A DNA stretch of 64,000 nt from Nocardioides sp. SYSU D00038 (GCF_016924665.1 NZ_JAFFJT010000019.1:62001-126000), one strand, 5' to 3'; counted from the first letter of the stretch, positions 1-64,000 are shown. Numbers and translations: made by a program. The notes: a model not told the origin generated them from the letters alone.

Positions 1-1
1 C

Positions 2-436
2 GGCGGCGTCAACGCCACCGTCGTCGTCACCATCCCCCTCGCTGTCCTTGAAGGACGCCTCGCGGCGTGCGAGCTCGACACCGGCACCCGGATCAGCCCC
101 GGCGCCGCCCGCCGCCTCGCCTGCGAAGCCGGACTCCTCCCCGCCGTCCTCGACGGACAGTCCCAGGTCCTCGACCTCGGCCGCACCCGACGACTCTTCA
201 CCACCCCGCAACGCATCGCCCTCGGACTCCAGCAGAAGACCTGCCGCAGCGAAGGCTGCGACCGACCCGCATCCACCTGCGAAGCCCACCACAAGACCCG
301 CTGGACCGACGGCGGCAACACCGACCTCAAGGACGGCGTCCTCCTCTGCCCCTCACACCACCAACGCGCCCACGACCCCGCGTACCGGACCGCCTACCTG
401 CCCACCGGCAAGGTCCAGTTCCACAGACGCACGTGA
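2..436 (+). CDS. DUF222/HNH endonuclease family protein (13E12-repeat type), 3' part only
   Basis: The gene enters from the left edge, so only its last 144 residues are visible. They contain a typical HNH nuclease fold: CRSEGCDRPAS, then the EAHHKTRW core, then CPSHHQRAH, giving the zinc-binding cysteines and histidines expected of the HNH domain of DUF222 proteins. The family is multicopy in actinobacteria and its role is not settled. A second copy lies near 43-44 kb. Over the shared 144 residues the two differ at only eight positions, so they are recent paralogues or are kept alike by gene conversion. This copy keeps the reading frame that the other has lost. It ends in a hairpin shared with the convergent gene. 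Confidence 0.85.
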   Translation, partial: GGVNATVVVTIPLAVLEGRLAACELDTGTRISPGAARRLACEAGLLPAVLDGQSQVLDLGRTRRLFTTPQRIALGLQQKTCRSEGCDRPASTCEAHHKTRWTDGGNTDLKDGVLLCPSHHQRAHDPAYRTAYLPTGKVQFHRRT

Positions 437-438
437 CC

Positions 439-460
439 GAGCGGGCTAGAACTCCCGCTC
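439..460. terminator. Shared hairpin between convergent genes
   Basis: GAGCGGG pairs perfectly with CCCGCTC across an 8-base loop. The loop holds the TAG stop of the minus-strand gene. There is no T tract, as is common in GC-rich actinobacteria. Confidence 0.4.
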
Positions 461-1405
461 CGGCCGGAAGAAGCGCAGCACCCGCATGAAGTCGTGCGGG
501 TCGACCATGGTGCGGTCGACGACGAACGGCGGCATGCCGCGGCGCAGGAACAGCACCTTCCAGCGGCGCTCACCGGGCTGGCCGATCACCTCGACCGGGG
601 TGTAGTGACCGGCCAGGTCGAAGACGAAGCGGTCGCCCTGGCGGCGGACCTCCAGCTGGCCGGTGCGCACCTGGAGGCGGGTCACCGGCGAGGAGGTCCG
701 CACCGCCCACACCGCGAGGGTGGCGACCGCGGCGATGGCCGCGAGCCCCGTGCTCACCGCGGTGCGCTCCTGCCACGCCTGCCAGCCGAGGACGCCGGTC
801 AGCACCAGCCCGGCCAGCAGCAGCAGCGTGGTCGCCGTCCGCGCCACGGTGAGCGGGCGGAAGTCGTAGACGGCCGGCATGGCGGCCACCGGGGTCGTGG
901 TCTCGCGGCGTGCTGGGCGCGTCGGTGGGGCCTCGGGTTCGGGTTCGGGCTCCGGCGCCGCGGCCTCGACGGTGTTCTCGACGACCGGCTGGGCCGGAGG
1001 CTCGGCGCGCAGCCGGGCCAGCAGCTCCTCGGTCGATTCCGCCTCGGGCTCGACCTCGGGCAGGGGATCGGTCAGGGGATCGGGGGCCGGGGCCTGCCGA
1101 CGGGCCCGGCGCAGCCGTCCGCGGCGCTCCGCGGCCGGGTCGGCCTGGGCCTCCTGCTCCAGGCGCCGGCGCACCGAGGCCAGCAGCACCGGCTCGAAAC
1201 CGGAGTCGTCAGGCCCGGCAGCGGGGGCCGGGCGGGGTGGCTCGGGTGCGGCCTCCGGCGCCGGGGCACGGGCCGGGCGGCGCTCCGGATCGCGCTCGTG
1301 GTGCTCGAGCCAGCGTCCCAGCAGGTCGTCGGCGCCCTCGGCCTCGTCGCCGGCCGCCTCGGGGCCGGGCCGGTCGCCGCGCTGCTCCGTCACGGTCGCG
1401 AGCAT
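446..1405 (-). CDS. Hypothetical membrane protein with long disordered N-terminus
   Basis: No family is recognised. The first ~170 residues are low-complexity, rich in Pro, Ala, Glu and Arg and probably disordered. Two hydrophobic helices follow (the first contains TATTLLLLAGLVLTGVLG), then a compact C-terminal part of about 90 residues (TRLQVRTGQLEVRRQGDRF and onward, ending in RVLRFFRPEREF) that could be a small beta-rich PH-like domain. The ATG start is chosen because the preceding in-frame GTG at 1459 would only add a basic, unconserved-looking tail; neither start has a clear ribosome site. The 254 bases upstream contain nothing else I can identify. Confidence 0.6.
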   Translation of the reverse strand: MLATVTEQRGDRPGPEAAGDEAEGADDLLGRWLEHHERDPERRPARAPAPEAAPEPPRPAPAAGPDDSGFEPVLLASVRRRLEQEAQADPAAERRGRLRRARRQAPAPDPLTDPLPEVEPEAESTEELLARLRAEPPAQPVVENTVEAAAPEPEPEPEAPPTRPARRETTTPVAAMPAVYDFRPLTVARTATTLLLLAGLVLTGVLGWQAWQERTAVSTGLAAIAAVATLAVWAVRTSSPVTRLQVRTGQLEVRRQGDRFVFDLAGHYTPVEVIGQPGERRWKVLFLRRGMPPFVVDRTMVDPHDFMRVLRFFRPEREF

Positions 1406-1659
1406 AGGTCGCGCACGACGACCGCGGGCACGAGACGCAGAAAGCCCGCTCAGGCGCACCCCCCGATGTCACCTGAGCGGGTCTCCGCTGTCGAGGCCGG
1501 ACGCTGCGTGATCCCCCCGGATGCACGACGTCCTGGCCACCGCCGGCCCGGGACCCCCCGGTCCTGGTCCGACACCGAGAACGCTACGAGACCGGCCGAC
1601 ACGATCCGACCACGGGAAGTCCACGGGTCGGTAACAAAACCCGCCGGCCAGCGAGAGCG

Positions 1660-1878
1660 TCAGGCAGGTGACTCGGGATCCTCGGGGTGCCGACGCCGGC
1701 GGTCGAGGTCGCGCAGGAAGTCCTCGTCGTCGTCCGGGGCCACCGGCCGGGCCGGGCGGGCCGGGCGCTGCGGGCGCCGGCGGGGCTGCTGCGGGAGCAG
1801 GCCGCGGCGCTCGATCACCCGGATCGTCGCGTAGGTGATCGCCGCGAAGACGAGCACCACCAGCAGGAGCTTCAGCAC
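1660..1878 (-). CDS. Small hypothetical single-pass membrane protein
   Basis: A 72-residue protein with an N-terminal membrane helix (LKLLLVVLVFAAITYATI), then a basic Arg/Pro-rich stretch and a charged tail (DDDEDFLRDLDRRRR). The GTG start is chosen because the helix begins at once; a longer form would add an unlikely Pro/Gly-rich leader. A GGAGG lies only one base ahead of the GTG, unusually close, so the start is uncertain. It is divergent from the DUF4229 gene and shares an 82-base intergenic region with it. Function unknown. Confidence 0.5.
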   Translation of the reverse strand: MLKLLLVVLVFAAITYATIRVIERRGLLPQQPRRRPQRPARPARPVAPDDDEDFLRDLDRRRRHPEDPESPA

Positions 1879-1948
1879 GCCTCCATCGTAGGCCGCGCGT
1901 GGTGACCCGGGGCCGGGCGGCGGCGCCCGGCCGGACGCGGGCACGGCC

Positions 1949-1960
1949 TAGGCTGGTGGC
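1949..1960 (+). promoter_or_regulatory. Probable -10 box of a leaderless transcript
   Basis: TAGGCT (TAnnnT) stands six bases before the ATG of the DUF4229 gene. This is the actinobacterial pattern in which transcription begins at or next to the start codon. No ribosome site is seen. Confidence 0.45.
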
Positions 1961-2248
1961 ATGAAGCCGTTCGTCGTCTACACCGCCCTGCGCCTGCTGC
2001 TGCTGGTGGGCACGTTCGCGATCGTGGGCGGCGTCTGGCTGCTCGTCGCCGACGAGGTGCAGGTGCTGCCGGCGATCGTGATCTCGTTCGTGGTGAGCGG
2101 GTTGCTGTCGTACGTGTGGCTGCAGCGCCCCCGCCAGGAGTTCGCGCAGCGGGTCGAGCAGCGTGCCCAGCGGGCGACCAGGGCGTTCGAGGAGATGAAG
2201 TCGCGCGAGGACGCCGACGACGACCCGCCGGTCAACCCAGGCCGCTGA
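1961..2248 (+). CDS. DUF4229 family small membrane protein
   Basis: A 95-residue protein with two transmembrane helices (roughly residues 8-29 and 33-52), then a positively charged segment (LQRPRQEFAQRVEQRAQR) and an acidic tail. This matches the DUF4229 pattern, common in actinobacteria and often beside menA, of unknown function. Its 3' end overlaps the convergent menA gene by 17 bases. Translation is probably leaderless. The position suggests, but does not show, a link to menaquinone synthesis at the membrane. Confidence 0.7.
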   Translation: MKPFVVYTALRLLLLVGTFAIVGGVWLLVADEVQVLPAIVISFVVSGLLSYVWLQRPRQEFAQRVEQRAQRATRAFEEMKSREDADDDPPVNPGR

Positions 2249-3110
2249 GGAGGGGAACGGCGACCAGCGCCGCCCACGCCAGCTGCGCCAGCCCGGTCGT
2301 CTGCAGCGCCGGCACCAGGTCGCGACCGGTCGCGCCGTCCAGCACCGTGCGCACGCCGGGCGCGGCGACCACGAGGAAGCCCAGCCCGACCAGGCCCCAC
2401 CAGGTCGTGGTCGCGGCCACGGCCACCACCGCGGCGGCGGCGACCAGCACGAGCAGCAGGTAGAACAGCCGGGTGCGGCGGTCGCCCAGGCGCACCGCCA
2501 GCGTCCGCTTGCCGGCGACCGTGTCGGTGGGGATGTCGCGGAGGTTGTTGACGACCAGGATCGCGCAGGCCAGCGCGCCGACGCCGACCGCGGCGGCCAC
2601 CGCGGCCTCCTCCCAGGTGCGGGTCTGCACGTACGTCGTGCCGACCACCGCCACCAGCCCGAAGAACACGAACACCATCACCTCGCCGAGCCCGAGGTAG
2701 CCGTAGGGGCGCGAGCCGCCGGTGTAGGCCCAGGCGGCCACCACGCACACCAGGCCCACCGCCACCAGCCACCACGCAGTCGTGGCGGCGAGCACCACCC
2801 CGGCGACGCCGGCGACGCCGAAGGCCAGGAAGGCGGCGCGCTTCACCGCTGCCGGCTGGGCAGCCCCGGACCCCACCAGGCGCATCGGGCCGACCCGGTC
2901 GTCGTCGGTGCCGCGCACGCCGTCGGAGTAGTCGTTGGCGTAGTTGACCGCGACCTGCAGCGCCAGGCTCACCACCAGCGCGAGCGCCGCCCGCCACGCG
3001 ACCGCCCCGTCGAGGTGGGCGGCGACGGCGGTGCCGGCGAGCACCGGCGAGACCGCGGCCGGGAAGGTGCGCGGCCGGGCGCCGGCGAGCCACTGAGCAG
3101 GGGTTGCCAC
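2232..3110 (-). CDS. menA: 1,4-dihydroxy-2-naphthoate polyprenyltransferase MenA
   Basis: Integral-membrane UbiA-type prenyltransferase, 292 residues. It joins the polyprenyl tail to 1,4-dihydroxy-2-naphthoate, giving demethylmenaquinone. The first Asp-rich motif, NDYSDGVRGTDDD, is at residues 59-71; the second is in NNLRDIPTDTVAGKRTLAV near residue 190. About eight or nine hydrophobic helices surround them, and the N-terminal LAGARPRTFPAAVSPV is typical of MenA. The GTG start is chosen to fit that conserved N-terminus; a longer in-frame extension is Ser/Gly-rich and overlaps menE on the other strand. It is divergent from menE with 34 bases between the starts. Confidence 0.93.
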   Translation of the reverse strand: MATPAQWLAGARPRTFPAAVSPVLAGTAVAAHLDGAVAWRAALALVVSLALQVAVNYANDYSDGVRGTDDDRVGPMRLVGSGAAQPAAVKRAAFLAFGVAGVAGVVLAATTAWWLVAVGLVCVVAAWAYTGGSRPYGYLGLGEVMVFVFFGLVAVVGTTYVQTRTWEEAAVAAAVGVGALACAILVVNNLRDIPTDTVAGKRTLAVRLGDRRTRLFYLLLVLVAAAAVVAVAATTTWWGLVGLGFLVVAAPGVRTVLDGATGRDLVPALQTTGLAQLAWAALVAVPLLSGLG

Positions 3111-3131
3111 GAGGCCTGATTCAAGCAGGCA

Positions 3132-3144
3132 TAGCCTCGGTGAC
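3132..3144 (+). promoter_or_regulatory. Probable leaderless promoter of menE
   Basis: TAGCCT is followed by exactly seven bases and the GTG start of menE. There is no ribosome site, as expected of a leaderless start. It lies within the 34 bases between the divergent menA and menE starts. Confidence 0.5.
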
Positions 3145-4167
3145 GTGAAGCCAGGAGGGACGCCGCACGAGGTCGCCGCGGCGCTGGCCGGTTCGTTGGC
3201 CGCCTGGCTCGACGCCCCCGTCGAGCCCGAGCCGCTGGTCGTGGAGACCTCCGGCTCGACCGGCCGGCCCAAGCGGGTGATCCTGCCGCGGGCCGCGGTG
3301 CTCGCCTCGGTCGTCGCCACCGAGCGACGGCTGGGCGGGTCGGGCCGCTGGCTGCTGGCCCTGCCGCCGTCGTACGTCGCCGGGCTGCTCGTCGTCGTCC
3401 GCTCGCTCGTGGCCGGCCACCAGCCGGTGGTGCTGCCCGAGGGCGGCCGGCTGGCCGACGCCCCACCGGTCGACTACGTCTCCCTGGTGCCGACCCAGCT
3501 GCACCGGGCACTCGACGACCCCCGCGAGGCGGGGTGGCTGGCCGCGACCACGGTGCTGCTCGGGGGCGGGCCGGTCGACCCCGCGCTGCGGGCCCGGGCC
3601 GCCGACGCCGGGATCCGCGTCGTGGCGACCTACGGCTCGGCCGAGACCTGCGGCGGCTGCGTCTACGACGGCGTGCCGCTCGACGGGGTCGCCGTCGCGC
3701 TCGAGGCCGACGGTCGGATCCGGGTGGGCGGCCCCACCCTCTTCGCCGGCTACGACGGCGACCCGGGGCTGACCGCCGAGGTGCTCGTCGACGGGTGGTT
3801 CCGCACCTCCGACGCCGGACGGCTCGACGACGACGGACGGCTCCAGGTGCTCGGCCGGGTCGACGACGTGGTCGTCAGCGGCGGCGTCAACGTGCCTGCC
3901 CCCGCCGTCGCGGCCCGGTTGCGCCACCACCCCGGCGTCCGCGAGGTCGAGGTGCTCGGCGTGCCCGACGAGGAGTGGGGGCAGCGGCTGGTCGCCTTCG
4001 TCGCCGGCGACCTCGACCTCGACTCCGCGCGGGCCTGGGTCGCCGAGCGGCACCCGCGCTCCTGGGCGCCGCGCCAGCTGGTCGCGGTCGACGCCGTACC
4101 CCTGCTGCCCAACGGCAAGCCCGACCGGGTCGCGCTGCGGGCGCTCGTGACGGGACGGCCGGCGTGA
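3145..4167 (+). CDS. menE: o-succinylbenzoate-CoA ligase MenE
   Basis: Adenylate-forming enzyme that activates o-succinylbenzoate to its CoA thioester using ATP. The AMP/phosphate loop is ETSGSTGRPKR near residue 35; YGSAETCGG is the A5-type motif; GWFRTSDAGRLDDDGRL and VDDVVVSGGVNV are the A7/A8 motifs and hinge; LLPNGKPDR carries the catalytic C-terminal lysine K325. At 340 residues it is shorter than the ~450-500 of Bacillus or E. coli MenE, as is usual in actinobacteria. It starts a menE-menC-menD operon whose genes overlap by four bases (GTGA), implying translational coupling. Confidence 0.93.
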   Translation: MKPGGTPHEVAAALAGSLAAWLDAPVEPEPLVVETSGSTGRPKRVILPRAAVLASVVATERRLGGSGRWLLALPPSYVAGLLVVVRSLVAGHQPVVLPEGGRLADAPPVDYVSLVPTQLHRALDDPREAGWLAATTVLLGGGPVDPALRARAADAGIRVVATYGSAETCGGCVYDGVPLDGVAVALEADGRIRVGGPTLFAGYDGDPGLTAEVLVDGWFRTSDAGRLDDDGRLQVLGRVDDVVVSGGVNVPAPAVAARLRHHPGVREVEVLGVPDEEWGQRLVAFVAGDLDLDSARAWVAERHPRSWAPRQLVAVDAVPLLPNGKPDRVALRALVTGRPA

Positions 4168-5117
4168 GGGTGTGGTCGGTGCCGATGCGCACGCGCTTCC
4201 GCGGCATCACCGTGCGCGAGGGCATACTCGTCGAGGGCCCCGCCGGGTGGGGGGAGTGGAGCCCGTTCCTGGAGTACGACGCTCGGGTAGCCGCACCGTG
4301 GCTGCGCTGCGCCGAGGAAGCCGCGGCCGGCGCCTGGCCGGCGCCGGTGCGCGACCGGGTGCCGGTCAACGTCACCGTGCCGGCCGTCGATCCCCAGCGT
4401 GCCCACGAGATCGTCCGCGTCGGCGGGTGCACCACCGCGAAGGTGAAGGTCGCCGAGCCCGGCCAGTCGCTCGGCGACGACCAGGCTCGGCTCGAGGCCG
4501 TGCGCGACGCGCTCGGCCCCGGCGGGCGGGTGCGGGTCGACGCCAACGGGCTGTGGGACGTCGACGGGGCGGTCGCCGCGATCGGGGTGCTCGACCGCGC
4601 CGCCGGCGGGCTCGAGTACGTCGAGCAGCCGTGCGCGACCGTCGAGGAGCTCGCCGCCGTACGCCGCCGGGTAGGGGTGCCGGTCGCCGCCGACGAGTCG
4701 ATCCGTCGCGCCGACGACCCCTACCGGGTGCGCGAGCTCGAGGCTGCCGACGTCGCCGTGCTCAAGGTGCAGCCGCTCGGCGGGGTGGCGGCGTGCCTGC
4801 GGATCGCCGAGGACATCGGACTGCCGGTCGTGGTCTCCTCGGCGCTGGAGTCGTCGGTGGGCATCGCCGCCGGGGTGGCCCTGGCCGCCGCGCTGCCCGA
4901 GCTGCCGTACGCCTGCGGGCTCGCGACCGTGCAGCTGCTCACCGCCGACCTGGTGACCGAGCCGCTGCTGCCGGTCGACGGGCAGCTGCCGGTGGGGGCG
5001 CCGGCCGTCGACGCCGACCGGCTCACCGAGCTCGCGGCCGCCCCCAACCGGGTGGCGCACTGGGAGGCCCGGCTCGCCGAGGTCCGCGCCGTGATGGGGG
5101 AGGATCGGCCGTCGTGA
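4164..5117 (+). CDS. menC: o-succinylbenzoate synthase MenC
   Basis: Enolase-superfamily enzyme, 317 residues, that dehydrates SHCHC to o-succinylbenzoate. The KxK pair is K93/K95 in TAKVKVAE; the metal ligands are D126 (VDANGLWD), E154 (EQPC) and D177 (ADES); the opposite catalytic lysine is K201 in KVQPLGG. All are present, so the enzyme should be active. The GTG start overlaps the menE stop; a much longer open frame upstream lies inside menE and is not used. It acts between MenD (plus MenH) and MenE. Confidence 0.93.
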   Translation: MRVWSVPMRTRFRGITVREGILVEGPAGWGEWSPFLEYDARVAAPWLRCAEEAAAGAWPAPVRDRVPVNVTVPAVDPQRAHEIVRVGGCTTAKVKVAEPGQSLGDDQARLEAVRDALGPGGRVRVDANGLWDVDGAVAAIGVLDRAAGGLEYVEQPCATVEELAAVRRRVGVPVAADESIRRADDPYRVRELEAADVAVLKVQPLGGVAACLRIAEDIGLPVVVSSALESSVGIAAGVALAAALPELPYACGLATVQLLTADLVTEPLLPVDGQLPVGAPAVDADRLTELAAAPNRVAHWEARLAEVRAVMGEDRPS

Positions 5118-6721
5118 CCTCCTCCGCCGCCGAGCTGGCCCGATCGGTCGTCGACCAGCTGGTCGCCGCCGGCGTCACCGAGGTCGTGGTGTGCCCGGGC
5201 TCGCGCAACGCCCCGCTGTCGTTCGCCGTCCACGACGCGGCCGTCGCGGGCCGGGTGCGGCTGCACACCCGGATCGACGAGCGCTCAGCCGGCTTCCTCG
5301 CCGTCGGCCTGACCCGCACCGGGGCGCGGTCCGCGGTGGTCTGCACCTCCGGCACCGCGGTCGCCAACCTCCATCCCGCGGCCCTCGAGGCCGCTCACGC
5401 CGGGCTCCCGCTCGTGCTGGTGACCGCCGACCGGCCCGCCCGGCTGCGCGGCACCGGCGCCAACCAGACCACCGACCAGGCGGCGGCTTTCGGGCCGCTG
5501 GTGCCCGCCGCCGACCTCGACGCCCCCGCCGAGCTCGCCACGCTGCTGGCGCACCCGGGGGCCGTGCAGCTCAACGTGCAGCTCGACGAGCCGCTGATCG
5601 CGCCGGGGTGGTCACCCGCCGCCGGTCCGCTGGCCGCGCCTGCCCAGCGGTCCGACGGCCCCCGGCCCCGGGCCACCGAACCCGCCCCGGTGCCGCTCGG
5701 GCCGCGCACGGTCGTGGTCGCCGGCGACGACGCCGGCCCCCCCGCGCGGCTGCTGGCCCAGGCCGCCGGCTGGCCGCTCCTGGCCGAGCCGAGCAGCGGC
5801 GCCCGCACCGGTGACCACGCGCTGCGCACCTACCGCCTGCTGCTCGAGGGGCCGCTCGGCCGCAGCGTCGAGCGGGTGGTGGTGCACGGGCACCCCACCC
5901 TGAGCCGGCCGGTCAGCCGGCTGCTGGCCCGCCGCGACGTCGAGGTGCTGGCGGCCCCGGCCCGCGGGGCCTGGGCCGGGCGGCCGTTCCCGGTCACCGG
6001 CACCATCGTCGGTGGCGACCCCCACCCCGACCAGGCCACCGACGACCCCGACTGGCTGGCCTCGTGGCAGCGGGCCGACCGCGAGCTGGGGCTGGCGGTC
6101 GACCGGCTGCTCGCCGAGGAGCCCGCGCTCACGCCGTACGCCGTCGCGGGCGCGGTCGCCCGGGCCCTGCCGTCCGGCGGCCTGCTGGTCGTGGGGGCGT
6201 CCAGCCCGGTGCGCGACCTCGACCTGGCCGCCCGACCCTGGCCGGTCGGCGAGCGGCGCAAGGTGGTGGCCAACCGCGGGCTGGCCGGCATCGACGGCAC
6301 CGTCTCGACCGCGCTGGGTGCCGCGCTCGGCCGGCCGCACGGCACCCGCAACCTGGCCCTGATGGGCGACGTCACCTTCCTCCACGACAGCAACGGGCTG
6401 GTGCTCGGCCCCGACGAGCCGCGGCCCGACCTCACGCTGGTCGTGGTCAACGACGACGGCGGCTCGATCTTCTCGATGCTCGAGCAGGGGGCGCCGGCGT
6501 ACGCGTCGGCGTTCGAGCGGCTCTTCGGCACGCCCCACGGCGTGGACCTCGAGGCGCTGTGCGCCGCCACCCGCACCCCGCACCTGCGGGTCGACTCGGC
6601 CGCCGCCCTCGAGCAGGCCCTCGCCTCGCCCAACGGAGGGGTCGAGGTGGTGGAGGCCGTCGTCGACCGCACCGGCCGCCGCGACCTCGACGAGCGGCTG
6701 CGCGCACTGGCCCCGCGGTAG
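5114..6721 (+). CDS. menD: SEPHCHC synthase MenD
   Basis: Thiamine-diphosphate enzyme, 535 residues, that adds the succinic semialdehyde unit from 2-oxoglutarate to isochorismate, the first committed menaquinone step. The N-terminal PGSRNAPLSF motif, the catalytic ThDP glutamate E56 in IDERSAGF, and the C-terminal cofactor motif GDVTFLHDSNG...VVNDDGGS (about residues 418-450) are intact. Length fits the family (~550). The GTG start overlaps the menC stop by four bases. Its substrate comes from the isochorismate synthase encoded 3 kb downstream on the opposite strand. Confidence 0.95.
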   Translation: MTSSAAELARSVVDQLVAAGVTEVVVCPGSRNAPLSFAVHDAAVAGRVRLHTRIDERSAGFLAVGLTRTGARSAVVCTSGTAVANLHPAALEAAHAGLPLVLVTADRPARLRGTGANQTTDQAAAFGPLVPAADLDAPAELATLLAHPGAVQLNVQLDEPLIAPGWSPAAGPLAAPAQRSDGPRPRATEPAPVPLGPRTVVVAGDDAGPPARLLAQAAGWPLLAEPSSGARTGDHALRTYRLLLEGPLGRSVERVVVHGHPTLSRPVSRLLARRDVEVLAAPARGAWAGRPFPVTGTIVGGDPHPDQATDDPDWLASWQRADRELGLAVDRLLAEEPALTPYAVAGAVARALPSGGLLVVGASSPVRDLDLAARPWPVGERRKVVANRGLAGIDGTVSTALGAALGRPHGTRNLALMGDVTFLHDSNGLVLGPDEPRPDLTLVVVNDDGGSIFSMLEQGAPAYASAFERLFGTPHGVDLEALCAATRTPHLRVDSAAALEQALASPNGGVEVVEAVVDRTGRRDLDERLRALAPR

Positions 6722-6727
6722 GCGCTC

Positions 6728-6740
6728 TATCGTCGAACCC
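6728..6740 (+). promoter_or_regulatory. Probable leaderless promoter of the metallo-hydrolase gene
   Basis: TATCGT, seven bases, then the ATG. It begins only seven bases after the menD stop, so the hydrolase may have its own transcript as well as menD read-through. Confidence 0.45.
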
Positions 6741-7376
6741 ATGCGGATCACCAAGCTCGGCCACTCCTGCGTCCGGATCGAGCACGACGGCACCACGCTG
6801 GTGCTCGACCCCGGGGTCTGGTCCGAGCCCGACTCGGTCGACGGCGCCGACGCGGTGCTGATCACCCACGAGCACCCCGACCACGTGCTGGTCGACACGC
6901 TGCGCCGCAGCACCGCACCGGTGTACACGATCGACGCCGTCGCCGCCCTCCTCGCCCGGGAGGCACCAGACGTCGCCGAGCGGGTCGTGGTCGTGGCGCC
7001 GGGGGAGTCGTTCGACCCCGGCCTCCCGGTGCGCGCGGTGGGCGAGCTGCACGCGGTGATCCACCCCGAGCTCCCGCGCTTCGCCAACAGCGGCTACGTC
7101 GTGACCGCCGGCGACGCGAAGGTCTACCACCCCGGCGACGCCCTCACCGCCCCCGGCGAGGACGTCGACGTCCTGCTCCTCCCGGTCTGCGCGCCGTGGA
7201 TGAAGGCCTCGGAGGGGGTGGAGTTCGCCCGCGAGGTCCGCGCCCCGCGCAACGTCGCGATCCACGACCGCGTCTACTCCGAGGCCGGCCTCGGCGTCGT
7301 CGACGGTCACCTCGACCGCTTCCTCACCCGGGACGGTCTCTCCTACGTCCGCCTCCCGGACGGCACCGACCTCTAG
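6741..7376 (+). CDS. Metallo-beta-lactamase-fold metal-dependent hydrolase (UlaG-like)
   Basis: A 211-residue MBL-fold protein. The metal motif THEHPDHV puts H43, H45, D47 and H48 in place; H108, H130 and D133 (YHPGD) and a late His in AIHDRVYSEAG complete a likely two-metal site. The opening MRITKLGHSCVRIE is typical of the UlaG/YcbL-like branch, whose substrates vary. The substrate here is unknown. It follows menD directly but has its own probable leaderless promoter, so its place in menaquinone synthesis is unproven. It ends in an intergenic repeat cluster. Confidence 0.8.
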   Translation: MRITKLGHSCVRIEHDGTTLVLDPGVWSEPDSVDGADAVLITHEHPDHVLVDTLRRSTAPVYTIDAVAALLAREAPDVAERVVVVAPGESFDPGLPVRAVGELHAVIHPELPRFANSGYVVTAGDAKVYHPGDALTAPGEDVDVLLLPVCAPWMKASEGVEFAREVRAPRNVAIHDRVYSEAGLGVVDGHLDRFLTRDGLSYVRLPDGTDL

Positions 7377-7383
7377 CCACTCA

Positions 7384-7544
7384 CCGGTGGTTGAGGAAGT
7401 TGCGCTGGCGAACCGCCGGTGGTTGAGGAAGTTGCGCTAGCAACTGTCTCGAAAGCCCTGCACCCGAACGCCCTCCGGTGGGGACGGGAGGGCTGTCGGC
7501 TCACCGGGCAACGAGTGAAGGACTTCGTCCTTCCTCGACCAGCG
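7384..7544. repeat. Inverted-repeat element of the GGTTGAGG family, copy 1
   Basis: A left arm GGTTGAGGAAGTTGC-GCTA-GCAACTGTCTCGAAA (7419-7454) faces a right arm carrying GAAGGAC-TTC-GTCCTTC and CCTCGACCAGCG. Between them is an imperfect hairpin built from GCCCTCC and GGAGGGC. The first 23 bases of the left arm (CCGGTGGTTGAGG...) are also present as a direct partial duplicate 32 bases upstream. It lies between two convergent genes and may act as a bidirectional terminator. Confidence 0.75.
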
Positions 7545-7591
7545 GCGGTCGCCGAGTCGCTCGCGGTGCCTGAGGGAGGGTCGTCGTCTCG

Positions 7592-7634
7592 CCGGGTCTC
7601 GACGACGCTCGCTGGCGCTGGTGCTCGACCAGCG
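7592..7634 (-). repeat. Single divergent arm of the same repeat family
   Basis: Read on the minus strand it runs CGCTGGTCGAGCACCAGC, then a variable GC-rich middle, then TCGTCGAGACCCGG. The outer conserved bases are kept and the inner stem is different from neighbouring copies. Confidence 0.5.
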
Positions 7635-7645
7635 CTGGAGCGGCC

Positions 7646-9118
7646 CTACGCGTACGCGTAGTCGTCGAGCGGGAAGGTCTCGGCGGTGCGGTGGGTCTGG
7701 ATCGTGGAGCTGGGGCGGAGGAGGGCGGGCTCGCCGTGCTGGTTGAAGTAGTAGCTGCGGGCGGTGGCGCAGGACCCCACGGTGAACACCGAGTCGCGGA
7801 GCCGCTCGGTGACCCAGCCGAGGAACGCCTCGTTGGCGGGGTCCCTGACCTCGAACGTCGTGGCGCCGCGGCGGCGTACCTCGCCCAGCAGGCGGCCCAG
7901 GTGCTTCATCTGGCCCTCGACGGTGGTGAAGAACGAGAGGCCGGAGTAGGAGTACGGCGAGGCGAGGTTGAGGAAGTTGGGGAAGCCCGGCACCGCGATG
8001 CCCTGGTAGGCCTGGAAGCGCGTGGACCGCCACCAGCCGCCGAGGTCCTTGCCGTCACGCCCGGTGACCCGGATCGCCGGGAAGTTGGTGTCCCAGACGT
8101 CGAAGCCGGTCGCAAGCACCAGCACGTCGAGGTCGACCGTGCCGGTGTCGGTGACGACGCCGGTGGGGGTGATCTCGGTGATGGTGGAGGTCTCGAGGTC
8201 GACGTGGTCGCGGGTGAAGGTGCGGTAGTAGTCGTTGGAGAACGTCGGGCGCTTGCAGCCGAAGGAGTAGTCGGGGGTGAGCTTGCGGCGCAGCTCGGGG
8301 TCGGCGACCTGGCGGCGCAGGTGGCGCCGGGCGATCGCGGCGGCGGCGGCGTTGAGGAACCGGGCGTGGCGGTAGTGCAGCACCGCCGCGATCATCACCA
8401 GCTCGAGCACCGTGGTGTTGACGGTGCGCGCCACCCGCTGGGTCAGCGGCACCCGCGCGAAGAGCTGCTGCACCAGGCGCGGCATCCGGTGGTCGAGCTT
8501 GGGGGTGACCCAGATCGGCGTGCGCTGGAAGACGGTGAGGTGTCCGGCCCGGTCGGCCAGCTCGGGGACCAGCTGCACGGCGGTGGCGCCGGTGCCGATC
8601 ACGCCGACCCGCCGCCCGTCGAGCTCGACGTCGTCGTCCCAGGCGCTGGTGTGGACGACGGCGCCGGCGAACTGCTCGACGCCGGGGATGTCGGGCAGCT
8701 TCGGCTGGGAGAGGAAGCCGGTGGCGGCGACCAGGTAGCGGCACCGCAGCCGCTCGCCACCCGCGGTAGCGACCTCCCACTCCTGCGCCGCCTCGTCCCA
8801 GGTCGCACCCTCCACGGCGGTGCCGAACCGCATGTGGCGGCGCAGGTCGTAGCGGTCGGCGACGTGCTCGGCGTACCGCTTGAGCTCGGGGCCGCGGGCG
8901 TACCAGTGCGACCACCACGGGTTGGGCTCGAAGGAGTAGGAGTAGGTGACGCTGGCGATGTCGACGGCCAGGCCGGGGTAGCGGTTGACGTGCCAGGTGC
9001 CGCCGAGGTCGTCCTCGCGCTCGAGCATCAGCAGGTCGTGGATGCCCTGGCGCTTGAGCTCGATGGCCGCACCCATCCCGCCGAAGCCGGTGCCGATGAC
9101 GATCGCCTCGTGGGCCAT
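7646..9118 (-). CDS. Flavin-containing / Baeyer-Villiger-type monooxygenase
   Basis: A 490-residue class B flavoprotein monooxygenase. The FAD-binding motif VIGTGFGGMG is at the N-terminus, the Baeyer-Villiger fingerprint FxGxxxHxxxW appears as FAGAVVHTSAW, and a second Rossmann motif VIGTGATAVQ binds NADPH. It should insert oxygen into a ketone or oxidise a soft heteroatom; the natural substrate cannot be told from sequence. The start at MAHEAIV is chosen over a GTG two codons upstream. A 17-bp palindrome sits just upstream of this start, so repression by a TetR-type protein is plausible. The 3' end borders repeat elements. Confidence 0.88.
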   Translation of the reverse strand: MAHEAIVIGTGFGGMGAAIELKRQGIHDLLMLEREDDLGGTWHVNRYPGLAVDIASVTYSYSFEPNPWWSHWYARGPELKRYAEHVADRYDLRRHMRFGTAVEGATWDEAAQEWEVATAGGERLRCRYLVAATGFLSQPKLPDIPGVEQFAGAVVHTSAWDDDVELDGRRVGVIGTGATAVQLVPELADRAGHLTVFQRTPIWVTPKLDHRMPRLVQQLFARVPLTQRVARTVNTTVLELVMIAAVLHYRHARFLNAAAAAIARRHLRRQVADPELRRKLTPDYSFGCKRPTFSNDYYRTFTRDHVDLETSTITEITPTGVVTDTGTVDLDVLVLATGFDVWDTNFPAIRVTGRDGKDLGGWWRSTRFQAYQGIAVPGFPNFLNLASPYSYSGLSFFTTVEGQMKHLGRLLGEVRRRGATTFEVRDPANEAFLGWVTERLRDSVFTVGSCATARSYYFNQHGEPALLRPSSTIQTHRTAETFPLDDYAYA

Positions 9119-9122
9119 GACC

Positions 9123-9139
9123 ACTGAATAGCATTCAGT
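9123..9139. promoter_or_regulatory. Palindromic operator candidate before the monooxygenase
   Basis: ACTGAAT-AGC-ATTCAGT, perfect 7-bp arms, in an AT-rich patch unlike the surroundings. It overlaps the likely -10 region of the minus-strand monooxygenase. Size and form fit a TetR-family operator; no regulator gene is adjacent. Confidence 0.5.
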
Positions 9140-9198
9140 AGCGACGCAGGGAAGCCGGGTGCTTCCCTCCGGCGGCCCCGGCCCGTCAGGATGCGGCC

Positions 9199-9897
9199 AT
9201 GCCCGAACCCGTCTACGGTCCCCCGCCCGGCGCGCCGACCGCCGGAGCGTCGTACGCCCGCAGCAGCGGGGAAGACCTGCCGCTGGCGGCGCCCCCGCGG
9301 CGGGTGCCGGCGGTCATGCACCTGGGCCTGTTCGCCTGGCGGGGCTGGGAGCTGTTCACCGTGGTGATGGTGGTCGTGGCCCCCCTGGCGCTGTGGATCT
9401 TCCTGCCGGCCGGGCTGCCGGTGATGCTCGGCCTGGTGCTCGCGGTCGTCGTGGGCTACCGCTGGCGGCTGCACCGCCAGCGGATGCGGGTGCTCCGGTG
9501 GGGCAAGGTCGCGACGGTCACCGACGTCACCACCAGCCCGACCAGCACCAGCTACACCAACGTGCCGATGCGCCAGGCCCGCGGGTGGCGGACCACCTCC
9601 CGGGCCTACACGGGTCAGGGGGTGCGCTCGGAGGTCGCCTTCGAGGTCGAGGAGGCGCCCGGACGGCTCGTGCTCAAGGGCCTGCCCTACGCCGGCGGCG
9701 TGGTGCTGGCCGACCCGCGTCGCACCGCCGACGCGCTGTGCATCAGCTCGGTGCCGTTCTCGGTCGCGCCCGGCCCGGACGGCGAGCTCGCCGTGCACGT
9801 CAGCCTCTGGCAGGGCATCGGCGCCGGACTCACGCTCGGGCTGTACGCCGCGCTCGCCGGCATCGCGGTGATCGTGGCGGGCCACACCTGGACCTGA
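9199..9897 (+). CDS. Hypothetical membrane protein
   Basis: A 232-residue protein of no recognised family. A ~40-residue Pro/Ala-rich N-terminus precedes two close hydrophobic helices (about residues 52-70 and 74-90); a soluble domain of ~110 residues rich in beta-prone Val/Thr follows, then a final helix near residues 212-228. It may present a soluble domain between membrane anchors. CAGGAT lies six bases before the ATG, a weak leaderless-type -10. It is convergent with menF, eight bases away. Confidence 0.6.
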   Translation: MPEPVYGPPPGAPTAGASYARSSGEDLPLAAPPRRVPAVMHLGLFAWRGWELFTVVMVVVAPLALWIFLPAGLPVMLGLVLAVVVGYRWRLHRQRMRVLRWGKVATVTDVTTSPTSTSYTNVPMRQARGWRTTSRAYTGQGVRSEVAFEVEEAPGRLVLKGLPYAGGVVLADPRRTADALCISSVPFSVAPGPDGELAVHVSLWQGIGAGLTLGLYAALAGIAVIVAGHTWT

Positions 9898-9904
9898 CCG
9901 CGGC

Positions 9905-11164
9905 TCAGGCCTCGAGGGAGTTGCGCACCGGCACGAACTTCGCCTGCGACTCGGCGAGCTCGGCCTCGGGGTCGGAGTCGGCGACGATGCCGCACCCCGC
10001 GAACAGACGCACCGTCTCGCCCGTGACCTCCGCCGAGCGCAGCGCGATGCCCCACTCGCCGTCGCCGTCGGCGTCCATCCACCCCACCGGGCCGGCGTAG
10101 CGGCCGCGGTCCATGCCCTCGATCGCGGCGATGAGCGCCGTCGCGACGGGGGTGGGCGTCCCGCCGACGGCGGCCGAGGGGTGCAGGGCGGCCACCAGCT
10201 CCAGCGACGAGACCGTCGCGGCGTCGTGGACCACGCCCGCGACGTCGGTGGCCAGGTGCATGACGTTGGGCAGGTGGAGGACGAACGGCGCCTCGGGCAC
10301 GTTCATCGACGAGCAGTGGGGCTCGAGGGCGTCGGCGACCGAGCGCACGGCGTACTCGTGCTCCTCGAGGTCCTTCGAGGAGCGGGCCAGCGTCGCGGCG
10401 AGGGCGAGGTCGCGGCCGTCGTCGCCGGTGCGGCGGATGGTGCCGGCCAGCACCCGCGAGGTCACCAGGCCGCGCTCGCGCCGCACCAGCAGCTCGGGGG
10501 TGGCGCCGAACAGGCCGTCGACGTGGAAGGTCCAGCACATGGGGTAGTCCGCGGCCAGCCGGGCCAGCGGCCAGCGGACGTCGACCGGGGCCGCGCACGT
10601 CGCCACCAGGTCGCGGGCCAGCACCACCTTCTCGAGCTCCCCGGCGGCGATCCGGGTCACCGCGTCGGCGACCACCGACATCCACTGCTCCCCGTCGAGC
10701 GCGCCGTCGGCGAAGACCACCCCGGCCGGGGCGGCGGGGGCGTCGGCGGCGTCGGGCAGCACGCCGGTGACGTGGCCCTCGCGCGAGGTCGTCGTCATCC
10801 AGGCGACGTCGCCGCGGCGGCCCACGACCACCTCGGGGACGACGAAGACCGAGTCGCCCGGCTCGTCGGCGAACCCGAAGGTGCCGAAGCCGACCAGGCC
10901 GGTGCCGGGCTCGCCCACCCGGTCGTCGACCTCGGCCTGCGCACACGTCTCGCTCCACCACTTCGCGGTCTCGGCGAACCGGGTCGCGCCGCGGGTGCGG
11001 ACCTCGGCGGCGCTGCCCCAGCCGACCAGGCCGTCGCCGCGGCGCAGCCACGAGACGGGGGCGTCGGCCGGCAGCAGGTCGAGCAGCGAGGCGCCGGCGT
11101 CGAGGTCGACACGGACGGTGCGGGTGAACAGCCGCGAGACCGGGGTCGGCGCGGTCGTCGTCAC
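9905..11164 (-). CDS. menF: Isochorismate synthase MenF
   Basis: Chorismate-utilising enzyme, 419 residues, that converts chorismate to isochorismate for MenD. Recognisable blocks are GELEKVVLARD (with the catalytic lysine), FGATPELLV, LAGTIRR, SSKDLEEHEYAV, LHPSAAVGGTP, MDRGRYAGPVGWMD and AGCGIVADSDPEAEL, which carry the Mg- and substrate-binding residues of the MenF/EntC/DhbC group. With menD, menC and menE close by and no siderophore genes, menaquinone synthesis is the likelier role. The GTG start follows TAGTCT by six bases, so translation is probably leaderless. Confidence 0.92.
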   Translation of the reverse strand: MTTTAPTPVSRLFTRTVRVDLDAGASLLDLLPADAPVSWLRRGDGLVGWGSAAEVRTRGATRFAETAKWWSETCAQAEVDDRVGEPGTGLVGFGTFGFADEPGDSVFVVPEVVVGRRGDVAWMTTTSREGHVTGVLPDAADAPAAPAGVVFADGALDGEQWMSVVADAVTRIAAGELEKVVLARDLVATCAAPVDVRWPLARLAADYPMCWTFHVDGLFGATPELLVRRERGLVTSRVLAGTIRRTGDDGRDLALAATLARSSKDLEEHEYAVRSVADALEPHCSSMNVPEAPFVLHLPNVMHLATDVAGVVHDAATVSSLELVAALHPSAAVGGTPTPVATALIAAIEGMDRGRYAGPVGWMDADGDGEWGIALRSAEVTGETVRLFAGCGIVADSDPEAELAESQAKFVPVRNSLEA

Positions 11165-11176
11165 GGGTCGAGACTA
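11165..11176 (-). promoter_or_regulatory. Probable leaderless promoter of menF
   Basis: On the minus strand TAGTCT is followed by six bases and the GTG start. No ribosome site is present. Confidence 0.45.
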
Positions 11177-11222
11177 CTCAGCGACGGGTGATCCCCCGCA
11201 CGCGCCCGGCTCCCCGCGTGGG

Positions 11223-11235
11223 TAACGTCACGCCC
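11223..11235 (+). promoter_or_regulatory. Probable leaderless promoter
   Basis: TAACGT, seven bases, then ATG of the next plus-strand gene. Same spacing as upstream of menE and menG. Confidence 0.45.
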
Positions 11236-11850
11236 ATGGCATCGGACTTCCTGCGCGCCCGCGTCCTCCCGATCGTGACCGGGCTGCTCGTGCTCGGCGT
11301 GGTCGTCGGCCTCGCCGTCGGCCTGCCCCGGCTGTACGACGAGGACGGCGGGTCGGTCGACCTGCCCGACGAGCTGGCGGGCGGGTGGAGCGCGGTCGAC
11401 ACCGTGGGTCCCGGCGGTGACGACGCCGCGGAGTACGCCGAGACCCAGGCCACCGCCACCGAGTACGTGCAGGACACCTACCGCGACGTCTACGACGCAC
11501 CCGTCGGGTTCCGGGCCTACGCCGACGAGGAGCGCCAGCGGTTCGTCATCGCCACCGTCTTCCCCGGGCCGGGCCGGGCGTTCGGCCCGCCCAACGGCAT
11601 CGCCGACCCCGAGGTGATCCGCACCAAGAGGGCGCCCACCGAGCTGGTGCGCGAGGACGACGCGGTCTGCGTCGTCAACTGGGAGGCGGTCTCGGCCGAC
11701 GACGACTCGCAGCCCGAGCCGGAGACCCCGCTCGGCGTCAGCTGCCAGGCCCCCGCCGGCGAGCGCACCGTGCAGGTGTCGACCTCGCAGCAGAGCGTCG
11801 ACGACACCGTCGAGCTCCTCCACGAGGTCGCCGAGGCCGTCGCCTCCTGA
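11236..11850 (+). CDS. Hypothetical membrane-anchored extracytoplasmic protein
   Basis: A 204-residue protein with a short basic N-terminus and one hydrophobic helix (residues 11-31, VLPIVTGLLVLGVVVGLAVG), after which the acidic remainder should lie outside the cytoplasm. Two cysteines (in DAVCVVNWE and GVSCQAP) could form a disulfide. No family is recognised. An upstream in-frame extension lies across the probable promoter and is rejected. It is convergent with the first L,D-transpeptidase gene, eight bases away. Confidence 0.65.
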   Translation: MASDFLRARVLPIVTGLLVLGVVVGLAVGLPRLYDEDGGSVDLPDELAGGWSAVDTVGPGGDDAAEYAETQATATEYVQDTYRDVYDAPVGFRAYADEERQRFVIATVFPGPGRAFGPPNGIADPEVIRTKRAPTELVREDDAVCVVNWEAVSADDDSQPEPETPLGVSCQAPAGERTVQVSTSQQSVDDTVELLHEVAEAVAS

Positions 11851-11858
11851 GCCGCCGC

Positions 11859-12719
11859 TCAGGACCAGTAGACGACGACCCGGTCGCCCACCTCCACCTG
11901 GTCGAAGAGCCACTCCACCCCGCTGCGGTCGCGCACGTTGACGCAGCCGTGCGACGCGCCGCCGTACCCGGTGGCCGCGAAGTCGGCGGAGTAGTGGACC
12001 GCCTGACCACCGGAGAAGAACAGCGCGAACGGCATCGGGGTGTCGTAGAGCCTCGACACGTGGTCGCGGCTCTTGAGGTAGACCTCGAACACGCCCTCGC
12101 GGGTGGGGGTGTAGTCGGAGCCGAACCGCACGTCGACGGTCTTGCGCACCTCGCCGTCGACCACCCAGCGCAGGGTGCGGCTGCTCTTGTCGACGCACAG
12201 CGCGCGCCCGGTGCGGCAGCGCGGATCGAGCCGGCCGGGCTGGTTGACGTTGCCGTTGTGCAGCTGCTCCTGGGTGGGCGTCGTGCTCATCGAGCGGAGC
12301 CGCTTCAGGGTGCGCTGGTCGACCTCGCCGGTGACGGGGAAGCCCCGCTTGTCCTGGAACCCCTCGACCGCCTCGACGGTGTGGTCGCCGTAGACGCCGT
12401 CGACGTCCTCGGAGTACCACGCGAGCTGCTTGAGCCGGGCCTGCAGGTCGCGCACCGCCGGCCCCTCGTCGCCGGGTCCGAGCACGGTCGGCCCGGGTTG
12501 GCTCGCCGGGTCGGGCCGGGGCCCGCGGGGCGGGTCCGGCTCCGGGGCCGCCACGGTCGGGACGTCGTCCGGGGTGTCGGCGACCGGCACCACCACCCGC
12601 TCGGGGTCCGGCGCGTCGGCGCGCGCCTGCTGGCGCTGGGCGTAGCCGACGGCGAAGGCGGTGGTGGCGAGCAGGGCCAGCGTGAGCAGGCCCAGCGCCG
12701 CACGGCGCAAGGAGGTCAT
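11859..12719 (-). CDS. Secreted L,D-transpeptidase with peptidoglycan-binding domain (first copy)
   Basis: A 286-residue exported cell-wall enzyme. A signal segment (RRAALGLLTLALLATTAFAVG) is followed by a Pro/Asp-rich linker, a PG_binding_1 repeat (DEGPAVRDLQARLKQ...GFPVTGEVDQRTL, about residues 90-145) and a YkuD domain with HYSADF and SHGCVNVRD; the nucleophile is C259. Such enzymes form 3-3 peptidoglycan cross-links or attach proteins. The ATG has a good AGGAG site six bases upstream; the long open frame extending further upstream runs through repeats and is spurious. A paralogue lies 1 kb away in the same direction. Confidence 0.9.
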   Translation of the reverse strand: MTSLRRAALGLLTLALLATTAFAVGYAQRQQARADAPDPERVVVPVADTPDDVPTVAAPEPDPPRGPRPDPASQPGPTVLGPGDEGPAVRDLQARLKQLAWYSEDVDGVYGDHTVEAVEGFQDKRGFPVTGEVDQRTLKRLRSMSTTPTQEQLHNGNVNQPGRLDPRCRTGRALCVDKSSRTLRWVVDGEVRKTVDVRFGSDYTPTREGVFEVYLKSRDHVSRLYDTPMPFALFFSGGQAVHYSADFAATGYGGASHGCVNVRDRSGVEWLFDQVEVGDRVVVYWS

Positions 12720-12810
12720 CGAGGGCTCCTGGAGGGGAAGTGGAGGTCTCTCACCCCAGGGTGACGCCGCGGACCGCGATTTGGTTGCCGCCTCGCCGGT
12801 GCGACCTACG

Positions 12811-12920
12811 GTGCTCGAGGTGCGAAGGCCGCCAAGCCTGAGCCTCGAGACCCGGTGAGCCGAACGCCGGGCGCTGGTCGAGGTGCGAAGGCCGCCAGGC
12901 CTGAGCCTCGAGACCCGGTG
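12811..12920 (+). repeat. Two tandem arms of the repeat family (AGGCC-type stem)
   Basis: Two nearly identical arms of about 46 bases, each running (C/G)TCGAGGTGCGAAGGCC, GCCA, a GGCCT-like half stem, then GAGCCTCGAGACCCGG. They differ by one base in the inner stem (AAGCCT against AGGCCT) and are followed by the same GTGAGCCGAACGCC tail. Confidence 0.7.
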
Positions 12921-13256
12921 AGCCGAACGCCTTCCGTAGCTGCGACCGCGCGGACGGGACTCGGGCGGGGGCTGACTCCCTGGGGTGTGATCCGGGGCGC
13001 GGGTGACAGTGGGTGGGGTGCGGGGTGCCGCGCGTGGGTGGGCACTGCGGCTGCTGCGCGTCGGACGTCGTTCGGCACTCGTTGCCGTGTCGCCGGTCGC
13101 TGCCCTGCCGTGCCCCGGCCACCGCTTCGGCGCCACGCCGCCGTCTACGTGCCGAACGACGCCCGTCGCTCCGCCGCCTCCGTGCCGGGCAGCGCGGCAT
13201 CCCGACGCGTGCGCGGACGGGCACCGCTGGTCGAGCAGCGAGTCCCTGCGGCCACC
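12921..13256. repeat. Long intergenic repeat module, copy A
   Basis: A non-coding-looking module closely matching 13302-13557 and 33682-33972. Shared landmarks include TGTGATCCGGGGCG, ACTGCGGCTGCTGCGCG, TCGTTGCCGTGTCGCCGG, CGGCGCCACGCCGCCGT and CGCTCCGCCGCCTCCGTGCC. Open frames cross it on both strands, but none has family similarity that I recognise or a proper start. It ends in a partial arm (GCTGGTCGAGCAGCGAG). Confidence 0.7.
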
Positions 13257-13684
13257 GCTGGTTGAGGAAGGACGAAGTCCTTCACTCGTTACCCGGTGAG
13301 CCGCACGCCCTCCCGTGCGTGGCGACTCCGGGGATGAGGCTCGGGTGGGGGCTGACTGTGGGTGGGGGTGGGTGCGGGGGGCCGCGCGTGGGTGGGCACT
13401 GCGGCTGCTGCGCGCCGGACGTCGTCCGGCACTCGTTGCCGTGTCGCCGGACCCTGCCCTGCGGTGCCCTGTCGTGGTCTTCGGCGCCACGCCGCCGTCC
13501 ACGTGCCGAACGCCGCCCGTCGCTCCGCCGCCTCCGTGCCGGGCAGCGCGGCAGCTCGCTGGTTGAGGAAGTACGAAGTCCTTCACTCGTTACCCGGTGA
13601 GCCGATAGCCCTCCCGTGGGGACGGGAGGGCTATCGGCGTACGGGGTTTCGAGACAGTCGCTAGCGCGACTTCCTCAACCAGCG
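13257..13684. repeat. Composite repeat element, copy 1 (arm-module-arm-hairpin-arm)
   Basis: Order: plus arm with GAAGGAC-GAA-GTCCTTC; long module copy B; plus arm GGTTGAGGAAGTAC-GAA-GTCCTTC with one mismatch; an inner hairpin whose 17-bp stem GCCGATAGCCCTCCCGT (13601-13617) is perfect with loop GGGG; then an inverted arm with AGTCGC-TAGC-GCGACT ending CCTCAACCAGCG. The last ~127 bases form one large palindrome. The 972 bases between the two transpeptidase genes consist almost entirely of such repeats; no gene is seen there. Confidence 0.8.
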
Positions 13685-13691
13685 GGGAACG

Positions 13692-14456
13692 TCAGCTCCA
13701 GTAGACGACGACCCGGTCGCCGGTGCGGACCTGGTCGTAGAGCCATTCGATGCCGGGGCGGTTGCGGACGTTGACGCAGCCGTGGGAGGCGCCGTTGTAG
13801 CCGACCGCGGCGAAGTCGCTGGAGTAGTGCACGGCCTGGCCGCCGGAGAAGAACATCGCGAACGGCATCGCCGAGCCGTAGAGGGACGACACGTGGTCGC
13901 GGCTCTTGCGGAAGACGGAGTAGACGCCCTCACGGGTCGGAGTGGCGCTGGAGCCGAAGCGGACGTCCATCGACAGCACGACGCGGCCGCCGACCATCCA
14001 ACGGATGGTGCGCGAGGACTTGTCGATGCACAGCACCCGGCCGGTGCGGCAGCGGCCGTCGAGGCGGCCCGGGCGGTTGGAGCCGCCGCGGGCGTGCAGC
14101 TCGCGGGGGCCGGGGGCGCGCGTGAGCTTGCGCAGCTTCACGATCGTGCGCTTGTTGACCTTGCCGGTGACCGGGAAGCCGTTGCGGCGCTGGAAGACCC
14201 TCACCGCGGCGGTGGTCTCGGGACCGTAGAACCCGCTGACGTCCGGGACGAACAGGCCGCGCTGCTTGAGCCGGGCCTGCACCCGGCGGACCTCGATGCC
14301 CTGGTCGCCCGGCTTGGCGAAGAACGTCGGGGCGGCGGTGGCCCCGTCGCCCGGGATCTCGTCCGCGGTCGCCGGGGCGGCGGTCAGCAGCGAGCCCGAG
14401 GCGAGCACGAGGAGGAGGGTGAGCGCGCCCAGGGCGGCGCGGCGGAAGGTGGTCAT
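13692..14456 (-). CDS. Secreted L,D-transpeptidase with peptidoglycan-binding domain (second copy)
   Basis: A 254-residue paralogue of the preceding transpeptidase. Signal peptide (FRRAALGALTLLLVLASGSLL...APATADE), PG_binding_1 domain (about residues 55-110, DQGIEVRRVQARLKQ and NGFPVTGKVNKRTI), then a YkuD domain with nucleophile C227 in SHGCVNVRN. The two copies share CRTGR(A/V)LC(V/I)DKSSRT, FGS...TPTREGV and FFSGGQAVHYS, so they arose by duplication; this one has a shorter linker. The ATG at the signal peptide is chosen over an upstream extension through the menG promoter region. Confidence 0.9.
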   Translation of the reverse strand: MTTFRRAALGALTLLLVLASGSLLTAAPATADEIPGDGATAAPTFFAKPGDQGIEVRRVQARLKQRGLFVPDVSGFYGPETTAAVRVFQRRNGFPVTGKVNKRTIVKLRKLTRAPGPRELHARGGSNRPGRLDGRCRTGRVLCIDKSSRTIRWMVGGRVVLSMDVRFGSSATPTREGVYSVFRKSRDHVSSLYGSAMPFAMFFSGGQAVHYSSDFAAVGYNGASHGCVNVRNRPGIEWLYDQVRTGDRVVVYWS

Positions 14457-14565
14457 GGTGAGGTCCTGAGGTGAGTCGTGGGAGGTGACACCCAGATGAC
14501 GCCCGGCCGGACGATTCGGTTGCATCGCCGGACCGGGCGCCGGTCACCGCCACAGGATAGGGCCG

Positions 14566-14578
14566 TACGCTCCCGTTC
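14566..14578 (+). promoter_or_regulatory. Probable leaderless promoter of menG
   Basis: TACGCT, seven bases, then the GTG start of menG. It lies in the region divergent from the second transpeptidase gene. Confidence 0.45.
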
Positions 14579-15268
14579 GTGGCCCGAGCCGACCTCGACA
14601 AGCAGCCGACCGACGTACGCCGGATGTTCGACGCGGTCGCACGCCGCTACGACGTGACCAACGACGTCCTCTCGCTCGGCCAGGACCGCCGGTGGCGGCG
14701 CGACGTGGTCGCGGCCGTCGACCCGCGGCCCGGCGAGCGGGTGCTCGACCTGGCGGCCGGCACCGGCACCTCGAGCCAGCCCTTCGCCGACCTCGGCGCG
14801 GTCGTCGTGCCGTGCGACTTCTCCCTCGGCATGCTCCAGGTCGGCAAGCGGGCCCGCCCGGCGTTGCCGTTCACCGCCGGCGACGGCACCCTGCTGCCGT
14901 TCGCCGACGCGACCTTCGACGCCGTGACGATCTCGTTCGGCCTGCGCAACATCGTCGACCCGGCGGCGGGCCTGCGCGAGCTGCGCCGGGTCACCCGCCC
15001 CGGCGGCCGGCTCGTGGTCTGCGAGTTCAGCCACCCGACCTGGGCCCCGCTGCGCACGGTCTACGTCGAGTACCTCATGCGCGCGCTGCCCCCGGTGGCC
15101 CGGGCGGTGTCGTCGTCACCGGACGCCTACGTCTACCTCGCCGAGTCCATCCGCGCCTGGCCCGACCAGGCGGGGCTGGCCGCGCTGGTCGCCGAGGCCG
15201 GCTGGCGCGACGTCGAGTGGCGCAACCTCTCGGCCGGCATCGTCGCCCTGCACCGCGCCACTGCCTGA
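14579..15268 (+). CDS. menG: Demethylmenaquinone methyltransferase MenG (UbiE family)
   Basis: SAM-dependent methyltransferase, 229 residues, that adds the ring methyl group to demethylmenaquinone, the last ring step. [12 protein letters not shown] is the SAM motif [17 protein letters not shown] and [14 protein letters not shown] are UbiE signature blocks; the N-terminal [20 protein letters not shown] fits the family exactly. It stands about 220 bases upstream of nuoA, between menaquinone and complex I functions, but nuo appears to have its own promoter. Confidence 0.93.
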
Positions 15269-15428
15269 TGGCACAGGCCGTCTGAGACCCGTCTGGGCAG
15301 GTCACGACGGGTGCCAATTAGGCAACGTTCCCGTGCGCAAAATGTGCAGGTCAGGACCGCTTTCAGGGGGTCACCCCCCGCGCGTGACGGCGTGCCGGAG
15401 GAGTGGCAGACTGTGACCCGCGCTACTT

Positions 15429-15444
15429 AGTGATTGCGTTCACA
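15429..15444. promoter_or_regulatory. CRP/GlxR-like site upstream of nuoA
   Basis: AGTGA-TTGCGT-TCACA matches the CRP/GlxR consensus TGTGA-N6-TCACA at nine of ten defined positions. It lies 44 bases before the nuoA start. The 219-base gap between menG and nuoA also holds a GGGGGT/ACCCCC palindrome near 15370; a clear -35/-10 pair is not obvious. Confidence 0.45.
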
Positions 15445-15487
15445 AGCACACAAGTGGGCGTCGATCCAGGGAAGGAACGTCGCAGCA

Positions 15488-15847
15488 ATGGAGCTCTACA
15501 CGCCGGTTCTCGTACTGGCGGCCCTCGCCGCTCTGTTCGCCGTCGGATCGGTGGCGATGAGCGCGTTCGTGGGGCCCAAGCGCTACAACCGGGCGAAGCT
15601 CGACTCCTACGAGTGCGGCATCGAGCCGACGCCGCAGCCGGTGGGCGGCGGCCGCTTCCCGGTGAAGTACTACATCACCGCGATGATGTTCATCGTCTTC
15701 GACATCGAGATCATCTTCCTCTACCCCTGGGCCGTCCACTTCGACGCGATGAAGTTCTTCGGCCTGGTCGAGATGGTCATCTTCATCGCCACCGTCTTCG
15801 TCGCCTACGCCTACGTGTGGCGCCGCGGCGGCCTCGACTGGGACTAG
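15488..15847 (+). CDS. nuoA: NADH-quinone oxidoreductase subunit A
   Basis: Membrane subunit of complex I, 119 residues, three transmembrane helices. The Q-site-side loop between helices 1 and 2, [12 protein letters not shown], carries the conserved Cys-Gly-Glu, and [13 protein letters not shown] is the conserved second helix. The start MELYTPV follows GGAAGGAACG. It is first of an uninterrupted 14-gene operon whose genes mostly touch or overlap, in the standard order A to N. Confidence 0.95.
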
Positions 15848-15857
15848 GAGCAACACC

Positions 15858-16408
<551 letters not shown>

Positions 16409-16412
<4 letters not shown>

Positions 16413-17164
16413 GCGAGGACCAGAAGGACGTGCTGCCCGAGCCCAAGGGGCCCGAGCAGCGGGCCGAGGACGCGTCGCCCGAGAACTCCCCGGCGACGCT
16501 CGACCCGACCGTCCCCGCGGTCGGCGTGCGGCGTGGCATGTTCGGCGTCAGCGGCACCGGCGACACCAGCGGCTACGGCGGCCTGGTGCAGCCGGTCGTC
16601 TTCCCGGGCGTGGCCACCCGGCCGTTCGAGGGGTGGCACGAGGACGTCGCCGCGGCGCTCGACACCGCGCTGGCCGGCGGTGGCGTCGAGCACGCCGTGG
16701 AGTCCGTGGTCATCCACCGCGGCGAGATCACCTTCCACGTGCGCCGTGACGACCTCCCGGTGGTCGCCCGACTGCTCCGCGACGACCCGGCGCTGCGCTT
16801 CGAGATGTGCCTCGGCGTCAGCGGCGTCCACTACCCCGACGACGTCGGTCGCGAGCTGCACGCCGTCTACCACCTGCTCTCGATGACCCACAACCGCCGG
16901 ATCCGCCTCGAGGTCACCGCGCCCGACGCCGACCCGCGGATCCCGTCGATCGTGGCGACCTACCCCACCAACGACTGGCACGAGCGCGAGACCTACGACA
17001 TGTTCGGCCTCGTCTTCGAGGGCCACCCGGCGCTGACCCGGGTCCTCATGCCCGACGACTGGCCGGGCCACCCCCAGCGCAAGGACTACCCGCTCGGCGG
17101 CATCCCGGTCGAGTACAAGGGCGGCAGCATCCCGCCGCCCGACCAGCGGAGGAGCTACAACTGA
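16409..17164 (+). CDS. nuoC: NADH-quinone oxidoreductase subunit C
   Basis: Peripheral-arm subunit, 251 residues. The family core starts around residue 75; the signature [24 protein letters not shown] is near the C-terminus, preceded by [13 protein letters not shown]. The first ~70 residues are a Glu/Pro-rich extension often found in actinobacterial NuoC. The GTG start at the nuoB stop is chosen because the extension follows in frame without a better start. NuoC is separate from NuoD here, unlike the fused NuoCD of E. coli. Confidence 0.94.
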
Positions 17165-18504
17165 TGAGCACCACCGAGGACCTCTACGCCGGCGCGTCGG
17201 ACACCACCGAGGGCCGCGTCTTCACGGTCACCGGCCAGGACTGGGACCAGATCAGCGAAGGGCTCGCCGACGACGGCCACGAGCGCGTCGTCGTCAACAT
17301 GGGCCCGCAGCACCCGTCGACCCACGGCGTGCTCCGGCTGATCCTCGAGCTCGAGGGCGAGACGGTCACCGAGGCGCGCTGCGGCATCGGCTACCTCCAC
17401 ACCGGCATCGAGAAGAACATGGAGTTCCGCTCCTGGGTGCAGGGCGTCACGTTCTGCACCCGGATGGACTACCTCTCGCCGTTCCACAACGAGCTGACCT
17501 ACTGCCTGGGCGTCGAGCGGCTGCTCGACATCGAGGACGACGTCCCGGAGAAGGCCCGCGTGATGCGGGTGCTGCTCTCCGAGCTCAACCGGATCTCCTC
17601 CCACCTCGTCGCGATCGCCACCGGCGGCATGGAGATCGGCGCGCTGACGGTGATGACCATCGGCTTCCGCGAGCGCGAGCTGGTGCTCGACCTCTTCGAG
17701 CTGATCACCGGGCTGCGGATGAACCACGCCTTCATCCGCCCCGGCGGCGTGGCGCAGGACCTGCCGCCCGGCGCGCTCGACGAGATCCGCGGCTTCATCG
17801 CGCTGATGAAGAAGCGGCTGCCCGAGTACGCCGCGCTCTGCAACGCCAACCCGATCTTCAAGGCCCGCCTCGAGGGCGTCGGCCACCTCGACCTCGAGGG
17901 CTGCCTGGCGCTGGGCCTCACCGGTCCGGTGCTGCGCAGCACCGGCTACCCGTGGGACCTGCGCAAGACCCAGCCCTACAGCGGCTACGAGGAGTACGAG
18001 TTCGACGTCCAGACGTGGGACACCGCCGACTCCTACGGCCGGTTCCGGATCCGCCTCAACGAGATGTGGGAGTCGCTGCGGATCGTCGAGCAGGCCGCCA
18101 ACCGGCTGGCCTCGCTGGAGGGCGCCCCGGTCATGGTCGCGGACAAGAAGGTGGCCTGGCCCAGCCAGCTGGCCATCGGCTCCGACGGCATGGGCAACAG
18201 CCTCGACCACATCCGCCACATCATGGGCGAGTCGATGGAGGCCCTGATCCACCACTTCAAGCTGGTCACGGAGGGCTTCCGGGTGCCGGCCGGCCAGGCC
18301 TACGTGCCGGTCGAGTCGCCGCGCGGCGAGCTCGGGGCCCACGTGGTCTCCGACGGCGGCACCCGCCCGTTCCGCGCGCACTTCCGCGACCCGTCGTTCA
18401 CCAACCTGCAGGCGACGAGCGTGATGAGCGAGGGCGGCATGGTCGCCGACGTCATCGTCGCGATCGCCAGCATCGACCCCGTCATGGGAGGCGTCGACCG
18501 ATGA
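17164..18504 (+). CDS. nuoD: NADH-quinone oxidoreductase subunit D
   Basis: A 446-residue subunit related to hydrogenase large subunits that forms much of the quinone chamber. [27 protein letters not shown] and [10 protein letters not shown] are signature blocks; the conserved His-Gly pair of the quinone pocket is in STHG. It ends with DPVMGGVDR as most homologues do. Start and stop overlap neighbouring genes (TGATG and ATGA). Confidence 0.96.
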
Positions 18505-19259
18505 GCTTCACCCAGGAGACGCTCGCGGAGCTGCGCGAGATCGCCGGCCGCTACCCGCAGCCGCGCTCGGGCCTGCTGCCGATGCTCCACCTCGTCCAGT
18601 CCGTCGAGGGCCGGATCACCTCCGAGGGCATCGAGACCTGCGCCGACATCCTCGACCTGTCGCCCGCCGAGGTCAGCGGCGTGGCGACGTTCTACACGAT
18701 GTACAAGCGCAAGCCCGTCGGCGACTACCTCGTCGGCGTGTGCACCAACACGCTGTGCGCGGTGATGGGCGGCGACGCGATCTTCGACCGGCTCAAGGAC
18801 CACCTCGACGTCGGCAACGACGAGACGACCGCCGACGGCAAGATCACCCTCGAGCACATCGAGTGCAACGCCGCCTGCGACTACGCGCCGGTGATGATGG
18901 TCAACTGGGAGTTCCTCGACAACCAGACCCCGGAGTCGGCGACCCAGCTGGTCGACGACCTCCGTGCGGGCAAGGAGGTCCACTCCACCCGCGGGCCGAA
19001 GCTCTGCACCTGGCGCGAGACCGAGCGGGTGCTGGCAGGCTTCCCCGACGGCCGGGTCGACGAGGGCCCGGCCGCGGGCCCGGCGTCGCTGGTGGGTCTC
19101 TCCATCGCCCGCGAGCGCGGCTGGACCGCGCCCGACACCGACGAGACCGCCGCGGCCGACGGCACCGGCGCCGAGTCGAAGGTCGGCGCCGCCGAGCAGG
19201 CCGACACCTCGCGCGCCGAGTCCGAGACCACCCAGGAGGAGGGCCAGAAGAATGGCTGA
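18501..19259 (+). CDS. nuoE: NADH-quinone oxidoreductase subunit E
   Basis: Thioredoxin-like [2Fe-2S] subunit, 252 residues. Cluster N1a ligands are C81, C86, C122 and C126 in VCTNTLC and ECNAAC. The folded part ends near residue 170; the rest is an acidic low-complexity tail of ~80 residues (rich in Ala, Glu, Thr), longer than the ~165-residue E. coli protein but usual in actinobacteria. Overlaps nuoF by eight bases. Confidence 0.95.
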
Positions 19260-20577
19260 CACGCTGACGCCGGTCCTCACCGACGACTGGGACGCCGAGC
19301 AGAGCTGGAAGCTCGCCACCTACGAGTCGCGCGGCGGCTACCAGGCCCTCACCAAGGCGCTGGGCATGGCCCAGGACGACATCATCACCGCGGTCAAGGA
19401 CTCCGGGCTGCGCGGTCGCGGCGGCGCGGGCTTCCCGACCGGCATGAAGTGGTCGTTCATCCCGCAGGACAACCCCAAGCCGAAGTACCTCGTCGTCAAC
19501 GCCGACGAGTCCGAGCCGGGCACCTGCAAGGACATCCCGCTGATGATGGCCTCGCCGCACACGCTCGTGGAGGGCGTGATCATCAGCTCCTACGCCATCC
19601 GGGCCAACCACGCGTTCATCTACATCCGGGGCGAGGTCGCCCACGTGATCCGCCGCGTGCAGGCCGCGGTCGCCGAGGCCTACGCCGCCGGCCACCTCGG
19701 CAAGGACATCCACGGCTCGGGCTACGACCTCGACGTCGTCGTCCACGCCGGCGCCGGCGCCTACATCTGCGGCGAGGAGACCGCCCTGCTCGAGGGCCTC
19801 GAGGGACGCCGCGGCCAGCCGCGGCTGCGCCCGCCGTTCCCCGCCGTGGCCGGCCTCTACGCCAGCCCCACCGTGATCAACAACGTCGAGTCGATCGCCT
19901 CGGTGCCGAGCATCGTCAAGAACGGCGCCGCCTGGTTCGCCGGCATGGGCACCGAGAAGTCCAAGGGCTTCGGCATCTTCTCCCTGTCCGGCCACGTCAC
20001 CCGGCCCGGCCAGTACGAGGCGCCGCTCGGCATCACCCTGCGCGAGCTGATCGAGCTGGCCGGCGGCATCCGCGAGGGCCACTCGCTGAAGTTCTGGACC
20101 CCCGGCGGCTCCAGCACCCCGCTGCTGACCGACGCCCACCTCGACGAGCCCCTCGACTTCGAGGGGATGGCCGGCGTCGGCACCATGCTCGGCACCCGCG
20201 CCATCCAGCTCTTCGACGAGACCACCTGCGTGGTCCGCGCGGTGCTGCGGTGGACGGAGTTCTACAAGCACGAGTCGTGCGGCAAGTGCACGCCCTGCCG
20301 CGAGGGCACCTGGTGGCTGGTGCAGACCCTGGCAGCGCTGGAGAAGGGACAGGGCAGCGAGAGCGACCTCGACCTCCTGCTCGACCAGTGCGACAACATC
20401 CTGGGCCGCTCGTTCTGCGCCCTGGGCGACGGCGCGACCAGCCCGATCACGAGCTCGATCAAGTTCTTCCGCGACGAGTACCTCGCCCACCTCACCCACG
20501 GCGGCTGCCCGTTCGACCCGGCCGCCTCCACCCTGTTCCCGTCCCTGTCGAGCACTGCTGTCGGAGCCCAGGCATGA
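19252..20577 (+). CDS. nuoF: NADH-quinone oxidoreductase subunit F (NADH- and FMN-binding)
   Basis: The NADH-oxidising subunit, 441 residues. [10 protein letters not shown] binds [19 protein letters not shown] and [13 protein letters not shown] are core motifs, and the [4Fe-4S] N3 ligands are C343, C346, C349 and C389 ([11 protein letters not shown] and FCALGD). All are intact. Its stop overlaps nuoG by four bases. Confidence 0.96.
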
Positions 20578-22991
20578 CGACCACGCCCGAGAAGGCCGCC
20601 CAGGAGACCGACCTGGTCACCGTCACCATCGACGGCGTCCAGGTGAGCGTCCCCAAGGACACCCTGGTGATCCGCGCCGCCGAGCAGGTGGGCGTGCAGA
20701 TCCCGAGGTTCTGCGACCACCCCCTGCTCGCGCCGGTCGGCGCCTGCCGGCAGTGCCTGGTCGACGTCCCCGACGCCGGCAACGGGCGCGGCTTCCCCAA
20801 GCCGCAGGCCTCGTGCACCCTGCCGGTGGCCGACGGCATGGTGGTGAGCACCCAGCTGACCAGCGAGGTGGCCGACAAGGCCCAGCAGGGCGTGATGGAG
20901 TTCCTGCTCATCAACCACCCCCTCGACTGCCCGGTCTGCGACAAGGGCGGCGAGTGCCCCCTGCAGAACCAGGCGATGTCCAACGGTCGCGGCGAGTCGC
21001 GGTTCACCGACTCCGGTGCGGGCGGCATCAAGCGCACGTTCCCCAAGCCGATCAACCTCTCGCCGCAGATCCTGCTCGACCGGGAGCGCTGCATCGTGTG
21101 CCAGCGCTGCACCCGGTTCGCCGCCGAGATCGCGGGCGACCCGTTCATCGAGCTGGTCGAGCGCGGAGCCCAGCAGCAGATCGGCATCGCCGAGAACGCG
21201 CCGTTCCTCTCCTACTTCGGCGGCAACGTCATCCAGATCTGCCCGGTCGGCGCGCTGACCTCGGAGTCCTACCGGTTCCGGTCCCGCCCGTTCGACCTGG
21301 TCTCGACCCCCTCGGTGGCCGAGCACGACGCCTGCGGCTCCGCGATCCGCGTCGACCACCGGCGCGGCAAGGTGATGCGCCGGCTGGCCGGCAACGACCC
21401 CGAGGTCAACGAGGAGTGGATCACCGACAAGGACCGCTTCGCGTTCACCTACGCGACCGCCCCCGACCGGATCACCTACCCCCAGGTGCGCGACCGGGTC
21501 GAGGACGGCGGCGACGGGGCGCTGCGGCCGGCGTCCTGGCCCGAGGCGTTCGCGGTCGCGGCCCGCGGCCTCGCCGCGGCCGGTGCGATCGGCGTGCTCC
21601 CCGGCGGCCGGGTGACGGCCGAGGACGCCTTCGCCTACAGCAGCTTCGCCCGGGTCGCCCTGGGCACCAACGACGTCGACTTCCGGGCCCGGCCGCTCTC
21701 GGCCGAGGAGACCTCGTTCCTCGCCGCCCGCGTGGTGCTCGGCGCACCCCAGGTCGGTGGCGTGTCGTACGCCGACCTCGAGGCGGCCAGCACGGTCGTG
21801 CTCGCGGGGCTCGAGCCCGAGGACGAGGCCGGCATGGTCTTCCTGCGGCTGCGCAAGGCCGTCAAGGCCGGCGCCCGCGTGGTCGCGGTCGCGCCGTTCT
21901 CGACCCGGGGCCTGCGCAAGCTCGGTGGGGAGCTGGTCGCCACCGCGCCCGGTGGCGAGGCCACCGCCCTCGACGCCCTGACCGGCCTCGACGAGCGCTC
22001 CGTGGTGCTGGTCGGCGAGCGCCTGGCGACCTCGCCCGGCGCCCTGTCGGCCGCCGCCCGGCTCGCCGACGGTGCCGGCGCTCGGCTCGCCTGGGTGCCC
22101 CGCCGCGCCGGTGACCGCGGCGCGATCGAGGCCGGCTGCCTGCCGAACCTGCTGCCCGGCGGCCGACCGGTCGCCGACGCCTCGGCCCGCGTCGACGCCG
22201 CGGCCACCTGGGGCGTCGACGGCGTGCCCGAGACCCCCGGCCGCGACGCCGACGCGATCGTCGCCGCGGCGGTGGCCGGCGAGCTCGGCGGCCTGGTCGT
22301 CGGCGGCGTCGACCCCGACGACACCGCCGACCCGGCGGCCTTCCGCGCGGCGCTCGACGCGGCGTCGTTCGTGGTCGCCCTCGAGCTGCGCGAGACCGAC
22401 GTGACCCGGGCCGCCGACGTGGTGTTCCCGGTGGCGCCGGTCAGCGACAAGGCCGGCACCTTCGTGACCTGGGAGGGCCGGGTCCGGCCGTTCGAGGCGG
22501 TCTTCAGCAACCCCGCCTCGCTGCCCGACCTGCGGATCCTCGCCGGCATCGCCGAGGAGCTCGGCCGCCCGCTCGGCTTCCGCACCGTCCAGGAGGTCCG
22601 TGCCCGGATGGCCGAGATGGGCCCCTGGGACGGCGCCCGCGCTACCCACGAGCCGGTCGCGGCCGCGCCCGCGGCGCCGGCGGCGGCGTCGGAGGGCTTG
22701 CTGCTCGCCACCTGGAAGCAGCTGGTCGACAACGGTTCGATGCAGGACGGCGACGACTTCTACCGCAGCACCGGGCGCACCCCGGTGGTGCGGGTGACCC
22801 GCACCGTCTACGACGCGGTCGGGCCGGTCGTCACCCTCACCGGCGACCGGGGCTCGGTGTCGCTCCCGGCCGAGATCGCCGACCTGCCCGAGGGCGTGGC
22901 CTGGGTGCCCGCCAACTCCTTCGGCAACGGGGTGCTGGCCGACCTGGCCTCGCCCGGCAGCCGGGTCACCGTGAAGGGAGTGGAGGCATGA
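20574..22991 (+). CDS. nuoG: NADH-quinone oxidoreductase subunit G
   Basis: Large iron-sulfur subunit, 805 residues. The N-terminus holds a [2Fe-2S] cluster ([16 protein letters not shown]), the His-coordinated N5 cluster ([18 protein letters not shown]) and N4 (CIVCQRC, CPVG). The extra N7 motif Cx2Cx3Cx27C should follow, but its four positions read A249, D252, S256 and T284, so N7 cannot form; a lone C254 remains. The C-terminal two thirds is a degenerate molybdopterin-oxidoreductase domain. The main electron path to N2 does not need N7, so the complex should work. Confidence 0.95.
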
Positions 22992-24280
22992 TCTCCGCCG
23001 CCGACGACCTCTCGGCCTTCGGCCAGGACCCCTGGTGGGTCATCGGTCTCAAGGTCGTGCTGATCTTCGTCGTCCTGGTGCTGCTGACGCTGTTCAACAT
23101 CTGGTGGGAGCGCCGCGTGGTCGCGCGGATGCAGCACCGGATCGGCCCCAACGTGCACGGCCCCTTCGGCCTGCTGCAGTCGCTGGCCGACGGCGTCAAG
23201 CTGGCCCTCAAGGAGGACATCATCCCCAAGGCCGCCGACAAGGTGGTCTTCCTGCTCGCCCCCGTGCTGGCCACGGTGCCGGCGTTCGTGACCTTCGCGG
23301 TGATCCCGTTCGGGCCCGAGGTCAACTTCTTCGGCCACCAGACCCCGCTCCAGCTCACCGACATGCCCGTGGCGGTGCTGTTCGTGATGGCCGTCGCCTC
23401 GATCGGCATCTACGGCATCGTGCTCGGCGGCTGGTCCAGCGGCTCGACGTACTCCCTGCTGGGCGGCCTGCGCTCCAGCGCCCAGATGATCTCCTACGAG
23501 GTCTCGATGGGCCTCGCGCTCGTCGCGGTCTTCCTCTACGCCGGCTCGATGTCGACGTCGGAGATCGTCGAGGCCCAGGACGACCTCTGGTTCGGCCTGA
23601 TCCTGGTGCCGTCGTTCGTGATCTACGTGATCTCGATGATCGGCGAGGTCAACCGGGCGCCGTTCGACCTCCCCGAGGCCGAGGGGGAGCTGGTGGGCGG
23701 CTTCCACACCGAGTACAGCTCGCTGAAGTTCGCGCTCTTCTTCCTCGCCGAGTACATCAACATGGCGACGGTCTCCGCGCTGGCCACCACGCTGTTCCTC
23801 GGCGGCTGGCACGCGCCGTTCTGGATCGACGAGCTCTACAGCGGCTTCAACGAGGGCTACTGGCCGGTGCTGTGGTTCTTCGGCAAGGTGCTCTTCTTCA
23901 TCTTCATCTTCATCTGGCTGCGCGGCTCGCTGCCGCGGCTGCGCTACGACCAGTTCATGGCGTTCGGCTGGAAGCGGCTGATCCCCGTCTCGCTGGTGTG
24001 GATCGTCGCGGTGGCGACCATCCGGTCGATCTCGCTCGACGGCGGTATCGACCGGCGCTACCTGCTGATCGGCATCGGCGTGCTGGCCGTGGTCTTCCTC
24101 GCGCTGTTCTTCGTCGGCGACCCCGGCGGCGACGACGAGGAGGAGGCCGCCCCCGAGGGTGGTCGTGCCGGGGGCTACCCCGTGCCGCCGATGCCCGCCG
24201 GCGGCGCCGTCCGCGGGGCCGCTGCACCGCTGACCTTCGAGACATCGACCGTCGCCGCGAGCGCCGGGAAGGACGAGTAG
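22988..24280 (+). CDS. nuoH: NADH-quinone oxidoreductase subunit H
   Basis: Membrane subunit at the junction of the two arms, 430 residues, about eight helices. The conserved block [37 protein letters not shown] and [13 protein letters not shown] are present and line the quinone tunnel. The last ~45 residues (acidic EEE, then Gly/Pro-rich) extend beyond the family core. Overlaps nuoG by four bases. Confidence 0.96.
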
Positions 24281-24283
24281 CCC

Positions 24284-24826
24284 ATGCCCACGTTGAAGGA
24301 GCAGTTCTGGGACCCGGTCGCCGGCTTCGGCGTCACGTTCCGGACCATGTTCAAGAAGGTCGTCACGGAGCAGTACCCGTTCGAGAAGCTCCCGACGGCC
24401 CCCCGCTTCCACGGCCGTCACCAGCTCAACCGCTGGCCCGACGGGCTGGAGAAGTGCATCGGCTGCGAGCTGTGCGCGTGGGCCTGCCCGGCCGACGCCA
24501 TCTACGTCGAGGGTGCGCAGAACTCCGAGGACGAGCGGTTCAGCCCGGGCGAGCGCTACGGCCGCGTCTACCAGATCAACTACCTGCGCTGCATCCTGTG
24601 CGGGCTGTGCATCGAGGCGTGCCCCACCCGCGCGCTCACGATGACCAACGAATACGAGCTGGCCGACGACAACCGCGCCGACCTGATCTACGAGAAGAAG
24701 GACCTCCTCGCGCCGCTGCTGCCCGGCATGGAGCAGCCGCCCCACCCGATGCGGCTCGGTGACGACGAGGGGGCCTACTACCGCGGCGCCTACAGCGCCC
24801 CTGCCCCCGACGAGGCGCAGGCATGA
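24284..24826 (+). CDS. nuoI: NADH-quinone oxidoreductase subunit I
   Basis: A 180-residue ferredoxin-like subunit with two [4Fe-4S] clusters, N6a and N6b, bound by [16 protein letters not shown] and [16 protein letters not shown]. It passes electrons from NuoG to NuoB. The tail after about residue 135 is acidic and variable. Overlaps nuoJ by four bases. Confidence 0.96.
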
Positions 24827-25671
24827 CCGCGTTCTACGTCCTGGCGCCGCTGATGGTGATCGCTGCGTTGTGCCTGCTCTTCGTGCGCAAGGCCGTGCAC
24901 GCCGCGCTGCTGCTGGCCGTGGTGATGGTCAGTCTCGCGATCCTCTACGCCGTGCTCGAGGCGCCGTTCCTCTTCGCGGTGCAGATCATCGTCTACACCG
25001 GCGCGATCCTGATGCTGTTCCTGTTCGTCCTGATGCTCGTCGGCGTCGACGCCTCGGACTCGGTGGTGGAGACCATCCGCGGCCAGCGGCTGATGGCGGC
25101 GGTGGCCGGCCTCCTGCTGGGCGTCGTCCTGGTCGTCGGCCTCGGCCAGGTCACGCTCGGCACCGTGGTCGGCCTCGACGAGGCCAACTCCGGTGGCAAC
25201 ATCCAGGCCCTGGCCAACGTGCTGTTCTCCAAGTACGTCTTCGCCTTCGAGACCACCAGCGCCCTGCTGATCACCGCGGCGGTCGGCGCGATGGTGCTCG
25301 CCCACCGCGAGCGGCTGACCCCCAAGCCCTCCCAGGCCGACCTCGCCGCCCAGCGGGTGCGCGACTACGCCGAGACCGGCCGCAGCCTGGGCCCGCTGCC
25401 CGCACCGGGTGTGTTCGCGCGGCACAACGCGGTCGACACCCCCGCCCTGCTCCCCGACGGCACGGCCGCGGAGTCGTCGGTCTCCCGCGTGCTCGCCGCT
25501 CGGGGCACCGTGCGCTCGGTGCCGGCCGACGCGGCAGATCAGGTGGCCCGCACGATCGACGGCGTGCCCGGCGGGGCGTCGAGCGCGACGGACACCTCCG
25601 CCGGCTCGGGCCACAACACCGAGAACCCGTCGACCAGCACCCCCGACCCGGGCGAGGAGGCCGACCGATGA
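24823..25671 (+). CDS. nuoJ: NADH-quinone oxidoreductase subunit J
   Basis: Membrane subunit, five predicted helices in the first ~160 residues, with [22 protein letters not shown] containing the conserved helix 3. At 282 residues it is some 80-100 longer than E. coli NuoJ; the extra C-terminal part is hydrophilic and Ala/Ser/Thr-rich, as in other actinobacteria. Overlaps nuoK by four bases. Confidence 0.94.
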
Positions 25672-25970
25672 CCGACATCACCCCGTTCATCGTGCTCTCC
25701 GCGATCCTGTTCACGATCGGCGCGGTCGGCGTCCTCGTGCGCCGCAACGCGATCGTGGTCTTCATGTGCGTCGAGCTGATGCTCAACGCCTGCAACCTCG
25801 CGCTGGTGGCCTTCGCCAAGCAGCACGGCAACCTCGACGGCCAGATCGCCGCCTTCTTCGTGATGGTGGTGGCCGCGGCCGAGGTCGTCGTCGGGCTCGC
25901 GATCATCATGACCATCTTCCGGACCCGTCGCTCGGCCTCGGTCGACGACGCGAGCCTGCTGAAGTTCTAG
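25668..25970 (+). CDS. nuoK: NADH-quinone oxidoreductase subunit K
   Basis: Small MrpC-like membrane subunit, 100 residues, three helices. The two membrane glutamates important for proton pumping are visible in [15 protein letters not shown] and in the last helix ([13 protein letters not shown]). Standard length for the family. Confidence 0.96.
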
Positions 25971-25983
25971 GAGCCACCCACCG

Positions 25984-27927
25984 ATGCTGTCCCTCTCCGA
26001 GGACCACCACATCCCGCTCGTGGACCCCTCCGCGGCCGACGGGGTCTTCTCGCTGACCTGGCTGGTGATCGGCCTGCCGCTGCTCGGTGCGGTCGTCCTG
26101 CTGCTCGGTGGGGCGCTGTTCCCGCGGGCGCTCGACCGGTGGGGCCACTGGTTCGGCACCGCGATGCCGATCGGCTCGTTCCTGATCAGCCTGGCGATGT
26201 TCTTCTCGCTCGCCGGCCGCGACTCCGGCGACCGCCAGGTGGTCCAGGAGCTCTACACCTGGATCGAGACCGGTGACCTCCACGTCGGCCTCGACCTGCT
26301 CTACGACCCGCTGTCCGCGCTGTTCCTCCTGCTGATCACGGGCGTCGGCTCGCTGATCCACGTCTACTCCATCGGCTACATGGAGCACGACGTGCGCCGC
26401 CGCCGCTTCTTCGGCTACCTGAACCTGTTCGTCGCGGCGATGCTGATGCTGATCCTCTCGGAGAACTACCTCGGGCTGTTCCTCGGCTGGGAGGGCGTCG
26501 GCCTGGCGTCGTACCTGCTGATCGGCTTCTGGCAGCACAAGCCGTCGGCCGCCGCGGCCGCCAAGAAGGCGTTCGTGGTCAACCGGGTCGGCGACCTCGG
26601 CATGTCGACCGCGATCATGCTGATGTTCGTCACCTTCGGTTCCACCAGCTTCGCGGTCGTGAGCGCCGGCGCGGGCGGCGCCTCCGACGCGGCGCTCACC
26701 GCGCTCGGCGTGCTGCTGCTCGTCGGTGCCTGCGGCAAGTCCGCCCAGGTGCCGCTGCAGTCGTGGCTGCTCGACGCGATGGAGGGCCCGACCCCGGTCT
26801 CGGCCCTCATCCACGCCGCGACCATGGTCACCGCCGGCGTCTACCTCATCACCCGCTCCAACTTCATCTTCGAGCTCGCCCCGCACGCCCAGACCGCCGT
26901 GGTGGTCGTCGCCACCGTGACGCTCCTGTGGGGCGCGATCATCGGTTGCGCCAAGGACGACATCAAGAAGGCGCTGGCCGGCTCGACGATGAGCCAGATC
27001 GGCTACATGATGCTCGGCGCCGGCCTCGGCGTCGCCGGCTACGCCTTCGCGATCTTCCACCTGCTGACCCACGGCTTCTTCAAGGCCAACATGTTCCTGG
27101 GCGCCGGGTCGGTCATGCACGCGATGGACGACGACGTCGACATGCGCCACTACGGCGCGCTGCGCAAGCTGCTGCCGGTCACGTTCCTGACCTTCGCGAT
27201 GGGCTACCTCGCGATCATCGGGTTCCCGGGCTTCTCGGGCTTCTGGTCCAAGGACAAGATCATCGAGACCGCCCTGGTCGAGAACCCGGTCGTGGGCATC
27301 TGCGCGCTGCTCGGCGCCGGCATCACCGGCTTCTACATGACCCGCCTGATGCTGATGACGTTCTTCACCAAGCAGCGCTGGGAGGACCAGGTCCACCCGC
27401 ACGAGTCGCCGAAGGTGATGACCGTGCCGCTGGTCGTGCTGGCGGCGCTGTCGGTGCTCGGCGGCCTGCTGCTGGCCGGCGACTGGATCGTGGAGTGGCT
27501 CGCGCCCGTCGTGGGCGAGGCGCCCCACCACGACCCGCCGCTGCCGGTCGTCGTGATCACCCTGATCACGGTCGCGACCGTCGCCGTCGGCGTGGCCGCC
27601 GCCTGGTTCCTGGTCGGCAAGCGCGACGTGCCCCGCGAGGCCCCGCAGGACGTCTCGTTCGCCACCCGCGCGGCGCGCGCCGACCTCTACGGCGACGCCA
27701 CCAACGACGCCCTCGTCGTCCGCCCCGGCCGCGCGCTGGTGACCGGGCTGACCACCGCCGACCGCAGCGTCGTCGACGGCACGTTCCGCGGCACGGCGCT
27801 GACCGTGAGCGCGCTCGGCACCCTGCTGCGCCGCGCGCAGAACGGCTACGTGCGCAGCTACGCGCTCTCGCTGCTGGCCGGCGTCCTGCTCGTGGTGCTG
27901 GCGCTCCTGGCGGTGAACCTCGCATGA
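25984..27927 (+). CDS. nuoL: NADH-quinone oxidoreductase subunit L
   Basis: Antiporter-like proton-pumping subunit, 647 residues, with about 16 helices including the long lateral helix at the C-terminus. Landmarks are [17 protein letters not shown] (conserved Glu), [31 protein letters not shown] and the lysine-bearing helices. Start ATG follows a GAGCC spacer after nuoK. A 49-base gap separates it from nuoM. Confidence 0.96.
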
Positions 27928-27976
27928 GCCTCCGCCAGCCCCGCCCCGTCCGCCCACGCGCCTGCGAGGACCCCGC

Positions 27977-29518
27977 ATGAACGACTTCCCCTGGCTGACC
28001 GTGCTGGTCGCGGTGCCCCTGCTGGGCGCCCTGGCCACCGCGCTGGTGCCCAAGGGCGGGGCCCTGCCCAAGCAGGTCGCGCTCGCGGCGTCGCTGCTGA
28101 CCCTGGTGGTCGGCGTGGTCGTGGCCGCGCAGTTCGACACCGGCGACGGCGGCCTCCAGCTCACCGAGACCCACTCGTGGATCGAGGCGTTCGGGGTCCA
28201 CTACGCGCTCGGCGTCGACGGCCTGGGCCTGCTGCTGATCCTGCTCACCGTCGTGCTCGTCCCGGTCGTGCTGGGTGCCGCCTGGCGCGACGACGACACC
28301 CGCCCGGCGTTCTTCGCCTGGGCGCTGGCGCTCGAGGGCCTCTCGCTGCTGGTCTTCGCCGCCACCGACGTCTTCCTCTTCTACGTCGTCTTCGAGGCCA
28401 CGCTGATCCCGGCGTACTTCCTCATCGGCGGCTTCGGTCGCGAGGGCCGGTCGGCGGCGGCGCTGAAGTTCCTGATGTTCCAGCTCGGCGGCGGCCTGGT
28501 GCTGCTCGGCTCGGTCATCGGCCTCTACGTCGTCTCCGCCGACGCCGGCCCCGCGTCGTACCTCTACACCGACCTGCAGGCGCTCGACATCCCCACCGAG
28601 GCGGGGCGCTGGCTCTTCGCCGGGTTCTTCATCGCGTTCGCGGTCAAGGCCCCGCTGTTCCCGCTGCACACCTGGCTGGCCGACACCACCGAGAAGGCCA
28701 CGCCGGCCACCAGCGTGCTGCTGGTCTGCGTGCTCGACAAGATCGGCACCTTCGGCATGCTCCGCTTCTGCCTGGGGCTGTTCCCCGAGGCCTCGGAGTG
28801 GGCCACGCCGCTGGTGATGGTGCTCGCGCTGATCTCGATCATCTACGGCGCGCTGGTGGCGATCGGCCAGGACGACATCCTGCGGCTGATCGGCCTCACG
28901 TCGCTGAGCCACTTCGGCTTCATCACGCTCGGCATCTTCGCCCTCACCCAGCAGGGCGGCTCCGGCTCGATCCTCTACATGGTCAACCACGGCATCGGCA
29001 CGGCGGCGCTGTTCCTCCTCGCCGGCTTCCTGATCAAGCGCCGCGGCACCTCGCTGATCAGCGAGATGGGCGGCCTCGAGAAGGCCACCCCGGTGCTGGC
29101 CGGCCTGTTCCTGGTCGCCGGCCTGGCGACCCTCGGCCTGCCGGGCCTGAGCCAGTTCGTCTCCGAGATCCTGGTGCTGATCTCGGCCTTCGACTACGCC
29201 CCGTGGGTGGGCGCGGTCGCCGTGCTGGGCATCGTGCTCGCGGCGGTCTACGTGCTGTGGGCCTACCAGCGGATGATGACCGGCCCGACGCCGCCCGACG
29301 CGGAGGCGACACCCGACCTCGACCGTCGCGAGGTCGGTGTGCTGGCGCCGCTGGTGCTGGCCCTCGTGCTGTTCGGCTTCTTCCCGATGCCGCTGCTCGA
29401 CGTCGCCAACCCGACCGTCGACGCCCTGCTCGAACACGTCGGCGTGCCCGACGACGGACCGGACGTCGAGCCGGGCTCCGTCGACCACGCCGAGCCCGCT
29501 GAGGAAGGGGCCCACTGA
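27977..29518 (+). CDS. nuoM: NADH-quinone oxidoreductase subunit M
   Basis: Antiporter-like proton-pumping subunit, 513 residues, 14 helices. FYVVFEATLIPAYFLIGGFG carries the conserved Glu; FAVKAPLFPLHTWLADTTEKA carries the central lysine. Overlaps nuoN (TGATG). Confidence 0.96.
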   Translation: MNDFPWLTVLVAVPLLGALATALVPKGGALPKQVALAASLLTLVVGVVVAAQFDTGDGGLQLTETHSWIEAFGVHYALGVDGLGLLLILLTVVLVPVVLGAAWRDDDTRPAFFAWALALEGLSLLVFAATDVFLFYVVFEATLIPAYFLIGGFGREGRSAAALKFLMFQLGGGLVLLGSVIGLYVVSADAGPASYLYTDLQALDIPTEAGRWLFAGFFIAFAVKAPLFPLHTWLADTTEKATPATSVLLVCVLDKIGTFGMLRFCLGLFPEASEWATPLVMVLALISIIYGALVAIGQDDILRLIGLTSLSHFGFITLGIFALTQQGGSGSILYMVNHGIGTAALFLLAGFLIKRRGTSLISEMGGLEKATPVLAGLFLVAGLATLGLPGLSQFVSEILVLISAFDYAPWVGAVAVLGIVLAAVYVLWAYQRMMTGPTPPDAEATPDLDRREVGVLAPLVLALVLFGFFPMPLLDVANPTVDALLEHVGVPDDGPDVEPGSVDHAEPAEEGAH

Positions 29519-31122
29519 TGGACTTCGTGAAGCCCACGCTCGACTACACCACCCTGCTCCCGCTCTTCGTGGTGTTCGGAGCCGGCTGCCTCGGCGTCGT
29601 GGTCGAGGCGTTCCTGCCGCGCGAGCGGCGCCACCTCTCCCAGGTGGCGCTGGCGCTGGTCGCGCTCGTCGGTGCCCTCGGCGTCTCGATCTGGGTCGGC
29701 ACCGACCTGACCAAGGTCGGCGACGGCGCCGCTCGCGGCATCCTCACCGCCGGCGAGACGCTGGTCGTCGACGGTCCCACGGTCTACCTCTGGGCACTGG
29801 TCCTGGTCTTCGCCATCGGCGGCGTGCTGCTCTTCGCCGAGCGGCGTCTCGAGGGCGGCGTCTCGGCGTTCGCCGGCCAGGCGGCCGCCCTGCCCGGCAC
29901 CGAGGCCGAGCGCGAGGCCTCGACCAAGGGCCTCGACCACACCGAGGTCTACCCCCTGCTGATGTTCGCGGTCACCGGGATGATGCTGTTCCCGACGGCC
30001 AACGACCTGCTCACCATGTTCGTGGCCCTCGAGGTGCTGTCGCTGCCGCTCTACCTGCTCTGCGGCCTGGCCCGGCGCCGGCGACTGCTCAGCCAGGAGG
30101 CGGCACTCAAGTACTTCCTGCTGGGCGCCTTCTCCTCCGGCTTCTTCCTCTACGGCGCCGCGCTGGTCTACGGCTACGCCGGCTCGATGCAGTTCGCCCA
30201 GATCAACGAGGCGGTCCGCAACGACACCGACAACCAGGCGCTGCTGCTCATCGGCATGGGCCTGCTCGCGGTCGGCCTGCTGTTCAAGGTCGGCGCCGCG
30301 CCGTTCCAGGCCTGGACCCCCGACGTCTACCAGGGCGCGCCCACCGCGGTCACGGCGTTCATGTCGGCCTGCACCAAGGTGGCGGCGTTCGGTGCCCTGC
30401 TCCGGCTGTTCTACGTCGCCTTCGGCTCCGACCGCTGGAGCTGGCAGCCGATGCTGTGGGTGGTCGCGATCCTCACCATGGTGGTCGGCTCGGTGCTGGC
30501 CATCGTCCAGTCCGACGTCAAGCGGATGCTCGCCTACTCCTCGGTGGCCCACACCGGGTTCATCCTCACCGGCGTCCTCGGCGTGCAGGCGGCGGGCGAC
30601 CTCGGCGACGGTCAGGTCACCTCGCTCCAGGCGGTGCTGTTCTACCTCACCACCTACGGCTTCTCGATGATCGGCGCCTTCGCGATCGTCACCCTGGTGC
30701 GCGACTCCGGTGGCGAGGCGACGTCGTTCGCCCGCTGGCAGGGCCTGGGCCGCCAGGCACCCCTGGTCTCGGCGCTGTTCGGCTTCTTCCTGCTCTCGAT
30801 GGCCGGCATCCCGCTGACCGCCGGGTTCATCGGCAAGTGGGCGGTCTTCGCGGTCGCCCTCGACGCCGGCGCCTGGCCGGTGGTGCTGGTCGCGATCGGT
30901 GCGAGCATCGCGTCGGTGTTCTTCTACGTGCGGCTGATCCGGGTGATGTTCTTCAGCGACGGTGCCAGCCCGGTCGCGGACGGGCAGTCGGCGAGCGTCA
31001 CGACGCCCTCGGTGCTGACCTCGGCGACCATCGGCGTGTGCGCCGCCGCGACCCTGGTGCTCGGCGTGGTGCCCGGCCCGGTTCTCGATCTGGCGGCCCA
31101 TGCGGGACAATTCATCAGGTGA
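29518..31122 (+). CDS. nuoN: NADH-quinone oxidoreductase subunit N
   Basis: Third antiporter-like subunit, 534 residues, 14 helices, next to NuoK/J in the membrane arm. ALEVLSLPLYLLCGLAR, KVGAAPFQAWTPDVYQGAPT and MLAYSSVAHTGFIL are characteristic. Its stop overlaps the start of the prenyl synthase gene by four bases, so the last gene of the transcript is not a nuo gene. Confidence 0.96.
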   Translation: MDFVKPTLDYTTLLPLFVVFGAGCLGVVVEAFLPRERRHLSQVALALVALVGALGVSIWVGTDLTKVGDGAARGILTAGETLVVDGPTVYLWALVLVFAIGGVLLFAERRLEGGVSAFAGQAAALPGTEAEREASTKGLDHTEVYPLLMFAVTGMMLFPTANDLLTMFVALEVLSLPLYLLCGLARRRRLLSQEAALKYFLLGAFSSGFFLYGAALVYGYAGSMQFAQINEAVRNDTDNQALLLIGMGLLAVGLLFKVGAAPFQAWTPDVYQGAPTAVTAFMSACTKVAAFGALLRLFYVAFGSDRWSWQPMLWVVAILTMVVGSVLAIVQSDVKRMLAYSSVAHTGFILTGVLGVQAAGDLGDGQVTSLQAVLFYLTTYGFSMIGAFAIVTLVRDSGGEATSFARWQGLGRQAPLVSALFGFFLLSMAGIPLTAGFIGKWAVFAVALDAGAWPVVLVAIGASIASVFFYVRLIRVMFFSDGASPVADGQSASVTTPSVLTSATIGVCAAATLVLGVVPGPVLDLAAHAGQFIR

Positions 31123-32126
31123 GCCATGACCAGGCCGGCGGCCTCGCGCTGCCGGTGACCGACGAGGCCCTGGCCCGCCGACTGGGCGAGCGCCTCGAGG
31201 TCGTCGAGAAGGCCCTCCAGGGGCACGTCCAGAGCCGCTTCCCCTACGTCACCGAGACGGCGGGGCACCTGCTCGCGGCGGGCGGCAAGCGGTTCCGGCC
31301 GCTGCTGGTGCTGCTCGCGGCCGAGACCGGCGACCGTCCCGACGCCGACGAGGTCGTCACCGCGGCCTGCATCGTCGAGATCACCCACCTGGGCTCGCTC
31401 TACCACGACGACGTGATGGACGAGGCCGCCCTGCGCCGCGGCGCCGACTCCGCCAACGTCCGCTGGGACAACCTGGTCGCGATCCTCACCGGCGACTTCC
31501 TGTTCGCCCGCTCCTCCGAGCTGACCGCCCAGCTGGGCGCGGAGGCGGTGCGCATCCAGGCCGAGACCTTCACCCGGCTGGTCGAGGGGCAGATCCTCGA
31601 GACCGTGCCGCCCGGCCCCGGGGACGACCCGCTGGCCCACTACCTGGAGGTCGTGGCCGGCAAGACCGGCTCGCTCATCGCCACCTCCGCGCGCTACGGC
31701 GCCCGGTTCAGCGGCGCCGGCACCGAGGTCGAGGAGGCGCTGGCGGCGTACGGCGAGCTCGTGGGCTCGGCGTTCCAGCTCTCCGACGACATCCTCGACA
31801 TCGCCTCGGAGTCGGTCGAGTCGGGCAAGACCCCCGGCACCGACCTGCGCGAGGGCGTGCCGACGCTCCCGACGCTGATGGCCCGGGCGTCCACCGACCC
31901 CGCCGACGCCCGCCTGCTCGAGCTGCTCGACGCCGACCTCACCGACGACGCCCTGCACGCCGAGGCGCTCGGGCTGCTGCGGGCCCACCCCGCCCTGGCG
32001 CAGGCTCGGGCCTACGTCGTCGCGCAGGCCCAGGAGGCCAAGCAGCGGCTCGCGGTGCTGCCCGAGGGTCCGGTGCGCGACGCGCTCGAGGGCTTCGCCG
32101 ACGGCGTCGCCACCCGCACCGCCTGA
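31119..32126 (+). CDS. Polyprenyl diphosphate synthase (menaquinone side chain)
   Basis: Trans-isoprenyl diphosphate synthase, 335 residues, which extends an allylic diphosphate with isopentenyl units. GGKRFRP is at residues 55-61, the first Asp-rich motif DDVMD at 97-101 and the second in LSDDILD near 225. No small regulatory subunit is beside it, so a homodimeric octa-/nona- or heptaprenyl synthase of the GrcC/IspB type is likely. The GTG start overlaps the nuoN stop, placing it in the complex I operon. That fits supply of the menaquinone tail. Confidence 0.9.
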   Translation: MSHDQAGGLALPVTDEALARRLGERLEVVEKALQGHVQSRFPYVTETAGHLLAAGGKRFRPLLVLLAAETGDRPDADEVVTAACIVEITHLGSLYHDDVMDEAALRRGADSANVRWDNLVAILTGDFLFARSSELTAQLGAEAVRIQAETFTRLVEGQILETVPPGPGDDPLAHYLEVVAGKTGSLIATSARYGARFSGAGTEVEEALAAYGELVGSAFQLSDDILDIASESVESGKTPGTDLREGVPTLPTLMARASTDPADARLLELLDADLTDDALHAEALGLLRAHPALAQARAYVVAQAQEAKQRLAVLPEGPVRDALEGFADGVATRTA

Positions 32127-32136
32127 GGCGTCCCGG

Positions 32137-33045
32137 TCAGGCGCTGGTCGCCAGCGCGGTGAGGCGCAGCTGCCTCCGGTGGTGGCGCACCGCCTCGACG
32201 GTGAACACGGCCAGGGCCAGCCAGACCAGCCCGAAGCCGGTCCAGCGGCCGGCTCCCATCTGCTCGTGGAACCACAGCACGCCCAGCCCGAACTGGAGGA
32301 TCGGCGCGAGGTACTGCAGCAGGCCCAGGGTCACCATCGGCACCCGGGTCGCGGCCGCGCCGAAGCAGACCAGCGGCACCGCGGTGACGACCCCGGTGGT
32401 GGTGAACAGCAGGGCGTGCCCGAGCCCGTGGGCCCCGAAGCCAGACTCGCCCACCGCCACCGCCCAGCCGATGTAGCCGAGGGCGAGCGGCAGCAGCAGC
32501 AGCGTCTCGAGGGTGAGGCTCTCGACGGCCGGGGCGTCCGCGGACTTCTTGGCCAGGCCGTAGGTGCCGAACGAGAAGGCCAGCACCAGCGCGACCCAGG
32601 GCGGGCGGCCGTAGTCGAGCGTCAGCACCACGACCGCCGCGGTCGCCACCCCCATCGCGACCCACTGGAGCGGGCGCAGCCGCTCCCGCAGGATGAGCAC
32701 GCCCATCAGCACGGTCACCAGCGGGTTGATGAAGTAGCCGAGCGAGGCCTCGACCACGCGGTCGTTGGTGACGCCGTAGATGTAGGTGCCCCAGTTGAAG
32801 CTGATCGTCACCGCGGCCACGGTGAGCAGCGCCAGCCGGCGCCGGTCGGCGACCAGCGCGCGCAGCCGGCCGGTGCGGCGCAGCAGCACGACCAGCAGTC
32901 CCATGGTGAGCGCCGACCACGCCACCCGGTGGGCGAGGATCTCCACGGCGCCGGCCGGTTCGAGCAACGGGAAGTAGAGCGGGAACCCGCCCCAGAGCAC
33001 GTACGCCGTGGCGCCGAGCAGCAGGCCTCGACGTCGCTCCGACAC
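32137..33045 (-). CDS. rarD: RarD/EamA-family transporter
   Basis: A 302-residue membrane protein with about ten helices in two EamA halves. The opening RRGLLLGATAYVLWGGFPLYFPLL and NWGTYIYGVTNDRVVEASLGYFINPL are the RarD (YojE) signature. The substrate of this branch is generally unknown; some EamA proteins export amino acids or metabolites. A second GTG one codon upstream is possible. The chosen start stands six bases after TATCCT, suggesting leaderless translation. Convergent with the nuo operon, ten bases apart. Confidence 0.85.
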   Translation of the reverse strand: MSERRRGLLLGATAYVLWGGFPLYFPLLEPAGAVEILAHRVAWSALTMGLLVVLLRRTGRLRALVADRRRLALLTVAAVTISFNWGTYIYGVTNDRVVEASLGYFINPLVTVLMGVLILRERLRPLQWVAMGVATAAVVVLTLDYGRPPWVALVLAFSFGTYGLAKKSADAPAVESLTLETLLLLPLALGYIGWAVAVGESGFGAHGLGHALLFTTTGVVTAVPLVCFGAAATRVPMVTLGLLQYLAPILQFGLGVLWFHEQMGAGRWTGFGLVWLALAVFTVEAVRHHRRQLRLTALATSA

Positions 33046-33057
33046 CACGTCAGGATA
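33046..33057 (-). promoter_or_regulatory. Probable leaderless promoter of rarD
   Basis: On the minus strand TATCCT is followed by GACGTG and then the chosen GTG. Confidence 0.4.
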
Positions 33058-33173
33058 GGCGGGTGGCCGACCCGGCGGGTCGCGCGCCCCGGGCGGGTTT
33101 GGGGTCCGACGCGGCAGGGCAGGGTTGACCCGACACACACCCGTCTCGTTCCCGACCCCGAGGGGGAAACATC

Positions 33174-33581
33174 ATGCGGATGACCCGCATCATCTCGGCC
33201 CTGGTGGCCCTGTTCATGGTCGCGACGGTGCCGTTCCTGGCGACCGGCTCGGCCACCGCGTCCGAGTCCGCGGCGAGCGCCGCCAAGGCCCGCCACGACC
33301 TGACCGTCTCCGGCAAGGAGATCGGCACCAGCAACCGGTTCATCGCCAAGGGCAAGGTGACGACGTACAAGAACCGCAAGATCATCGTCCAGCGCAAGAT
33401 CAACGGCAAGGGCTGGAAGTTCTACAAGAAGGTCAAGACCAGCGCCAGCAAGGGCGCGTTCCGCACGAAGATCACCGCCGGCAAGCGCCGCGGTGACAAG
33501 TACTGCTACCGGGTCACCGTCCCGGCGACCGCTCGCTACAAGCTGACCCGCGGTCAGGTCGGCTGCATCACCACCTTCTGA
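33174..33581 (+). CDS. Small secreted basic protein of unknown function
   Basis: A 135-residue protein with a clear signal peptide (RIISALVALFMVATVPFLATGSATA) and a strong GGGGGAAAC ribosome site before the ATG. The mature part is ~100 residues, rich in Lys and Arg, with a Thr/Lys/Val beta-type pattern (GKVTTYKNRKIIVQRKING) and two cysteines (YCYRV and VGCITTF) that could pair. It looks like a small extracellular beta-sandwich. No family recognised. It stands alone and is closed by a strong terminator. Confidence 0.7.
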   Translation: MRMTRIISALVALFMVATVPFLATGSATASESAASAAKARHDLTVSGKEIGTSNRFIAKGKVTTYKNRKIIVQRKINGKGWKFYKKVKTSASKGAFRTKITAGKRRGDKYCYRVTVPATARYKLTRGQVGCITTF

Positions 33582-33596
33582 CCCGCACCACGCCAC

Positions 33597-33629
33597 CGGG
33601 CCCCCACCACGAGTCGTGGTGGGGGCCCG
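33597..33629. terminator. Strong intrinsic hairpin
   Basis: CGGGCCCCCACCACGA and its exact complement surround a single G; sterically the stem is about 14 bp with a short loop. It lies 15 bases after the small secreted protein gene. Confidence 0.75.
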
Positions 33630-33637
33630 ATGCCGTC

Positions 33638-34100
33638 GCTGGTTGAGGAAGGCGTGCAACGCCTGTCTCGAAACCCGGTGAGTCGAAAGCCCTCCCGCGC
33701 GTGGTGAGTCCGCGGACGGGGCTCGGGCGGGTGCTGACTCCGGCTGGTGTGATCCGGGGCGTGGGTGACTGTGGTTGGTTGGTGGGTGCGGGGTGCCGCG
33801 CGGGGGTGGGGCACTGCGGCTGCTGCGCGCCGGACGTCGTTCGGCACTCGTTGCCGTGTCGCCGGACGCTGCCCTGCGGTTCCCCGGCGCCCGCTGCGGC
33901 GCCACGCCGCCGTTGACGTGCCGAACGCCGCCCGTTGCTCCGCCGCCTCCGTGCCCTGCGGCGCGGCCGCTCGCTAATTGAGGAAGGCGTGCAACGCCTG
34001 TCTCAAAACCCGGTAAGACGACAGCCCTCCCGTTCCCACCGGAGGGCGTTCGTCGTACCGGGTTTCGAGACAGTTGCTAGCGCAACTTCCTCAACCAGCG
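33638..34100. repeat. Composite repeat element, copy 2
   Basis: Same order as at 13257: plus arm with AGGCGT-GCA-ACGCCT; long module (33682-33972); plus arm with AATTGAGG instead of GGTTGAGG and the same GGCGT stem; inner hairpin around CCCTCCCG/GGAGGGCG; then an inverted arm with AGTTGC-TAGC-GCAACT ending CCTCAACCAGCG. It ends one base before the korB stop codon. Nothing else is visible in the 520 bases between the secreted protein gene and korB. Confidence 0.8.
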
Positions 34101-34101
34101 G

Positions 34102-35202
34102 TCAGGCGACGGTCCAGGTGTCGCCGCCGCCGATCAGCGCCGCGAGGCGGTCCTGGGGGGTGCCGGGGGCGGTCTGCTGGGCGGTCTGGATCTGGCTGCG
34201 CGCCTGGTCGTCGTAGGTGGTCCGCTCGACCTGGCGGAAGATCCCGATCGGGCTCTGGTTGAGGTAGCCCGCGTCGGTGAGCCGCGAGATCGCGAACGCC
34301 GTCGTGGGGTCGGGGTTGTGGGCGTCGTGGACGAGGATCGCGTCCTCGCCGACGTCGGCGACCAGCGCGACCTTGACGCCGCCGGTCTCGCTGTCGTGGA
34401 TCAGGCCCTTGGCGCCCAGCCCGGAGGCATCGGGGGCCCCGAACCGGATCGGCCGGCCGTGCTCGAGCGGGATGATCGCGTCGGCCTTGGTGTCGTTGTC
34501 CTTGATCGCGTCGAACGCGCCGTCGTTGAAGATCGGGCAGTTCTGGTAGATCTCCACGAACGACGTGCCGCGGTGGGCTGCAGCGGCCGACAGCACCGCG
34601 GTGAGGTGCTTGCGGTCGGAGTCGATGGTGCGGGCCACGAACGACCCCTCGGCGCCGAGCGCGAGCGAGACGGGGTTGAACGGGTGGTCGATCGAGCCCA
34701 TCGGGGTCGACTTGGTGACCTTGCCGGTCTCGGACGTGGGGGAGTACTGGCCCTTGGTGAGCCCGTAGATCCGGTTGTTGAACAGCAGGATCGTCATGTT
34801 CACGTTGCGGCGCAGCGCGTGGATCAGGTGGTTGCCGCCGATGGACAGCGCGTCGCCGTCACCGGTGACGACCCAGACCGACAGGTCCTCGCGCGCGGTG
34901 GCGATGCCGGTCGCGATCGACGGCGCCCGGCCGTGGATCGAGTGCATGCCGTAGGTGTCGAGGTAGTAGGGGAATCTGCTGGAGCAGCCGATGCCCGACA
35001 CGAACACGATGTTCTCGCGGCGCAGGCCCAACTGGGGCAGGAAGCCCTGCACCGCCTTGAGCACGGCGTAGTCGCCGCAACCCGGGCACCAGCGGACCTC
35101 CTGGTCGGAGGTGTACTCCTTCGCGGTCTGCGGCTCGTCGTTGGTGGGGACCAGGTCGACGCCGGAGCGCAGGCCGGGCAGACCCAGGTCGGTGGCGGTC
35201 AT
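34102..35202 (-). CDS. korB: 2-oxoacid:ferredoxin oxidoreductase, beta subunit (KorB)
   Basis: Thiamine-diphosphate-binding subunit, 366 residues, of 2-oxoglutarate ferredoxin oxidoreductase, which makes succinyl-CoA, CO2 and reduced ferredoxin. CPGCGDYA gives cluster ligands C39 and C42; GIGCSSRFPYY and NCPIFND add two more cysteines for the single [4Fe-4S] cluster. GDGDALSIGGNH and NNRIYGLTKGQYSPT bind ThDP. Overlaps korA by four bases. Together they may serve as a CoA- and ferredoxin-linked alternative to the oxoglutarate dehydrogenase complex. Confidence 0.93.
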   Translation of the reverse strand: MTATDLGLPGLRSGVDLVPTNDEPQTAKEYTSDQEVRWCPGCGDYAVLKAVQGFLPQLGLRRENIVFVSGIGCSSRFPYYLDTYGMHSIHGRAPSIATGIATAREDLSVWVVTGDGDALSIGGNHLIHALRRNVNMTILLFNNRIYGLTKGQYSPTSETGKVTKSTPMGSIDHPFNPVSLALGAEGSFVARTIDSDRKHLTAVLSAAAAHRGTSFVEIYQNCPIFNDGAFDAIKDNDTKADAIIPLEHGRPIRFGAPDASGLGAKGLIHDSETGGVKVALVADVGEDAILVHDAHNPDPTTAFAISRLTDAGYLNQSPIGIFRQVERTTYDDQARSQIQTAQQTAPGTPQDRLAALIGGGDTWTVA

Positions 35203-37172
35203 CGGGAGACCTCCTCGGTTGCGGGCTCGGTTGCGGGCTCGGTTGCGGTGCTGGGGGTGGTCAGGTCGACGGCGATGCCCTCGGCGTCGGCGACCAGGTT
35301 GCCGATCGCCTCGGCCAGCTCGGCGGCCTTGAGCGGCAGCCCGCGCACGTGGTTGTAGCCGATGGCGTCGACGAGGTAGCGGCCGCGCAGGAGCAGCGAC
35401 AGCTGGCCCAGGTTCATCTCGGGCACCAGCACCTTGTCGTAGCGCTTCAGCACCTCGCCCAGGTCCTTCGGGAACGGGTTGAGGTGCCGCAGGTGGGCCT
35501 GGGCGACGTCGTAGCCGGCCCGGCGCACCCGGCGGACGCCGGCGCCGATCGGGCCGTAGGTCGAGCCCCAGCCGATCACCAGCACCTTGGCGCGGCCCGA
35601 CGGGTCGTCGACCTCGAGCGGCGGCAGCGACTCGGCGATCCGGTCGACCTTGGCCTGGCGGGTGCGGACCATGAAGTCGTGGTTGGCGGGGTCGTAGGAG
35701 ATGTTGCCGTGGCCCTCACCCTTCTCGAGGCCGCCGATGCGGTGCTCGAGACCGGGGGTGCCGGGCACCGCCCACGGGCGAGCGAGGGTCTCCTCGTCGC
35801 GCAGGTAGGGCCAGAAGTCGGTGCCGGTGACGTTGCCGTCGGCGTCGACGAGCTCGTGGTTGGGCTCGGTGGCGAACGCGGGGTCGATGGTCGGCAGGTC
35901 GGCGATCTCGGGGATCCGCCACGGCTCCGAGCCGTTGGCGAGGTAGCCGTCCGAGAGGAGCATCACCGGGGTGCGGTAGGTGACCGCGATCCGGCACGCC
36001 TCGAGGGCGGCGTCGAAGCAGTCGCCGGGCGACTGCGGCGCCACGATCGGCACCGGCGCCTCGCCGTTGCGGCCGAACATCGCCTGCAGCAGGTCGGCCT
36101 GCTCGGTCTTGGTGGGCAGGCCGGTGGACGGGCCGCCGCGCTGCACGTCGACGACCACCAGCGGCAGCTCGGTCATCACCGCGAGCCCGATCGCCTCGGA
36201 CTTCAGCGCGATGCCCGGCCCGGAGGTGGTGGTGACGCCGAGGTGCCCGGCGAACGACGCGCCGATGGCCGCGCCGACGCCCGCGATCTCGTCCTCGGCC
36301 TGCAGCGTCGTGACGCCGAAGCCCTTGTGCTTGCTGAGCTCGTGGAGGATGTCGCTGGCGGGGGTGATGGGGTAGGAGCCGAGGAAGACCGGCAGCCCGG
36401 ACTGCACGCCGCCGGCGACGAGGCCGTAGGCGAGCGCCAGGTTGCCGGTGATGTTGCGGTAGGTGCCCATCGACATCGGGGCCGGCTTGATCTCGTACTG
36501 GACGACGAACGTCTCGGTGGTCTCGCCGAAGTTCCAGCCGGCCTTGAAGGCGGTGATGTTGGCGTCGCGGATGTCGGCGACCTTGGCGAACCGCTTGGTG
36601 AGGAACGCGATCGTCGAGTCCGTGGGGCGGCCGTACATCCACGACAGCAGGCCGAGGGCGAACATGTTCTTGGCCCGGGCGGCGTCCTTGCGGGAGAGGC
36701 CGAACTCCTTGACCGCCTCGACGGTCATGCCGGTCAGGTCGACCGGGTGGACGGAGAACTCCCGGAGCTGGTCGTTGGCGTCGCCGAGCGACTCCAGCGG
36801 GTTGGCGTCGTAGCCGGCCTTCTGCAGGTTGCGACCGGTGAAGTCGTGGGTGTCGACGATGATCGTGGCGCCCTTGGGCAGGTCGCCCAGGTTGGCCTTG
36901 AGCGCCGCCGGGTTCATCGCGACCAGCACGTCGGGGGCGTCGCCGGCGGTGAGGATGTCGTGGTCGGCGAAGTGGACCTGGAACGACGAGACGCCGGGCA
37001 GGGTGCCCTGGGGGGCGCGGATCTCCGCCGGGAAGTTCGGCAGCGTCACCAGGTCGTTGCCGAAGACCGCGGACTCCTGGGTGAACCGGTCGCCGGTCAG
37101 CTGCATGCCGTCACCGGAGTCGCCCGCGAACCGGATGATCACCCGGTCGAGCTGCTTGACCTGCTTGGCCAC
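35199..37172 (-). CDS. korA: 2-oxoacid:ferredoxin oxidoreductase, alpha subunit (KorA)
   Basis: A 657-residue fused gamma-alpha subunit. The N-terminal gamma part begins RVIIRFAGDSGDGMQLTGDRF; the alpha part with LGSYPITPASDILHELSKH and QAEDEIAGVGAAIGASFAG follows from about residue 200, and ends with a C-terminal domain II. The GTG start is preceded by GAGGA at nine bases; a longer frame runs through the upstream palindromes and is rejected. The last residues contain an ATEPATEPATE repeat. Probable regulation through the KstR-like palindrome upstream. Confidence 0.92.
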   Translation of the reverse strand: MAKQVKQLDRVIIRFAGDSGDGMQLTGDRFTQESAVFGNDLVTLPNFPAEIRAPQGTLPGVSSFQVHFADHDILTAGDAPDVLVAMNPAALKANLGDLPKGATIIVDTHDFTGRNLQKAGYDANPLESLGDANDQLREFSVHPVDLTGMTVEAVKEFGLSRKDAARAKNMFALGLLSWMYGRPTDSTIAFLTKRFAKVADIRDANITAFKAGWNFGETTETFVVQYEIKPAPMSMGTYRNITGNLALAYGLVAGGVQSGLPVFLGSYPITPASDILHELSKHKGFGVTTLQAEDEIAGVGAAIGASFAGHLGVTTTSGPGIALKSEAIGLAVMTELPLVVVDVQRGGPSTGLPTKTEQADLLQAMFGRNGEAPVPIVAPQSPGDCFDAALEACRIAVTYRTPVMLLSDGYLANGSEPWRIPEIADLPTIDPAFATEPNHELVDADGNVTGTDFWPYLRDEETLARPWAVPGTPGLEHRIGGLEKGEGHGNISYDPANHDFMVRTRQAKVDRIAESLPPLEVDDPSGRAKVLVIGWGSTYGPIGAGVRRVRRAGYDVAQAHLRHLNPFPKDLGEVLKRYDKVLVPEMNLGQLSLLLRGRYLVDAIGYNHVRGLPLKAAELAEAIGNLVADAEGIAVDLTTPSTATEPATEPATEEVSR

Positions 37173-37205
37173 TGCGCCACTTCCTCGTTGTCCTTGACCC
37201 GCGCC

Positions 37206-37217
37206 GGACACGTGTCC
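37206..37217. promoter_or_regulatory. 12-bp palindrome upstream of korA
   Basis: GGACACGTGTCC, self-complementary, 34 bases before the korA start. It could bind a regulator, but one 12-bp palindrome is weak evidence. Confidence 0.25.
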
Positions 37218-37248
37218 AACCGACGAGAACTGTATCCCGCTCAGGCGT

Positions 37249-37272
37249 AGAACTGGAACACGTTCCAGTTCT
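37249..37272. promoter_or_regulatory. KstR-like operator candidate between korA and the sulfate transporter
   Basis: Perfect arms AGAACTGGAAC and GTTCCAGTTCT with a two-base spacer. The core TGGAACACGTTCCA fits the published KstR-type pattern TnnAACnnGTTnnA of TetR-family lipid regulators. It lies 77 bases before korA and 235 before the sulfate-binding-protein gene, so korA is the more likely target. Confidence 0.5.
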
Positions 37273-37425
37273 GCCAGATGCGCCCGCCGGGGGCTGCACC
37301 GACCCTCCACTGTAGCCCGGCACGACGCCCAGCCCGGCTCGTCTCCGGCTGCGGACAGTGAGTCTCGACACAGCCCCGACCGGGCCCCGGCAGGACGGCG
37401 ACACGCGGGTCCGTGGCGCGGACAA

Positions 37426-37456
37426 TTGGCATCGAATCCACTAAGTCGAGTAGTCT
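37426..37456 (+). promoter_or_regulatory. Possible promoter of the sulfate transporter operon
   Basis: TTGGCA and TAGTCT stand 19 bases apart, about 50 bases before the gene start, in a locally AT-richer stretch. The short inverted repeat ACTA-N7-TAGT overlaps the -10. The rest of the 334-base intergenic region shows only the two palindromes listed separately. Confidence 0.3.
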
Positions 37457-37506
37457 GCCTGACATTAACGAGACAAGCCCCGCTCGGGTGGGCGGAAAGA
37501 GTGGAG

Positions 37507-38586
37507 ATGAACATCAGGATCAAGGCTGCGGTAGCGGGACTCGCCGGGGTGCTGGCCTTGACCGCATGCGGTAGCGGCGGCGACAGCGCTTCGGACGACG
37601 ACAAGACCATCCGGCTCGTGGGCTTCGCGGTCCCGGAGGCGGCGAACAAGGCCATCGCCGAGGAGTTCGAGAAGACCGACGCCGGCGACGGCGTGAAGTT
37701 CAAGACGTCGTACGGCGCCTCGGGCGACCAGAGCCGGGCGGTGGCCGACGGCCTCGCCGCCGACTACGTGCACTTCTCCGTCGCCACCGACGTCGCCCGG
37801 CTGGTCGACGCCGGGCTGGTCGACGCCTCGTGGAACCAGGACGAGAACAAGGGCATCGTCTCGACCTCGATCGTGGTGCTGGGGGTCCGCGAGGGCAACC
37901 CGAAGAACATCCAGGGCTGGGACGACCTGGTCAAGCCCGGCGTCGGCATCGTCACCGCCAACCCGGCCTCGTCGGGTGCGGCCCGCTGGAACGCGCTGGG
38001 TGCCTGGGGCCACATCACCGAGAACGGCGGCTCCGAGGCCGAGGCCACCGAGTTCGTCGACAAGCTGTTCGCGAACGTCGTCTCGCTGACCAACTCCGGC
38101 CGCGACGCGACCACCAGCTTCCTGCAGGGCAACGGCGACGTGCTGCTCGCCTACGAGAACGAGGCGATCCTGGCCGCCCAGAACGGCGAGGGCTTCGAGT
38201 ACGTCATCCCCGAGACGACGATGCTCATCGAGAACCCGGGAGCCGTCCTCAAGGACGCCGTGCCGGTGGCCGAGGACTGGTTGGAGTTCGTGAAGAGCAA
38301 GGAGGGGCAGAAGCAGTTCGCCCTCACCGGTTTCCGTCCGGTCAACCCCGCCAACCCCGGTGTCGTCGACTTCGCGGCCGTCGGCATCGAGCCGACCGAC
38401 GTCGAGGGCGCGCCCGACCCGGAGGACCCGTTCCCGGCGGTCACCAACCTGCTCACCCTCGACGGCAACTTCGGCGGCGGCGACTGGAGCGGCGTCGCGG
38501 ACAAGCTGTTCGGCACCGGCGAGGACGGCCAGGCGCTGGGCATCGTGACCGAGGCCATCGCCAAGTCCGGCAAGGCCTCCGAGTAG
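37507..38586 (+). CDS. Sulfate ABC transporter, substrate-binding lipoprotein
   Basis: Extracytoplasmic binding protein, 359 residues. A lipoprotein signal (VLALTAC, lipid-modified C21) precedes a Sbp/CysP-type fold: TIRLVGFAVPEAANKA, TSYGASGDQSRAV, ADYVHFSVATDV and TANPASSGAARWN match sulfate/thiosulfate-binding proteins. It starts the operon sbp-cysT-cysW-cysA. The ATG with GTGGAG upstream is chosen because the signal peptide begins there. Confidence 0.92.
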   Translation: MNIRIKAAVAGLAGVLALTACGSGGDSASDDDKTIRLVGFAVPEAANKAIAEEFEKTDAGDGVKFKTSYGASGDQSRAVADGLAADYVHFSVATDVARLVDAGLVDASWNQDENKGIVSTSIVVLGVREGNPKNIQGWDDLVKPGVGIVTANPASSGAARWNALGAWGHITENGGSEAEATEFVDKLFANVVSLTNSGRDATTSFLQGNGDVLLAYENEAILAAQNGEGFEYVIPETTMLIENPGAVLKDAVPVAEDWLEFVKSKEGQKQFALTGFRPVNPANPGVVDFAAVGIEPTDVEGAPDPEDPFPAVTNLLTLDGNFGGGDWSGVADKLFGTGEDGQALGIVTEAIAKSGKASE

Positions 38587-38621
38587 GTCCCCGGACGAGA
38601 AGAGAAACACGCAAGGGTGCC

Positions 38622-39461
38622 ATGAGCGTGCAGATCGAGGAGGTGCGTCCGGCTCCGACCCGGCGCACCCCGACCCACGACCTGACCCGGACCTCCGGGA
38701 TCGGGCTGGGCGTGACCATGACCTGGTTCAGCCTGCTCGTCCTCATCCCGCTCGCCGCTGTCGTCACCACGGCAGCGGCGGGTGGGTGGGGCGGGTTCTG
38801 GCGGGCCGTGTCCAACGACCAGACCGCGGCGGCCATCCGGCTGACCGTCACCGCGGCGTTCGGCGTCACCGCGGTGAACGTCGTCATCGGGACCGTGATC
38901 GCCTGGGTGCTGGTGCGTGACCGGTTCCCGGGCAAGGGCATGCTGGAGCTGGTCATCGACATCCCGTTCGCCCTGCCGACGATCGTGGCCGGCCTGGTGC
39001 TGGCCTCGCTCTACGGCAACGACAGCCCGCTGGGCCTCAACCTCGTCAACTCCGGTTGGTCGGTCTACCTGGCCTTCCTGTTCGTGACGCTCCCGTTCGT
39101 CGTCCGCACGGTGCAGCCGGTGCTGGAGGAGCTCGACCAGGAGATCGAGGAGGCGGCCGCCTCGCTCGGCGCCAGCCGTTTCACGACGTTCCGGCGGATC
39201 ATCCTGCCGGCGCTGACCCCGGCGATCGCCGCGGGCGCCGCACTGTCGTTCGCCCGTGCCATGGGCGAGTACGGCTCGCTGGTGCTGCTCTCGGGGAACC
39301 TGCCGTTCACCTCCGAGGTGACCTCGGTGCGGATCCTCAGCGCGATCGAGAACGACAACCGCGCGACCGCAGCGGCGATCGCCACGCTGCTGCTGCTGAT
39401 CTCGCTCCTCGTGATCGTCGTCCTCGACGTGATCCAGCGGAGGGTGGCGAGTCGTGGCTGA
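38622..39461 (+). CDS. cysT: Sulfate ABC transporter permease CysT
   Basis: Inner-membrane permease, 279 residues, six helices. The EAA loop that contacts the ATPase is EEAAASLGASRFTTFRRIILP. DIPFALPTIVAGLVLASLYG is typical of CysT/CysU. It forms the channel with CysW; the genes overlap by eight bases. Confidence 0.93.
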   Translation: MSVQIEEVRPAPTRRTPTHDLTRTSGIGLGVTMTWFSLLVLIPLAAVVTTAAAGGWGGFWRAVSNDQTAAAIRLTVTAAFGVTAVNVVIGTVIAWVLVRDRFPGKGMLELVIDIPFALPTIVAGLVLASLYGNDSPLGLNLVNSGWSVYLAFLFVTLPFVVRTVQPVLEELDQEIEEAAASLGASRFTTFRRIILPALTPAIAAGAALSFARAMGEYGSLVLLSGNLPFTSEVTSVRILSAIENDNRATAAAIATLLLLISLLVIVVLDVIQRRVASRG

Positions 39462-40278
39462 GCGGCACCGCTACCCGAAGGGCCCCACGACGTACGTGCT
39501 GCGCGCGCTGGTCGTCGCCTACCTCGCGCTGCTCGTCGCGTGGCCGGTGGCCCTGGTGGTCACCAACACCTTCGAGCACGGCGACGAGGCGCTGCGCACG
39601 ATCCTCGAGGACCCCGACATGCAGGCGGCGCTGCGGCTGACCGCCGTCGCCGCGGTGGTCGCGACCGCGATCAACACCGTCTTCGGCGTGAGCGTCTCGC
39701 TGCTGCTGGTGCGCAACCAGTTCCCCGGCAAGCGCGCGCTGAGCGCCCTGCTCGACCTCCCGCTGTCGGTCTCGCCGATCGTGGTGGGCCTCGCCCTGGT
39801 GCTGGTCTACGGCGGTCGCAACGGCTGGTTCGGCCCGTCGCTGGAGGAGAGCGGCTTCCAGGTCATCTTCTCCACGCCCGGGATCATCATGGCGACGGCG
39901 TTCGTCTCGCTGCCGCTGGTGATCCGCGAGGTCGTGCCGGTGCTCCAGGAGCTCGGCACCGAGCAGGAGCAGGCCGCCCAGAGCCTCGGGGCCAGCGGCT
40001 GGCAGACGTTCTGGCGGATCACCCTGCCGAGCATCAAGTGGGCCGTGATCTACGGCGTGGTGCTCACCCTGGCCCGGTCGCTCGGCGAGTTCGGCGCCGT
40101 CAAGGTCGTCTCGGGGAACATCCTCGGCGAGACCCGCACGGCCACCCTCGCCGTCGAGGAGAAGTACCTCAACTTCGACCAGGAGGGTGCTTACGCGATC
40201 GCCTTCCTCCTCGCCAGCGTCTCCGTCCTCGCCATCCTCGTGGTCTTCGTGCTGCGCTCGCGCGAAGCCCGTCGCTGA
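39454..40278 (+). CDS. cysW: Sulfate ABC transporter permease CysW
   Basis: Second permease, 274 residues, six helices, with EAA-type loop [21 protein letters not shown] and [20 protein letters not shown] typical of CysW. The GTG start overlaps cys[16 protein letters not shown] near the end is conserved in the family. Confidence 0.93.
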
Positions 40279-40292
40279 AAGGTCCCACCGAC

Positions 40293-41279
40293 ATGAGCAT
40301 CGACGTCTCCGGCGTCTCGAAGCGCTACGGCGACTTCGTCGCCCTCGACAACATCAACCTGACGCTGCCCACCGGGCAGCTCACCGCCCTGCTCGGCCCG
40401 AGCGGCGGCGGCAAGACCACGCTGCTGCGGATCATCGCCGGCCTCGAGACTCCCGACGGCGGCTCGGTGGTCATCGAGGGCAACGACGCCACCCGGCTGC
40501 CGGTGCAGAAGCGCAACGTGGGCTTCGTGTTCCAGCACTACGCGGCGTTCAAGCACCTCTCGGTGGCCCGCAACGTCGCCTTCGGTCTCGAGATCCGCAA
40601 GCGATCCAAGGCCGACGTGAAGGCCAAGGTCGAGGAGCTGCTCGCGCTCGTCCACCTGAGCCAGTTCGCCGACCGGCTGCCCTCGCAGCTCTCCGGCGGC
40701 CAGCGGCAGCGGATGGCGCTCGCCCGCGCGCTCGCGATCGAGCCGACCGTGCTGCTGCTCGACGAGCCGTTCGGCGCGCTCGACGCCAAGGTCCGCAAGG
40801 AACTGCGCGACTGGCTGCGGCGCCTGCACGACGAGGTGCACGTCACCACGGTCTTCGTGACCCACGACCAGGAGGAGGCCCTCGAGGTCGCCGACGAGAT
40901 CGTGGTGATCAACGAGGGCCGGGTCGAGCAGGTCGGCACCCCCGACCAGCTCTACGACCAGCCGGCGAACGACTTCGTGATGGGCTTCCTGGGCGAGGTC
41001 ACCACCGTCGGCGACGTACGGGTGCGCCCCCACGACGTCGAGGTGGCGGTGGCTCCCGGGGTGCCCGGCGCGGTCACCGGGACGGTGCGGCGGATGCTGC
41101 GGATCGGCTTCGAGGTGCGGATCTCGGTGGCCACCGAGGGCGACGCCCCCGACGTCACCGTGGTGATGACCCGCACCCACGCCCGCCAGCTCGAGCTCGC
41201 CGAGGGCACCCGGGTCTGGCTCACCCCGGCCGCGGGCGCCACCACCATGGCCGCGGCCCGGGACGCCGTCCCGGCCTGA
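40293..41279 (+). CDS. cysA: Sulfate ABC transporter ATPase CysA
   Basis: ATP-binding subunit, 328 residues. Walker A GPSGGGKT, signature LSGGQRQR, Walker [12 protein letters not shown] and switch His in [10 protein letters not shown] are intact. After about residue 240 a TOBE-like domain starts ([12 protein letters not shown]). It energises import through CysTW. A strong hairpin follows the gene, so this should be the end of the transport operon. Confidence 0.94.
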
Positions 41280-41304
41280 CGCCGTTCCGGGCCCTCGATC
41301 CGGT

Positions 41305-41341
41305 CCGTCCCGCGGTGGTCGCCGCAGCCGCCGCGGGACGG
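41305..41341 (+). terminator. Hairpin after cysA
   Basis: CCGTCCCGCGG pairs perfectly with CCGCGGGACGG over a 15-base loop, 25 bases after the cysA stop. Confidence 0.6.
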
Positions 41342-41359
41342 GCCACGGGCACGCCGCAC

Positions 41360-41372
41360 TAAGGTGCTGGCC
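41360..41372 (+). promoter_or_regulatory. Probable leaderless promoter before the 14-codon ORF and reductase
   Basis: TAAGGT, seven bases, then ATG of a mini-ORF. It is just downstream of the cysA terminator and has the same spacing as the menE, menG and hydrolase promoters. Confidence 0.45.
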
Positions 41373-41417
41373 ATGGCGTTCGCGCACCCCTCGGCGTCCC
41401 GGGTGGGCCGCGCCTGA
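41373..41417 (+). CDS. Candidate leaderless 14-residue upstream ORF
   Basis: Reads MAFAHPSASRVGRA and stops at TGATG, whose ATG is the start of the reductase gene. The stop/start overlap and the -10 box seven bases ahead suggest that ribosomes enter on this mini-ORF and re-initiate on the reductase. The peptide itself resembles nothing known. The alternative is that the reductase is translated from its own start and this ORF is chance. Confidence 0.4.
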   Translation: MAFAHPSASRVGRA

Positions 41418-42544
41418 TGGTCGACTCCTACGACGTCGCCGTGGTGGGCGGCGGGCCGGCCGGTGGCTCGGCGGCCGCGGCGGCGGCCCGGGCGGGGGCG
41501 AGCGTCGTGCTCCTCGAGCGGGCCGGGCTGCCGCGTTACAAGACCTGCGGTGGCGGCCTGATCGGGCCGACCCTCGGTGCGTTGCCGGGGGCCCCGCCGG
41601 TGCGGGCGACGGTCACCCGGGCGTCGTTCACCCTGCGGGGCGGCCGGGCGGTGGAGCGCTCGGAACCCGAACCGCTGCTGTTCACCGCTGCCCGCACCGA
41701 GCTCGACCACTGGCTGGCCCGCGAGGCGGTGGCGGCCGGCGCCGAGCTGCGCACCGGCTGCCAGGTCACCGGCGTCGACGACGGACCCGAGCACGCCGTC
41801 GTCACCACCGACGACGGCGTCCTGCACGCGCGGACGGTGGTCGCCGCCGACGGCACGTCGAGCCGGCTGGCCCGCGCGGTCGGCGTCCGGCTCTCCCGCG
41901 TGGACCTGGGCCTGGAGCTGGAGCTCGACGCCGGTCCGCTCACCGAGGCGTGGGCCGACCGCATCCACCTCGACTGGGGGCCGCTGCCCGGGTCGTACGG
42001 CTGGGTCTTCCCCAAGGGCGACTCGCTGACGGTCGGTGTGATCACCGCGAAGGGCCGGCCGGCCGAGACCCGCCGCTACCTCGCCGACCTCGTCGACCAG
42101 CAGGGCCTCGACGGGCTGCGGGTCCTCCACGACTCCGGCCACCTCACGCGGTGCCGCGCCCCCGGCTCCCCGCTCGGTCGCGGCCGCGTCGTCCTCGCCG
42201 GCGACGCGGCCGGCCTGCTGGAGCCGTGGACCCGCGAGGGCATCTCGTTCGCCGTCCGGTCGGGGATCGCCGCCGGCACCGCCGCCGCGGCCGGCGCCAC
42301 CGGCCTCCAGCAGCGGTACGCCGCCGGGGTCGCCGACCTGGTGGAGGAGATGGCCGCCGGCGAGACCTGCCTGCGCGCCTTCGAGCGCCGTCCCGCCGCC
42401 TTCCACGCCCTCATCGGCCGCACCCCCGTCGGCTGGCGCCAGTTCGTCCGCCTCACCCGTGGCGACACCACCCTCGCCCGCGCCCTGACGCACCGGTCGG
42501 TGCGGCTGGGGCTGGGGGTGCTGGGGGCGGGCTTCGCTGGTTGA
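41417..42544 (+). CDS. Geranylgeranyl-reductase-family FAD oxidoreductase (MenJ-like)
   Basis: A 375-residue flavoprotein. VVGGGPAGGSAAAAAARAG is the FAD dinucleotide motif; LPRYKTCGGGLIG is the PxxKxCGGG-like motif of geranylgeranyl reductases; VLAGDAAGLLEPWTREGI is the second FAD motif. In mycobacteria a member (MenJ) saturates one isoprene unit of menaquinone; the nearby menaquinone genes make that role plausible here, though other prenyl or phenolic substrates are possible. The last residues GFAG and the TGA stop are encoded by a repeat arm (GCTGGTTGAGG), so its end was shaped by that element. Confidence 0.75.
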   Translation: MVDSYDVAVVGGGPAGGSAAAAAARAGASVVLLERAGLPRYKTCGGGLIGPTLGALPGAPPVRATVTRASFTLRGGRAVERSEPEPLLFTAARTELDHWLAREAVAAGAELRTGCQVTGVDDGPEHAVVTTDDGVLHARTVVAADGTSSRLARAVGVRLSRVDLGLELELDAGPLTEAWADRIHLDWGPLPGSYGWVFPKGDSLTVGVITAKGRPAETRRYLADLVDQQGLDGLRVLHDSGHLTRCRAPGSPLGRGRVVLAGDAAGLLEPWTREGISFAVRSGIAAGTAAAAGATGLQQRYAAGVADLVEEMAAGETCLRAFERRPAAFHALIGRTPVGWRQFVRLTRGDTTLARALTHRSVRLGLGVLGAGFAG

Positions 42545-42693
42545 GGTGCGAGGAGCGCCAGCGACGAGCCTCGAGACCCGGTGAGACGAACGCCCTCCCG
42601 CAACCACCTGCGCCCGCATCCGTAGGGGACGGAGGACGTTCGGCCGGCGGCGGGGTTTTGAGACAGTCGCTAGCGCGACTTCCTCAACCACCG
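42536..42693. repeat. Inverted-repeat element, copy overlapping the reductase 3' end
   Basis: Plus arm CGCTGGTTGAGGTGCGAGG...GAGCCTCGAGACCCGG, then GAACGCCCTCCCG...GGAGGACGTTCG as an inner imperfect hairpin, then an inverted arm with AGTCGC-TAGC-GCGACT ending CCTCAACCACCGG. Its first TGA is the stop codon of the reductase. Confidence 0.8.
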
Positions 42694-42698
42694 GCACT

Positions 42699-43154
42699 GG
42701 CTGGTTGAGGAAGGACGAAGTCCTTCACTCGTTACCCGGTGAGACGAACGCCCTCCCTGGACCAGGGTTCGGGCCACCCCGGTGCTGACTCGGGTTGCCC
42801 GCGCGCCTAGCAGGCCGACGCTCGCCGTCAAGGATTCCCTGCGGCGCCTTCGGCGTCCTTGACTGCGAGCCTCGGTCGGCCTGCCGTACGGCGCACTGCC
42901 GGCACTCGCAAGCTCGCGCCGCCAGCATGCGCGGGCGCTTGTCCCACCGCTGGTTGAGGAAGGCGTGCAACGCCTGTCTCGAAACCCGGCGAGACGACGC
43001 CCTCCCGCAACCACCCGCGGGCGGCCCAAGTTTCGCCGAGCCGTCGTTAGTTGACGCCGGGTCGGCGATACCCCGATGCGCATTCGGGGAGACGGAGAGC
43101 GTTCGGCCGACGTGGGTTTCGAGACAGTCGCTAGCGCGACTTCCTCAACCACCA
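42699..43154. repeat. Composite repeat element, copy 3, with a different module
   Basis: Plus arm with GAAGGAC-GAA-GTCCTTC; a module of about 200 bases different from copies 1 and 2 apart from a shared GGTGCTGACTC and carrying its own inverted repeats (AAGGATTCCCTGCGGCGCC against GGCGTCCTTGACTGCG); plus arm with AGGCGT-GCA-ACGCCT; an inner part with another 32-base hairpin; then an inverted arm with AGTCGC-TAGC-GCGACT. No gene is seen in the 709 bases between the reductase and the HNH gene. Confidence 0.75.
43035..43066. repeat. 32-base imperfect hairpin, copy 1 of 2
   Basis: GCCGAGCCGTCGT and ACGCCGGGTCGGC pair over 13 positions with two mismatches (G/G and T/C) that are also kept in the second copy at 53310. 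Loop TAGTTG here, CAACTG there. Confidence 0.6.
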
Positions 43155-43253
43155 GTGGCCCAGATAACGATCGGGTCACAACCCCCGAATCCCGTTGTGG
43201 ACAACGCGAAAACAGGCCGGGGACTGTCGGTGGTCGGTGCTTGAGTAGGACAC

Positions 43254-44473
43254 ATGGGAAGGCCGCACACCACTCGCTACCGGCACCGCGTCACGCGCGC
43301 CGTCGGGGAGGCGCGTGGCGTGCTCGACGACGTCCACGACCTGCCGCTGTGGAGCATGCAGGCACCCGAAGCAGCCGAGACCCTGATCGAGCTCGCCAAG
43401 CTCAAGAGCCAGGTCGCAGCACTCGAGCTGCGCGTCGCGAGGCACGCCCAGACCCAGAAGGTCGAGGCCGCCTCCGGCGCCACGTCGACCGCGGCCTGGC
43501 TGGCGGTCGCGACCCACGCCACCCGCCGCGAGACCGCCCGGACGATGCGGCTGGCAGAACAGCTCGACACCATGCCTACCGTCGCCCAAGCCCTCGCGCG
43601 TGGTGAGCTGCTGCTGGAGCAGGCCGAGGTCATCGCCCGCGCGATCACCAAGCTCCCCGACGACATCGACCCGCAAATCCGCGACCAGGCCCAGGCCAAG
43701 CTGATCGAGCTAGCCCAGCACCACGACGCCAAGGACCTGATCGTCTTCGGCAACCGGATCCTCGACATCGTCTGCCCGGAGGTCGGTGAGGCCGCCGAGG
43801 CCAAGGCCCTCGAACGCGAGGAGCGCGCGGCCGAAGCCAAGTGCAGGCTCACGATGCTCGACGACGGCGAAGGCAGGACCCACGGTCGGTTCGTCATCCC
43901 GACCCTGCACGCCGAGGCGCTCAAGAAGGCGCTCTTCGCCCACGCGGCCCTGACCCACGAGAAGGTGACCTCGCAGTCGCTGGGCCAGGCGTTCTGCGAC
44001 TACATCCTCAAGTACCCAGCAGACGTGCTGCCTCAGCGCGGCGGCGTCAACGCCACCGTCGTCGTCACCATCCCCTGGCGGTGCTGGAAGGCCGGCTCGC
44101 GGCGTGCGAGCTCGACACCGGCACCCGGATCAGCCCCGGCGCCGCCCGCCGCCTCGCCTGCGAGGCCGGCCTCATCCCGGCCGTGCTGGACGGGCAGTCC
44201 CAGGTCCTCGACCTCGGCCGCAGCCGCCGCCTCTTCACCACCCCGCAACGCATCGCGATGGGCCTCACCCAGAAGACCTGCCGCTCCGAGGGCTGCGACC
44301 GCCCCGCCAGCACTTGCGAGGCCCACCACAAGACCCGCTGGACCGACGGCGGCAACACCGACCTCCAGGACGGTGTCCTGCTGTGCCCCAGCCACCACCA
44401 GAGAGCACACGACCCGGCGTACGAGACGACCCACCTGCCCACCGGGAAGGTCCAGTTCCACAGAAGAACGTGA
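43254..44473 (+). pseudogene. DUF222/HNH endonuclease family protein, frameshifted
   Basis: A DUF222 domain fills the first ~260 residues (start MGRPHTTRYRHRVTRAVG). At the C-run 44072-44075 one C is missing relative to the intact copy at the left edge of the window: the frame passes from VVVTIP into an Arg/Ser/Pro-rich nonsense tail, while the proper continuation LAVLEGRLAACELDTGTR with the HNH core runs in the next frame to 44473. The HNH part is otherwise well conserved (8 differences in 144 residues), so the lesion is recent, a sequencing error in a homopolymer, or a slippage site. Repeats flank the gene on both sides. Confidence 0.85.
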
Positions 44474-44658
44474 GTCGCCCAACGATGTGACCCTTTCGGA
44501 CCGCAACCGCGACGGTCGACCCCAGCGGACCCGACGGCCGCCGACGACGCGCGACGACCCACCGCAACCACCCACGACGAGCAACCACATTGATCGTCTC
44601 GCGACTGCAACCCGGCGCATGTCCGTCAGACGAAGACGTCGGAGGGTTCCCGTCTCAC

Positions 44659-44731
44659 CGGGTTTCGAGATAGGACTTCGTCCTTCCTCAACCACCGGCG
44701 CGGGGCAGCGTTCGTCGCTCCTCAACCACCA
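44659..44731 (-). repeat. Inverted-repeat arm plus partial arm
   Basis: Minus-strand arm GGTTGAGGAAGGAC-GAA-GTCC with a shortened right half (TATCTCGAAACCCGG), followed by a partial arm CTGGTGGTTGAGG whose TGA is the stop codon of the SRPBCC gene. The 248 bases between the HNH pseudogene and that gene hold nothing else. Confidence 0.65.
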
Positions 44732-45204
44732 GTGGCGGCGAGGGCCTCGGCGCGCGCCTTCAGCCCCTCCGCGTGGCGGCGGAAGCCGTCGGCGACGCGG
44801 GCGGGGCCGGCGAGGGGGACGAGGGGGCCGGTGAACTCCTCGACGGTGTCGTAGCGGGTGGGGCCGCCGGGGGACTGCGTCAGCACCTGGTGGCGTACGC
44901 CGCGCACCAGGCGCAGTCGCGCGGGCAGGCCCTCGTAGGCGTAGGACAGTCGAGCGGTGGTGACGCCGTCGACGACGGCCGGCGGCTCGAGGGCGCTGAT
45001 CCGCTCGGGCGAACGAGCGCCCCGGCCGTTGGCCCACCGCACGTGCAGCACGATCGGGTTGCCGACGGCCGGGGGAGCGGGGGTCTCGACGCGGACGACG
45101 AACGGGTTCCACTCGGCGTACGACGCGGTGTCGAGCATGACGTCCCACACCCGCTCGAGCGGGGCGTCGATGTCAATGGCCGCGCGCGGCCGGGCGGTGC
45201 TCAC
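44722..45204 (-). CDS. SRPBCC-fold protein
   Basis: A 160-residue START/Bet v1-like protein with the typical opening AAIDIDAPLERVWDVMLDTASYAEWNPF and a C-terminal amphipathic helix after about residue 130. Such proteins bind hydrophobic ligands or act in polyketide or stress metabolism; the ligand is unknown. GTG overlaps the upstream SRPBCC gene by four bases. The last codons and stop (ACT GGT GGT TGA) lie in a repeat arm. Confidence 0.75.
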   Translation of the reverse strand: MSTARPRAAIDIDAPLERVWDVMLDTASYAEWNPFVVRVETPAPPAVGNPIVLHVRWANGRGARSPERISALEPPAVVDGVTTARLSYAYEGLPARLRLVRGVRHQVLTQSPGGPTRYDTVEEFTGPLVPLAGPARVADGFRRHAEGLKARAEALAATGG

Positions 45205-45686
45205 GCCTCGAGCGCGGACTTGAGCCGGGCCAGCGTCTCGTCGATGTGGGCGGCGTTGCCCGCGTCGCGGTCGGGCACGCCGGTGGCGAGCCCGGCCGGC
45301 CCCTTGAACCAGGCGGGGCGCTGGTCCCACGTCGACTCGGTGACCCGGCAGCGGTCGGCGCCGAGCGGCTCGACGTCGTACTGCCAGCGGGCGACGGGGA
45401 TGCCGAACGACGACACCTCGAACGCGAACGTCCGGCCCGGCTCGGCGTCGGTCACCTCGCAGCGGGTCGACCAGCGACGCCAGCCGTTGCGGTTGCGGCC
45501 CTTGAACACCGCGCCCGGGGTGGCGGCGGTACCGGAGGTCCAGCGCATCGCCACCGCCTCTGCCGTCACGGTCGCCATCCGGTCGAGGTCGGTGACGAAC
45601 GCGTACGCGGTGTCGGCGCTCGCGCCGATCTCGACCGAGCCGCTGGCGGAGGGACTGGCGGAGGGGTTGGTCGCGGGTGCGCTCAT
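45201..45686 (-). CDS. SRPBCC-fold protein (second)
   Basis: A 161-residue SRPBCC protein. After a Ser/Ala-rich N-terminal 15 residues comes [33 protein letters not shown], then a beta-rich core with [21 protein letters not shown] and [24 protein letters not shown]. It is close in fold but not in sequence to its neighbour. It lies between yajQ and the other SRPBCC gene with four-base overlaps on both sides, so the three are one operon. Confidence 0.78.
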
Positions 45687-46174
45687 CGGTAGTTGGTGAA
45701 CTGGACGGCGAAGTCGTAGTCCTGCTGCTTCACCAGCGCGATGACGGCCTGGAGGTCGTCACGCTTCTTCGACGACACCCGCAGCTCGTCGCCCTGGATC
45801 TGCGCCTTGACGCCCTTCGGGCCCTCGTCGCGGATCAGCTTGGAGATCTTCTTGGCGTCCTCGGACGAGATGCCCTCCTTGAGCGCGATCGAGATCTTGC
45901 TCTGCTGCCCCGACTGGCGCGGCTCGGAGGCGTCGAGGACCTTGAGGCTGACGTCGCGCTTGACCAGCTTGCCCTTGAACACGTCGAGCACCGCGCTGGC
46001 CCGGTCGTCTGCGGAGGCGGAGATCTCGATCGCCTGCTCGCCCTGCCACTCGATGGTCGCGCCGGTGCCCTTGAAGTCGAAGCGGGTCGCGATCTCGCGG
46101 GCCGTCTGACCGAGGGCGTTGTCGACCTCCTGGCGGTCGATCTTGCTCACGATGTCGAACGACGAGTCGGCCAT
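45683..46174 (-). CDS. YajQ/UPF0234 family nucleotide-binding protein
   Basis: A 163-residue protein that matches YajQ along its whole length: [27 protein letters not shown], and the C-terminal [17 protein letters not shown] with [13 protein letters not shown]. Members bind nucleotides, and some bind cyclic di-GMP as effectors. The ATG with a GGAGCA site is clear. First gene of the yajQ-SRPBCC-SRPBCC operon, divergent from tRNA-Tyr. Confidence 0.92.
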
Positions 46175-46292
46175 GTCTGCTCCTTCGCGGCCGGGACGGC
46201 GGGGCCGCCCGGCGTTTTCCGTCTGGGGTTGCTGCTGCGCTATTGTTTCGCCTCGTTGTGCCCGTGCCAAACGGCCCGGTGCCCGGCACCCC

Positions 46293-46375
46293 GGCAGGTT
46301 GCCCGAGCGGCCAATGGGAGCGGACTGTAAATCCGTCGGCTTACGCCTACGCAGGTTCGAATCCTGCACCTGCCA
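46293..46375 (+). tRNA. tRNA-Tyr (anticodon GTA)
   Basis: An 83-base class II tRNA. The acceptor stem pairs GGCAGGT with ACCTGCC, the anticodon stem GCGGA/TCCGT carries loop CTGTAAA with anticodon GTA at 46327-46329, a long variable arm follows, and the T loop is GGTTCGAATCC. CCA is not encoded. A possible -10 TATTGT lies at 46241. Confidence 0.96.
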
Positions 46376-46380
46376 CGTCA

Positions 46381-46410
46381 GCGCCCCCGGTCCACCAGGT
46401 CCGGGGGCGC
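46381..46410 (+). terminator. Terminator hairpin of tRNA-Tyr
   Basis: GCGCCCCCGG and CCGGGGGCGC are perfect complements around the ten-base loop TCCACCAGGT, six bases after the tRNA. Confidence 0.75.
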
Positions 46411-46615
46411 TCTGCGTCCCGGGGGTCGAGGGCCCGGCCATGGTGACCGAGAACGTCACGTGGCGGCCGGCTTGGTGACGTCCCCGTGCCCGGCGCGACA
46501 CAACCGCGCAACGTGCGCTCCATACGTTTCCGGTGCTCGACACACATGTCTCGCTCTCGGCTCGTGCCAGTGCAGCCGCGGGCCGCGGACGACCGGACTC
46601 CTCAGGAGCCTCATC

Positions 46616-49600
46616 GTGCGCCTCTCCGCCCGACGGCGGGTAGGGCTCGGCCTCTCGGCCGCCCTGCTCGCCACCCCGCTGACCGCCCTGCTGCCGGCAC
46701 CCGCCGTCGCGGCCGACCCGGACGGCGTCGTCGCCGCCGGTGACGACTGGGCCGTGACCAGGGCCCCCGGTGGCTACCTGGTCACCGTCGACCTCGACCA
46801 GCCGCTGCCCATCCGCTCCGACGCGCCCACCGTGGTGGTCGACGGCGAGACCGTGGGGTTGGCCACCCAGTCTGCCGACGGCCTCTCGCTCACCACCTTC
46901 ACCACCGACCCGTCGGTGGGCGACGCGTCGTCGGCCTCCGCCGGCTGGGCCAGCCAGCCGCCGGGCGGCTCCGGCACGCCGTCGCGCGCGGTGGCGGTGC
47001 CGGACGTCACCGCGGCGGCGCCCGCCCTCGACGTCGACCCGGCCGCGCCGGGCACCTTCGACTGGACCGAGTCGATCTACAAGTTCGGCGACCAGGCGAT
47101 CCCGCTGGCCGCCATCGGCGGAGTGCGCGGCGAGCTCGAGGGCAAGATCTACCTGCCCACCACGGGCGGTGCCCGGCCCACCGTGCTGCTCCTGCACGGT
47201 CGCCACACCTCCTGCTACACCGCCGTCAACGGCACGCCCGCCAACCCGGCCCGCTGGCCCTGCACGACCTCGCCCGACAACACCGGCCGCCTGTCGATCC
47301 CGAGCTACGCCGGCTACGACGGCACCGCCCGGGCGCTCGCCAGCCGCGGCTACGCGGTGGTCTCGATCTCGGCCAACGCGGTCAACTCCAACGACAACGA
47401 GCTGGCCGCCGACCAGGGCGCGCAGGCGCGTGGGCAGCTGCTGCTCGACACGCTCACCATGCTCGACAGGGCGAGCAAGGGTGAGCCGGTCAGCTACCAC
47501 GACGCGTTCACCGACCGCGACGTCTCGCTCGCCCAGGCGCTGACCGACGGCGCCGCGTCGTACGCCGTGCGGTCCGCCGGGTTCGTGGGCGGGGCCCCGG
47601 AGCTCGACACCGTCACGCCGGCCGACCTGGTCGGCCGCTTCGACCTGACCACGATCGGCATGATGGGTCACTCCCGTGGCGGCGAGGGCGTCACCTCGGC
47701 GGCGACCCTCAACCAGGCGCTAGCCGAGCCGTGGAACATCGAGTCGATCCTGCCCCTGGCGCCGGTCGACTTCGGCCGGATGACCGTGCCGAACGTGCCG
47801 ATGAACGTGATCCTGCCCTACTGCGACGGCGACGTCTCGAACCAGCAGGGCCAGCACATGCTCGACGACTCGCGCTACGCCTTCGGTGACGACGCGCTGC
47901 GCTCCGGCACCTGGGTGATGGGGGCCAACCACAACTTCTACAACACCGTCTGGACGCCGGGTAAGTACTCCTTCAGCGTCAGCGACGACTGGAGCGGTAC
48001 CAACCCGACGTCGGCCCGGGCGACCGAGCCGATCTGCGGCACCGCACCGTCGACGGCCGAGACCTCGATCCGGATGACGCCGGACGAGCAGTACGCGCAG
48101 GGCACGTCGTACATGACGGCGTGGTTCCGGCTGACCCTCGGTGGCGAGGAGCAGTTCCTCCCGATGTTCGACGGCACCGGCTCGGTCCCGGCGGCACTGG
48201 GCGGCGAGGACGTGCGCACCACCGCCACCGCCCCCTCGAGCGCGCGGGCGACCATCACGTCGTTCGAGCGGTCCTCGTCGCTGGTGCGCACCTTCGGCAC
48301 CGCAACCGCCAACCCGTGCGCGAGCATGAACGCCCGTACGACGCCGCAGGACCTGGCGCCGTGCACCACGACGCTGGCCAGCGCCCAGGTGCCGCACTGG
48401 ACCCCCGCGTCCAACGGCGGCAACGTGCCGGCCACCCCGGTCACCCGAATGACGTGGACCAGCGCGACCGGCGAGGTCCGGGTCTCCGTGCCGGCCGGCA
48501 AGCGCGACGCGAGCGACTTCGAGCGGCTGTCGGTCAAGGTCGCCGCCGACGAGACGGTCGCCACCGGCACCGACCTCACGCTCACCGTGGTCGACGGCGA
48601 GGGCGAGACCTGGAGCTCGCCGGTCTCGGCGCTCAACCCGGTGGCGCTGGTGCGGATGCCGACCTCGGAGAGCAGCGCGGCGACCACCACGCTGAAGAAG
48701 ATCGTGCTCCAGCAGGTGAACGTGCCGATCGCCACCCTGGCCGCCGACGGTCTCGACACCGGCGACCTGCGCGAGGTCCGCTTCACCGCGGCGGTCGGGG
48801 CCGACGCGGTCGCGAGCGGCGCGGCGTACCTCTCCGACCTGGCGTTCGAGAGCTCGTCGATCGGCGTCGCGGCCAACCGCACCGAGCCGGTCGTGAACGT
48901 CTACGCCCCCGGCGTCGACGAGGGCCGAGCCCCCGGCACCGTCGACCTCGCGGTCTGGCTCGACCAGCCCGCGACCTCGCCGGTGACCGGGTGGGTCTCG
49001 CTGCTCGGCTCCACCTCGAGCCGCGCCGGCGCCACCATGGAGAAGGTCACGTTCGCACCCGGCGAGACCTGCAAGGTCGTCACCGCGGCGGTGCAGGGCG
49101 ACCTGGCCGACAGCACGAGCAACGTCACCAACGTCAAGGCGAGCGTCATCAGCGTCTCGGGTGCGGTGCAGGGCAAGGAGGCCATCGTCTTCATGCGGAT
49201 CCGCGAGGACGACGGCCTGCTGCCCAGCGGCAACCCGCCGTCGACGCCGACCCCGCTGCCGGCGTTCGGCACGCCGGGGCCGGTCTGCGAGGAGCTGGCC
49301 GGCGTGCGCGCCGGAGGTGCGGTCAGCGTGCCCGCGACCACCGCACCCGGCGCCACGGCGCCGGTGTCGGCCGCCGGCTTCCGTGCCGGCGAGGCCGTCA
49401 CCTTCGCCGGGACCGGCCTGGCTCCGGTGACCGCGGTCGCCGACGCCGCCGGCACGGCCACGGCGGCGCTGGACGTCCCGGCCGACGCGGCCCGGGGCGC
49501 CCTGCCCGTCACCGCCACGGCCGCGGCCACCGGCCGGGTCGCGCGCGGCGACCTCGGGGTGCGTGACGTCAGCACCACGACCCTGGCGATCGCGCCGGAG

Positions 49601-50422
49601 GCGCCGGCGCTGCGCGAACCGGTGACGCTGACCGCCACCGTCGCGGGTGGCGACACCGGCGGCACGGTCACCTTCCTCGACGGCACGACCGTGCTCGGCA
49701 CGGCGCCGACCGCCGGGGGCGTGGCCACGCTGACCGTGCCGGCGGGCTTCGGGGCGGGTGCCCACTCGCTCACGGCCGCCTTCGACCAGACGGCGGTCAC
49801 GACCGGGTCGGAGTCGGCACCGGTCGCCTTCGCGCTGGCCAAGGCCACGCCGACGGCCGTGGTCACGCTGAGCACCGCCAAGGTCGTCTTCGGCTCGCCG
49901 GCGGCCACCGCCGACGTCGTGGTCGGCGGGGCGGTGGGCGGCGGTGACGTCCGCCTGACCGTCGGGTCGACGACCGTGACCCTCCCGCTCGACGAGGCGG
50001 GCCGGTCGTCGTACGCCCTGCCGGCGCTGGCGGCGGGTACGTACTCCGTCGGTGTTCGCTACCTCGGCTCAGCGGACTCCGAGGAGTCGGCACCGGTCGC
50101 GGTGCCCTACACCGTCAGCCCGAAGCCGACCACCACCGCGGTGAGGGCGCCGTCGGTCCGGGCCGGCAAGAAGGTGACGGTCACCGTCACCGTCGCGGGC
50201 GCCGTGCCCGGGGTCCCGGCCACCGGGACGGTGCGGATCAAGGTGACCGGTGCGGTCACCCTCACCCGCACGGTCACGCTGCCCGCCTCCGGCAAGGTCG
50301 TGCTGAAGGTGCGCACCAAGGCGAAGGCCAAGGGCAAGCGGCTCAAGGTCCGCGCGACCTACACCGCCACCGGCAGCTACGTCTCCAGCACCTCGCCGCT
50401 GCGGACGGTGAAGCTGAAGTAG
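46616..50422 (+). CDS. Large secreted alpha/beta-hydrolase with C-terminal Ig-like repeats
   Basis: A 1268-residue exported protein. The GTG has an AGGAG site seven bases upstream and opens a signal peptide ([20 protein letters not shown]...PAVAAD). An alpha/beta-hydrolase domain spans about residues 150-480: [14 protein letters not shown] forms the oxyanion region and MGHSRGGEG the nucleophile elbow, with S353. A beta-rich middle follows, then at least three Ig-like Big_3-type repeats from about residue 1000 ([15 protein letters not shown], then a similar copy) and a Lys-rich end. Probably an extracellular esterase or lipase; substrate unknown. No sortase motif. The longer upstream frame is rejected. 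Confidence 0.85.
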
Positions 50423-50442
50423 CCGGACGGCACGCCGCCGGT

Positions 50443-50470
50443 GGGCGGGAGGGCTCGGGCCCTCCCGCCC
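50443..50470. terminator. Hairpin between convergent genes
   Basis: GGGCGGGAGGGC and GCCCTCCCGCCC pair perfectly over the loop TCGG, between the hydrolase stop and the end of the HxlR gene. Confidence 0.7.
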
Positions 50471-50471
50471 G

Positions 50472-50810
50472 CTAGGCGCGTCGCGCCGAGCGGGCCAGCC
50501 GGCCGGCGTGCCGGTCGCCCCAGGCGGCCACCGGGTCGAGCAGGTCGTTGAGCTCGCGGCCGTCGTCGGTGAGCCGGTAGTCGACCCGGCGCGGGAAGCC
50601 CTCGTGGTCCTCGCGGGCCACCAGGCCGTCGCGCTCGAGCTCTCGGAGCTGGGCCGTGAGCACCTTCTCCGACACCCCGCCCACGGCCCGGCGCAGCTGG
50701 GCGAAGCGGTGGTCGCCCTCGGCCAGGCGCCACAGGATCGTGGGCTTCCACTTGGAGCCGATCAGGTCCATGACGACGTTGACGCCGCACTCGGGATCGG
50801 GTGCCTCCAC
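50472..50810 (-). CDS. HxlR-family transcriptional regulator
   Basis: A 112-residue winged-helix regulator: PECGVNVVMDLIGSKWKPTILWRL, then FAQLRRAVGGVSEKVLTAQLRELERDGLV is the recognition region, then the wing VDYRLTDDGREL. The Cys near the N-terminus is typical of redox- or aldehyde-sensing members. The GTG start has an excellent AGGAGG four bases ahead; a longer form would begin with a TTG inside the operator palindrome. Divergent from the imine-reductase-like gene, which it probably controls. Confidence 0.88.
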   Translation of the reverse strand: MEAPDPECGVNVVMDLIGSKWKPTILWRLAEGDHRFAQLRRAVGGVSEKVLTAQLRELERDGLVAREDHEGFPRRVDYRLTDDGRELNDLLDPVAAWGDRHAGRLARSARRA

Positions 50811-50830
50811 GCTGCCTCCTGGGTCGCGGG

Positions 50831-50852
50831 GTACGCACAACTTTGTGCGTAC
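50831..50852. promoter_or_regulatory. Perfect palindrome, probable HxlR operator
   Basis: GTACGCACAA-CT-TTGTGCGTAC: ten-base arms without mismatch, between the divergent regulator and oxidoreductase starts. Content TACGCACAA/TTGTGCGTA stands out as AT-rich here. HxlR proteins commonly bind such sites in their own promoter. Confidence 0.65.
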
Positions 50853-50888
50853 TGGACCGGGAGCGGTGCGCCTCGCAGGATCGTGGGC

Positions 50889-51812
50889 ATGTCGAGCGCA
50901 CAGCCTGATCCCCAGTCACCACACACGATAGCCGTGCTCGGCCTCGGCGCGATGGGAGTCGCGATCGCCGAGGCCGTGGCCCGGGCCGGGCACCGGGTCC
51001 GGGCCTGGAACCGCAGCCCCCGCGGGTTCGAGGGCGACGACGGCGGGCGGGTCGAGGTGGCGGCCACGGTGGCCGAGGCGGTGGCCGGGGCCGACGTCGT
51101 CGTGGTCTGCGTGCGCGACCACCCCGCCGCTCGCGAGCTCCTGGCGGCGGTGGCCGCGGTCCCCGGGCCGACGGGGGAGGGTCGCGTCGTGCTCAACGTC
51201 TCGACCGGCAGCCCGGCCGAGGCGGTGGAGACCGCCGCGCAGGCCGGCGACCTCGGCCTGCGCTACGTGACCGGCGCGGTGATGGTGCCCACGCCGATGG
51301 TCGGCTCGGCCGACTGCGTCGTCCTCTACGCCGGCGCCGCGGCCGACCTGGCCGTGCTCGGGCCGTTGCAGGAGGCCCTCGGCGGCCACGCCGACGCCAC
51401 CGGCGCCGACCACGCGGTGCCGCCGGCGCTCGACCTGGCCATGCTCGACATCTACTTCAGCGGCATGTACGCCCACCTCCACGCCACCGCGCTGGCGGCC
51501 GCCCACGGCATCCCCGCGGCGCGCTTCCTGCCCTACGCCGACGGCATCGTCGAGACGCTCCGCGGGTCGTTGGCCGGGCTGAGCGACGCCGTCGTGCGGC
51601 GTACGTACGAGACCGGCGAGGCCCGCCTGGACATGTGCCTGGCCTTCCTCGACCACATCGTCTCCGCGAGCCACGAGGCGGGCCTCCCGGCGGGACCGGC
51701 CGGGCTGGTGCGCGACGCCTCGGCGCGGGCGCTCGAGGCCTGGCCCGGCAGCACCGACTGGGACGTGGTGGCCGAGGGGCTGACGCCGTCCGCGGCGCCG
51801 GTCAGGGGGTGA
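50889..51812 (+). CDS. Imine-reductase-like NAD(P)-dependent oxidoreductase
   Basis: A 307-residue beta-hydroxyacid-dehydrogenase-superfamily enzyme. Rossmann motif AVLGLGAMGVAIAEAV, then NRSPRGFEG at the cofactor 2'-side, STGSPAEA and the region TGAVMVPTPMVGSADCVVLYAG, which resembles the P-P-I-G loop of imine reductases. The C-terminal half is helical for interlocked dimerisation. The lysine of true 6-phosphogluconate or hydroxyisobutyrate dehydrogenases is not seen, as in IREDs. CAGGAT lies seven bases before the ATG. Probably controlled by the divergent HxlR protein. Confidence 0.75.
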   Translation: MSSAQPDPQSPHTIAVLGLGAMGVAIAEAVARAGHRVRAWNRSPRGFEGDDGGRVEVAATVAEAVAGADVVVVCVRDHPAARELLAAVAAVPGPTGEGRVVLNVSTGSPAEAVETAAQAGDLGLRYVTGAVMVPTPMVGSADCVVLYAGAAADLAVLGPLQEALGGHADATGADHAVPPALDLAMLDIYFSGMYAHLHATALAAAHGIPAARFLPYADGIVETLRGSLAGLSDAVVRRTYETGEARLDMCLAFLDHIVSASHEAGLPAGPAGLVRDASARALEAWPGSTDWDVVAEGLTPSAAPVRG

Positions 51813-51909
51813 CCGGCTGCTCCGGCTCCGGGCCGGGGTAGGGGTCGTTCTCGGGATCGGCGGTGATGTCGGGGTCGCCGACGCCGGGCTCGGGCACGGG
51901 TGCGGTCAC
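51802..51909 (-). CDS. 35-residue Pro/Glu-rich small protein (MTAPVPEP family)
   Basis: Reads MTAPVPEPGVGDPDITADPE followed by a Pro-rich acidic tail ending EQPVTP. A strong GAGGAGG site lies five bases ahead of the GTG. Its first eight residues, and the first 23 bases after the start letter, are the same as those of the 58-residue protein at 53384-53560, on the same strand at the other side of the NupC gene. Highly acidic, no cysteine, no helix. Function unknown. It overlaps the 3' end of the convergent oxidoreductase gene by 11 bases. Confidence 0.65.
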   Translation of the reverse strand: MTAPVPEPGVGDPDITADPENDPYPGPEPEQPVTP

Positions 51910-52020
51910 GGTTCCTCCTCGGGATGCGGTCACCAGAGGTATCCGCATCCGCCGTGCGGCAACCCGGCACCGGGTCCGGCGCCGGGTCTGGTGGCGGCGG
52001 GGGTGGGGCATCGGGGGCGC

Positions 52021-53292
52021 ATGGGAGAGCTCCGCGGTCTGCTCGGCCTGGCGCTGCTGCTGCTCGTCGCGTACGCGCTGTCGCGGCACCGCCGGGGCGT
52101 CTCGTGGCGCACGGTCGGGGTGGCGCTCGCGCTGCAGGTCGCGTTCGCGGCGCTGGTGCTGCGGTGGGGGCCGGGCGAGGCCGCGCTGCGCTGGACCTCC
52201 GACCGGGTGGAGTCGCTCATCGGCTACACCACCGATGGGACGGCGTTCGTCTTCGGCCCGCTGCTCGACGTGGGGGAGGAGGGCAGCACGATCTTCGCCC
52301 TCCAGGTGCTGCCGGTCATCGTCTTCCTCGGCGCGCTGATCGGGCTGCTCTACTACCTGCGGGTCGTGCAGTGGCTGGTGTGGGGCCTGGGCGGTGCGCT
52401 GTCGAAGCTGCTCGGGGTGAGCCGGGTCGAGTCGACGTACGGCGGCACGGTGATCTTCCTCGGCCAGAGCGAGGCGCCGCTGCTGATCGCGCCGTACCTG
52501 CGGCGGCTGCGGCGCGGCCAGCTGTTCACGGTGATGACGGCCGGCTTCGCGGCGGCCGCCGGCTCGACGCTGGTGGGCTACTCGCTTCTCGGGGCGCCGC
52601 TGGAGTACCTGCTCGCCGCGACCGTGATGAACGCGCCGGCCTCGCTGCTGATGGCCAAGCTGATGTGGCCCGACAGCACGCCCGACGAGCCGTGGGAGGG
52701 CGAGGAGGTCGACCCGGACGCGGACGATGCGGCCACCGACGAGCCCGACGTCCGGTCGGTGCGCGACGAGGAGTCGGCCAACGCCATCGACGCGATCGGC
52801 CGCGGCGCCCTGGCCGGCGGCCGGATCGCGGTCACCGTCGGTGCGCTCCTCATCGCCTTCGTCGCCCTGATCGCGCTCGCCGACGGCGTCCTAGGGGCGG
52901 TCGGCGGCTGGTTCGGCGCCGACGGGCTCACCTTCGAGAAGCTGCTCGGGTGGGCGCTGGCGCCGCTGGCCTGGCTGCTCGGCGTCCCGTGGCCGGAGGC
53001 GGTCGAGGCCGGCGGCTGGATCGGCGAGAAGACCGTGCTCAACGAGTTCGTCGCCTACGGCAACTTCGGGCCCGAGGTCGACTCGCTGTCGACGGTGACG
53101 GTCGCCGTGGTGACCTTCGCGCTCGCCGGCTTCGCCAACTTCTCCTCCATCGCCATCCAGATCGGCACCCTCGGCACGCTGCTGCCGGAGCGCCGGGCCG
53201 CCGTCGCCCGGCTCGGCCTGCGGGCCCTGCTCGCCGGCAGCCTCGCGAACCTGGCGAACGCCGCGATCGCCGGCGTGGTGATCTCGTTGTAG
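52021..53292 (+). CDS. NupC-family concentrative nucleoside transporter
   Basis: A 423-residue membrane protein with about ten helices. GQSEAPLLIAPYL (with the conserved G-x-S-E-A-P nucleoside-binding loop), TYGGTVIFLG and KTVLNEFVAYGNF are family signatures; the last contains the Asn-Glu pair for substrate and sodium/proton coupling. The acidic loop near residues 220-255 is an insertion. It should import nucleosides with Na+ or H+. The ATG at MGELRG is taken because the first helix starts at once. Confidence 0.88.
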   Translation: MGELRGLLGLALLLLVAYALSRHRRGVSWRTVGVALALQVAFAALVLRWGPGEAALRWTSDRVESLIGYTTDGTAFVFGPLLDVGEEGSTIFALQVLPVIVFLGALIGLLYYLRVVQWLVWGLGGALSKLLGVSRVESTYGGTVIFLGQSEAPLLIAPYLRRLRRGQLFTVMTAGFAAAAGSTLVGYSLLGAPLEYLLAATVMNAPASLLMAKLMWPDSTPDEPWEGEEVDPDADDAATDEPDVRSVRDEESANAIDAIGRGALAGGRIAVTVGALLIAFVALIALADGVLGAVGGWFGADGLTFEKLLGWALAPLAWLLGVPWPEAVEAGGWIGEKTVLNEFVAYGNFGPEVDSLSTVTVAVVTFALAGFANFSSIAIQIGTLGTLLPERRAAVARLGLRALLAGSLANLANAAIAGVVISL

Positions 53293-53309
53293 CGGCCAGC
53301 GCGCAGGAC

Positions 53310-53341
53310 GCCGAGCCGTCGTCAACTGACGCCGGGTCGGC
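53310..53341. repeat. 32-base imperfect hairpin, copy 2 of 2
   Basis: GCCGAGCCGTCGT...ACGCCGGGTCGGC, 18 bases after the NupC stop; same two mismatches as at 43035. A half copy, GCGCCGGGTCGGCGAC, follows at about 53360. Position suits a terminator. Confidence 0.6.
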
Positions 53342-53383
53342 GCACCCCGGCGACGACAAGCGCCGGGTCGGCGACAGGGGAGC

Positions 53384-53560
53384 TCAGTGCGGGGTGGTCA
53401 TCGGCTGCGTCATCGGCTGCAGGTCGGGGACGGCAGGCTCCTCCGGAGGGGCGGCCTCGGGGTCCTCGGGGTCGGGGTCGGGCGTCACGATCGGTTCGTC
53501 CGGGACCACCGGCGGCTCGTCGATCCCCGGGTCGTCCGGCTCGGGCACGGGTGCGGTCAT
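53384..53560 (-). CDS. 58-residue Pro/Glu-rich small protein (MTAPVPEP family)
   Basis: Starts MTAPVPEPDDPGIDEPP and continues with Pro/Asp/Glu-rich sequence and a QPMTQPMTTPH end. GAGGAG lies six bases ahead of the ATG. It shares its first eight residues with the 35-residue protein at 51802-51909, and both have a Pro/acidic low-complexity remainder, so the pair is a small paralogous family. No export signal. Function unknown. Confidence 0.65.
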   Translation of the reverse strand: MTAPVPEPDDPGIDEPPVVPDEPIVTPDPDPEDPEAAPPEEPAVPDLQPMTQPMTTPH

Positions 53561-53686
53561 CGCGCTCTCCTCAGCTGGGGTCCCGATCGGTACCCCCGGA
53601 GATCGGACCCATCCGGTCGGGCCCGGGCTCCGAACAGGGGGTGAGCGCGTCGACCGGCGTGCCACCCGCGACGAGAGGTCCGCCCG

Positions 53687-54430
53687 ATGAGAACACCCAG
53701 CCTGCGCAAGCCCAGTCCGTCCCTGGTCGTCTCCGTCGCCGCGCTCGTCGTCGCGCTCGGCGGCACGTCGTACGCCGCGGTGAAGGTCAGCGGCGCCCAG
53801 ATCGTCGACGGCACCGTCACCGCCAAGGACGTCAAGCAGAACAGCCTGGGTTCCGGCGTGATCCGCGACGGCTCGCTCAAGGCCCAGGACTTCCGGAAGC
53901 TGCCCACGGGTCCGGCCGGCGCCGACGGCCAGGACGGCCAGGACGGCCAGGACGGCGCACGGGGCCCGGCCGGGGTCGGGCGCTGGGCGCTGGTCGACAC
54001 CTCCGGCGCGATCGTGGCGCAGTCGGGCGGGTTCACCGTCGTCTCCCGCTACGACGTCGACCCCACCACGCCGGCCGGGGCCGTGGGCAACGTCTACATC
54101 GACGCGGGTGAGGACCTCGCCGACAACGGCATCCTCGCCACCCTGGCCCTGCAGAACACCGTCGACCAGAACGCCGACGGCATCACCAACGGCCGATCGG
54201 CGAACCCGGACGCGAACCCGGAGTTCTCCGGGGAGGTCACCGTGAGCCGCTGCGCGTTCCCGGGCAGCACCGGCATTCCGACCAACTGCGCACCCCTCGT
54301 CGCCCGTACCGCGACCAGCTTCGTGGTCAGCCCGCGGCTCAGCGACGGACAGGTGACCGACGCGACCAACCGCAAGGCCTTCTACGTCGTCGTGACGGGC
54401 GACTCCTCGGACCTCGTCGCGACGCCCTGA
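53687..54430 (+). CDS. Secreted protein with short collagen-like segment
   Basis: A 247-residue protein. Signal or anchor helix LVVSVAALVVALGGTSYAAV at residues 13-32, a family-typical stretch (IVDGTVTAKDVKQNSLGSGV, DGSLKAQDF), then seven Gly-X-Y triplets at residues 75-95 (GPAGADGQDGQDGQDGAR), then a C-terminal beta domain with two cysteines (VSRCAF, TNCAPL). Such proteins are widespread in actinobacteria, probably surface-exposed, with no known function. Monocistronic and closed by a hairpin. Confidence 0.78.
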   Translation: MRTPSLRKPSPSLVVSVAALVVALGGTSYAAVKVSGAQIVDGTVTAKDVKQNSLGSGVIRDGSLKAQDFRKLPTGPAGADGQDGQDGQDGARGPAGVGRWALVDTSGAIVAQSGGFTVVSRYDVDPTTPAGAVGNVYIDAGEDLADNGILATLALQNTVDQNADGITNGRSANPDANPEFSGEVTVSRCAFPGSTGIPTNCAPLVARTATSFVVSPRLSDGQVTDATNRKAFYVVVTGDSSDLVATP

Positions 54431-54451
54431 CCTCCTCGGGGGAGAGAGGGG

Positions 54452-54486
54452 GACGCCCCCGTCGGCCAGTGGCCGGCGGGGGCGTC
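54452..54486. terminator. Terminator hairpin between convergent genes
   Basis: GACGCCCCCG pairs perfectly with CGGGGGCGTC, with an inner CGGCC/GGCCG stem. It lies after the collagen-like gene and before the stop of the 59-residue minus-strand gene. Confidence 0.7.
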
Positions 54487-54517
54487 GTCATGTGCGGACC
54501 CGGGTCGGGACGGGGGG

Positions 54518-54697
54518 TCAGGCGGTCCAGCGCACCGCCTCCTCGACGAGGTCGGCCATCGGCACGATGCCGGCCAGGTCGTCGCGGCGCTGGTAGAGCC
54601 CGGCGACGCCCGAGGCGTGCCGGGCCGCCACCTGCTCGCGGCGCACCCGGAGGGCGTCGTCGGCCTGCTGGTCGTTCGTGGTGGACGTACGGGACAT
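54518..54697 (-). CDS. 59-residue hypothetical protein divergent from the sulfur operon
   Basis: Reads MSRTSTTNDQQADDALRVRR, then a charged helical middle (EQVAARHASGVAGLYQRRDD) and LAGIVPMADLVEEAVRWTA. AGGAGG lies five bases before the ATG. Predicted to be one long helix plus a second short one; no DNA-binding motif is obvious. It shares a 65-base divergent promoter region, with a palindrome, with the leader peptide of the sulfur operon. Function unknown. Confidence 0.6.
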   Translation of the reverse strand: MSRTSTTNDQQADDALRVRREQVAARHASGVAGLYQRRDDLAGIVPMADLVEEAVRWTA

Positions 54698-54722
54698 GGG
54701 GGCCTCCTCGTGTGCTAATGTC

Positions 54723-54735
54723 TACTGAGTCAGTA
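54723..54735. promoter_or_regulatory. Palindrome in the divergent promoter of the sulfur operon
   Basis: TACTGA-G-TCAGTA, in a patch much richer in A and T than the surroundings (CTAATG to GATATA). It probably overlaps the promoters in both directions. Confidence 0.5.
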
Positions 54736-54762
54736 TAGTTCAGCGATATAAGGGGGTTAGCG

Positions 54763-54870
54763 ATGACCGGAGCCGGGTGGGACCCGCAGCCCGGGCCCGT
54801 TGCCGTGCTGCTGCACGGTCGGCGGCACGTCGACCTCCTCCTCACGGCCAGCGCGCTCTGTCGCGGCTGA
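54763..54870 (+). CDS. Putative Cys-type leader peptide of the sulfur operon
   Basis: A 35-codon ORF with a strong AGGGGG site seven bases before the ATG. The second half is LLHGRRHVDLLLTASALCRG. The RRHVDLxxxxSALCR pattern recurs in short actinobacterial leader peptides in front of sulfur-assimilation genes. A single Cys codon, TGT, rare at this GC content, lies three codons before the stop; a hairpin follows immediately. The design suggests attenuation: slow decoding when cysteinyl-tRNA is short alters the downstream fold. Known from related leaders: translation-dependent control. Inferred here: the exact mechanism. Confidence 0.7.
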   Translation: MTGAGWDPQPGPVAVLLHGRRHVDLLLTASALCRG

Positions 54871-54871
54871 A

Positions 54872-54895
54872 GGTTGCGCCCCCCGCCGGCGCACC
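54872..54895 (+). promoter_or_regulatory. Hairpin directly after the leader peptide
   Basis: GGTTGCGCC pairs with GGCGCACC apart from one bulged T. It begins one base after the leader stop and 67 bases before the rhodanese start, where an attenuator or an RBS-sequestering stem would be expected. Confidence 0.4.
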
Positions 54896-54961
54896 GCCAC
54901 CGGCCAGCCCCGACCCCGGACAGCCGCGACCCGTCCGACCCACCCACACCCGAGGACCCTC

Positions 54962-56515
54962 ATGACCACACCCATCGACGCCGCCGAGCTCCGGCGGCTG
55001 ATCGACGAGCCGGACCGCGAGCTCGCGATCCTCGACCTGCGCCCGCCGCTGGTCCGCACCCAGGGACACCCCGCCCTCAGTGGCGGCATCCCGCTCCACG
55101 ACCTCGAGCAGCGGGTCACCACCCTGGTACCCCGCCGCGGGACCACCGTGGTGCTCGCCTCCGAGCCCGACCTCGACGCCCGCGGCGCGGAGGTGCTCGC
55201 CCGGCTGGGCTACACCGACGTCCGCGTGCTGCGCGACGGGCTGGCCGGGTGGTCCGCCGCGGGCGAGCGCCTCTACACGGGCACCAACGTGCGCAGCAAG
55301 ACGCTCGGCGAGTGGATCGAGGCCGAGCTCGGCACCCGCACCGTCGACAGCGAGACCGTCGCCCGCTGGCGCGAGGCGGGCGAGGACGTGGTGGTGCTCG
55401 ACAGCCGCCCGCACGAGGAGTACGTCCACCACCACATCCCCGGCGGCCTCGACACCGGTGGCGGCGCCGAGCTCGCCTTCCGCGGCCTCGCGGCCGTCAC
55501 CGGGCCGGCCACCAGGATCGTGGTCAACTGCGCCGGCCGCACCCGCGGCATCGTGGGCGCCCAGTCGCTGGTCAACACCGGCATCGTCAACCCGGTCTAC
55601 TCGCTCCACAACGGCACGCCCGCCTGGGGCTGGGCCGGGCTGCGGGTCGAGGACGGCCCCGGCACCCCGCTCCCGGCCCCCGTCGAGGTCCCCGACGACC
55701 TTCGGAAGTGGGCCCAGCAGACCCTCGACAGCGCCGGTGCGACGGTGCTCGACGCGGTGGCGTACGACGCGCTGGTCGCCGACGCCCGGCGCACGACGTA
55801 CGTCATCGACGTGCGGCGGCCCGAGGAGCACGCGGCCGGCTCGGTGCCGGGTGCCCGCTCCGTGCAGGGCGGCCAGCTCGTGCAGGGCACCGACGAGCAC
55901 CTGCCGGTGCTCGGCGCCCGGGTCGTCCTCGTCGACACCGAGGACCTGCTCCGCAGCGCCAGCACCGTGCAGTGGCTGCGCTACCTCCACGACGGACCGG
56001 TGCACGTCATCACCCACGACGCGCCGGTGACCCGCCGGCCCGAGACCACCCCCGCTGCGCGCCCCGAGGTGCCGACCGTCTCCGCCGCCGAGCTCGGCGC
56101 CGCCCTCGCCTCCGGTCGGGAGCTGACGGTGGTCGACCTCCGCCCCTCGCGCGAGTACGCCGCCGGTCACCTCCCGGGGGCGGTGCACGCGCGCCGCGAG
56201 CACCTGGCCGGGCTGGTCGGGCGCGGGCGGCTCGTGCTGGTGGGGAGCGCGTCCTACGCCCCGCACTTCGCCGCCGCCGACCTGCTCGCCGCGGAGGCGG
56301 ACGTCGCGGTGCTGACCGACGACCTCGCCGACGTCGGCGTCCCGCTGACCACGGCCGACCCGCAGCACGCCGGCGAGGTGGTCGACGAGGTCGGCCCACC
56401 CGAGTTCGGGCCCGAGCGCGACCGCTGGTACCGCGAGTACTTCGAGTGGGAGTACTCGCTGGTGCCGGCGTCGACCGGCGACCCCGACTTCGCGTTCGAG
56501 GAGAAGCGGCCGTGA
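54962..56515 (+). CDS. Four-domain rhodanese-like sulfurtransferase
   Basis: A 517-residue protein with four rhodanese folds in a row, starting at about residues 1, 120, 270 and 385. Only the second has the active cysteine, C190 in NCAGRTRG (Cx-G-R-x-R loop). The equivalent loops of the others read ASEPDLDARG, VDTEDLLRS and VGSASYAPH, without Cys, so these are probably structural or binding domains. It should move sulfane sulfur to or from a thiol. First gene of the sulfur operon after the leader peptide; overlaps the permease gene by four bases. Confidence 0.88.
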   Translation: MTTPIDAAELRRLIDEPDRELAILDLRPPLVRTQGHPALSGGIPLHDLEQRVTTLVPRRGTTVVLASEPDLDARGAEVLARLGYTDVRVLRDGLAGWSAAGERLYTGTNVRSKTLGEWIEAELGTRTVDSETVARWREAGEDVVVLDSRPHEEYVHHHIPGGLDTGGGAELAFRGLAAVTGPATRIVVNCAGRTRGIVGAQSLVNTGIVNPVYSLHNGTPAWGWAGLRVEDGPGTPLPAPVEVPDDLRKWAQQTLDSAGATVLDAVAYDALVADARRTTYVIDVRRPEEHAAGSVPGARSVQGGQLVQGTDEHLPVLGARVVLVDTEDLLRSASTVQWLRYLHDGPVHVITHDAPVTRRPETTPAARPEVPTVSAAELGAALASGRELTVVDLRPSREYAAGHLPGAVHARREHLAGLVGRGRLVLVGSASYAPHFAAADLLAAEADVAVLTDDLADVGVPLTTADPQHAGEVVDEVGPPEFGPERDRWYREYFEWEYSLVPASTGDPDFAFEEKRP

Positions 56516-57387
56516 CCGCGCTCGAGACGCTGGGCGCCCCGGCCGGCGTGCCGGTGGCGGCGCCCACCACGACCCACACCTACGAGCGCGCCGGGGTGCC
56601 GGGGTCGGGCACGACCCGGGTCCGGCGGGTCCCCCAGCTGCTGCTCCGCGTGCTGGCCCCGCTGGCGCTGATCGGGCTCTGGCAGCTCAGCGACACCCTC
56701 GACTGGGTGAGCCCCCAGGTGCTGCCGGGCCCGATGGCCATCCTCGACGCCTACCGCGAGCTGTGGGCGGTGGGCGACCTCCAGGCGGCGCTGCCGATCT
56801 CGCTGCAGCGCGCGGGCACCGGCCTCCTCGTCGGCGGCACCGCCGGGCTCGTGCTCGGGGTGGTGGCCGGGCTGTCGGTCACGGCCGAGCGGTTCTACGA
56901 CGCGCCGCTGCAGATGCTGCGCACCATCCCGTTCATCGCGCTGGTGCCGTTGTTCGTCGTCTGGTTCGGGATCGGCGAGACCTCCAAGGTGGCGCTGATC
57001 ATCGGCGCCTCGATCTTCCCGGTCTACCTGAACACCTACCACGGCATCCGCGGCATCGACCGCAAGCTGCTCGAGGTCGGCCGCACCTTCGACATGTCCC
57101 GCTGGGAGACCATCCGGCTCGTCGTCGTACCGCTCGCCATGCCGGGGATCCTGGTCGGCTGGCGCTACGCCGCGGGAGCCGCGCTGCTCGGCCTGGTCGC
57201 CGCGGAGCAGATCAACTCCCAGGCCGGCATCGGCTACATCCTCAACACCGCCAACCAGTTCCAGCGCACCGACATCATCCTCGCGGGCATCCTCGTCTAC
57301 GCCGCCCTCGGACTCGTGGTCGACGTGGTGATGCGCACGCTGGAGCACGTCCTGCTCCCCTGGAGGGCCACCCATGACGGCCGCTGA
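56512..57387 (+). CDS. SsuC-like ABC transporter permease
   Basis: A 291-residue inner-membrane permease of the nitrate/sulfonate/taurine class. After ~45 hydrophilic residues come six helices; the EAA loop is LEVGRTFDMSRWETIRLVVVPLA, and GLWQLSDTLDWVSPQVLPGP is the usual N-terminal block. GTG overlaps the rhodanese stop by four bases, and the 3' end overlaps the ATPase by 14. With the next two genes it forms one importer, likely for an organosulfur compound. Confidence 0.88.
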   Translation: MTALETLGAPAGVPVAAPTTTHTYERAGVPGSGTTRVRRVPQLLLRVLAPLALIGLWQLSDTLDWVSPQVLPGPMAILDAYRELWAVGDLQAALPISLQRAGTGLLVGGTAGLVLGVVAGLSVTAERFYDAPLQMLRTIPFIALVPLFVVWFGIGETSKVALIIGASIFPVYLNTYHGIRGIDRKLLEVGRTFDMSRWETIRLVVVPLAMPGILVGWRYAAGAALLGLVAAEQINSQAGIGYILNTANQFQRTDIILAGILVYAALGLVVDVVMRTLEHVLLPWRATHDGR

Positions 57388-58219
57388 CACCACCCCAGCC
57401 ACCACCCCCACGACCACCCCCACGACCGGGCCGGCCGAGGAGGTCCTCAGCCACGAGGCCGTGCTCACCGGCGAGCCCGTGGTGCGGCTCGAGGGTCTGT
57501 CGAAGAGCTACGGCGAGCAGGTGATCCTCGACGGGATCGACCTCACCGTGGGCCGCGGCGAGTTCGTCGCCCTGCTGGGGCCCTCGGGCACCGGCAAGAC
57601 CACGCTGCTGCGCATCCTGGGCCGGCTCGAGGACGCCTCGTCGGGCCGGGCCACCATCGCGGAGAAGACCTCGGTGGTGTTCCAGGAGCCGCGGCTGATC
57701 CAGGCCCAGCGGGTCTGGCGCAACGTGGTGCTGGCCGCGGGCCGCGGCGCGGGCGCCAGGCAGGCGGCGCACGCCGCGCTGGCCGAGGTGGGCCTGGCCG
57801 ACAAGGCGCAGGCCTGGCCCAAGACCCTGTCGGGCGGCGAGGCCCAGCGCGTCGGGCTGGCCCGTGCGCTGTTCCGCGAGCCCGACCTGCTGCTGCTCGA
57901 CGAGCCGTTCGGGGCGCTCGACGCGTTCACCCGCCGCAAGGCCCAGGACCTGGTGCTCGCCCTGTGGCAGGAGCACCAGCCGGGCGTGCTGCTGGTCACC
58001 CACGACGTCGAGGAGTCCCTGCTCCTCGCCGACCGCGTGATCGTCCTCGGGGGCGGGCACATCCAGGCGGACATCCGGGTCACCACACCCCGTCCGCGCG
58101 ACACCACCTCGCCGGAGTTCAACGCCACCAAGCGCGAGGTCCTGGCCCACCTGAGCCAGGTCTCACCCCACGTGAGCCCGGACCACCCGGCTCACCGCGA
58201 CTACGGAAAGATCTCATGA
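57374..58219 (+). CDS. SsuB-like ABC transporter ATPase
   Basis: A 281-residue nucleotide-binding subunit. Walker A GPSGTGKT, signature LSGGEAQR, Walker [12 protein letters not shown] and switch VTHDVEESLL are intact. The first ~40 residues are Thr/Pro-rich, starting inside the permease gene; a later start is possible, but the ATG is well placed. It energises the SsuC-like permease. Confidence 0.9.
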   Translation: MTAADTTPATTPTTTPTTGPAEEVLSHEAVLTGEPVVRLEGLSKSYGEQVILDGIDLTVGRGEFVALLGPSGTGKTTLLRILGRLEDASSGRATIAEKTSVVFQEPRLIQAQRVWRNVVLAAGRGAGARQAAHAALAEVGLADKAQAWPKTLSGGEAQRVGLARALFREPDLLLLDEPFGALDAFTRRKAQDLVLALWQEHQPGVLLVTHDVEESLLLADRVIVLGGGHIQADIRVTTPRPRDTTSPEFNATKREVLAHLSQVSPHVSPDHPAHRDYGKIS

Positions 58220-59262
58220 GAAAGCTCATCGCCTCCCTGTTCGCCACCACCCTGCTGGCCGCCGGGCTCTCCGCCTGCGGCGGCGACGCCGACGCGGGCT
58301 CGGGCTCCGACGGTGCCACCAAGCTGACCATCAGCTACCAGGACACCGCGTTCCCCGCGTTGATCGAGGCCTCGGGGGTCCTCGACGGCGCCGATCTCGA
58401 CGTCGAGTGGGTCAACCTCACCGGCCCGGCCGCCAACCTCCAGGCGCTCTACTCCAAGGCCATCGACCTCGGCCACATGGGCGACACCTCGCTGACCATC
58501 GAGCAGGCGAACTCCAAGACCGACTGGACGGCCGACAATGCGCCGCTGGAGATCGTCGCCGGCTGGCGCAACGGCAACGACCCGGAGTTCTCCCCGCTGG
58601 TCACCGCGGTCCGCACCGACTCCGGCATCACCGAGGTCGCGGACGCCAAGGGCAAGAAGTGGGGCTTCAACTTCGGCGGCTACAACCACGCCCAGTACCT
58701 CGTCTCGCTGGTGCAGGGCGGCCTGACCGAGGACGACATCGAGCCCACGCAGTTCGCCGACGGCGCCACCTCGGCGGCGGCGTTCAACGCCGGCGAGGTC
58801 GACATCTACTCCGGCGGGCACGGCCCGATCCTCGGCGCCCTGGCCTCCGGTGACGCCGAGATCATCCTCGACGACAGCCAGACCGCGATCCCGGCGCTGA
58901 ACGTGTGGACGGCCCGCAAGGACGTCCTCGACGACGAGGAGAAGGACGCCGCGCTGGAGGAGTTCTTCGAGCGGATGTCGGGCTACTGGGCCTGGCACGA
59001 CGAGAATCCCGAGGAGGTCAAGAAGATCCTCGTCGAGCAGCTGAAGGTCGACGACGCCCGCGCGGACTTCGAGTACGAGGTGCGCCGGGGCGCCTTCCGG
59101 GCGTTCGACGACGGGCTCCTCGCCGAGGAGCAGGCGGTGGCCCAGGCCCTCTTCGACGGCAAGGCCATCCCGAAGCTGCCCGAGGTGGGCATCGGCTTCG
59201 ACCCGCGCTACAACGAGGTCCAGGGCGCGATCTCGAGCGCGGACGCACAGGCGGCGCAGTGA
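58216..59262 (+). CDS. SsuA-like substrate-binding lipoprotein
   Basis: A 348-residue extracytoplasmic binding protein. The lipobox AGLSAC (C21) ends the signal peptide. KLTISYQDTAFPALIEASGVLDG, LGHMGDTSLTIEQANSK and KGKKWGFNFGGYNHAQYLV match the sulfonate/nitrate-binding SsuA/TauA class. Its ligand probably is an alkyl or aryl sulfonate, sulfone or similar compound; this cannot be fixed by sequence. Overlaps the neighbours by four bases on both sides. Confidence 0.87.
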   Translation: MRKLIASLFATTLLAAGLSACGGDADAGSGSDGATKLTISYQDTAFPALIEASGVLDGADLDVEWVNLTGPAANLQALYSKAIDLGHMGDTSLTIEQANSKTDWTADNAPLEIVAGWRNGNDPEFSPLVTAVRTDSGITEVADAKGKKWGFNFGGYNHAQYLVSLVQGGLTEDDIEPTQFADGATSAAAFNAGEVDIYSGGHGPILGALASGDAEIILDDSQTAIPALNVWTARKDVLDDEEKDAALEEFFERMSGYWAWHDENPEEVKKILVEQLKVDDARADFEYEVRRGAFRAFDDGLLAEEQAVAQALFDGKAIPKLPEVGIGFDPRYNEVQGAISSADAQAAQ

Positions 59263-60482
59263 CGCTGGTCGCCGGGTCGCCCGCGGTCGCCGGGACCTTC
59301 CTCGACGAGCTCACGCAGGTCGTCGAGGAGGTCCGGGCGGGCGCGTCCGCCCGGGACCGCGAGCGCACCTACGCGGTCGCCGAGGTCGAGCGGCTGCGCG
59401 CGACCGGGTTCTGGGCGGCCACCGTGCCCGTCGAGCACGGCGGGCTCGGCCTCGACGCTGCGACCCTGGTGCAGGCGGTGCTGCTGCTGGCCGGCGCCGA
59501 CGGCAGCCTGGGCCAGGTCCCCCAGAACCACTTCATGACCGTGGAGCGGATCCGGCTCGCCGCCCGACCAGACCAGCGACGGCGCTGGCTGGCCCTGGTC
59601 GGGTCGGGCGCGGTGCTCGGCAACGCCACGGCCGAGCCGGGGGAGCGGCCACCGGGCGAGAGCGCGAGTGCGCTGCGCCGGGCCGGCGACGCCTGGGTGC
59701 TCGAGGCCCGCAAGGTCTACAGCACCGGCTCGCTGCTCGCCGACCACATCGCCGTGCAGGCCCGCGACGAGGAGGGCCGGCAGCGCACCGCGCTGGTGGC
59801 CCGCGACGCCCCGGGCGTCGAGGTCGTCGACGACTGGCAGAGCATCGGGCAGCGGACGACGGCGTCCGGCTCCTCGGTCTTCCGCGGGGTGCGGGTCGCC
59901 GACGTCGACGTGCTCGACCACGCGGTCGCGCCGGTGGCGACCTACCGGATCTCGGCCCTCGGCCAGCTGCTGCACGCCGCCATCGACGCCGGCATCGCGG
60001 TCGCGGCGGTCGACGAGACCGTCGCGCTCGCCCGGCGGGTGCACGCCGGCCGCGGCGCCGGGGTCAAGGAGTTCGGCGACGACCAGCTCGGCGTCGCTCT
60101 CGTGGGCGACCTGTCCGTGCAGGCGCTCGCCGCCCGTCGGCTCGTGGAGTCGGCCGCCGCGCGGCTCTCGCTGCTCCACGAGGCCTCGCCGCTCGAGGAG
60201 GTCGTCGACACCTGGTACGAGGTCGCGGCCGCCAAGCTGGTGAGCACCCGGGCCGCGCTGGCGGTGACCGCCGGTCTGTTCGAGGTGGGCGGCGCCAGCT
60301 CGACCCACCCCGACCACGGGCACGACCGCTACTGGCGCGACGCCCGCACCCACACCCTCCACGACGCCGTGCGCTGGAAGCCCCACGCGATCGGTCGCTG
60401 GCGGATCGCCCGCGACGTCGGTGACCCGTGGAGCATCGGCCACCCCTTCCGTCCCCTCGACGAGCTCAGGAGCACCCCGTGA
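59259..60482 (+). CDS. SfnB-type acyl-CoA-dehydrogenase-like monooxygenase
   Basis: A 407-residue flavoprotein of the acyl-CoA dehydrogenase fold. ADGSLGQVPQNHFMTVE is the SfnB/DszC-type signature in place of a true dehydrogenase motif, and GNATAEPGE, YSTGSLLADHIAV and WQSIGQRTTASGSS fit. The catalytic glutamate of fatty-acid enzymes is not evident. Known relatives (SfnB, DszC) use FMNH2 and oxygen on sulfur compounds; a reductase must supply the flavin, but none is in the window. Overlaps the LLM gene by four bases. Confidence 0.82.
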   Translation: MTLVAGSPAVAGTFLDELTQVVEEVRAGASARDRERTYAVAEVERLRATGFWAATVPVEHGGLGLDAATLVQAVLLLAGADGSLGQVPQNHFMTVERIRLAARPDQRRRWLALVGSGAVLGNATAEPGERPPGESASALRRAGDAWVLEARKVYSTGSLLADHIAVQARDEEGRQRTALVARDAPGVEVVDDWQSIGQRTTASGSSVFRGVRVADVDVLDHAVAPVATYRISALGQLLHAAIDAGIAVAAVDETVALARRVHAGRGAGVKEFGDDQLGVALVGDLSVQALAARRLVESAAARLSLLHEASPLEEVVDTWYEVAAAKLVSTRAALAVTAGLFEVGGASSTHPDHGHDRYWRDARTHTLHDAVRWKPHAIGRWRIARDVGDPWSIGHPFRPLDELRSTP

Positions 60483-61804
60483 CGACCGCTGCCCGCCCCC
60501 GTCGGCTGCACCTCAACGTCAACGTCAACAGCTCGGGCCGGCACCCCGCCTCGTGGCGGGTGCAGCCCGACCCGCTCGGCTTCCTGGACCTCGGCTACTT
60601 CGAGGAGATCGGGCGGCTGGCCGAGCGGGGCCGGCTCGACGCGGTGTTCTTCTCCGACGGCTTCGACCACTCCGAGACCCGGCCGTGGCAGGCGCTCGAC
60701 CCGTTCGTGCCGCTGACCGCGGTGGCGCGGGTGACCGAGCACGTCGGCCTGGTCGCCACCCAGTCGTCGAGCTTCCAGCACCCCTACAACATCGCCCGGT
60801 CCACGGCGTCGCTCGACCTCGTCTCCGGCGGTCGGGCGGCGTGGAACGTCGTCGCCACCCGGGCCCCCGAGGCGGCCCGGCTGTTCGGCCTCGACGACCT
60901 GCCCGACCACGACGAGCGCTACGCCCGCGCCGAGGAGGCGGTACGCGTCGTGCTGGCCCTGTGGGAGTCGTGGGAGCCGGGCGCCTTGGTCGCCGACCAG
61001 GCCAGCGGCACGTTCACCGACCCGGCGCGGATCCACCCGGTGGCCCACGACGGCACCCACTTCCGGGTGCACGGTCCGCTCAACGTGCCCCGCTCGCCGC
61101 AGGGGCGGCCGGTGCTGCTCCAGGCCGGCGGATCGCCGCAGGGCACCGCGCTCGCCGCGAGGTACGCCGACGCGGTGTTCTCGGTCAGCCACACGCTGCC
61201 GGCGGCCCAGGGGTTCTACCGCACCGTCAAGTCCGCCGCCGCGGGCCACGGCCGGTCGCCGGACCAGGTCGTCGTGCTGCCCGGGCTCTTCCCCGTGCTG
61301 GGCGGCACCGAGGCCGAGGCGCGCGAGCGCAAGGCCTGGCTCGACGGCGTAGCCGGCTTCGAGGGCGAGCTGGAGTCGCTCAGCGGCACCCTCGGCCTCG
61401 AGCCCGGCGACCTCCACCTCGACCGGCCCCTGCCGTGGGACCTGCTGGAGCGGGCCGGCGGCAGGGGCAGGAGCCTGGGGTTCGCGGCGGCGATCCTCGA
61501 CCTCGCCAGCCGCGAGGACCTCACCGTGCGCCAGCTGCTGGAGCGCAACCCCAACGGCCACCGCAGCCTGGTCGGCACGCCCGAGCAGGTCGCCGACGAC
61601 GTGGAGGCCTGGTTCACCGGCCGGGGCGCCGACGGCTTCAACCTCAACGTCGACGCGTTCCCCGACGGGCTCACCGCGATCGTCGACGGGCTGGTGCCGG
61701 AGCTGCAGCGGCGCGGGCTGTTCCGCACCGAGTACGAGGGCACCACGCTGCGCTCGCACCTCGGCCTCGAGGAGCCCGGCCACGAGCGGGCGGGGGTGGC
61801 CTGA
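60479..61804 (+). CDS. LLM-class flavin-dependent monooxygenase (NtaA/SnaA/DszA family)
   Basis: A 441-residue FMNH2-dependent monooxygenase. HLNVNVNSSGRHPASWR, EIGRLAERGRLDAVFFSDG, SSSFQHPYNIARSTASLDLVSGGRAAWNVV and VLLQAGGSPQGTALAARYADAVF are the diagnostic blocks of the NtaA/SnaA/DszA group, which open C-S or C-N bonds. It is not a close SsuD relative. With the SfnB-like gene ahead it forms a DszC/DszA-like pair. Start overlaps at GTGA; end overlaps the SDR. Confidence 0.87.
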   Translation: MTTAARPRRLHLNVNVNSSGRHPASWRVQPDPLGFLDLGYFEEIGRLAERGRLDAVFFSDGFDHSETRPWQALDPFVPLTAVARVTEHVGLVATQSSSFQHPYNIARSTASLDLVSGGRAAWNVVATRAPEAARLFGLDDLPDHDERYARAEEAVRVVLALWESWEPGALVADQASGTFTDPARIHPVAHDGTHFRVHGPLNVPRSPQGRPVLLQAGGSPQGTALAARYADAVFSVSHTLPAAQGFYRTVKSAAAGHGRSPDQVVVLPGLFPVLGGTEAEARERKAWLDGVAGFEGELESLSGTLGLEPGDLHLDRPLPWDLLERAGGRGRSLGFAAAILDLASREDLTVRQLLERNPNGHRSLVGTPEQVADDVEAWFTGRGADGFNLNVDAFPDGLTAIVDGLVPELQRRGLFRTEYEGTTLRSHLGLEEPGHERAGVA

Positions 61805-62601
61805 TGGACCTCGACCTGACCGGCCGCCGGGCGATCGTCACCGGCGCGACCGGCGGCATCGGGGTCGAGGTGGCCCGGGTGCTGGCCGAGGAGGGCGCCG
61901 ACCTGGTGCTCGCCGCCCGCACCCGCGAGCCGCTGGAGAAGCTGGCCGCCGAGGTCGCGGAGCACGGCGGCCGACGTGCCCACCCGGTGGTCGCCGACGT
62001 GCAGGACGACGGCTCGGTGCGCGCGCTGGTGGCCGAGGCGGTCGACGTCCTCGGCGGCGTCGACATCCTGGTCAACTCCGCCTCCAACCAGCAGGTCGGC
62101 AGGCACATGCCGGGCCTGCTCGACACGACCGACGAGGTGTTCTGGGAGGACGTCGACACCAAGCTGGTCGGCTACCTGCGCACCGCCCGCGCGGTCGCAC
62201 CCCACCTGGTCGCGCAGGGCTGGGGCCGGATCGTCAACATCGGCGGCCTCGGTGCCCGGGAGACGCGCTCGCTGGTGCGCTCCGTGCGCAACGTCGGCGT
62301 CGCTGCGCTGACCAAGAACCTCGCCGAGGAGCTCGGTCCCCACGGCGTCAACGTCACCGTCGTCCACCCCGGCCTGACCCGCACCCCCACGCTGTCGCGC
62401 GACCTGGCGACCCGGGCCGCGGCCGAGGGACGCACCGTCGCCGAGCTCGAGGACGAGCTCGGCGCCAACGCGCTCGGGCGCCTCGTCGACGCCGCCGAGG
62501 TGGCCGACGTGGTGGCCTTCCTGGCCTCTCCTCGCAGCGTCGCGGTCAACGGCGACGCGGTGTCGGTGGGAGGTGGGACCCGTGGCGTCATCCACTACTG
62601 A
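61804..62601 (+). CDS. SDR-fold protein lacking the catalytic Tyr and Lys
   Basis: A 265-residue short-chain dehydrogenase/reductase. Cofactor motif TGATGGIG at the N-terminus and VNSASNQQ in the middle are present. The usual YxxxK reads R159-SVR-N163 (in LVRSVRNVGVAALTK): both catalytic residues are replaced. It cannot use the normal SDR mechanism; it may bind NAD(P)H, act differently, or be a helper. It lies between the two monooxygenase pairs and overlaps the next gene by 20 bases. Confidence 0.82.
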   Translation: MDLDLTGRRAIVTGATGGIGVEVARVLAEEGADLVLAARTREPLEKLAAEVAEHGGRRAHPVVADVQDDGSVRALVAEAVDVLGGVDILVNSASNQQVGRHMPGLLDTTDEVFWEDVDTKLVGYLRTARAVAPHLVAQGWGRIVNIGGLGARETRSLVRSVRNVGVAALTKNLAEELGPHGVNVTVVHPGLTRTPTLSRDLATRAAAEGRTVAELEDELGANALGRLVDAAEVADVVAFLASPRSVAVNGDAVSVGGGTRGVIHY

Positions 62602-63826
62602 GGCCCCCGCCCGGTCCGTCCCCGCGGAGGGACCGGGCGCCGCCACGACCCCCGGGCGGCGGTTCGCCACTGCGCGTCGCCTGGGCCTCGCCGACCTCCT
62701 CCAGAGGGTCGCCGAGGGCGAGCCGGAGCGCGAGCGGACCGGACGGGCGCCGTACGACGAGGTACGGCTGCTCGCCCGGTCCGGCTGGGGCGCGCTCCGG
62801 CTCCCGCCCCGGCTCGGCGGGCGCGGTCTCTCGCTGGTCGAGCTGGTCGAGCTGACCGTCGAGCTGGCCGAGGCCGACTCCAACGTCGCCCACCTGCTGC
62901 GCAACCACCTCCTGTTCGTCGAGGGCGCGCTGGCCGACGAGGCGCACCACGGCCGCTGGCTGGCCGAGGTGGCCGACGGCTTGCTGTGGGGCCTGGGCTT
63001 CGGGGAGACCGCGATGCCGCGGGCCGGCGAGCGCGACTTCGCCACCACGCTGCTGCTCGACGAGGACGGCTGGGTGCTCGACGGCACCAAGCACTACTCC
63101 ACAGGCAACCTCTACGCCGACCGCATCCACGTGCTCGCCACCCAGGCCGACGGCCGGGTCGCCCACGCGATGGTGCCGACCGACCGCAGCGGGGTGGCGC
63201 GGCTCGACGACTGGGACGGCATCGGGCAGCGGTTCACCGGCTCGGGGACCACGCGGTTCCGGCGGGTCCGGCTCAACGCCGACGAGGTGGTCACCGCCGA
63301 CCAGCTCGAGCAGCGGCGCCCGCCGCGCGCGACGCCGTTCGCGCAGGTCTACCTCACCGCCGTGGTCGCCGGTATCACCGCCGCGGCCGCCGCCGAGGCC
63401 GTCGACCTGGTGCGCGGCCGGCGGCGCAACTACTTCCACGGCCTGCACGAGGTGCCACGCCACGACCCGCTGCTCCAGGCCACCGTGGGCCGGCTCTCCG
63501 CCGACGCGTTCGCCGCCCGGGCGACCGTGGTCGAGGCGGCCCGCAGCCTCGAGCGGGCCCTGGCCGCGGGCGGCGTCCCCGAGATGGAGGCCGCCTCGCT
63601 CGACGCGGCCCGCGCCAAGGTGGTCGTCGACGAGCTCGCCACCCGGACGACGTCCGGGCTGCTCGACGCCGGCAGCGCCTCCGCGGTGCGGGCCGACCTC
63701 GGCCTCGACCGCCACTGGCGCAACGCGCGCACCGTGATCGCGCACAACCCGGCGTCGTACAAGCTGCGCGTCGTCGGCGACCACGAGCTCAACGGCACGC
63801 CACCACCCGAGGGGTCGTTCTTCTGA
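62582..63826 (+). CDS. Second acyl-CoA-dehydrogenase-like monooxygenase
   Basis: A 414-residue paralogue of the SfnB-like protein. EADSNVAHLLRNHLLFVEGAL aligns with its PQNHF block; GTKHYSTGNLYADRIHVLAT and WDGIGQRFTGSGTTRFR match the flavin-binding region. The first ~30 residues are Ala/Pro-rich. GTG is preceded by GGGAGG at about eight bases; it starts inside the SDR gene. With the following LLM gene it makes a second monooxygenase pair. Confidence 0.8.
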   Translation: MASSTTEAPARSVPAEGPGAATTPGRRFATARRLGLADLLQRVAEGEPERERTGRAPYDEVRLLARSGWGALRLPPRLGGRGLSLVELVELTVELAEADSNVAHLLRNHLLFVEGALADEAHHGRWLAEVADGLLWGLGFGETAMPRAGERDFATTLLLDEDGWVLDGTKHYSTGNLYADRIHVLATQADGRVAHAMVPTDRSGVARLDDWDGIGQRFTGSGTTRFRRVRLNADEVVTADQLEQRRPPRATPFAQVYLTAVVAGITAAAAAEAVDLVRGRRRNYFHGLHEVPRHDPLLQATVGRLSADAFAARATVVEAARSLERALAAGGVPEMEAASLDAARAKVVVDELATRTTSGLLDAGSASAVRADLGLDRHWRNARTVIAHNPASYKLRVVGDHELNGTPPPEGSFF

Positions 63827-64000
63827 TGCCCACCGCCTCCACACCCGGCGGCCCCACCCGGGGGCACCTCCCGCTCGTGGTCAACATGCAGCCCTCCGGC
63901 GTCCACCAGGGCGCCTGGCAGGCGCCGGGCGCCGACCCGCGCGCGTTCGTCGACCTCGGCTACCACCGCGAGCTCGCGCGGCAGGCCGAGCGCGGCGTGC
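63826..64000 (+). CDS. LLM-class flavin-dependent monooxygenase, 5' part
   Basis: 58 residues are visible before the window ends. LVVNMQPSGVHQGAWQAPGA, then FVDLGYHRELARQAERGV, repeat the opening pattern of the NtaA/SnaA/DszA protein at 60479, so this is probably a paralogue. TGATG couples it to the preceding gene. The operon continues beyond the window. Confidence 0.75.
   Translation, partial: MPTASTPGGPTRGHLPLVVNMQPSGVHQGAWQAPGADPRAFVDLGYHRELARQAERGV

Follow-up and report, generated by a model that had tools for sequence, protein, structure and literature searches.

In the 4S pathway, encoded by dszABC, a DszC-DszA pair is combined with DszB, which converts sulfinate to sulfite. Other routes use MsuC, a DszC-like enzyme, for conversion of sulfinate to sulfonate, which is then cleaved by SsuD or MsuD (PMC13352529). 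A chain of two-component monooxygenases takes DMS all the way to sulfite without DszB; it uses a single reductase, which in the Acinetobacter DMS pathway powers every monooxygenase (PMC13352529). C-S cleavage to an aldehyde by an LLM enzyme has been described for CmoJ (PMC10863075), and in Gordonia, SfnB and NtaA-type genes respond to the sulfur source (PMC11852219; PMC7661421).

The window analyzed here is a stretch of 64,000 nucleotides (contig 38:62001-126000) from the genome of Nocardioides sp. SYSU D00038, a high-GC actinomycete (4.34 Mb in 44 contigs). Its last part carries an operon of related composition. The features are listed below in window numbering, which was continued past position 64000 on the extended locus L009; profile scores are given with the curated cut-off where one was missed.

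54763..54870, plus strand: leader-like ORF, 35 aa, RRHVDLL...ALCRG (NF042934, 25.3 bits, cut-off 27, E 8e-6)
54962..56515, plus strand: four-domain rhodanese, 517 aa, single Cys C190 (PF00581, 105 bits; 1YT8 alignment)
56512..57387, plus strand: ABC permease, SsuC-like (NF008470, 214.4 bits, equivalog cut-off 347)
57374..58219, plus strand: ABC ATPase, SsuB-like (NF008420, 224.4 bits, cut-off 395)
58216..59262, plus strand: substrate-binding lipoprotein, SsuA-like (TIGR01728, 86.3 bits, cut-off 163.5; PF09084)
59259..60482, plus strand: DszC1, SfnB-like group D flavin monooxygenase with acyl-CoA dehydrogenase fold (TIGR04022, 355.8 bits, equivalog cut-off 430.9)
60479..61804, plus strand: LLM1 (dszA1), FMN monooxygenase of the NtaA/DmoA family (TIGR03860, 474.8 bits)
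61804..62601, plus strand: SDR, TGATGGIG present, YxxxK replaced (PF13561/PF00106)
62573..63826, plus strand: DszC2, second SfnB-like flavin monooxygenase (TIGR04022, 275.3 bits, same cut-off as DszC1)
63826-65187 (L009:10826-12187), plus strand: LLM2 (dszA2), the window ending inside the gene (TIGR03860, 467.8 bits)
65184-66218 (L009:12184-13218), plus strand: aldo-keto reductase, AKR (PF00248)
66215-67582 (L009:13215-14582), plus strand: LLM3, DmoA-like (TIGR03860, 539.5 bits)

The eleven genes from the rhodanese to LLM3 (54962-67582) are co-directional, and because all ten junctions overlap, by 1-29 bp each, translational coupling across the operon is likely. The gene 3' of LLM3 is encoded on the opposite strand (convergent). 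A first-pass annotation had placed a sulfur-scavenging operon of overlapping genes at 54697-64000. The genes that it named were all recovered on the plus strand with the families assigned, and the overlaps were confirmed; the end at 64000 had to be moved, since the rest of LLM2, the AKR and LLM3 follow. The rhodanese is the first gene after the leader, as had been described, the leader ORF itself being a marginal call. Beyond the operon, a deazaflavin-dependent nitroreductase-family gene (TIGR00026) was observed on the minus strand at L009:16102-16569.

The operon probably serves the scavenging of organosulfur compounds by two-component flavin monooxygenases when sulfur is scarce. Sulfur scavenging through S-oxidation and oxygenolytic cleavage of C-S bonds, as suggested earlier for this locus, is well supported by the enzyme families, the operon structure, conservation, active-site residues and the precedents cited above. 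The Ssu-like importer would take up small organosulfur compounds, one or several, of the sulfonate, sulfinate, sulfone or thioether class. DszC1 and DszC2 would insert oxygen at sulfur, and LLM1-3 would cleave C-S bonds by a flavin peroxide, giving an aldehyde, presumably disposed of by the AKR, and a more oxidized or freed sulfur group. A sulfinate might be converted to a sulfonate by a DszC-like enzyme and further to sulfite by an SsuD-like enzyme encoded elsewhere, with FMNH2 supplied by the flavin reductases adjoining the SsuD-like gene. Sulfite would be reduced by the putative sulfite reductase of the genome, and the rhodanese may handle a sulfane-sulfur by-product or product. Several points weigh against this reading. 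The sequence points to no particular substrate, the importer genes and both DszC-like enzymes score under their equivalog cut-offs, and DmoA and LadA, the nearest relatives of LLM3, differ in substrate. The leader is marginal and unconserved, the rhodanese is left unexplained, since the known DMS route needs none, and the NIR_SIR match could be a nitrite reductase.

Catalytic residues of the monooxygenases were compared with those of DszC and DszA. The equivalent of DszC His391, a proton relay in flavin hydroperoxide formation (PMC11134501), was present in all 115 DszC-like sequences gathered, including DszC1 and DszC2. Of these 115, 110 also have a His near DszC position 92; the equivalent of His388 is kept in DszC1 and is Val in DszC2. 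SfnB was the top-scoring model for both proteins, which are classed as SfnB-like only, as the equivalog TIGR04022 was missed; the DszC equivalog NF043015 (cut-off 850) was missed widely (150.8 bits for DszC1, 138.0 for DszC2). All three LLM proteins pass TIGR03860 (cut-off 279.7). They carry the equivalent of Asn135 (WN motif in LLM1), and at the equivalent of Thr106 they have Thr, Ser and Thr, respectively, as read by eye from alignments; both positions have roles in the oxygen pocket of DszA-type enzymes (PMC11134501). The resemblance to DszC-DszA noted in the first-pass annotation is thus real at the level of fold and residues and does not extend to assignment as DszC or SfnB, and the LLM proteins belong to the broad NtaA/DmoA family.

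Neither a DszB-like gene within the operon nor a Flavin_Reduct or FMN_red domain on contig 38 was found, which agrees with the absences reported before. Genes for an SsuD-like monooxygenase (TIGR03565, 440.7 bits, cut-off 518.2), an SsuE-like FMN_red protein and a PF01613 flavin reductase lie in a row on contig C26 (302549-304742; L145:7549-9742), adjoined by a divergent LysR-type regulator. This locus is the probable partner of the operon. NIR_SIR proteins, which by domain alone may be sulfite or nitrite reductases, are encoded in the genome as well. With an SsuD-like enzyme and reductases encoded in trans, and with the DMS route as precedent, both absences are ordinary. A missing flavin reductase was thus rejected as an anomaly, a shared reductase being precedented, and absence of DszB is expected if the route ends in sulfonate cleavage. 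The NMT1-like binding protein was considered as a hidden DszB and rejected, as it is a lipoprotein whose only Cys is that of the lipobox (C21).

Among described systems, DMS/DMSO2 assimilation (Acinetobacter Dms1-3, MsuD/SfnG, MsuC, SsuD, MsuE; PMC13352529) shares with this locus group D S-oxygenases, LLM cleavage of C-S bonds to sulfite and the lack of DszB, the Acinetobacter reductase being common to many monooxygenases. It differs in that the genes studied here form a single operon with a dedicated importer, a rhodanese, an SDR and an AKR, that the LLM proteins are of the NtaA/DmoA rather than the SfnG/SsuD type, and that the reductase is on another contig. The SsuEADCB system has in common with the operon an ABC importer of the SsuABC type, with an SsuD-like enzyme, an FMN reductase and a flavin reductase encoded elsewhere in the genome; in contrast to it, the operon contains neither ssuD nor ssuE, and every importer gene scores under the curated Ssu cut-offs.

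A search for the same gene order, proposed earlier as a check, recovered the identical eleven-gene order in a second species (G897, L207), with about 70-85% identity and 68-75% in two segments for DszC2, which speaks against a chance arrangement. Another congener (G193, L122) has eight genes, comprising the rhodanese, the importer, DszC1, DszC2, LLM2 and LLM3, without LLM1, SDR and AKR. Two more (G988 and G1025; loci L208:15137-18024 and L209:2033-4920) encode the rhodanese beside an LLM2 ortholog (69% identity) with no other operon enzyme homolog adjoining, and the rhodanese-LLM2 pair is a minimal module. Owing to this patchy occurrence and the partial versions in congeners, the operon is classed, by sequence comparison, as an accessory, modular cassette. 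Rhodanese matches at E <= 1e-40 were obtained in at least 8 of 220 congeneric genomes, and at E <= 1e-50 in the own genome only among the candidates scored in 397 genomes of the phylum; both counts are lower bounds, because scoring was limited to the top few candidates in each genome, and tblastn tallies of operon proteins depend on thresholds chosen by us.

With DszC2 as query, 78 named loci were collected, a set that is uninformative on rhodaneses without DszC. A rhodanese of this kind was located within 10 kb in 26 of these loci. At 22 loci, the rhodanese, an Ssu-like permease/ATPase and an NtaA-type LLM were found beside the DszC2 relative, in Actinomycetota and Pseudomonadota including Caballeronia, Paraburkholderia, Methylobacterium, Ancylobacter, Frankia, Pseudonocardia and Mycolicibacterium. 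Seven of these genomes were searched and contained 1-6 such rhodaneses each, so that chance co-location would be expected well under once in 78 loci (rough estimate, unsimulated). Two Frankia loci have SDR, DszC2 and rhodanese in that order, and one (L031) encodes a TauD-family dioxygenase between the rhodanese and the binding protein (L031:12852-13763).

The rhodanese aligns over residues 18-503 with the four-domain chain of PDB entry 1YT8 (1.8e-71), which we take to be PA2603 of P. aeruginosa. PF00581 recognizes three stretches in it and four in a 72%-identical ortholog, consistent with four tandem domains. Its exactly one Cys, C190, is located in domain 2 within the conserved active loop NCAGRTR; 1YT8, in contrast, has a further Cys in the loop of the fourth domain. 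A search for literature on PA2603 retrieved no useful functional paper, most subscription journals lying outside the search. The single Cys in an active loop would suit a relay in which the monooxygenases release a sulfenate, a persulfide or another sulfane, and Cys190 captures the sulfur and passes it on without free sulfite. Linkage of the rhodanese to the module across phyla, its position next to LLM2 in two congeners where importer and DszC homologs were not found beside it, and the formation of sulfenic acid by CmoJ-type cleavage (PMC10863075) argue for such a relay. It is nevertheless rated as rather unlikely: a biochemical precedent was not found, the rhodanese might just make thiosulfate from sulfite, and a sulfite route is available through the SsuD-like and NIR_SIR proteins encoded in the genome.

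The SDR had been described as catalytically altered, and alignments bear this out. The cofactor motif TGATGGIG is intact (TGxxxGIG), and the catalytic Tyr and Lys of the classical Ser/YxxxK set are replaced by Arg and Asn. Among its relatives, the Tyr position varies between R, Q and G and the Lys is replaced by an invariant Asn; none of the 20 aligned SDR sequences departs from R162 and N163, and every relative examined has the RN motif. The structure model (pLDDT 86.9) gave SDRs as top PDB fold matches. AerF (PDB 6JH7/6JHA/6JHB), presumably an alkenal double-bond reductase, was the best match by fold (TM about 0.86) and by sequence (30% identity). AerF acts in aeruginosin biosynthesis in a cyanobacterium, and the similarity is too low for transfer of function. 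An extended, sulfite-independent route would have LLM2 release a sulfenate or a sulfane-type product by cleavage of an oxidized thioether, the rhodanese take up and deliver the sulfur, and the SDR reduce an unsaturated intermediate. We regard this sequence of steps as unlikely; if true, it would be a new way for organic sulfur to enter metabolism.

In another actinobacterial family, 62 of 301 genomes contained SDR relatives. These occur in ABC-LLM operons (L191, L193), beside a DszC-like gene (L192), or with neither neighbor. Constant pairing of the SDR with DszC was rejected, as an NtaA-type LLM or a DszC relative was present within 10 kb in about 5 of 9 SDR-led neighborhoods and in none of the others. 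A role of the SDR as flavin reductase substitute was unsupported: in the relative L189 a PF01613-like flavin reductase adjoins the SDR, and G193 keeps the core operon with neither SDR nor flavin reductase. In a widespread actinobacterial group of SDRs (L149-L178, L187-L195), the YxxxK region is replaced by an invariant Arg-Asn, and the cofactor site is intact.

Salvage of S-alkylcysteine as in the Bacillus Cmo system, by sulfoxidation and subsequent CmoJ-like cleavage, follows the same logic of S-oxidation and LLM cleavage to an aldehyde (PMC10863075), and YtnJ (CmoJ) and MoxC are, with NtaA and DszA, the nearest solved relatives of LLM1 and LLM2. The reading is very unlikely, as the importer is Ssu-like and not of the amino-acid type, an acetyltransferase or deacetylase is absent from the operon, S-oxidation would fall to DszC-type enzymes and not to CmoO, and LLM2 matches NtaA with a higher score than YtnJ.

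Desulfurization of aromatic thiophenes by a 4S-like DszC-DszA pathway with an unrecognized desulfinase would draw on the DszC-fold/DszA-family pair and its shared catalytic residues. Among solved structures, DszC/TdsC come closest to DszC1 and DszC2, DszA matches LLM1 with 272.6 bits, and dibenzothiophene induces sfnB in a Gordonia strain that lacks dsz (PMC11852219). Unlike the 4S set, the operon has two DszC-like and three LLM enzymes and no DszB-like gene, the lipobox Cys of the NMT1-like protein offering no substitute; its DszC-like enzymes reach 151 and 138 of the 850 bits of the DszC equivalog, and hydrophobic thiophenes should not require an Ssu-like importer. Thiophene desulfurization is hence highly improbable. 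A catabolic operon for nitrogen or carbon (NTA/EDTA-like or alkane-like oxidation) is also highly improbable, for although TIGR03860 takes in NtaA, EmoA and LadA relatives and the best solved match of LLM2 is annotated as nitrilotriacetate monooxygenase, the rhodanese, the SfnB-like enzymes, the Ssu-like importer, the possible Cys leader and the Frankia TauD all indicate sulfur.

Within the favored reading of organosulfur scavenging, LLM3 is nearest to DmoA (PDB 6AK1; 51% identity over 439 residues) and LadA. Unlike DmoA, LLM3 has no DmoB-like reductase adjoining it, and its function is a prediction.

The enzyme types of the operon are known. For the full gene set, the constantly linked four-domain rhodanese and the odd SDR, no described function was found in the literature searched, which left out most subscription journals and gave no account of the rhodanese-linked form. 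The locus had been ranked as the best candidate for an undescribed pathway; as a module it recurs, in 22 of the 78 loci, and what stands of that claim is the rhodanese-linked form. The operon would be the basis for defining a module of C-S monooxygenases with a linked rhodanese in Actinomycetota and Pseudomonadota. The rhodanese link, including its two-gene form, and the altered SDR deserve most attention. The rhodanese-LLM2 pair offers a compact case for asking why a sulfurtransferase travels with oxygenolytic desulfurization, and the SDR marks a conserved group without catalytic Tyr and Lys that is often encoded near such monooxygenases.

The leader-like ORF translates as MTGAGWDPQPGPVAVLLHGRRHVDLLLTASALCRG and falls just below the cut-off of the NCBIfam model 'putative leader peptide'. 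Its DNA motif occurs once in the genome. No terminator-like hairpin or unusual RNA fold was found 3' of the leader, a search ahead of the rhodanese in the congeneric operons yielded no leader, and an alignment of the upstream DNA gave no clear regulatory site in common. Cys-responsive attenuation by the leader is possible but weak as a proposal, because the score lies under the cut-off, no attenuator structure is visible and the relatives have no leader. In actinobacteria, cys operons are known to be preceded by leader peptides that lack obvious terminators (PMC1262725). Leader-like peptides (HHVDLLRV.SAAC) were observed in three Saccharopolyspora loci (L075, L077, L086) near position 12570 on the minus strand.

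In the remainder of the window, the Rfam scan returned nothing but a tRNA at 46293. Behind this tRNA gene lies a 1320-aa ORF containing Big_3_5 Ig-like repeats (46293-50422 in total), and a DUF222 ORF is located at 43254-44834.
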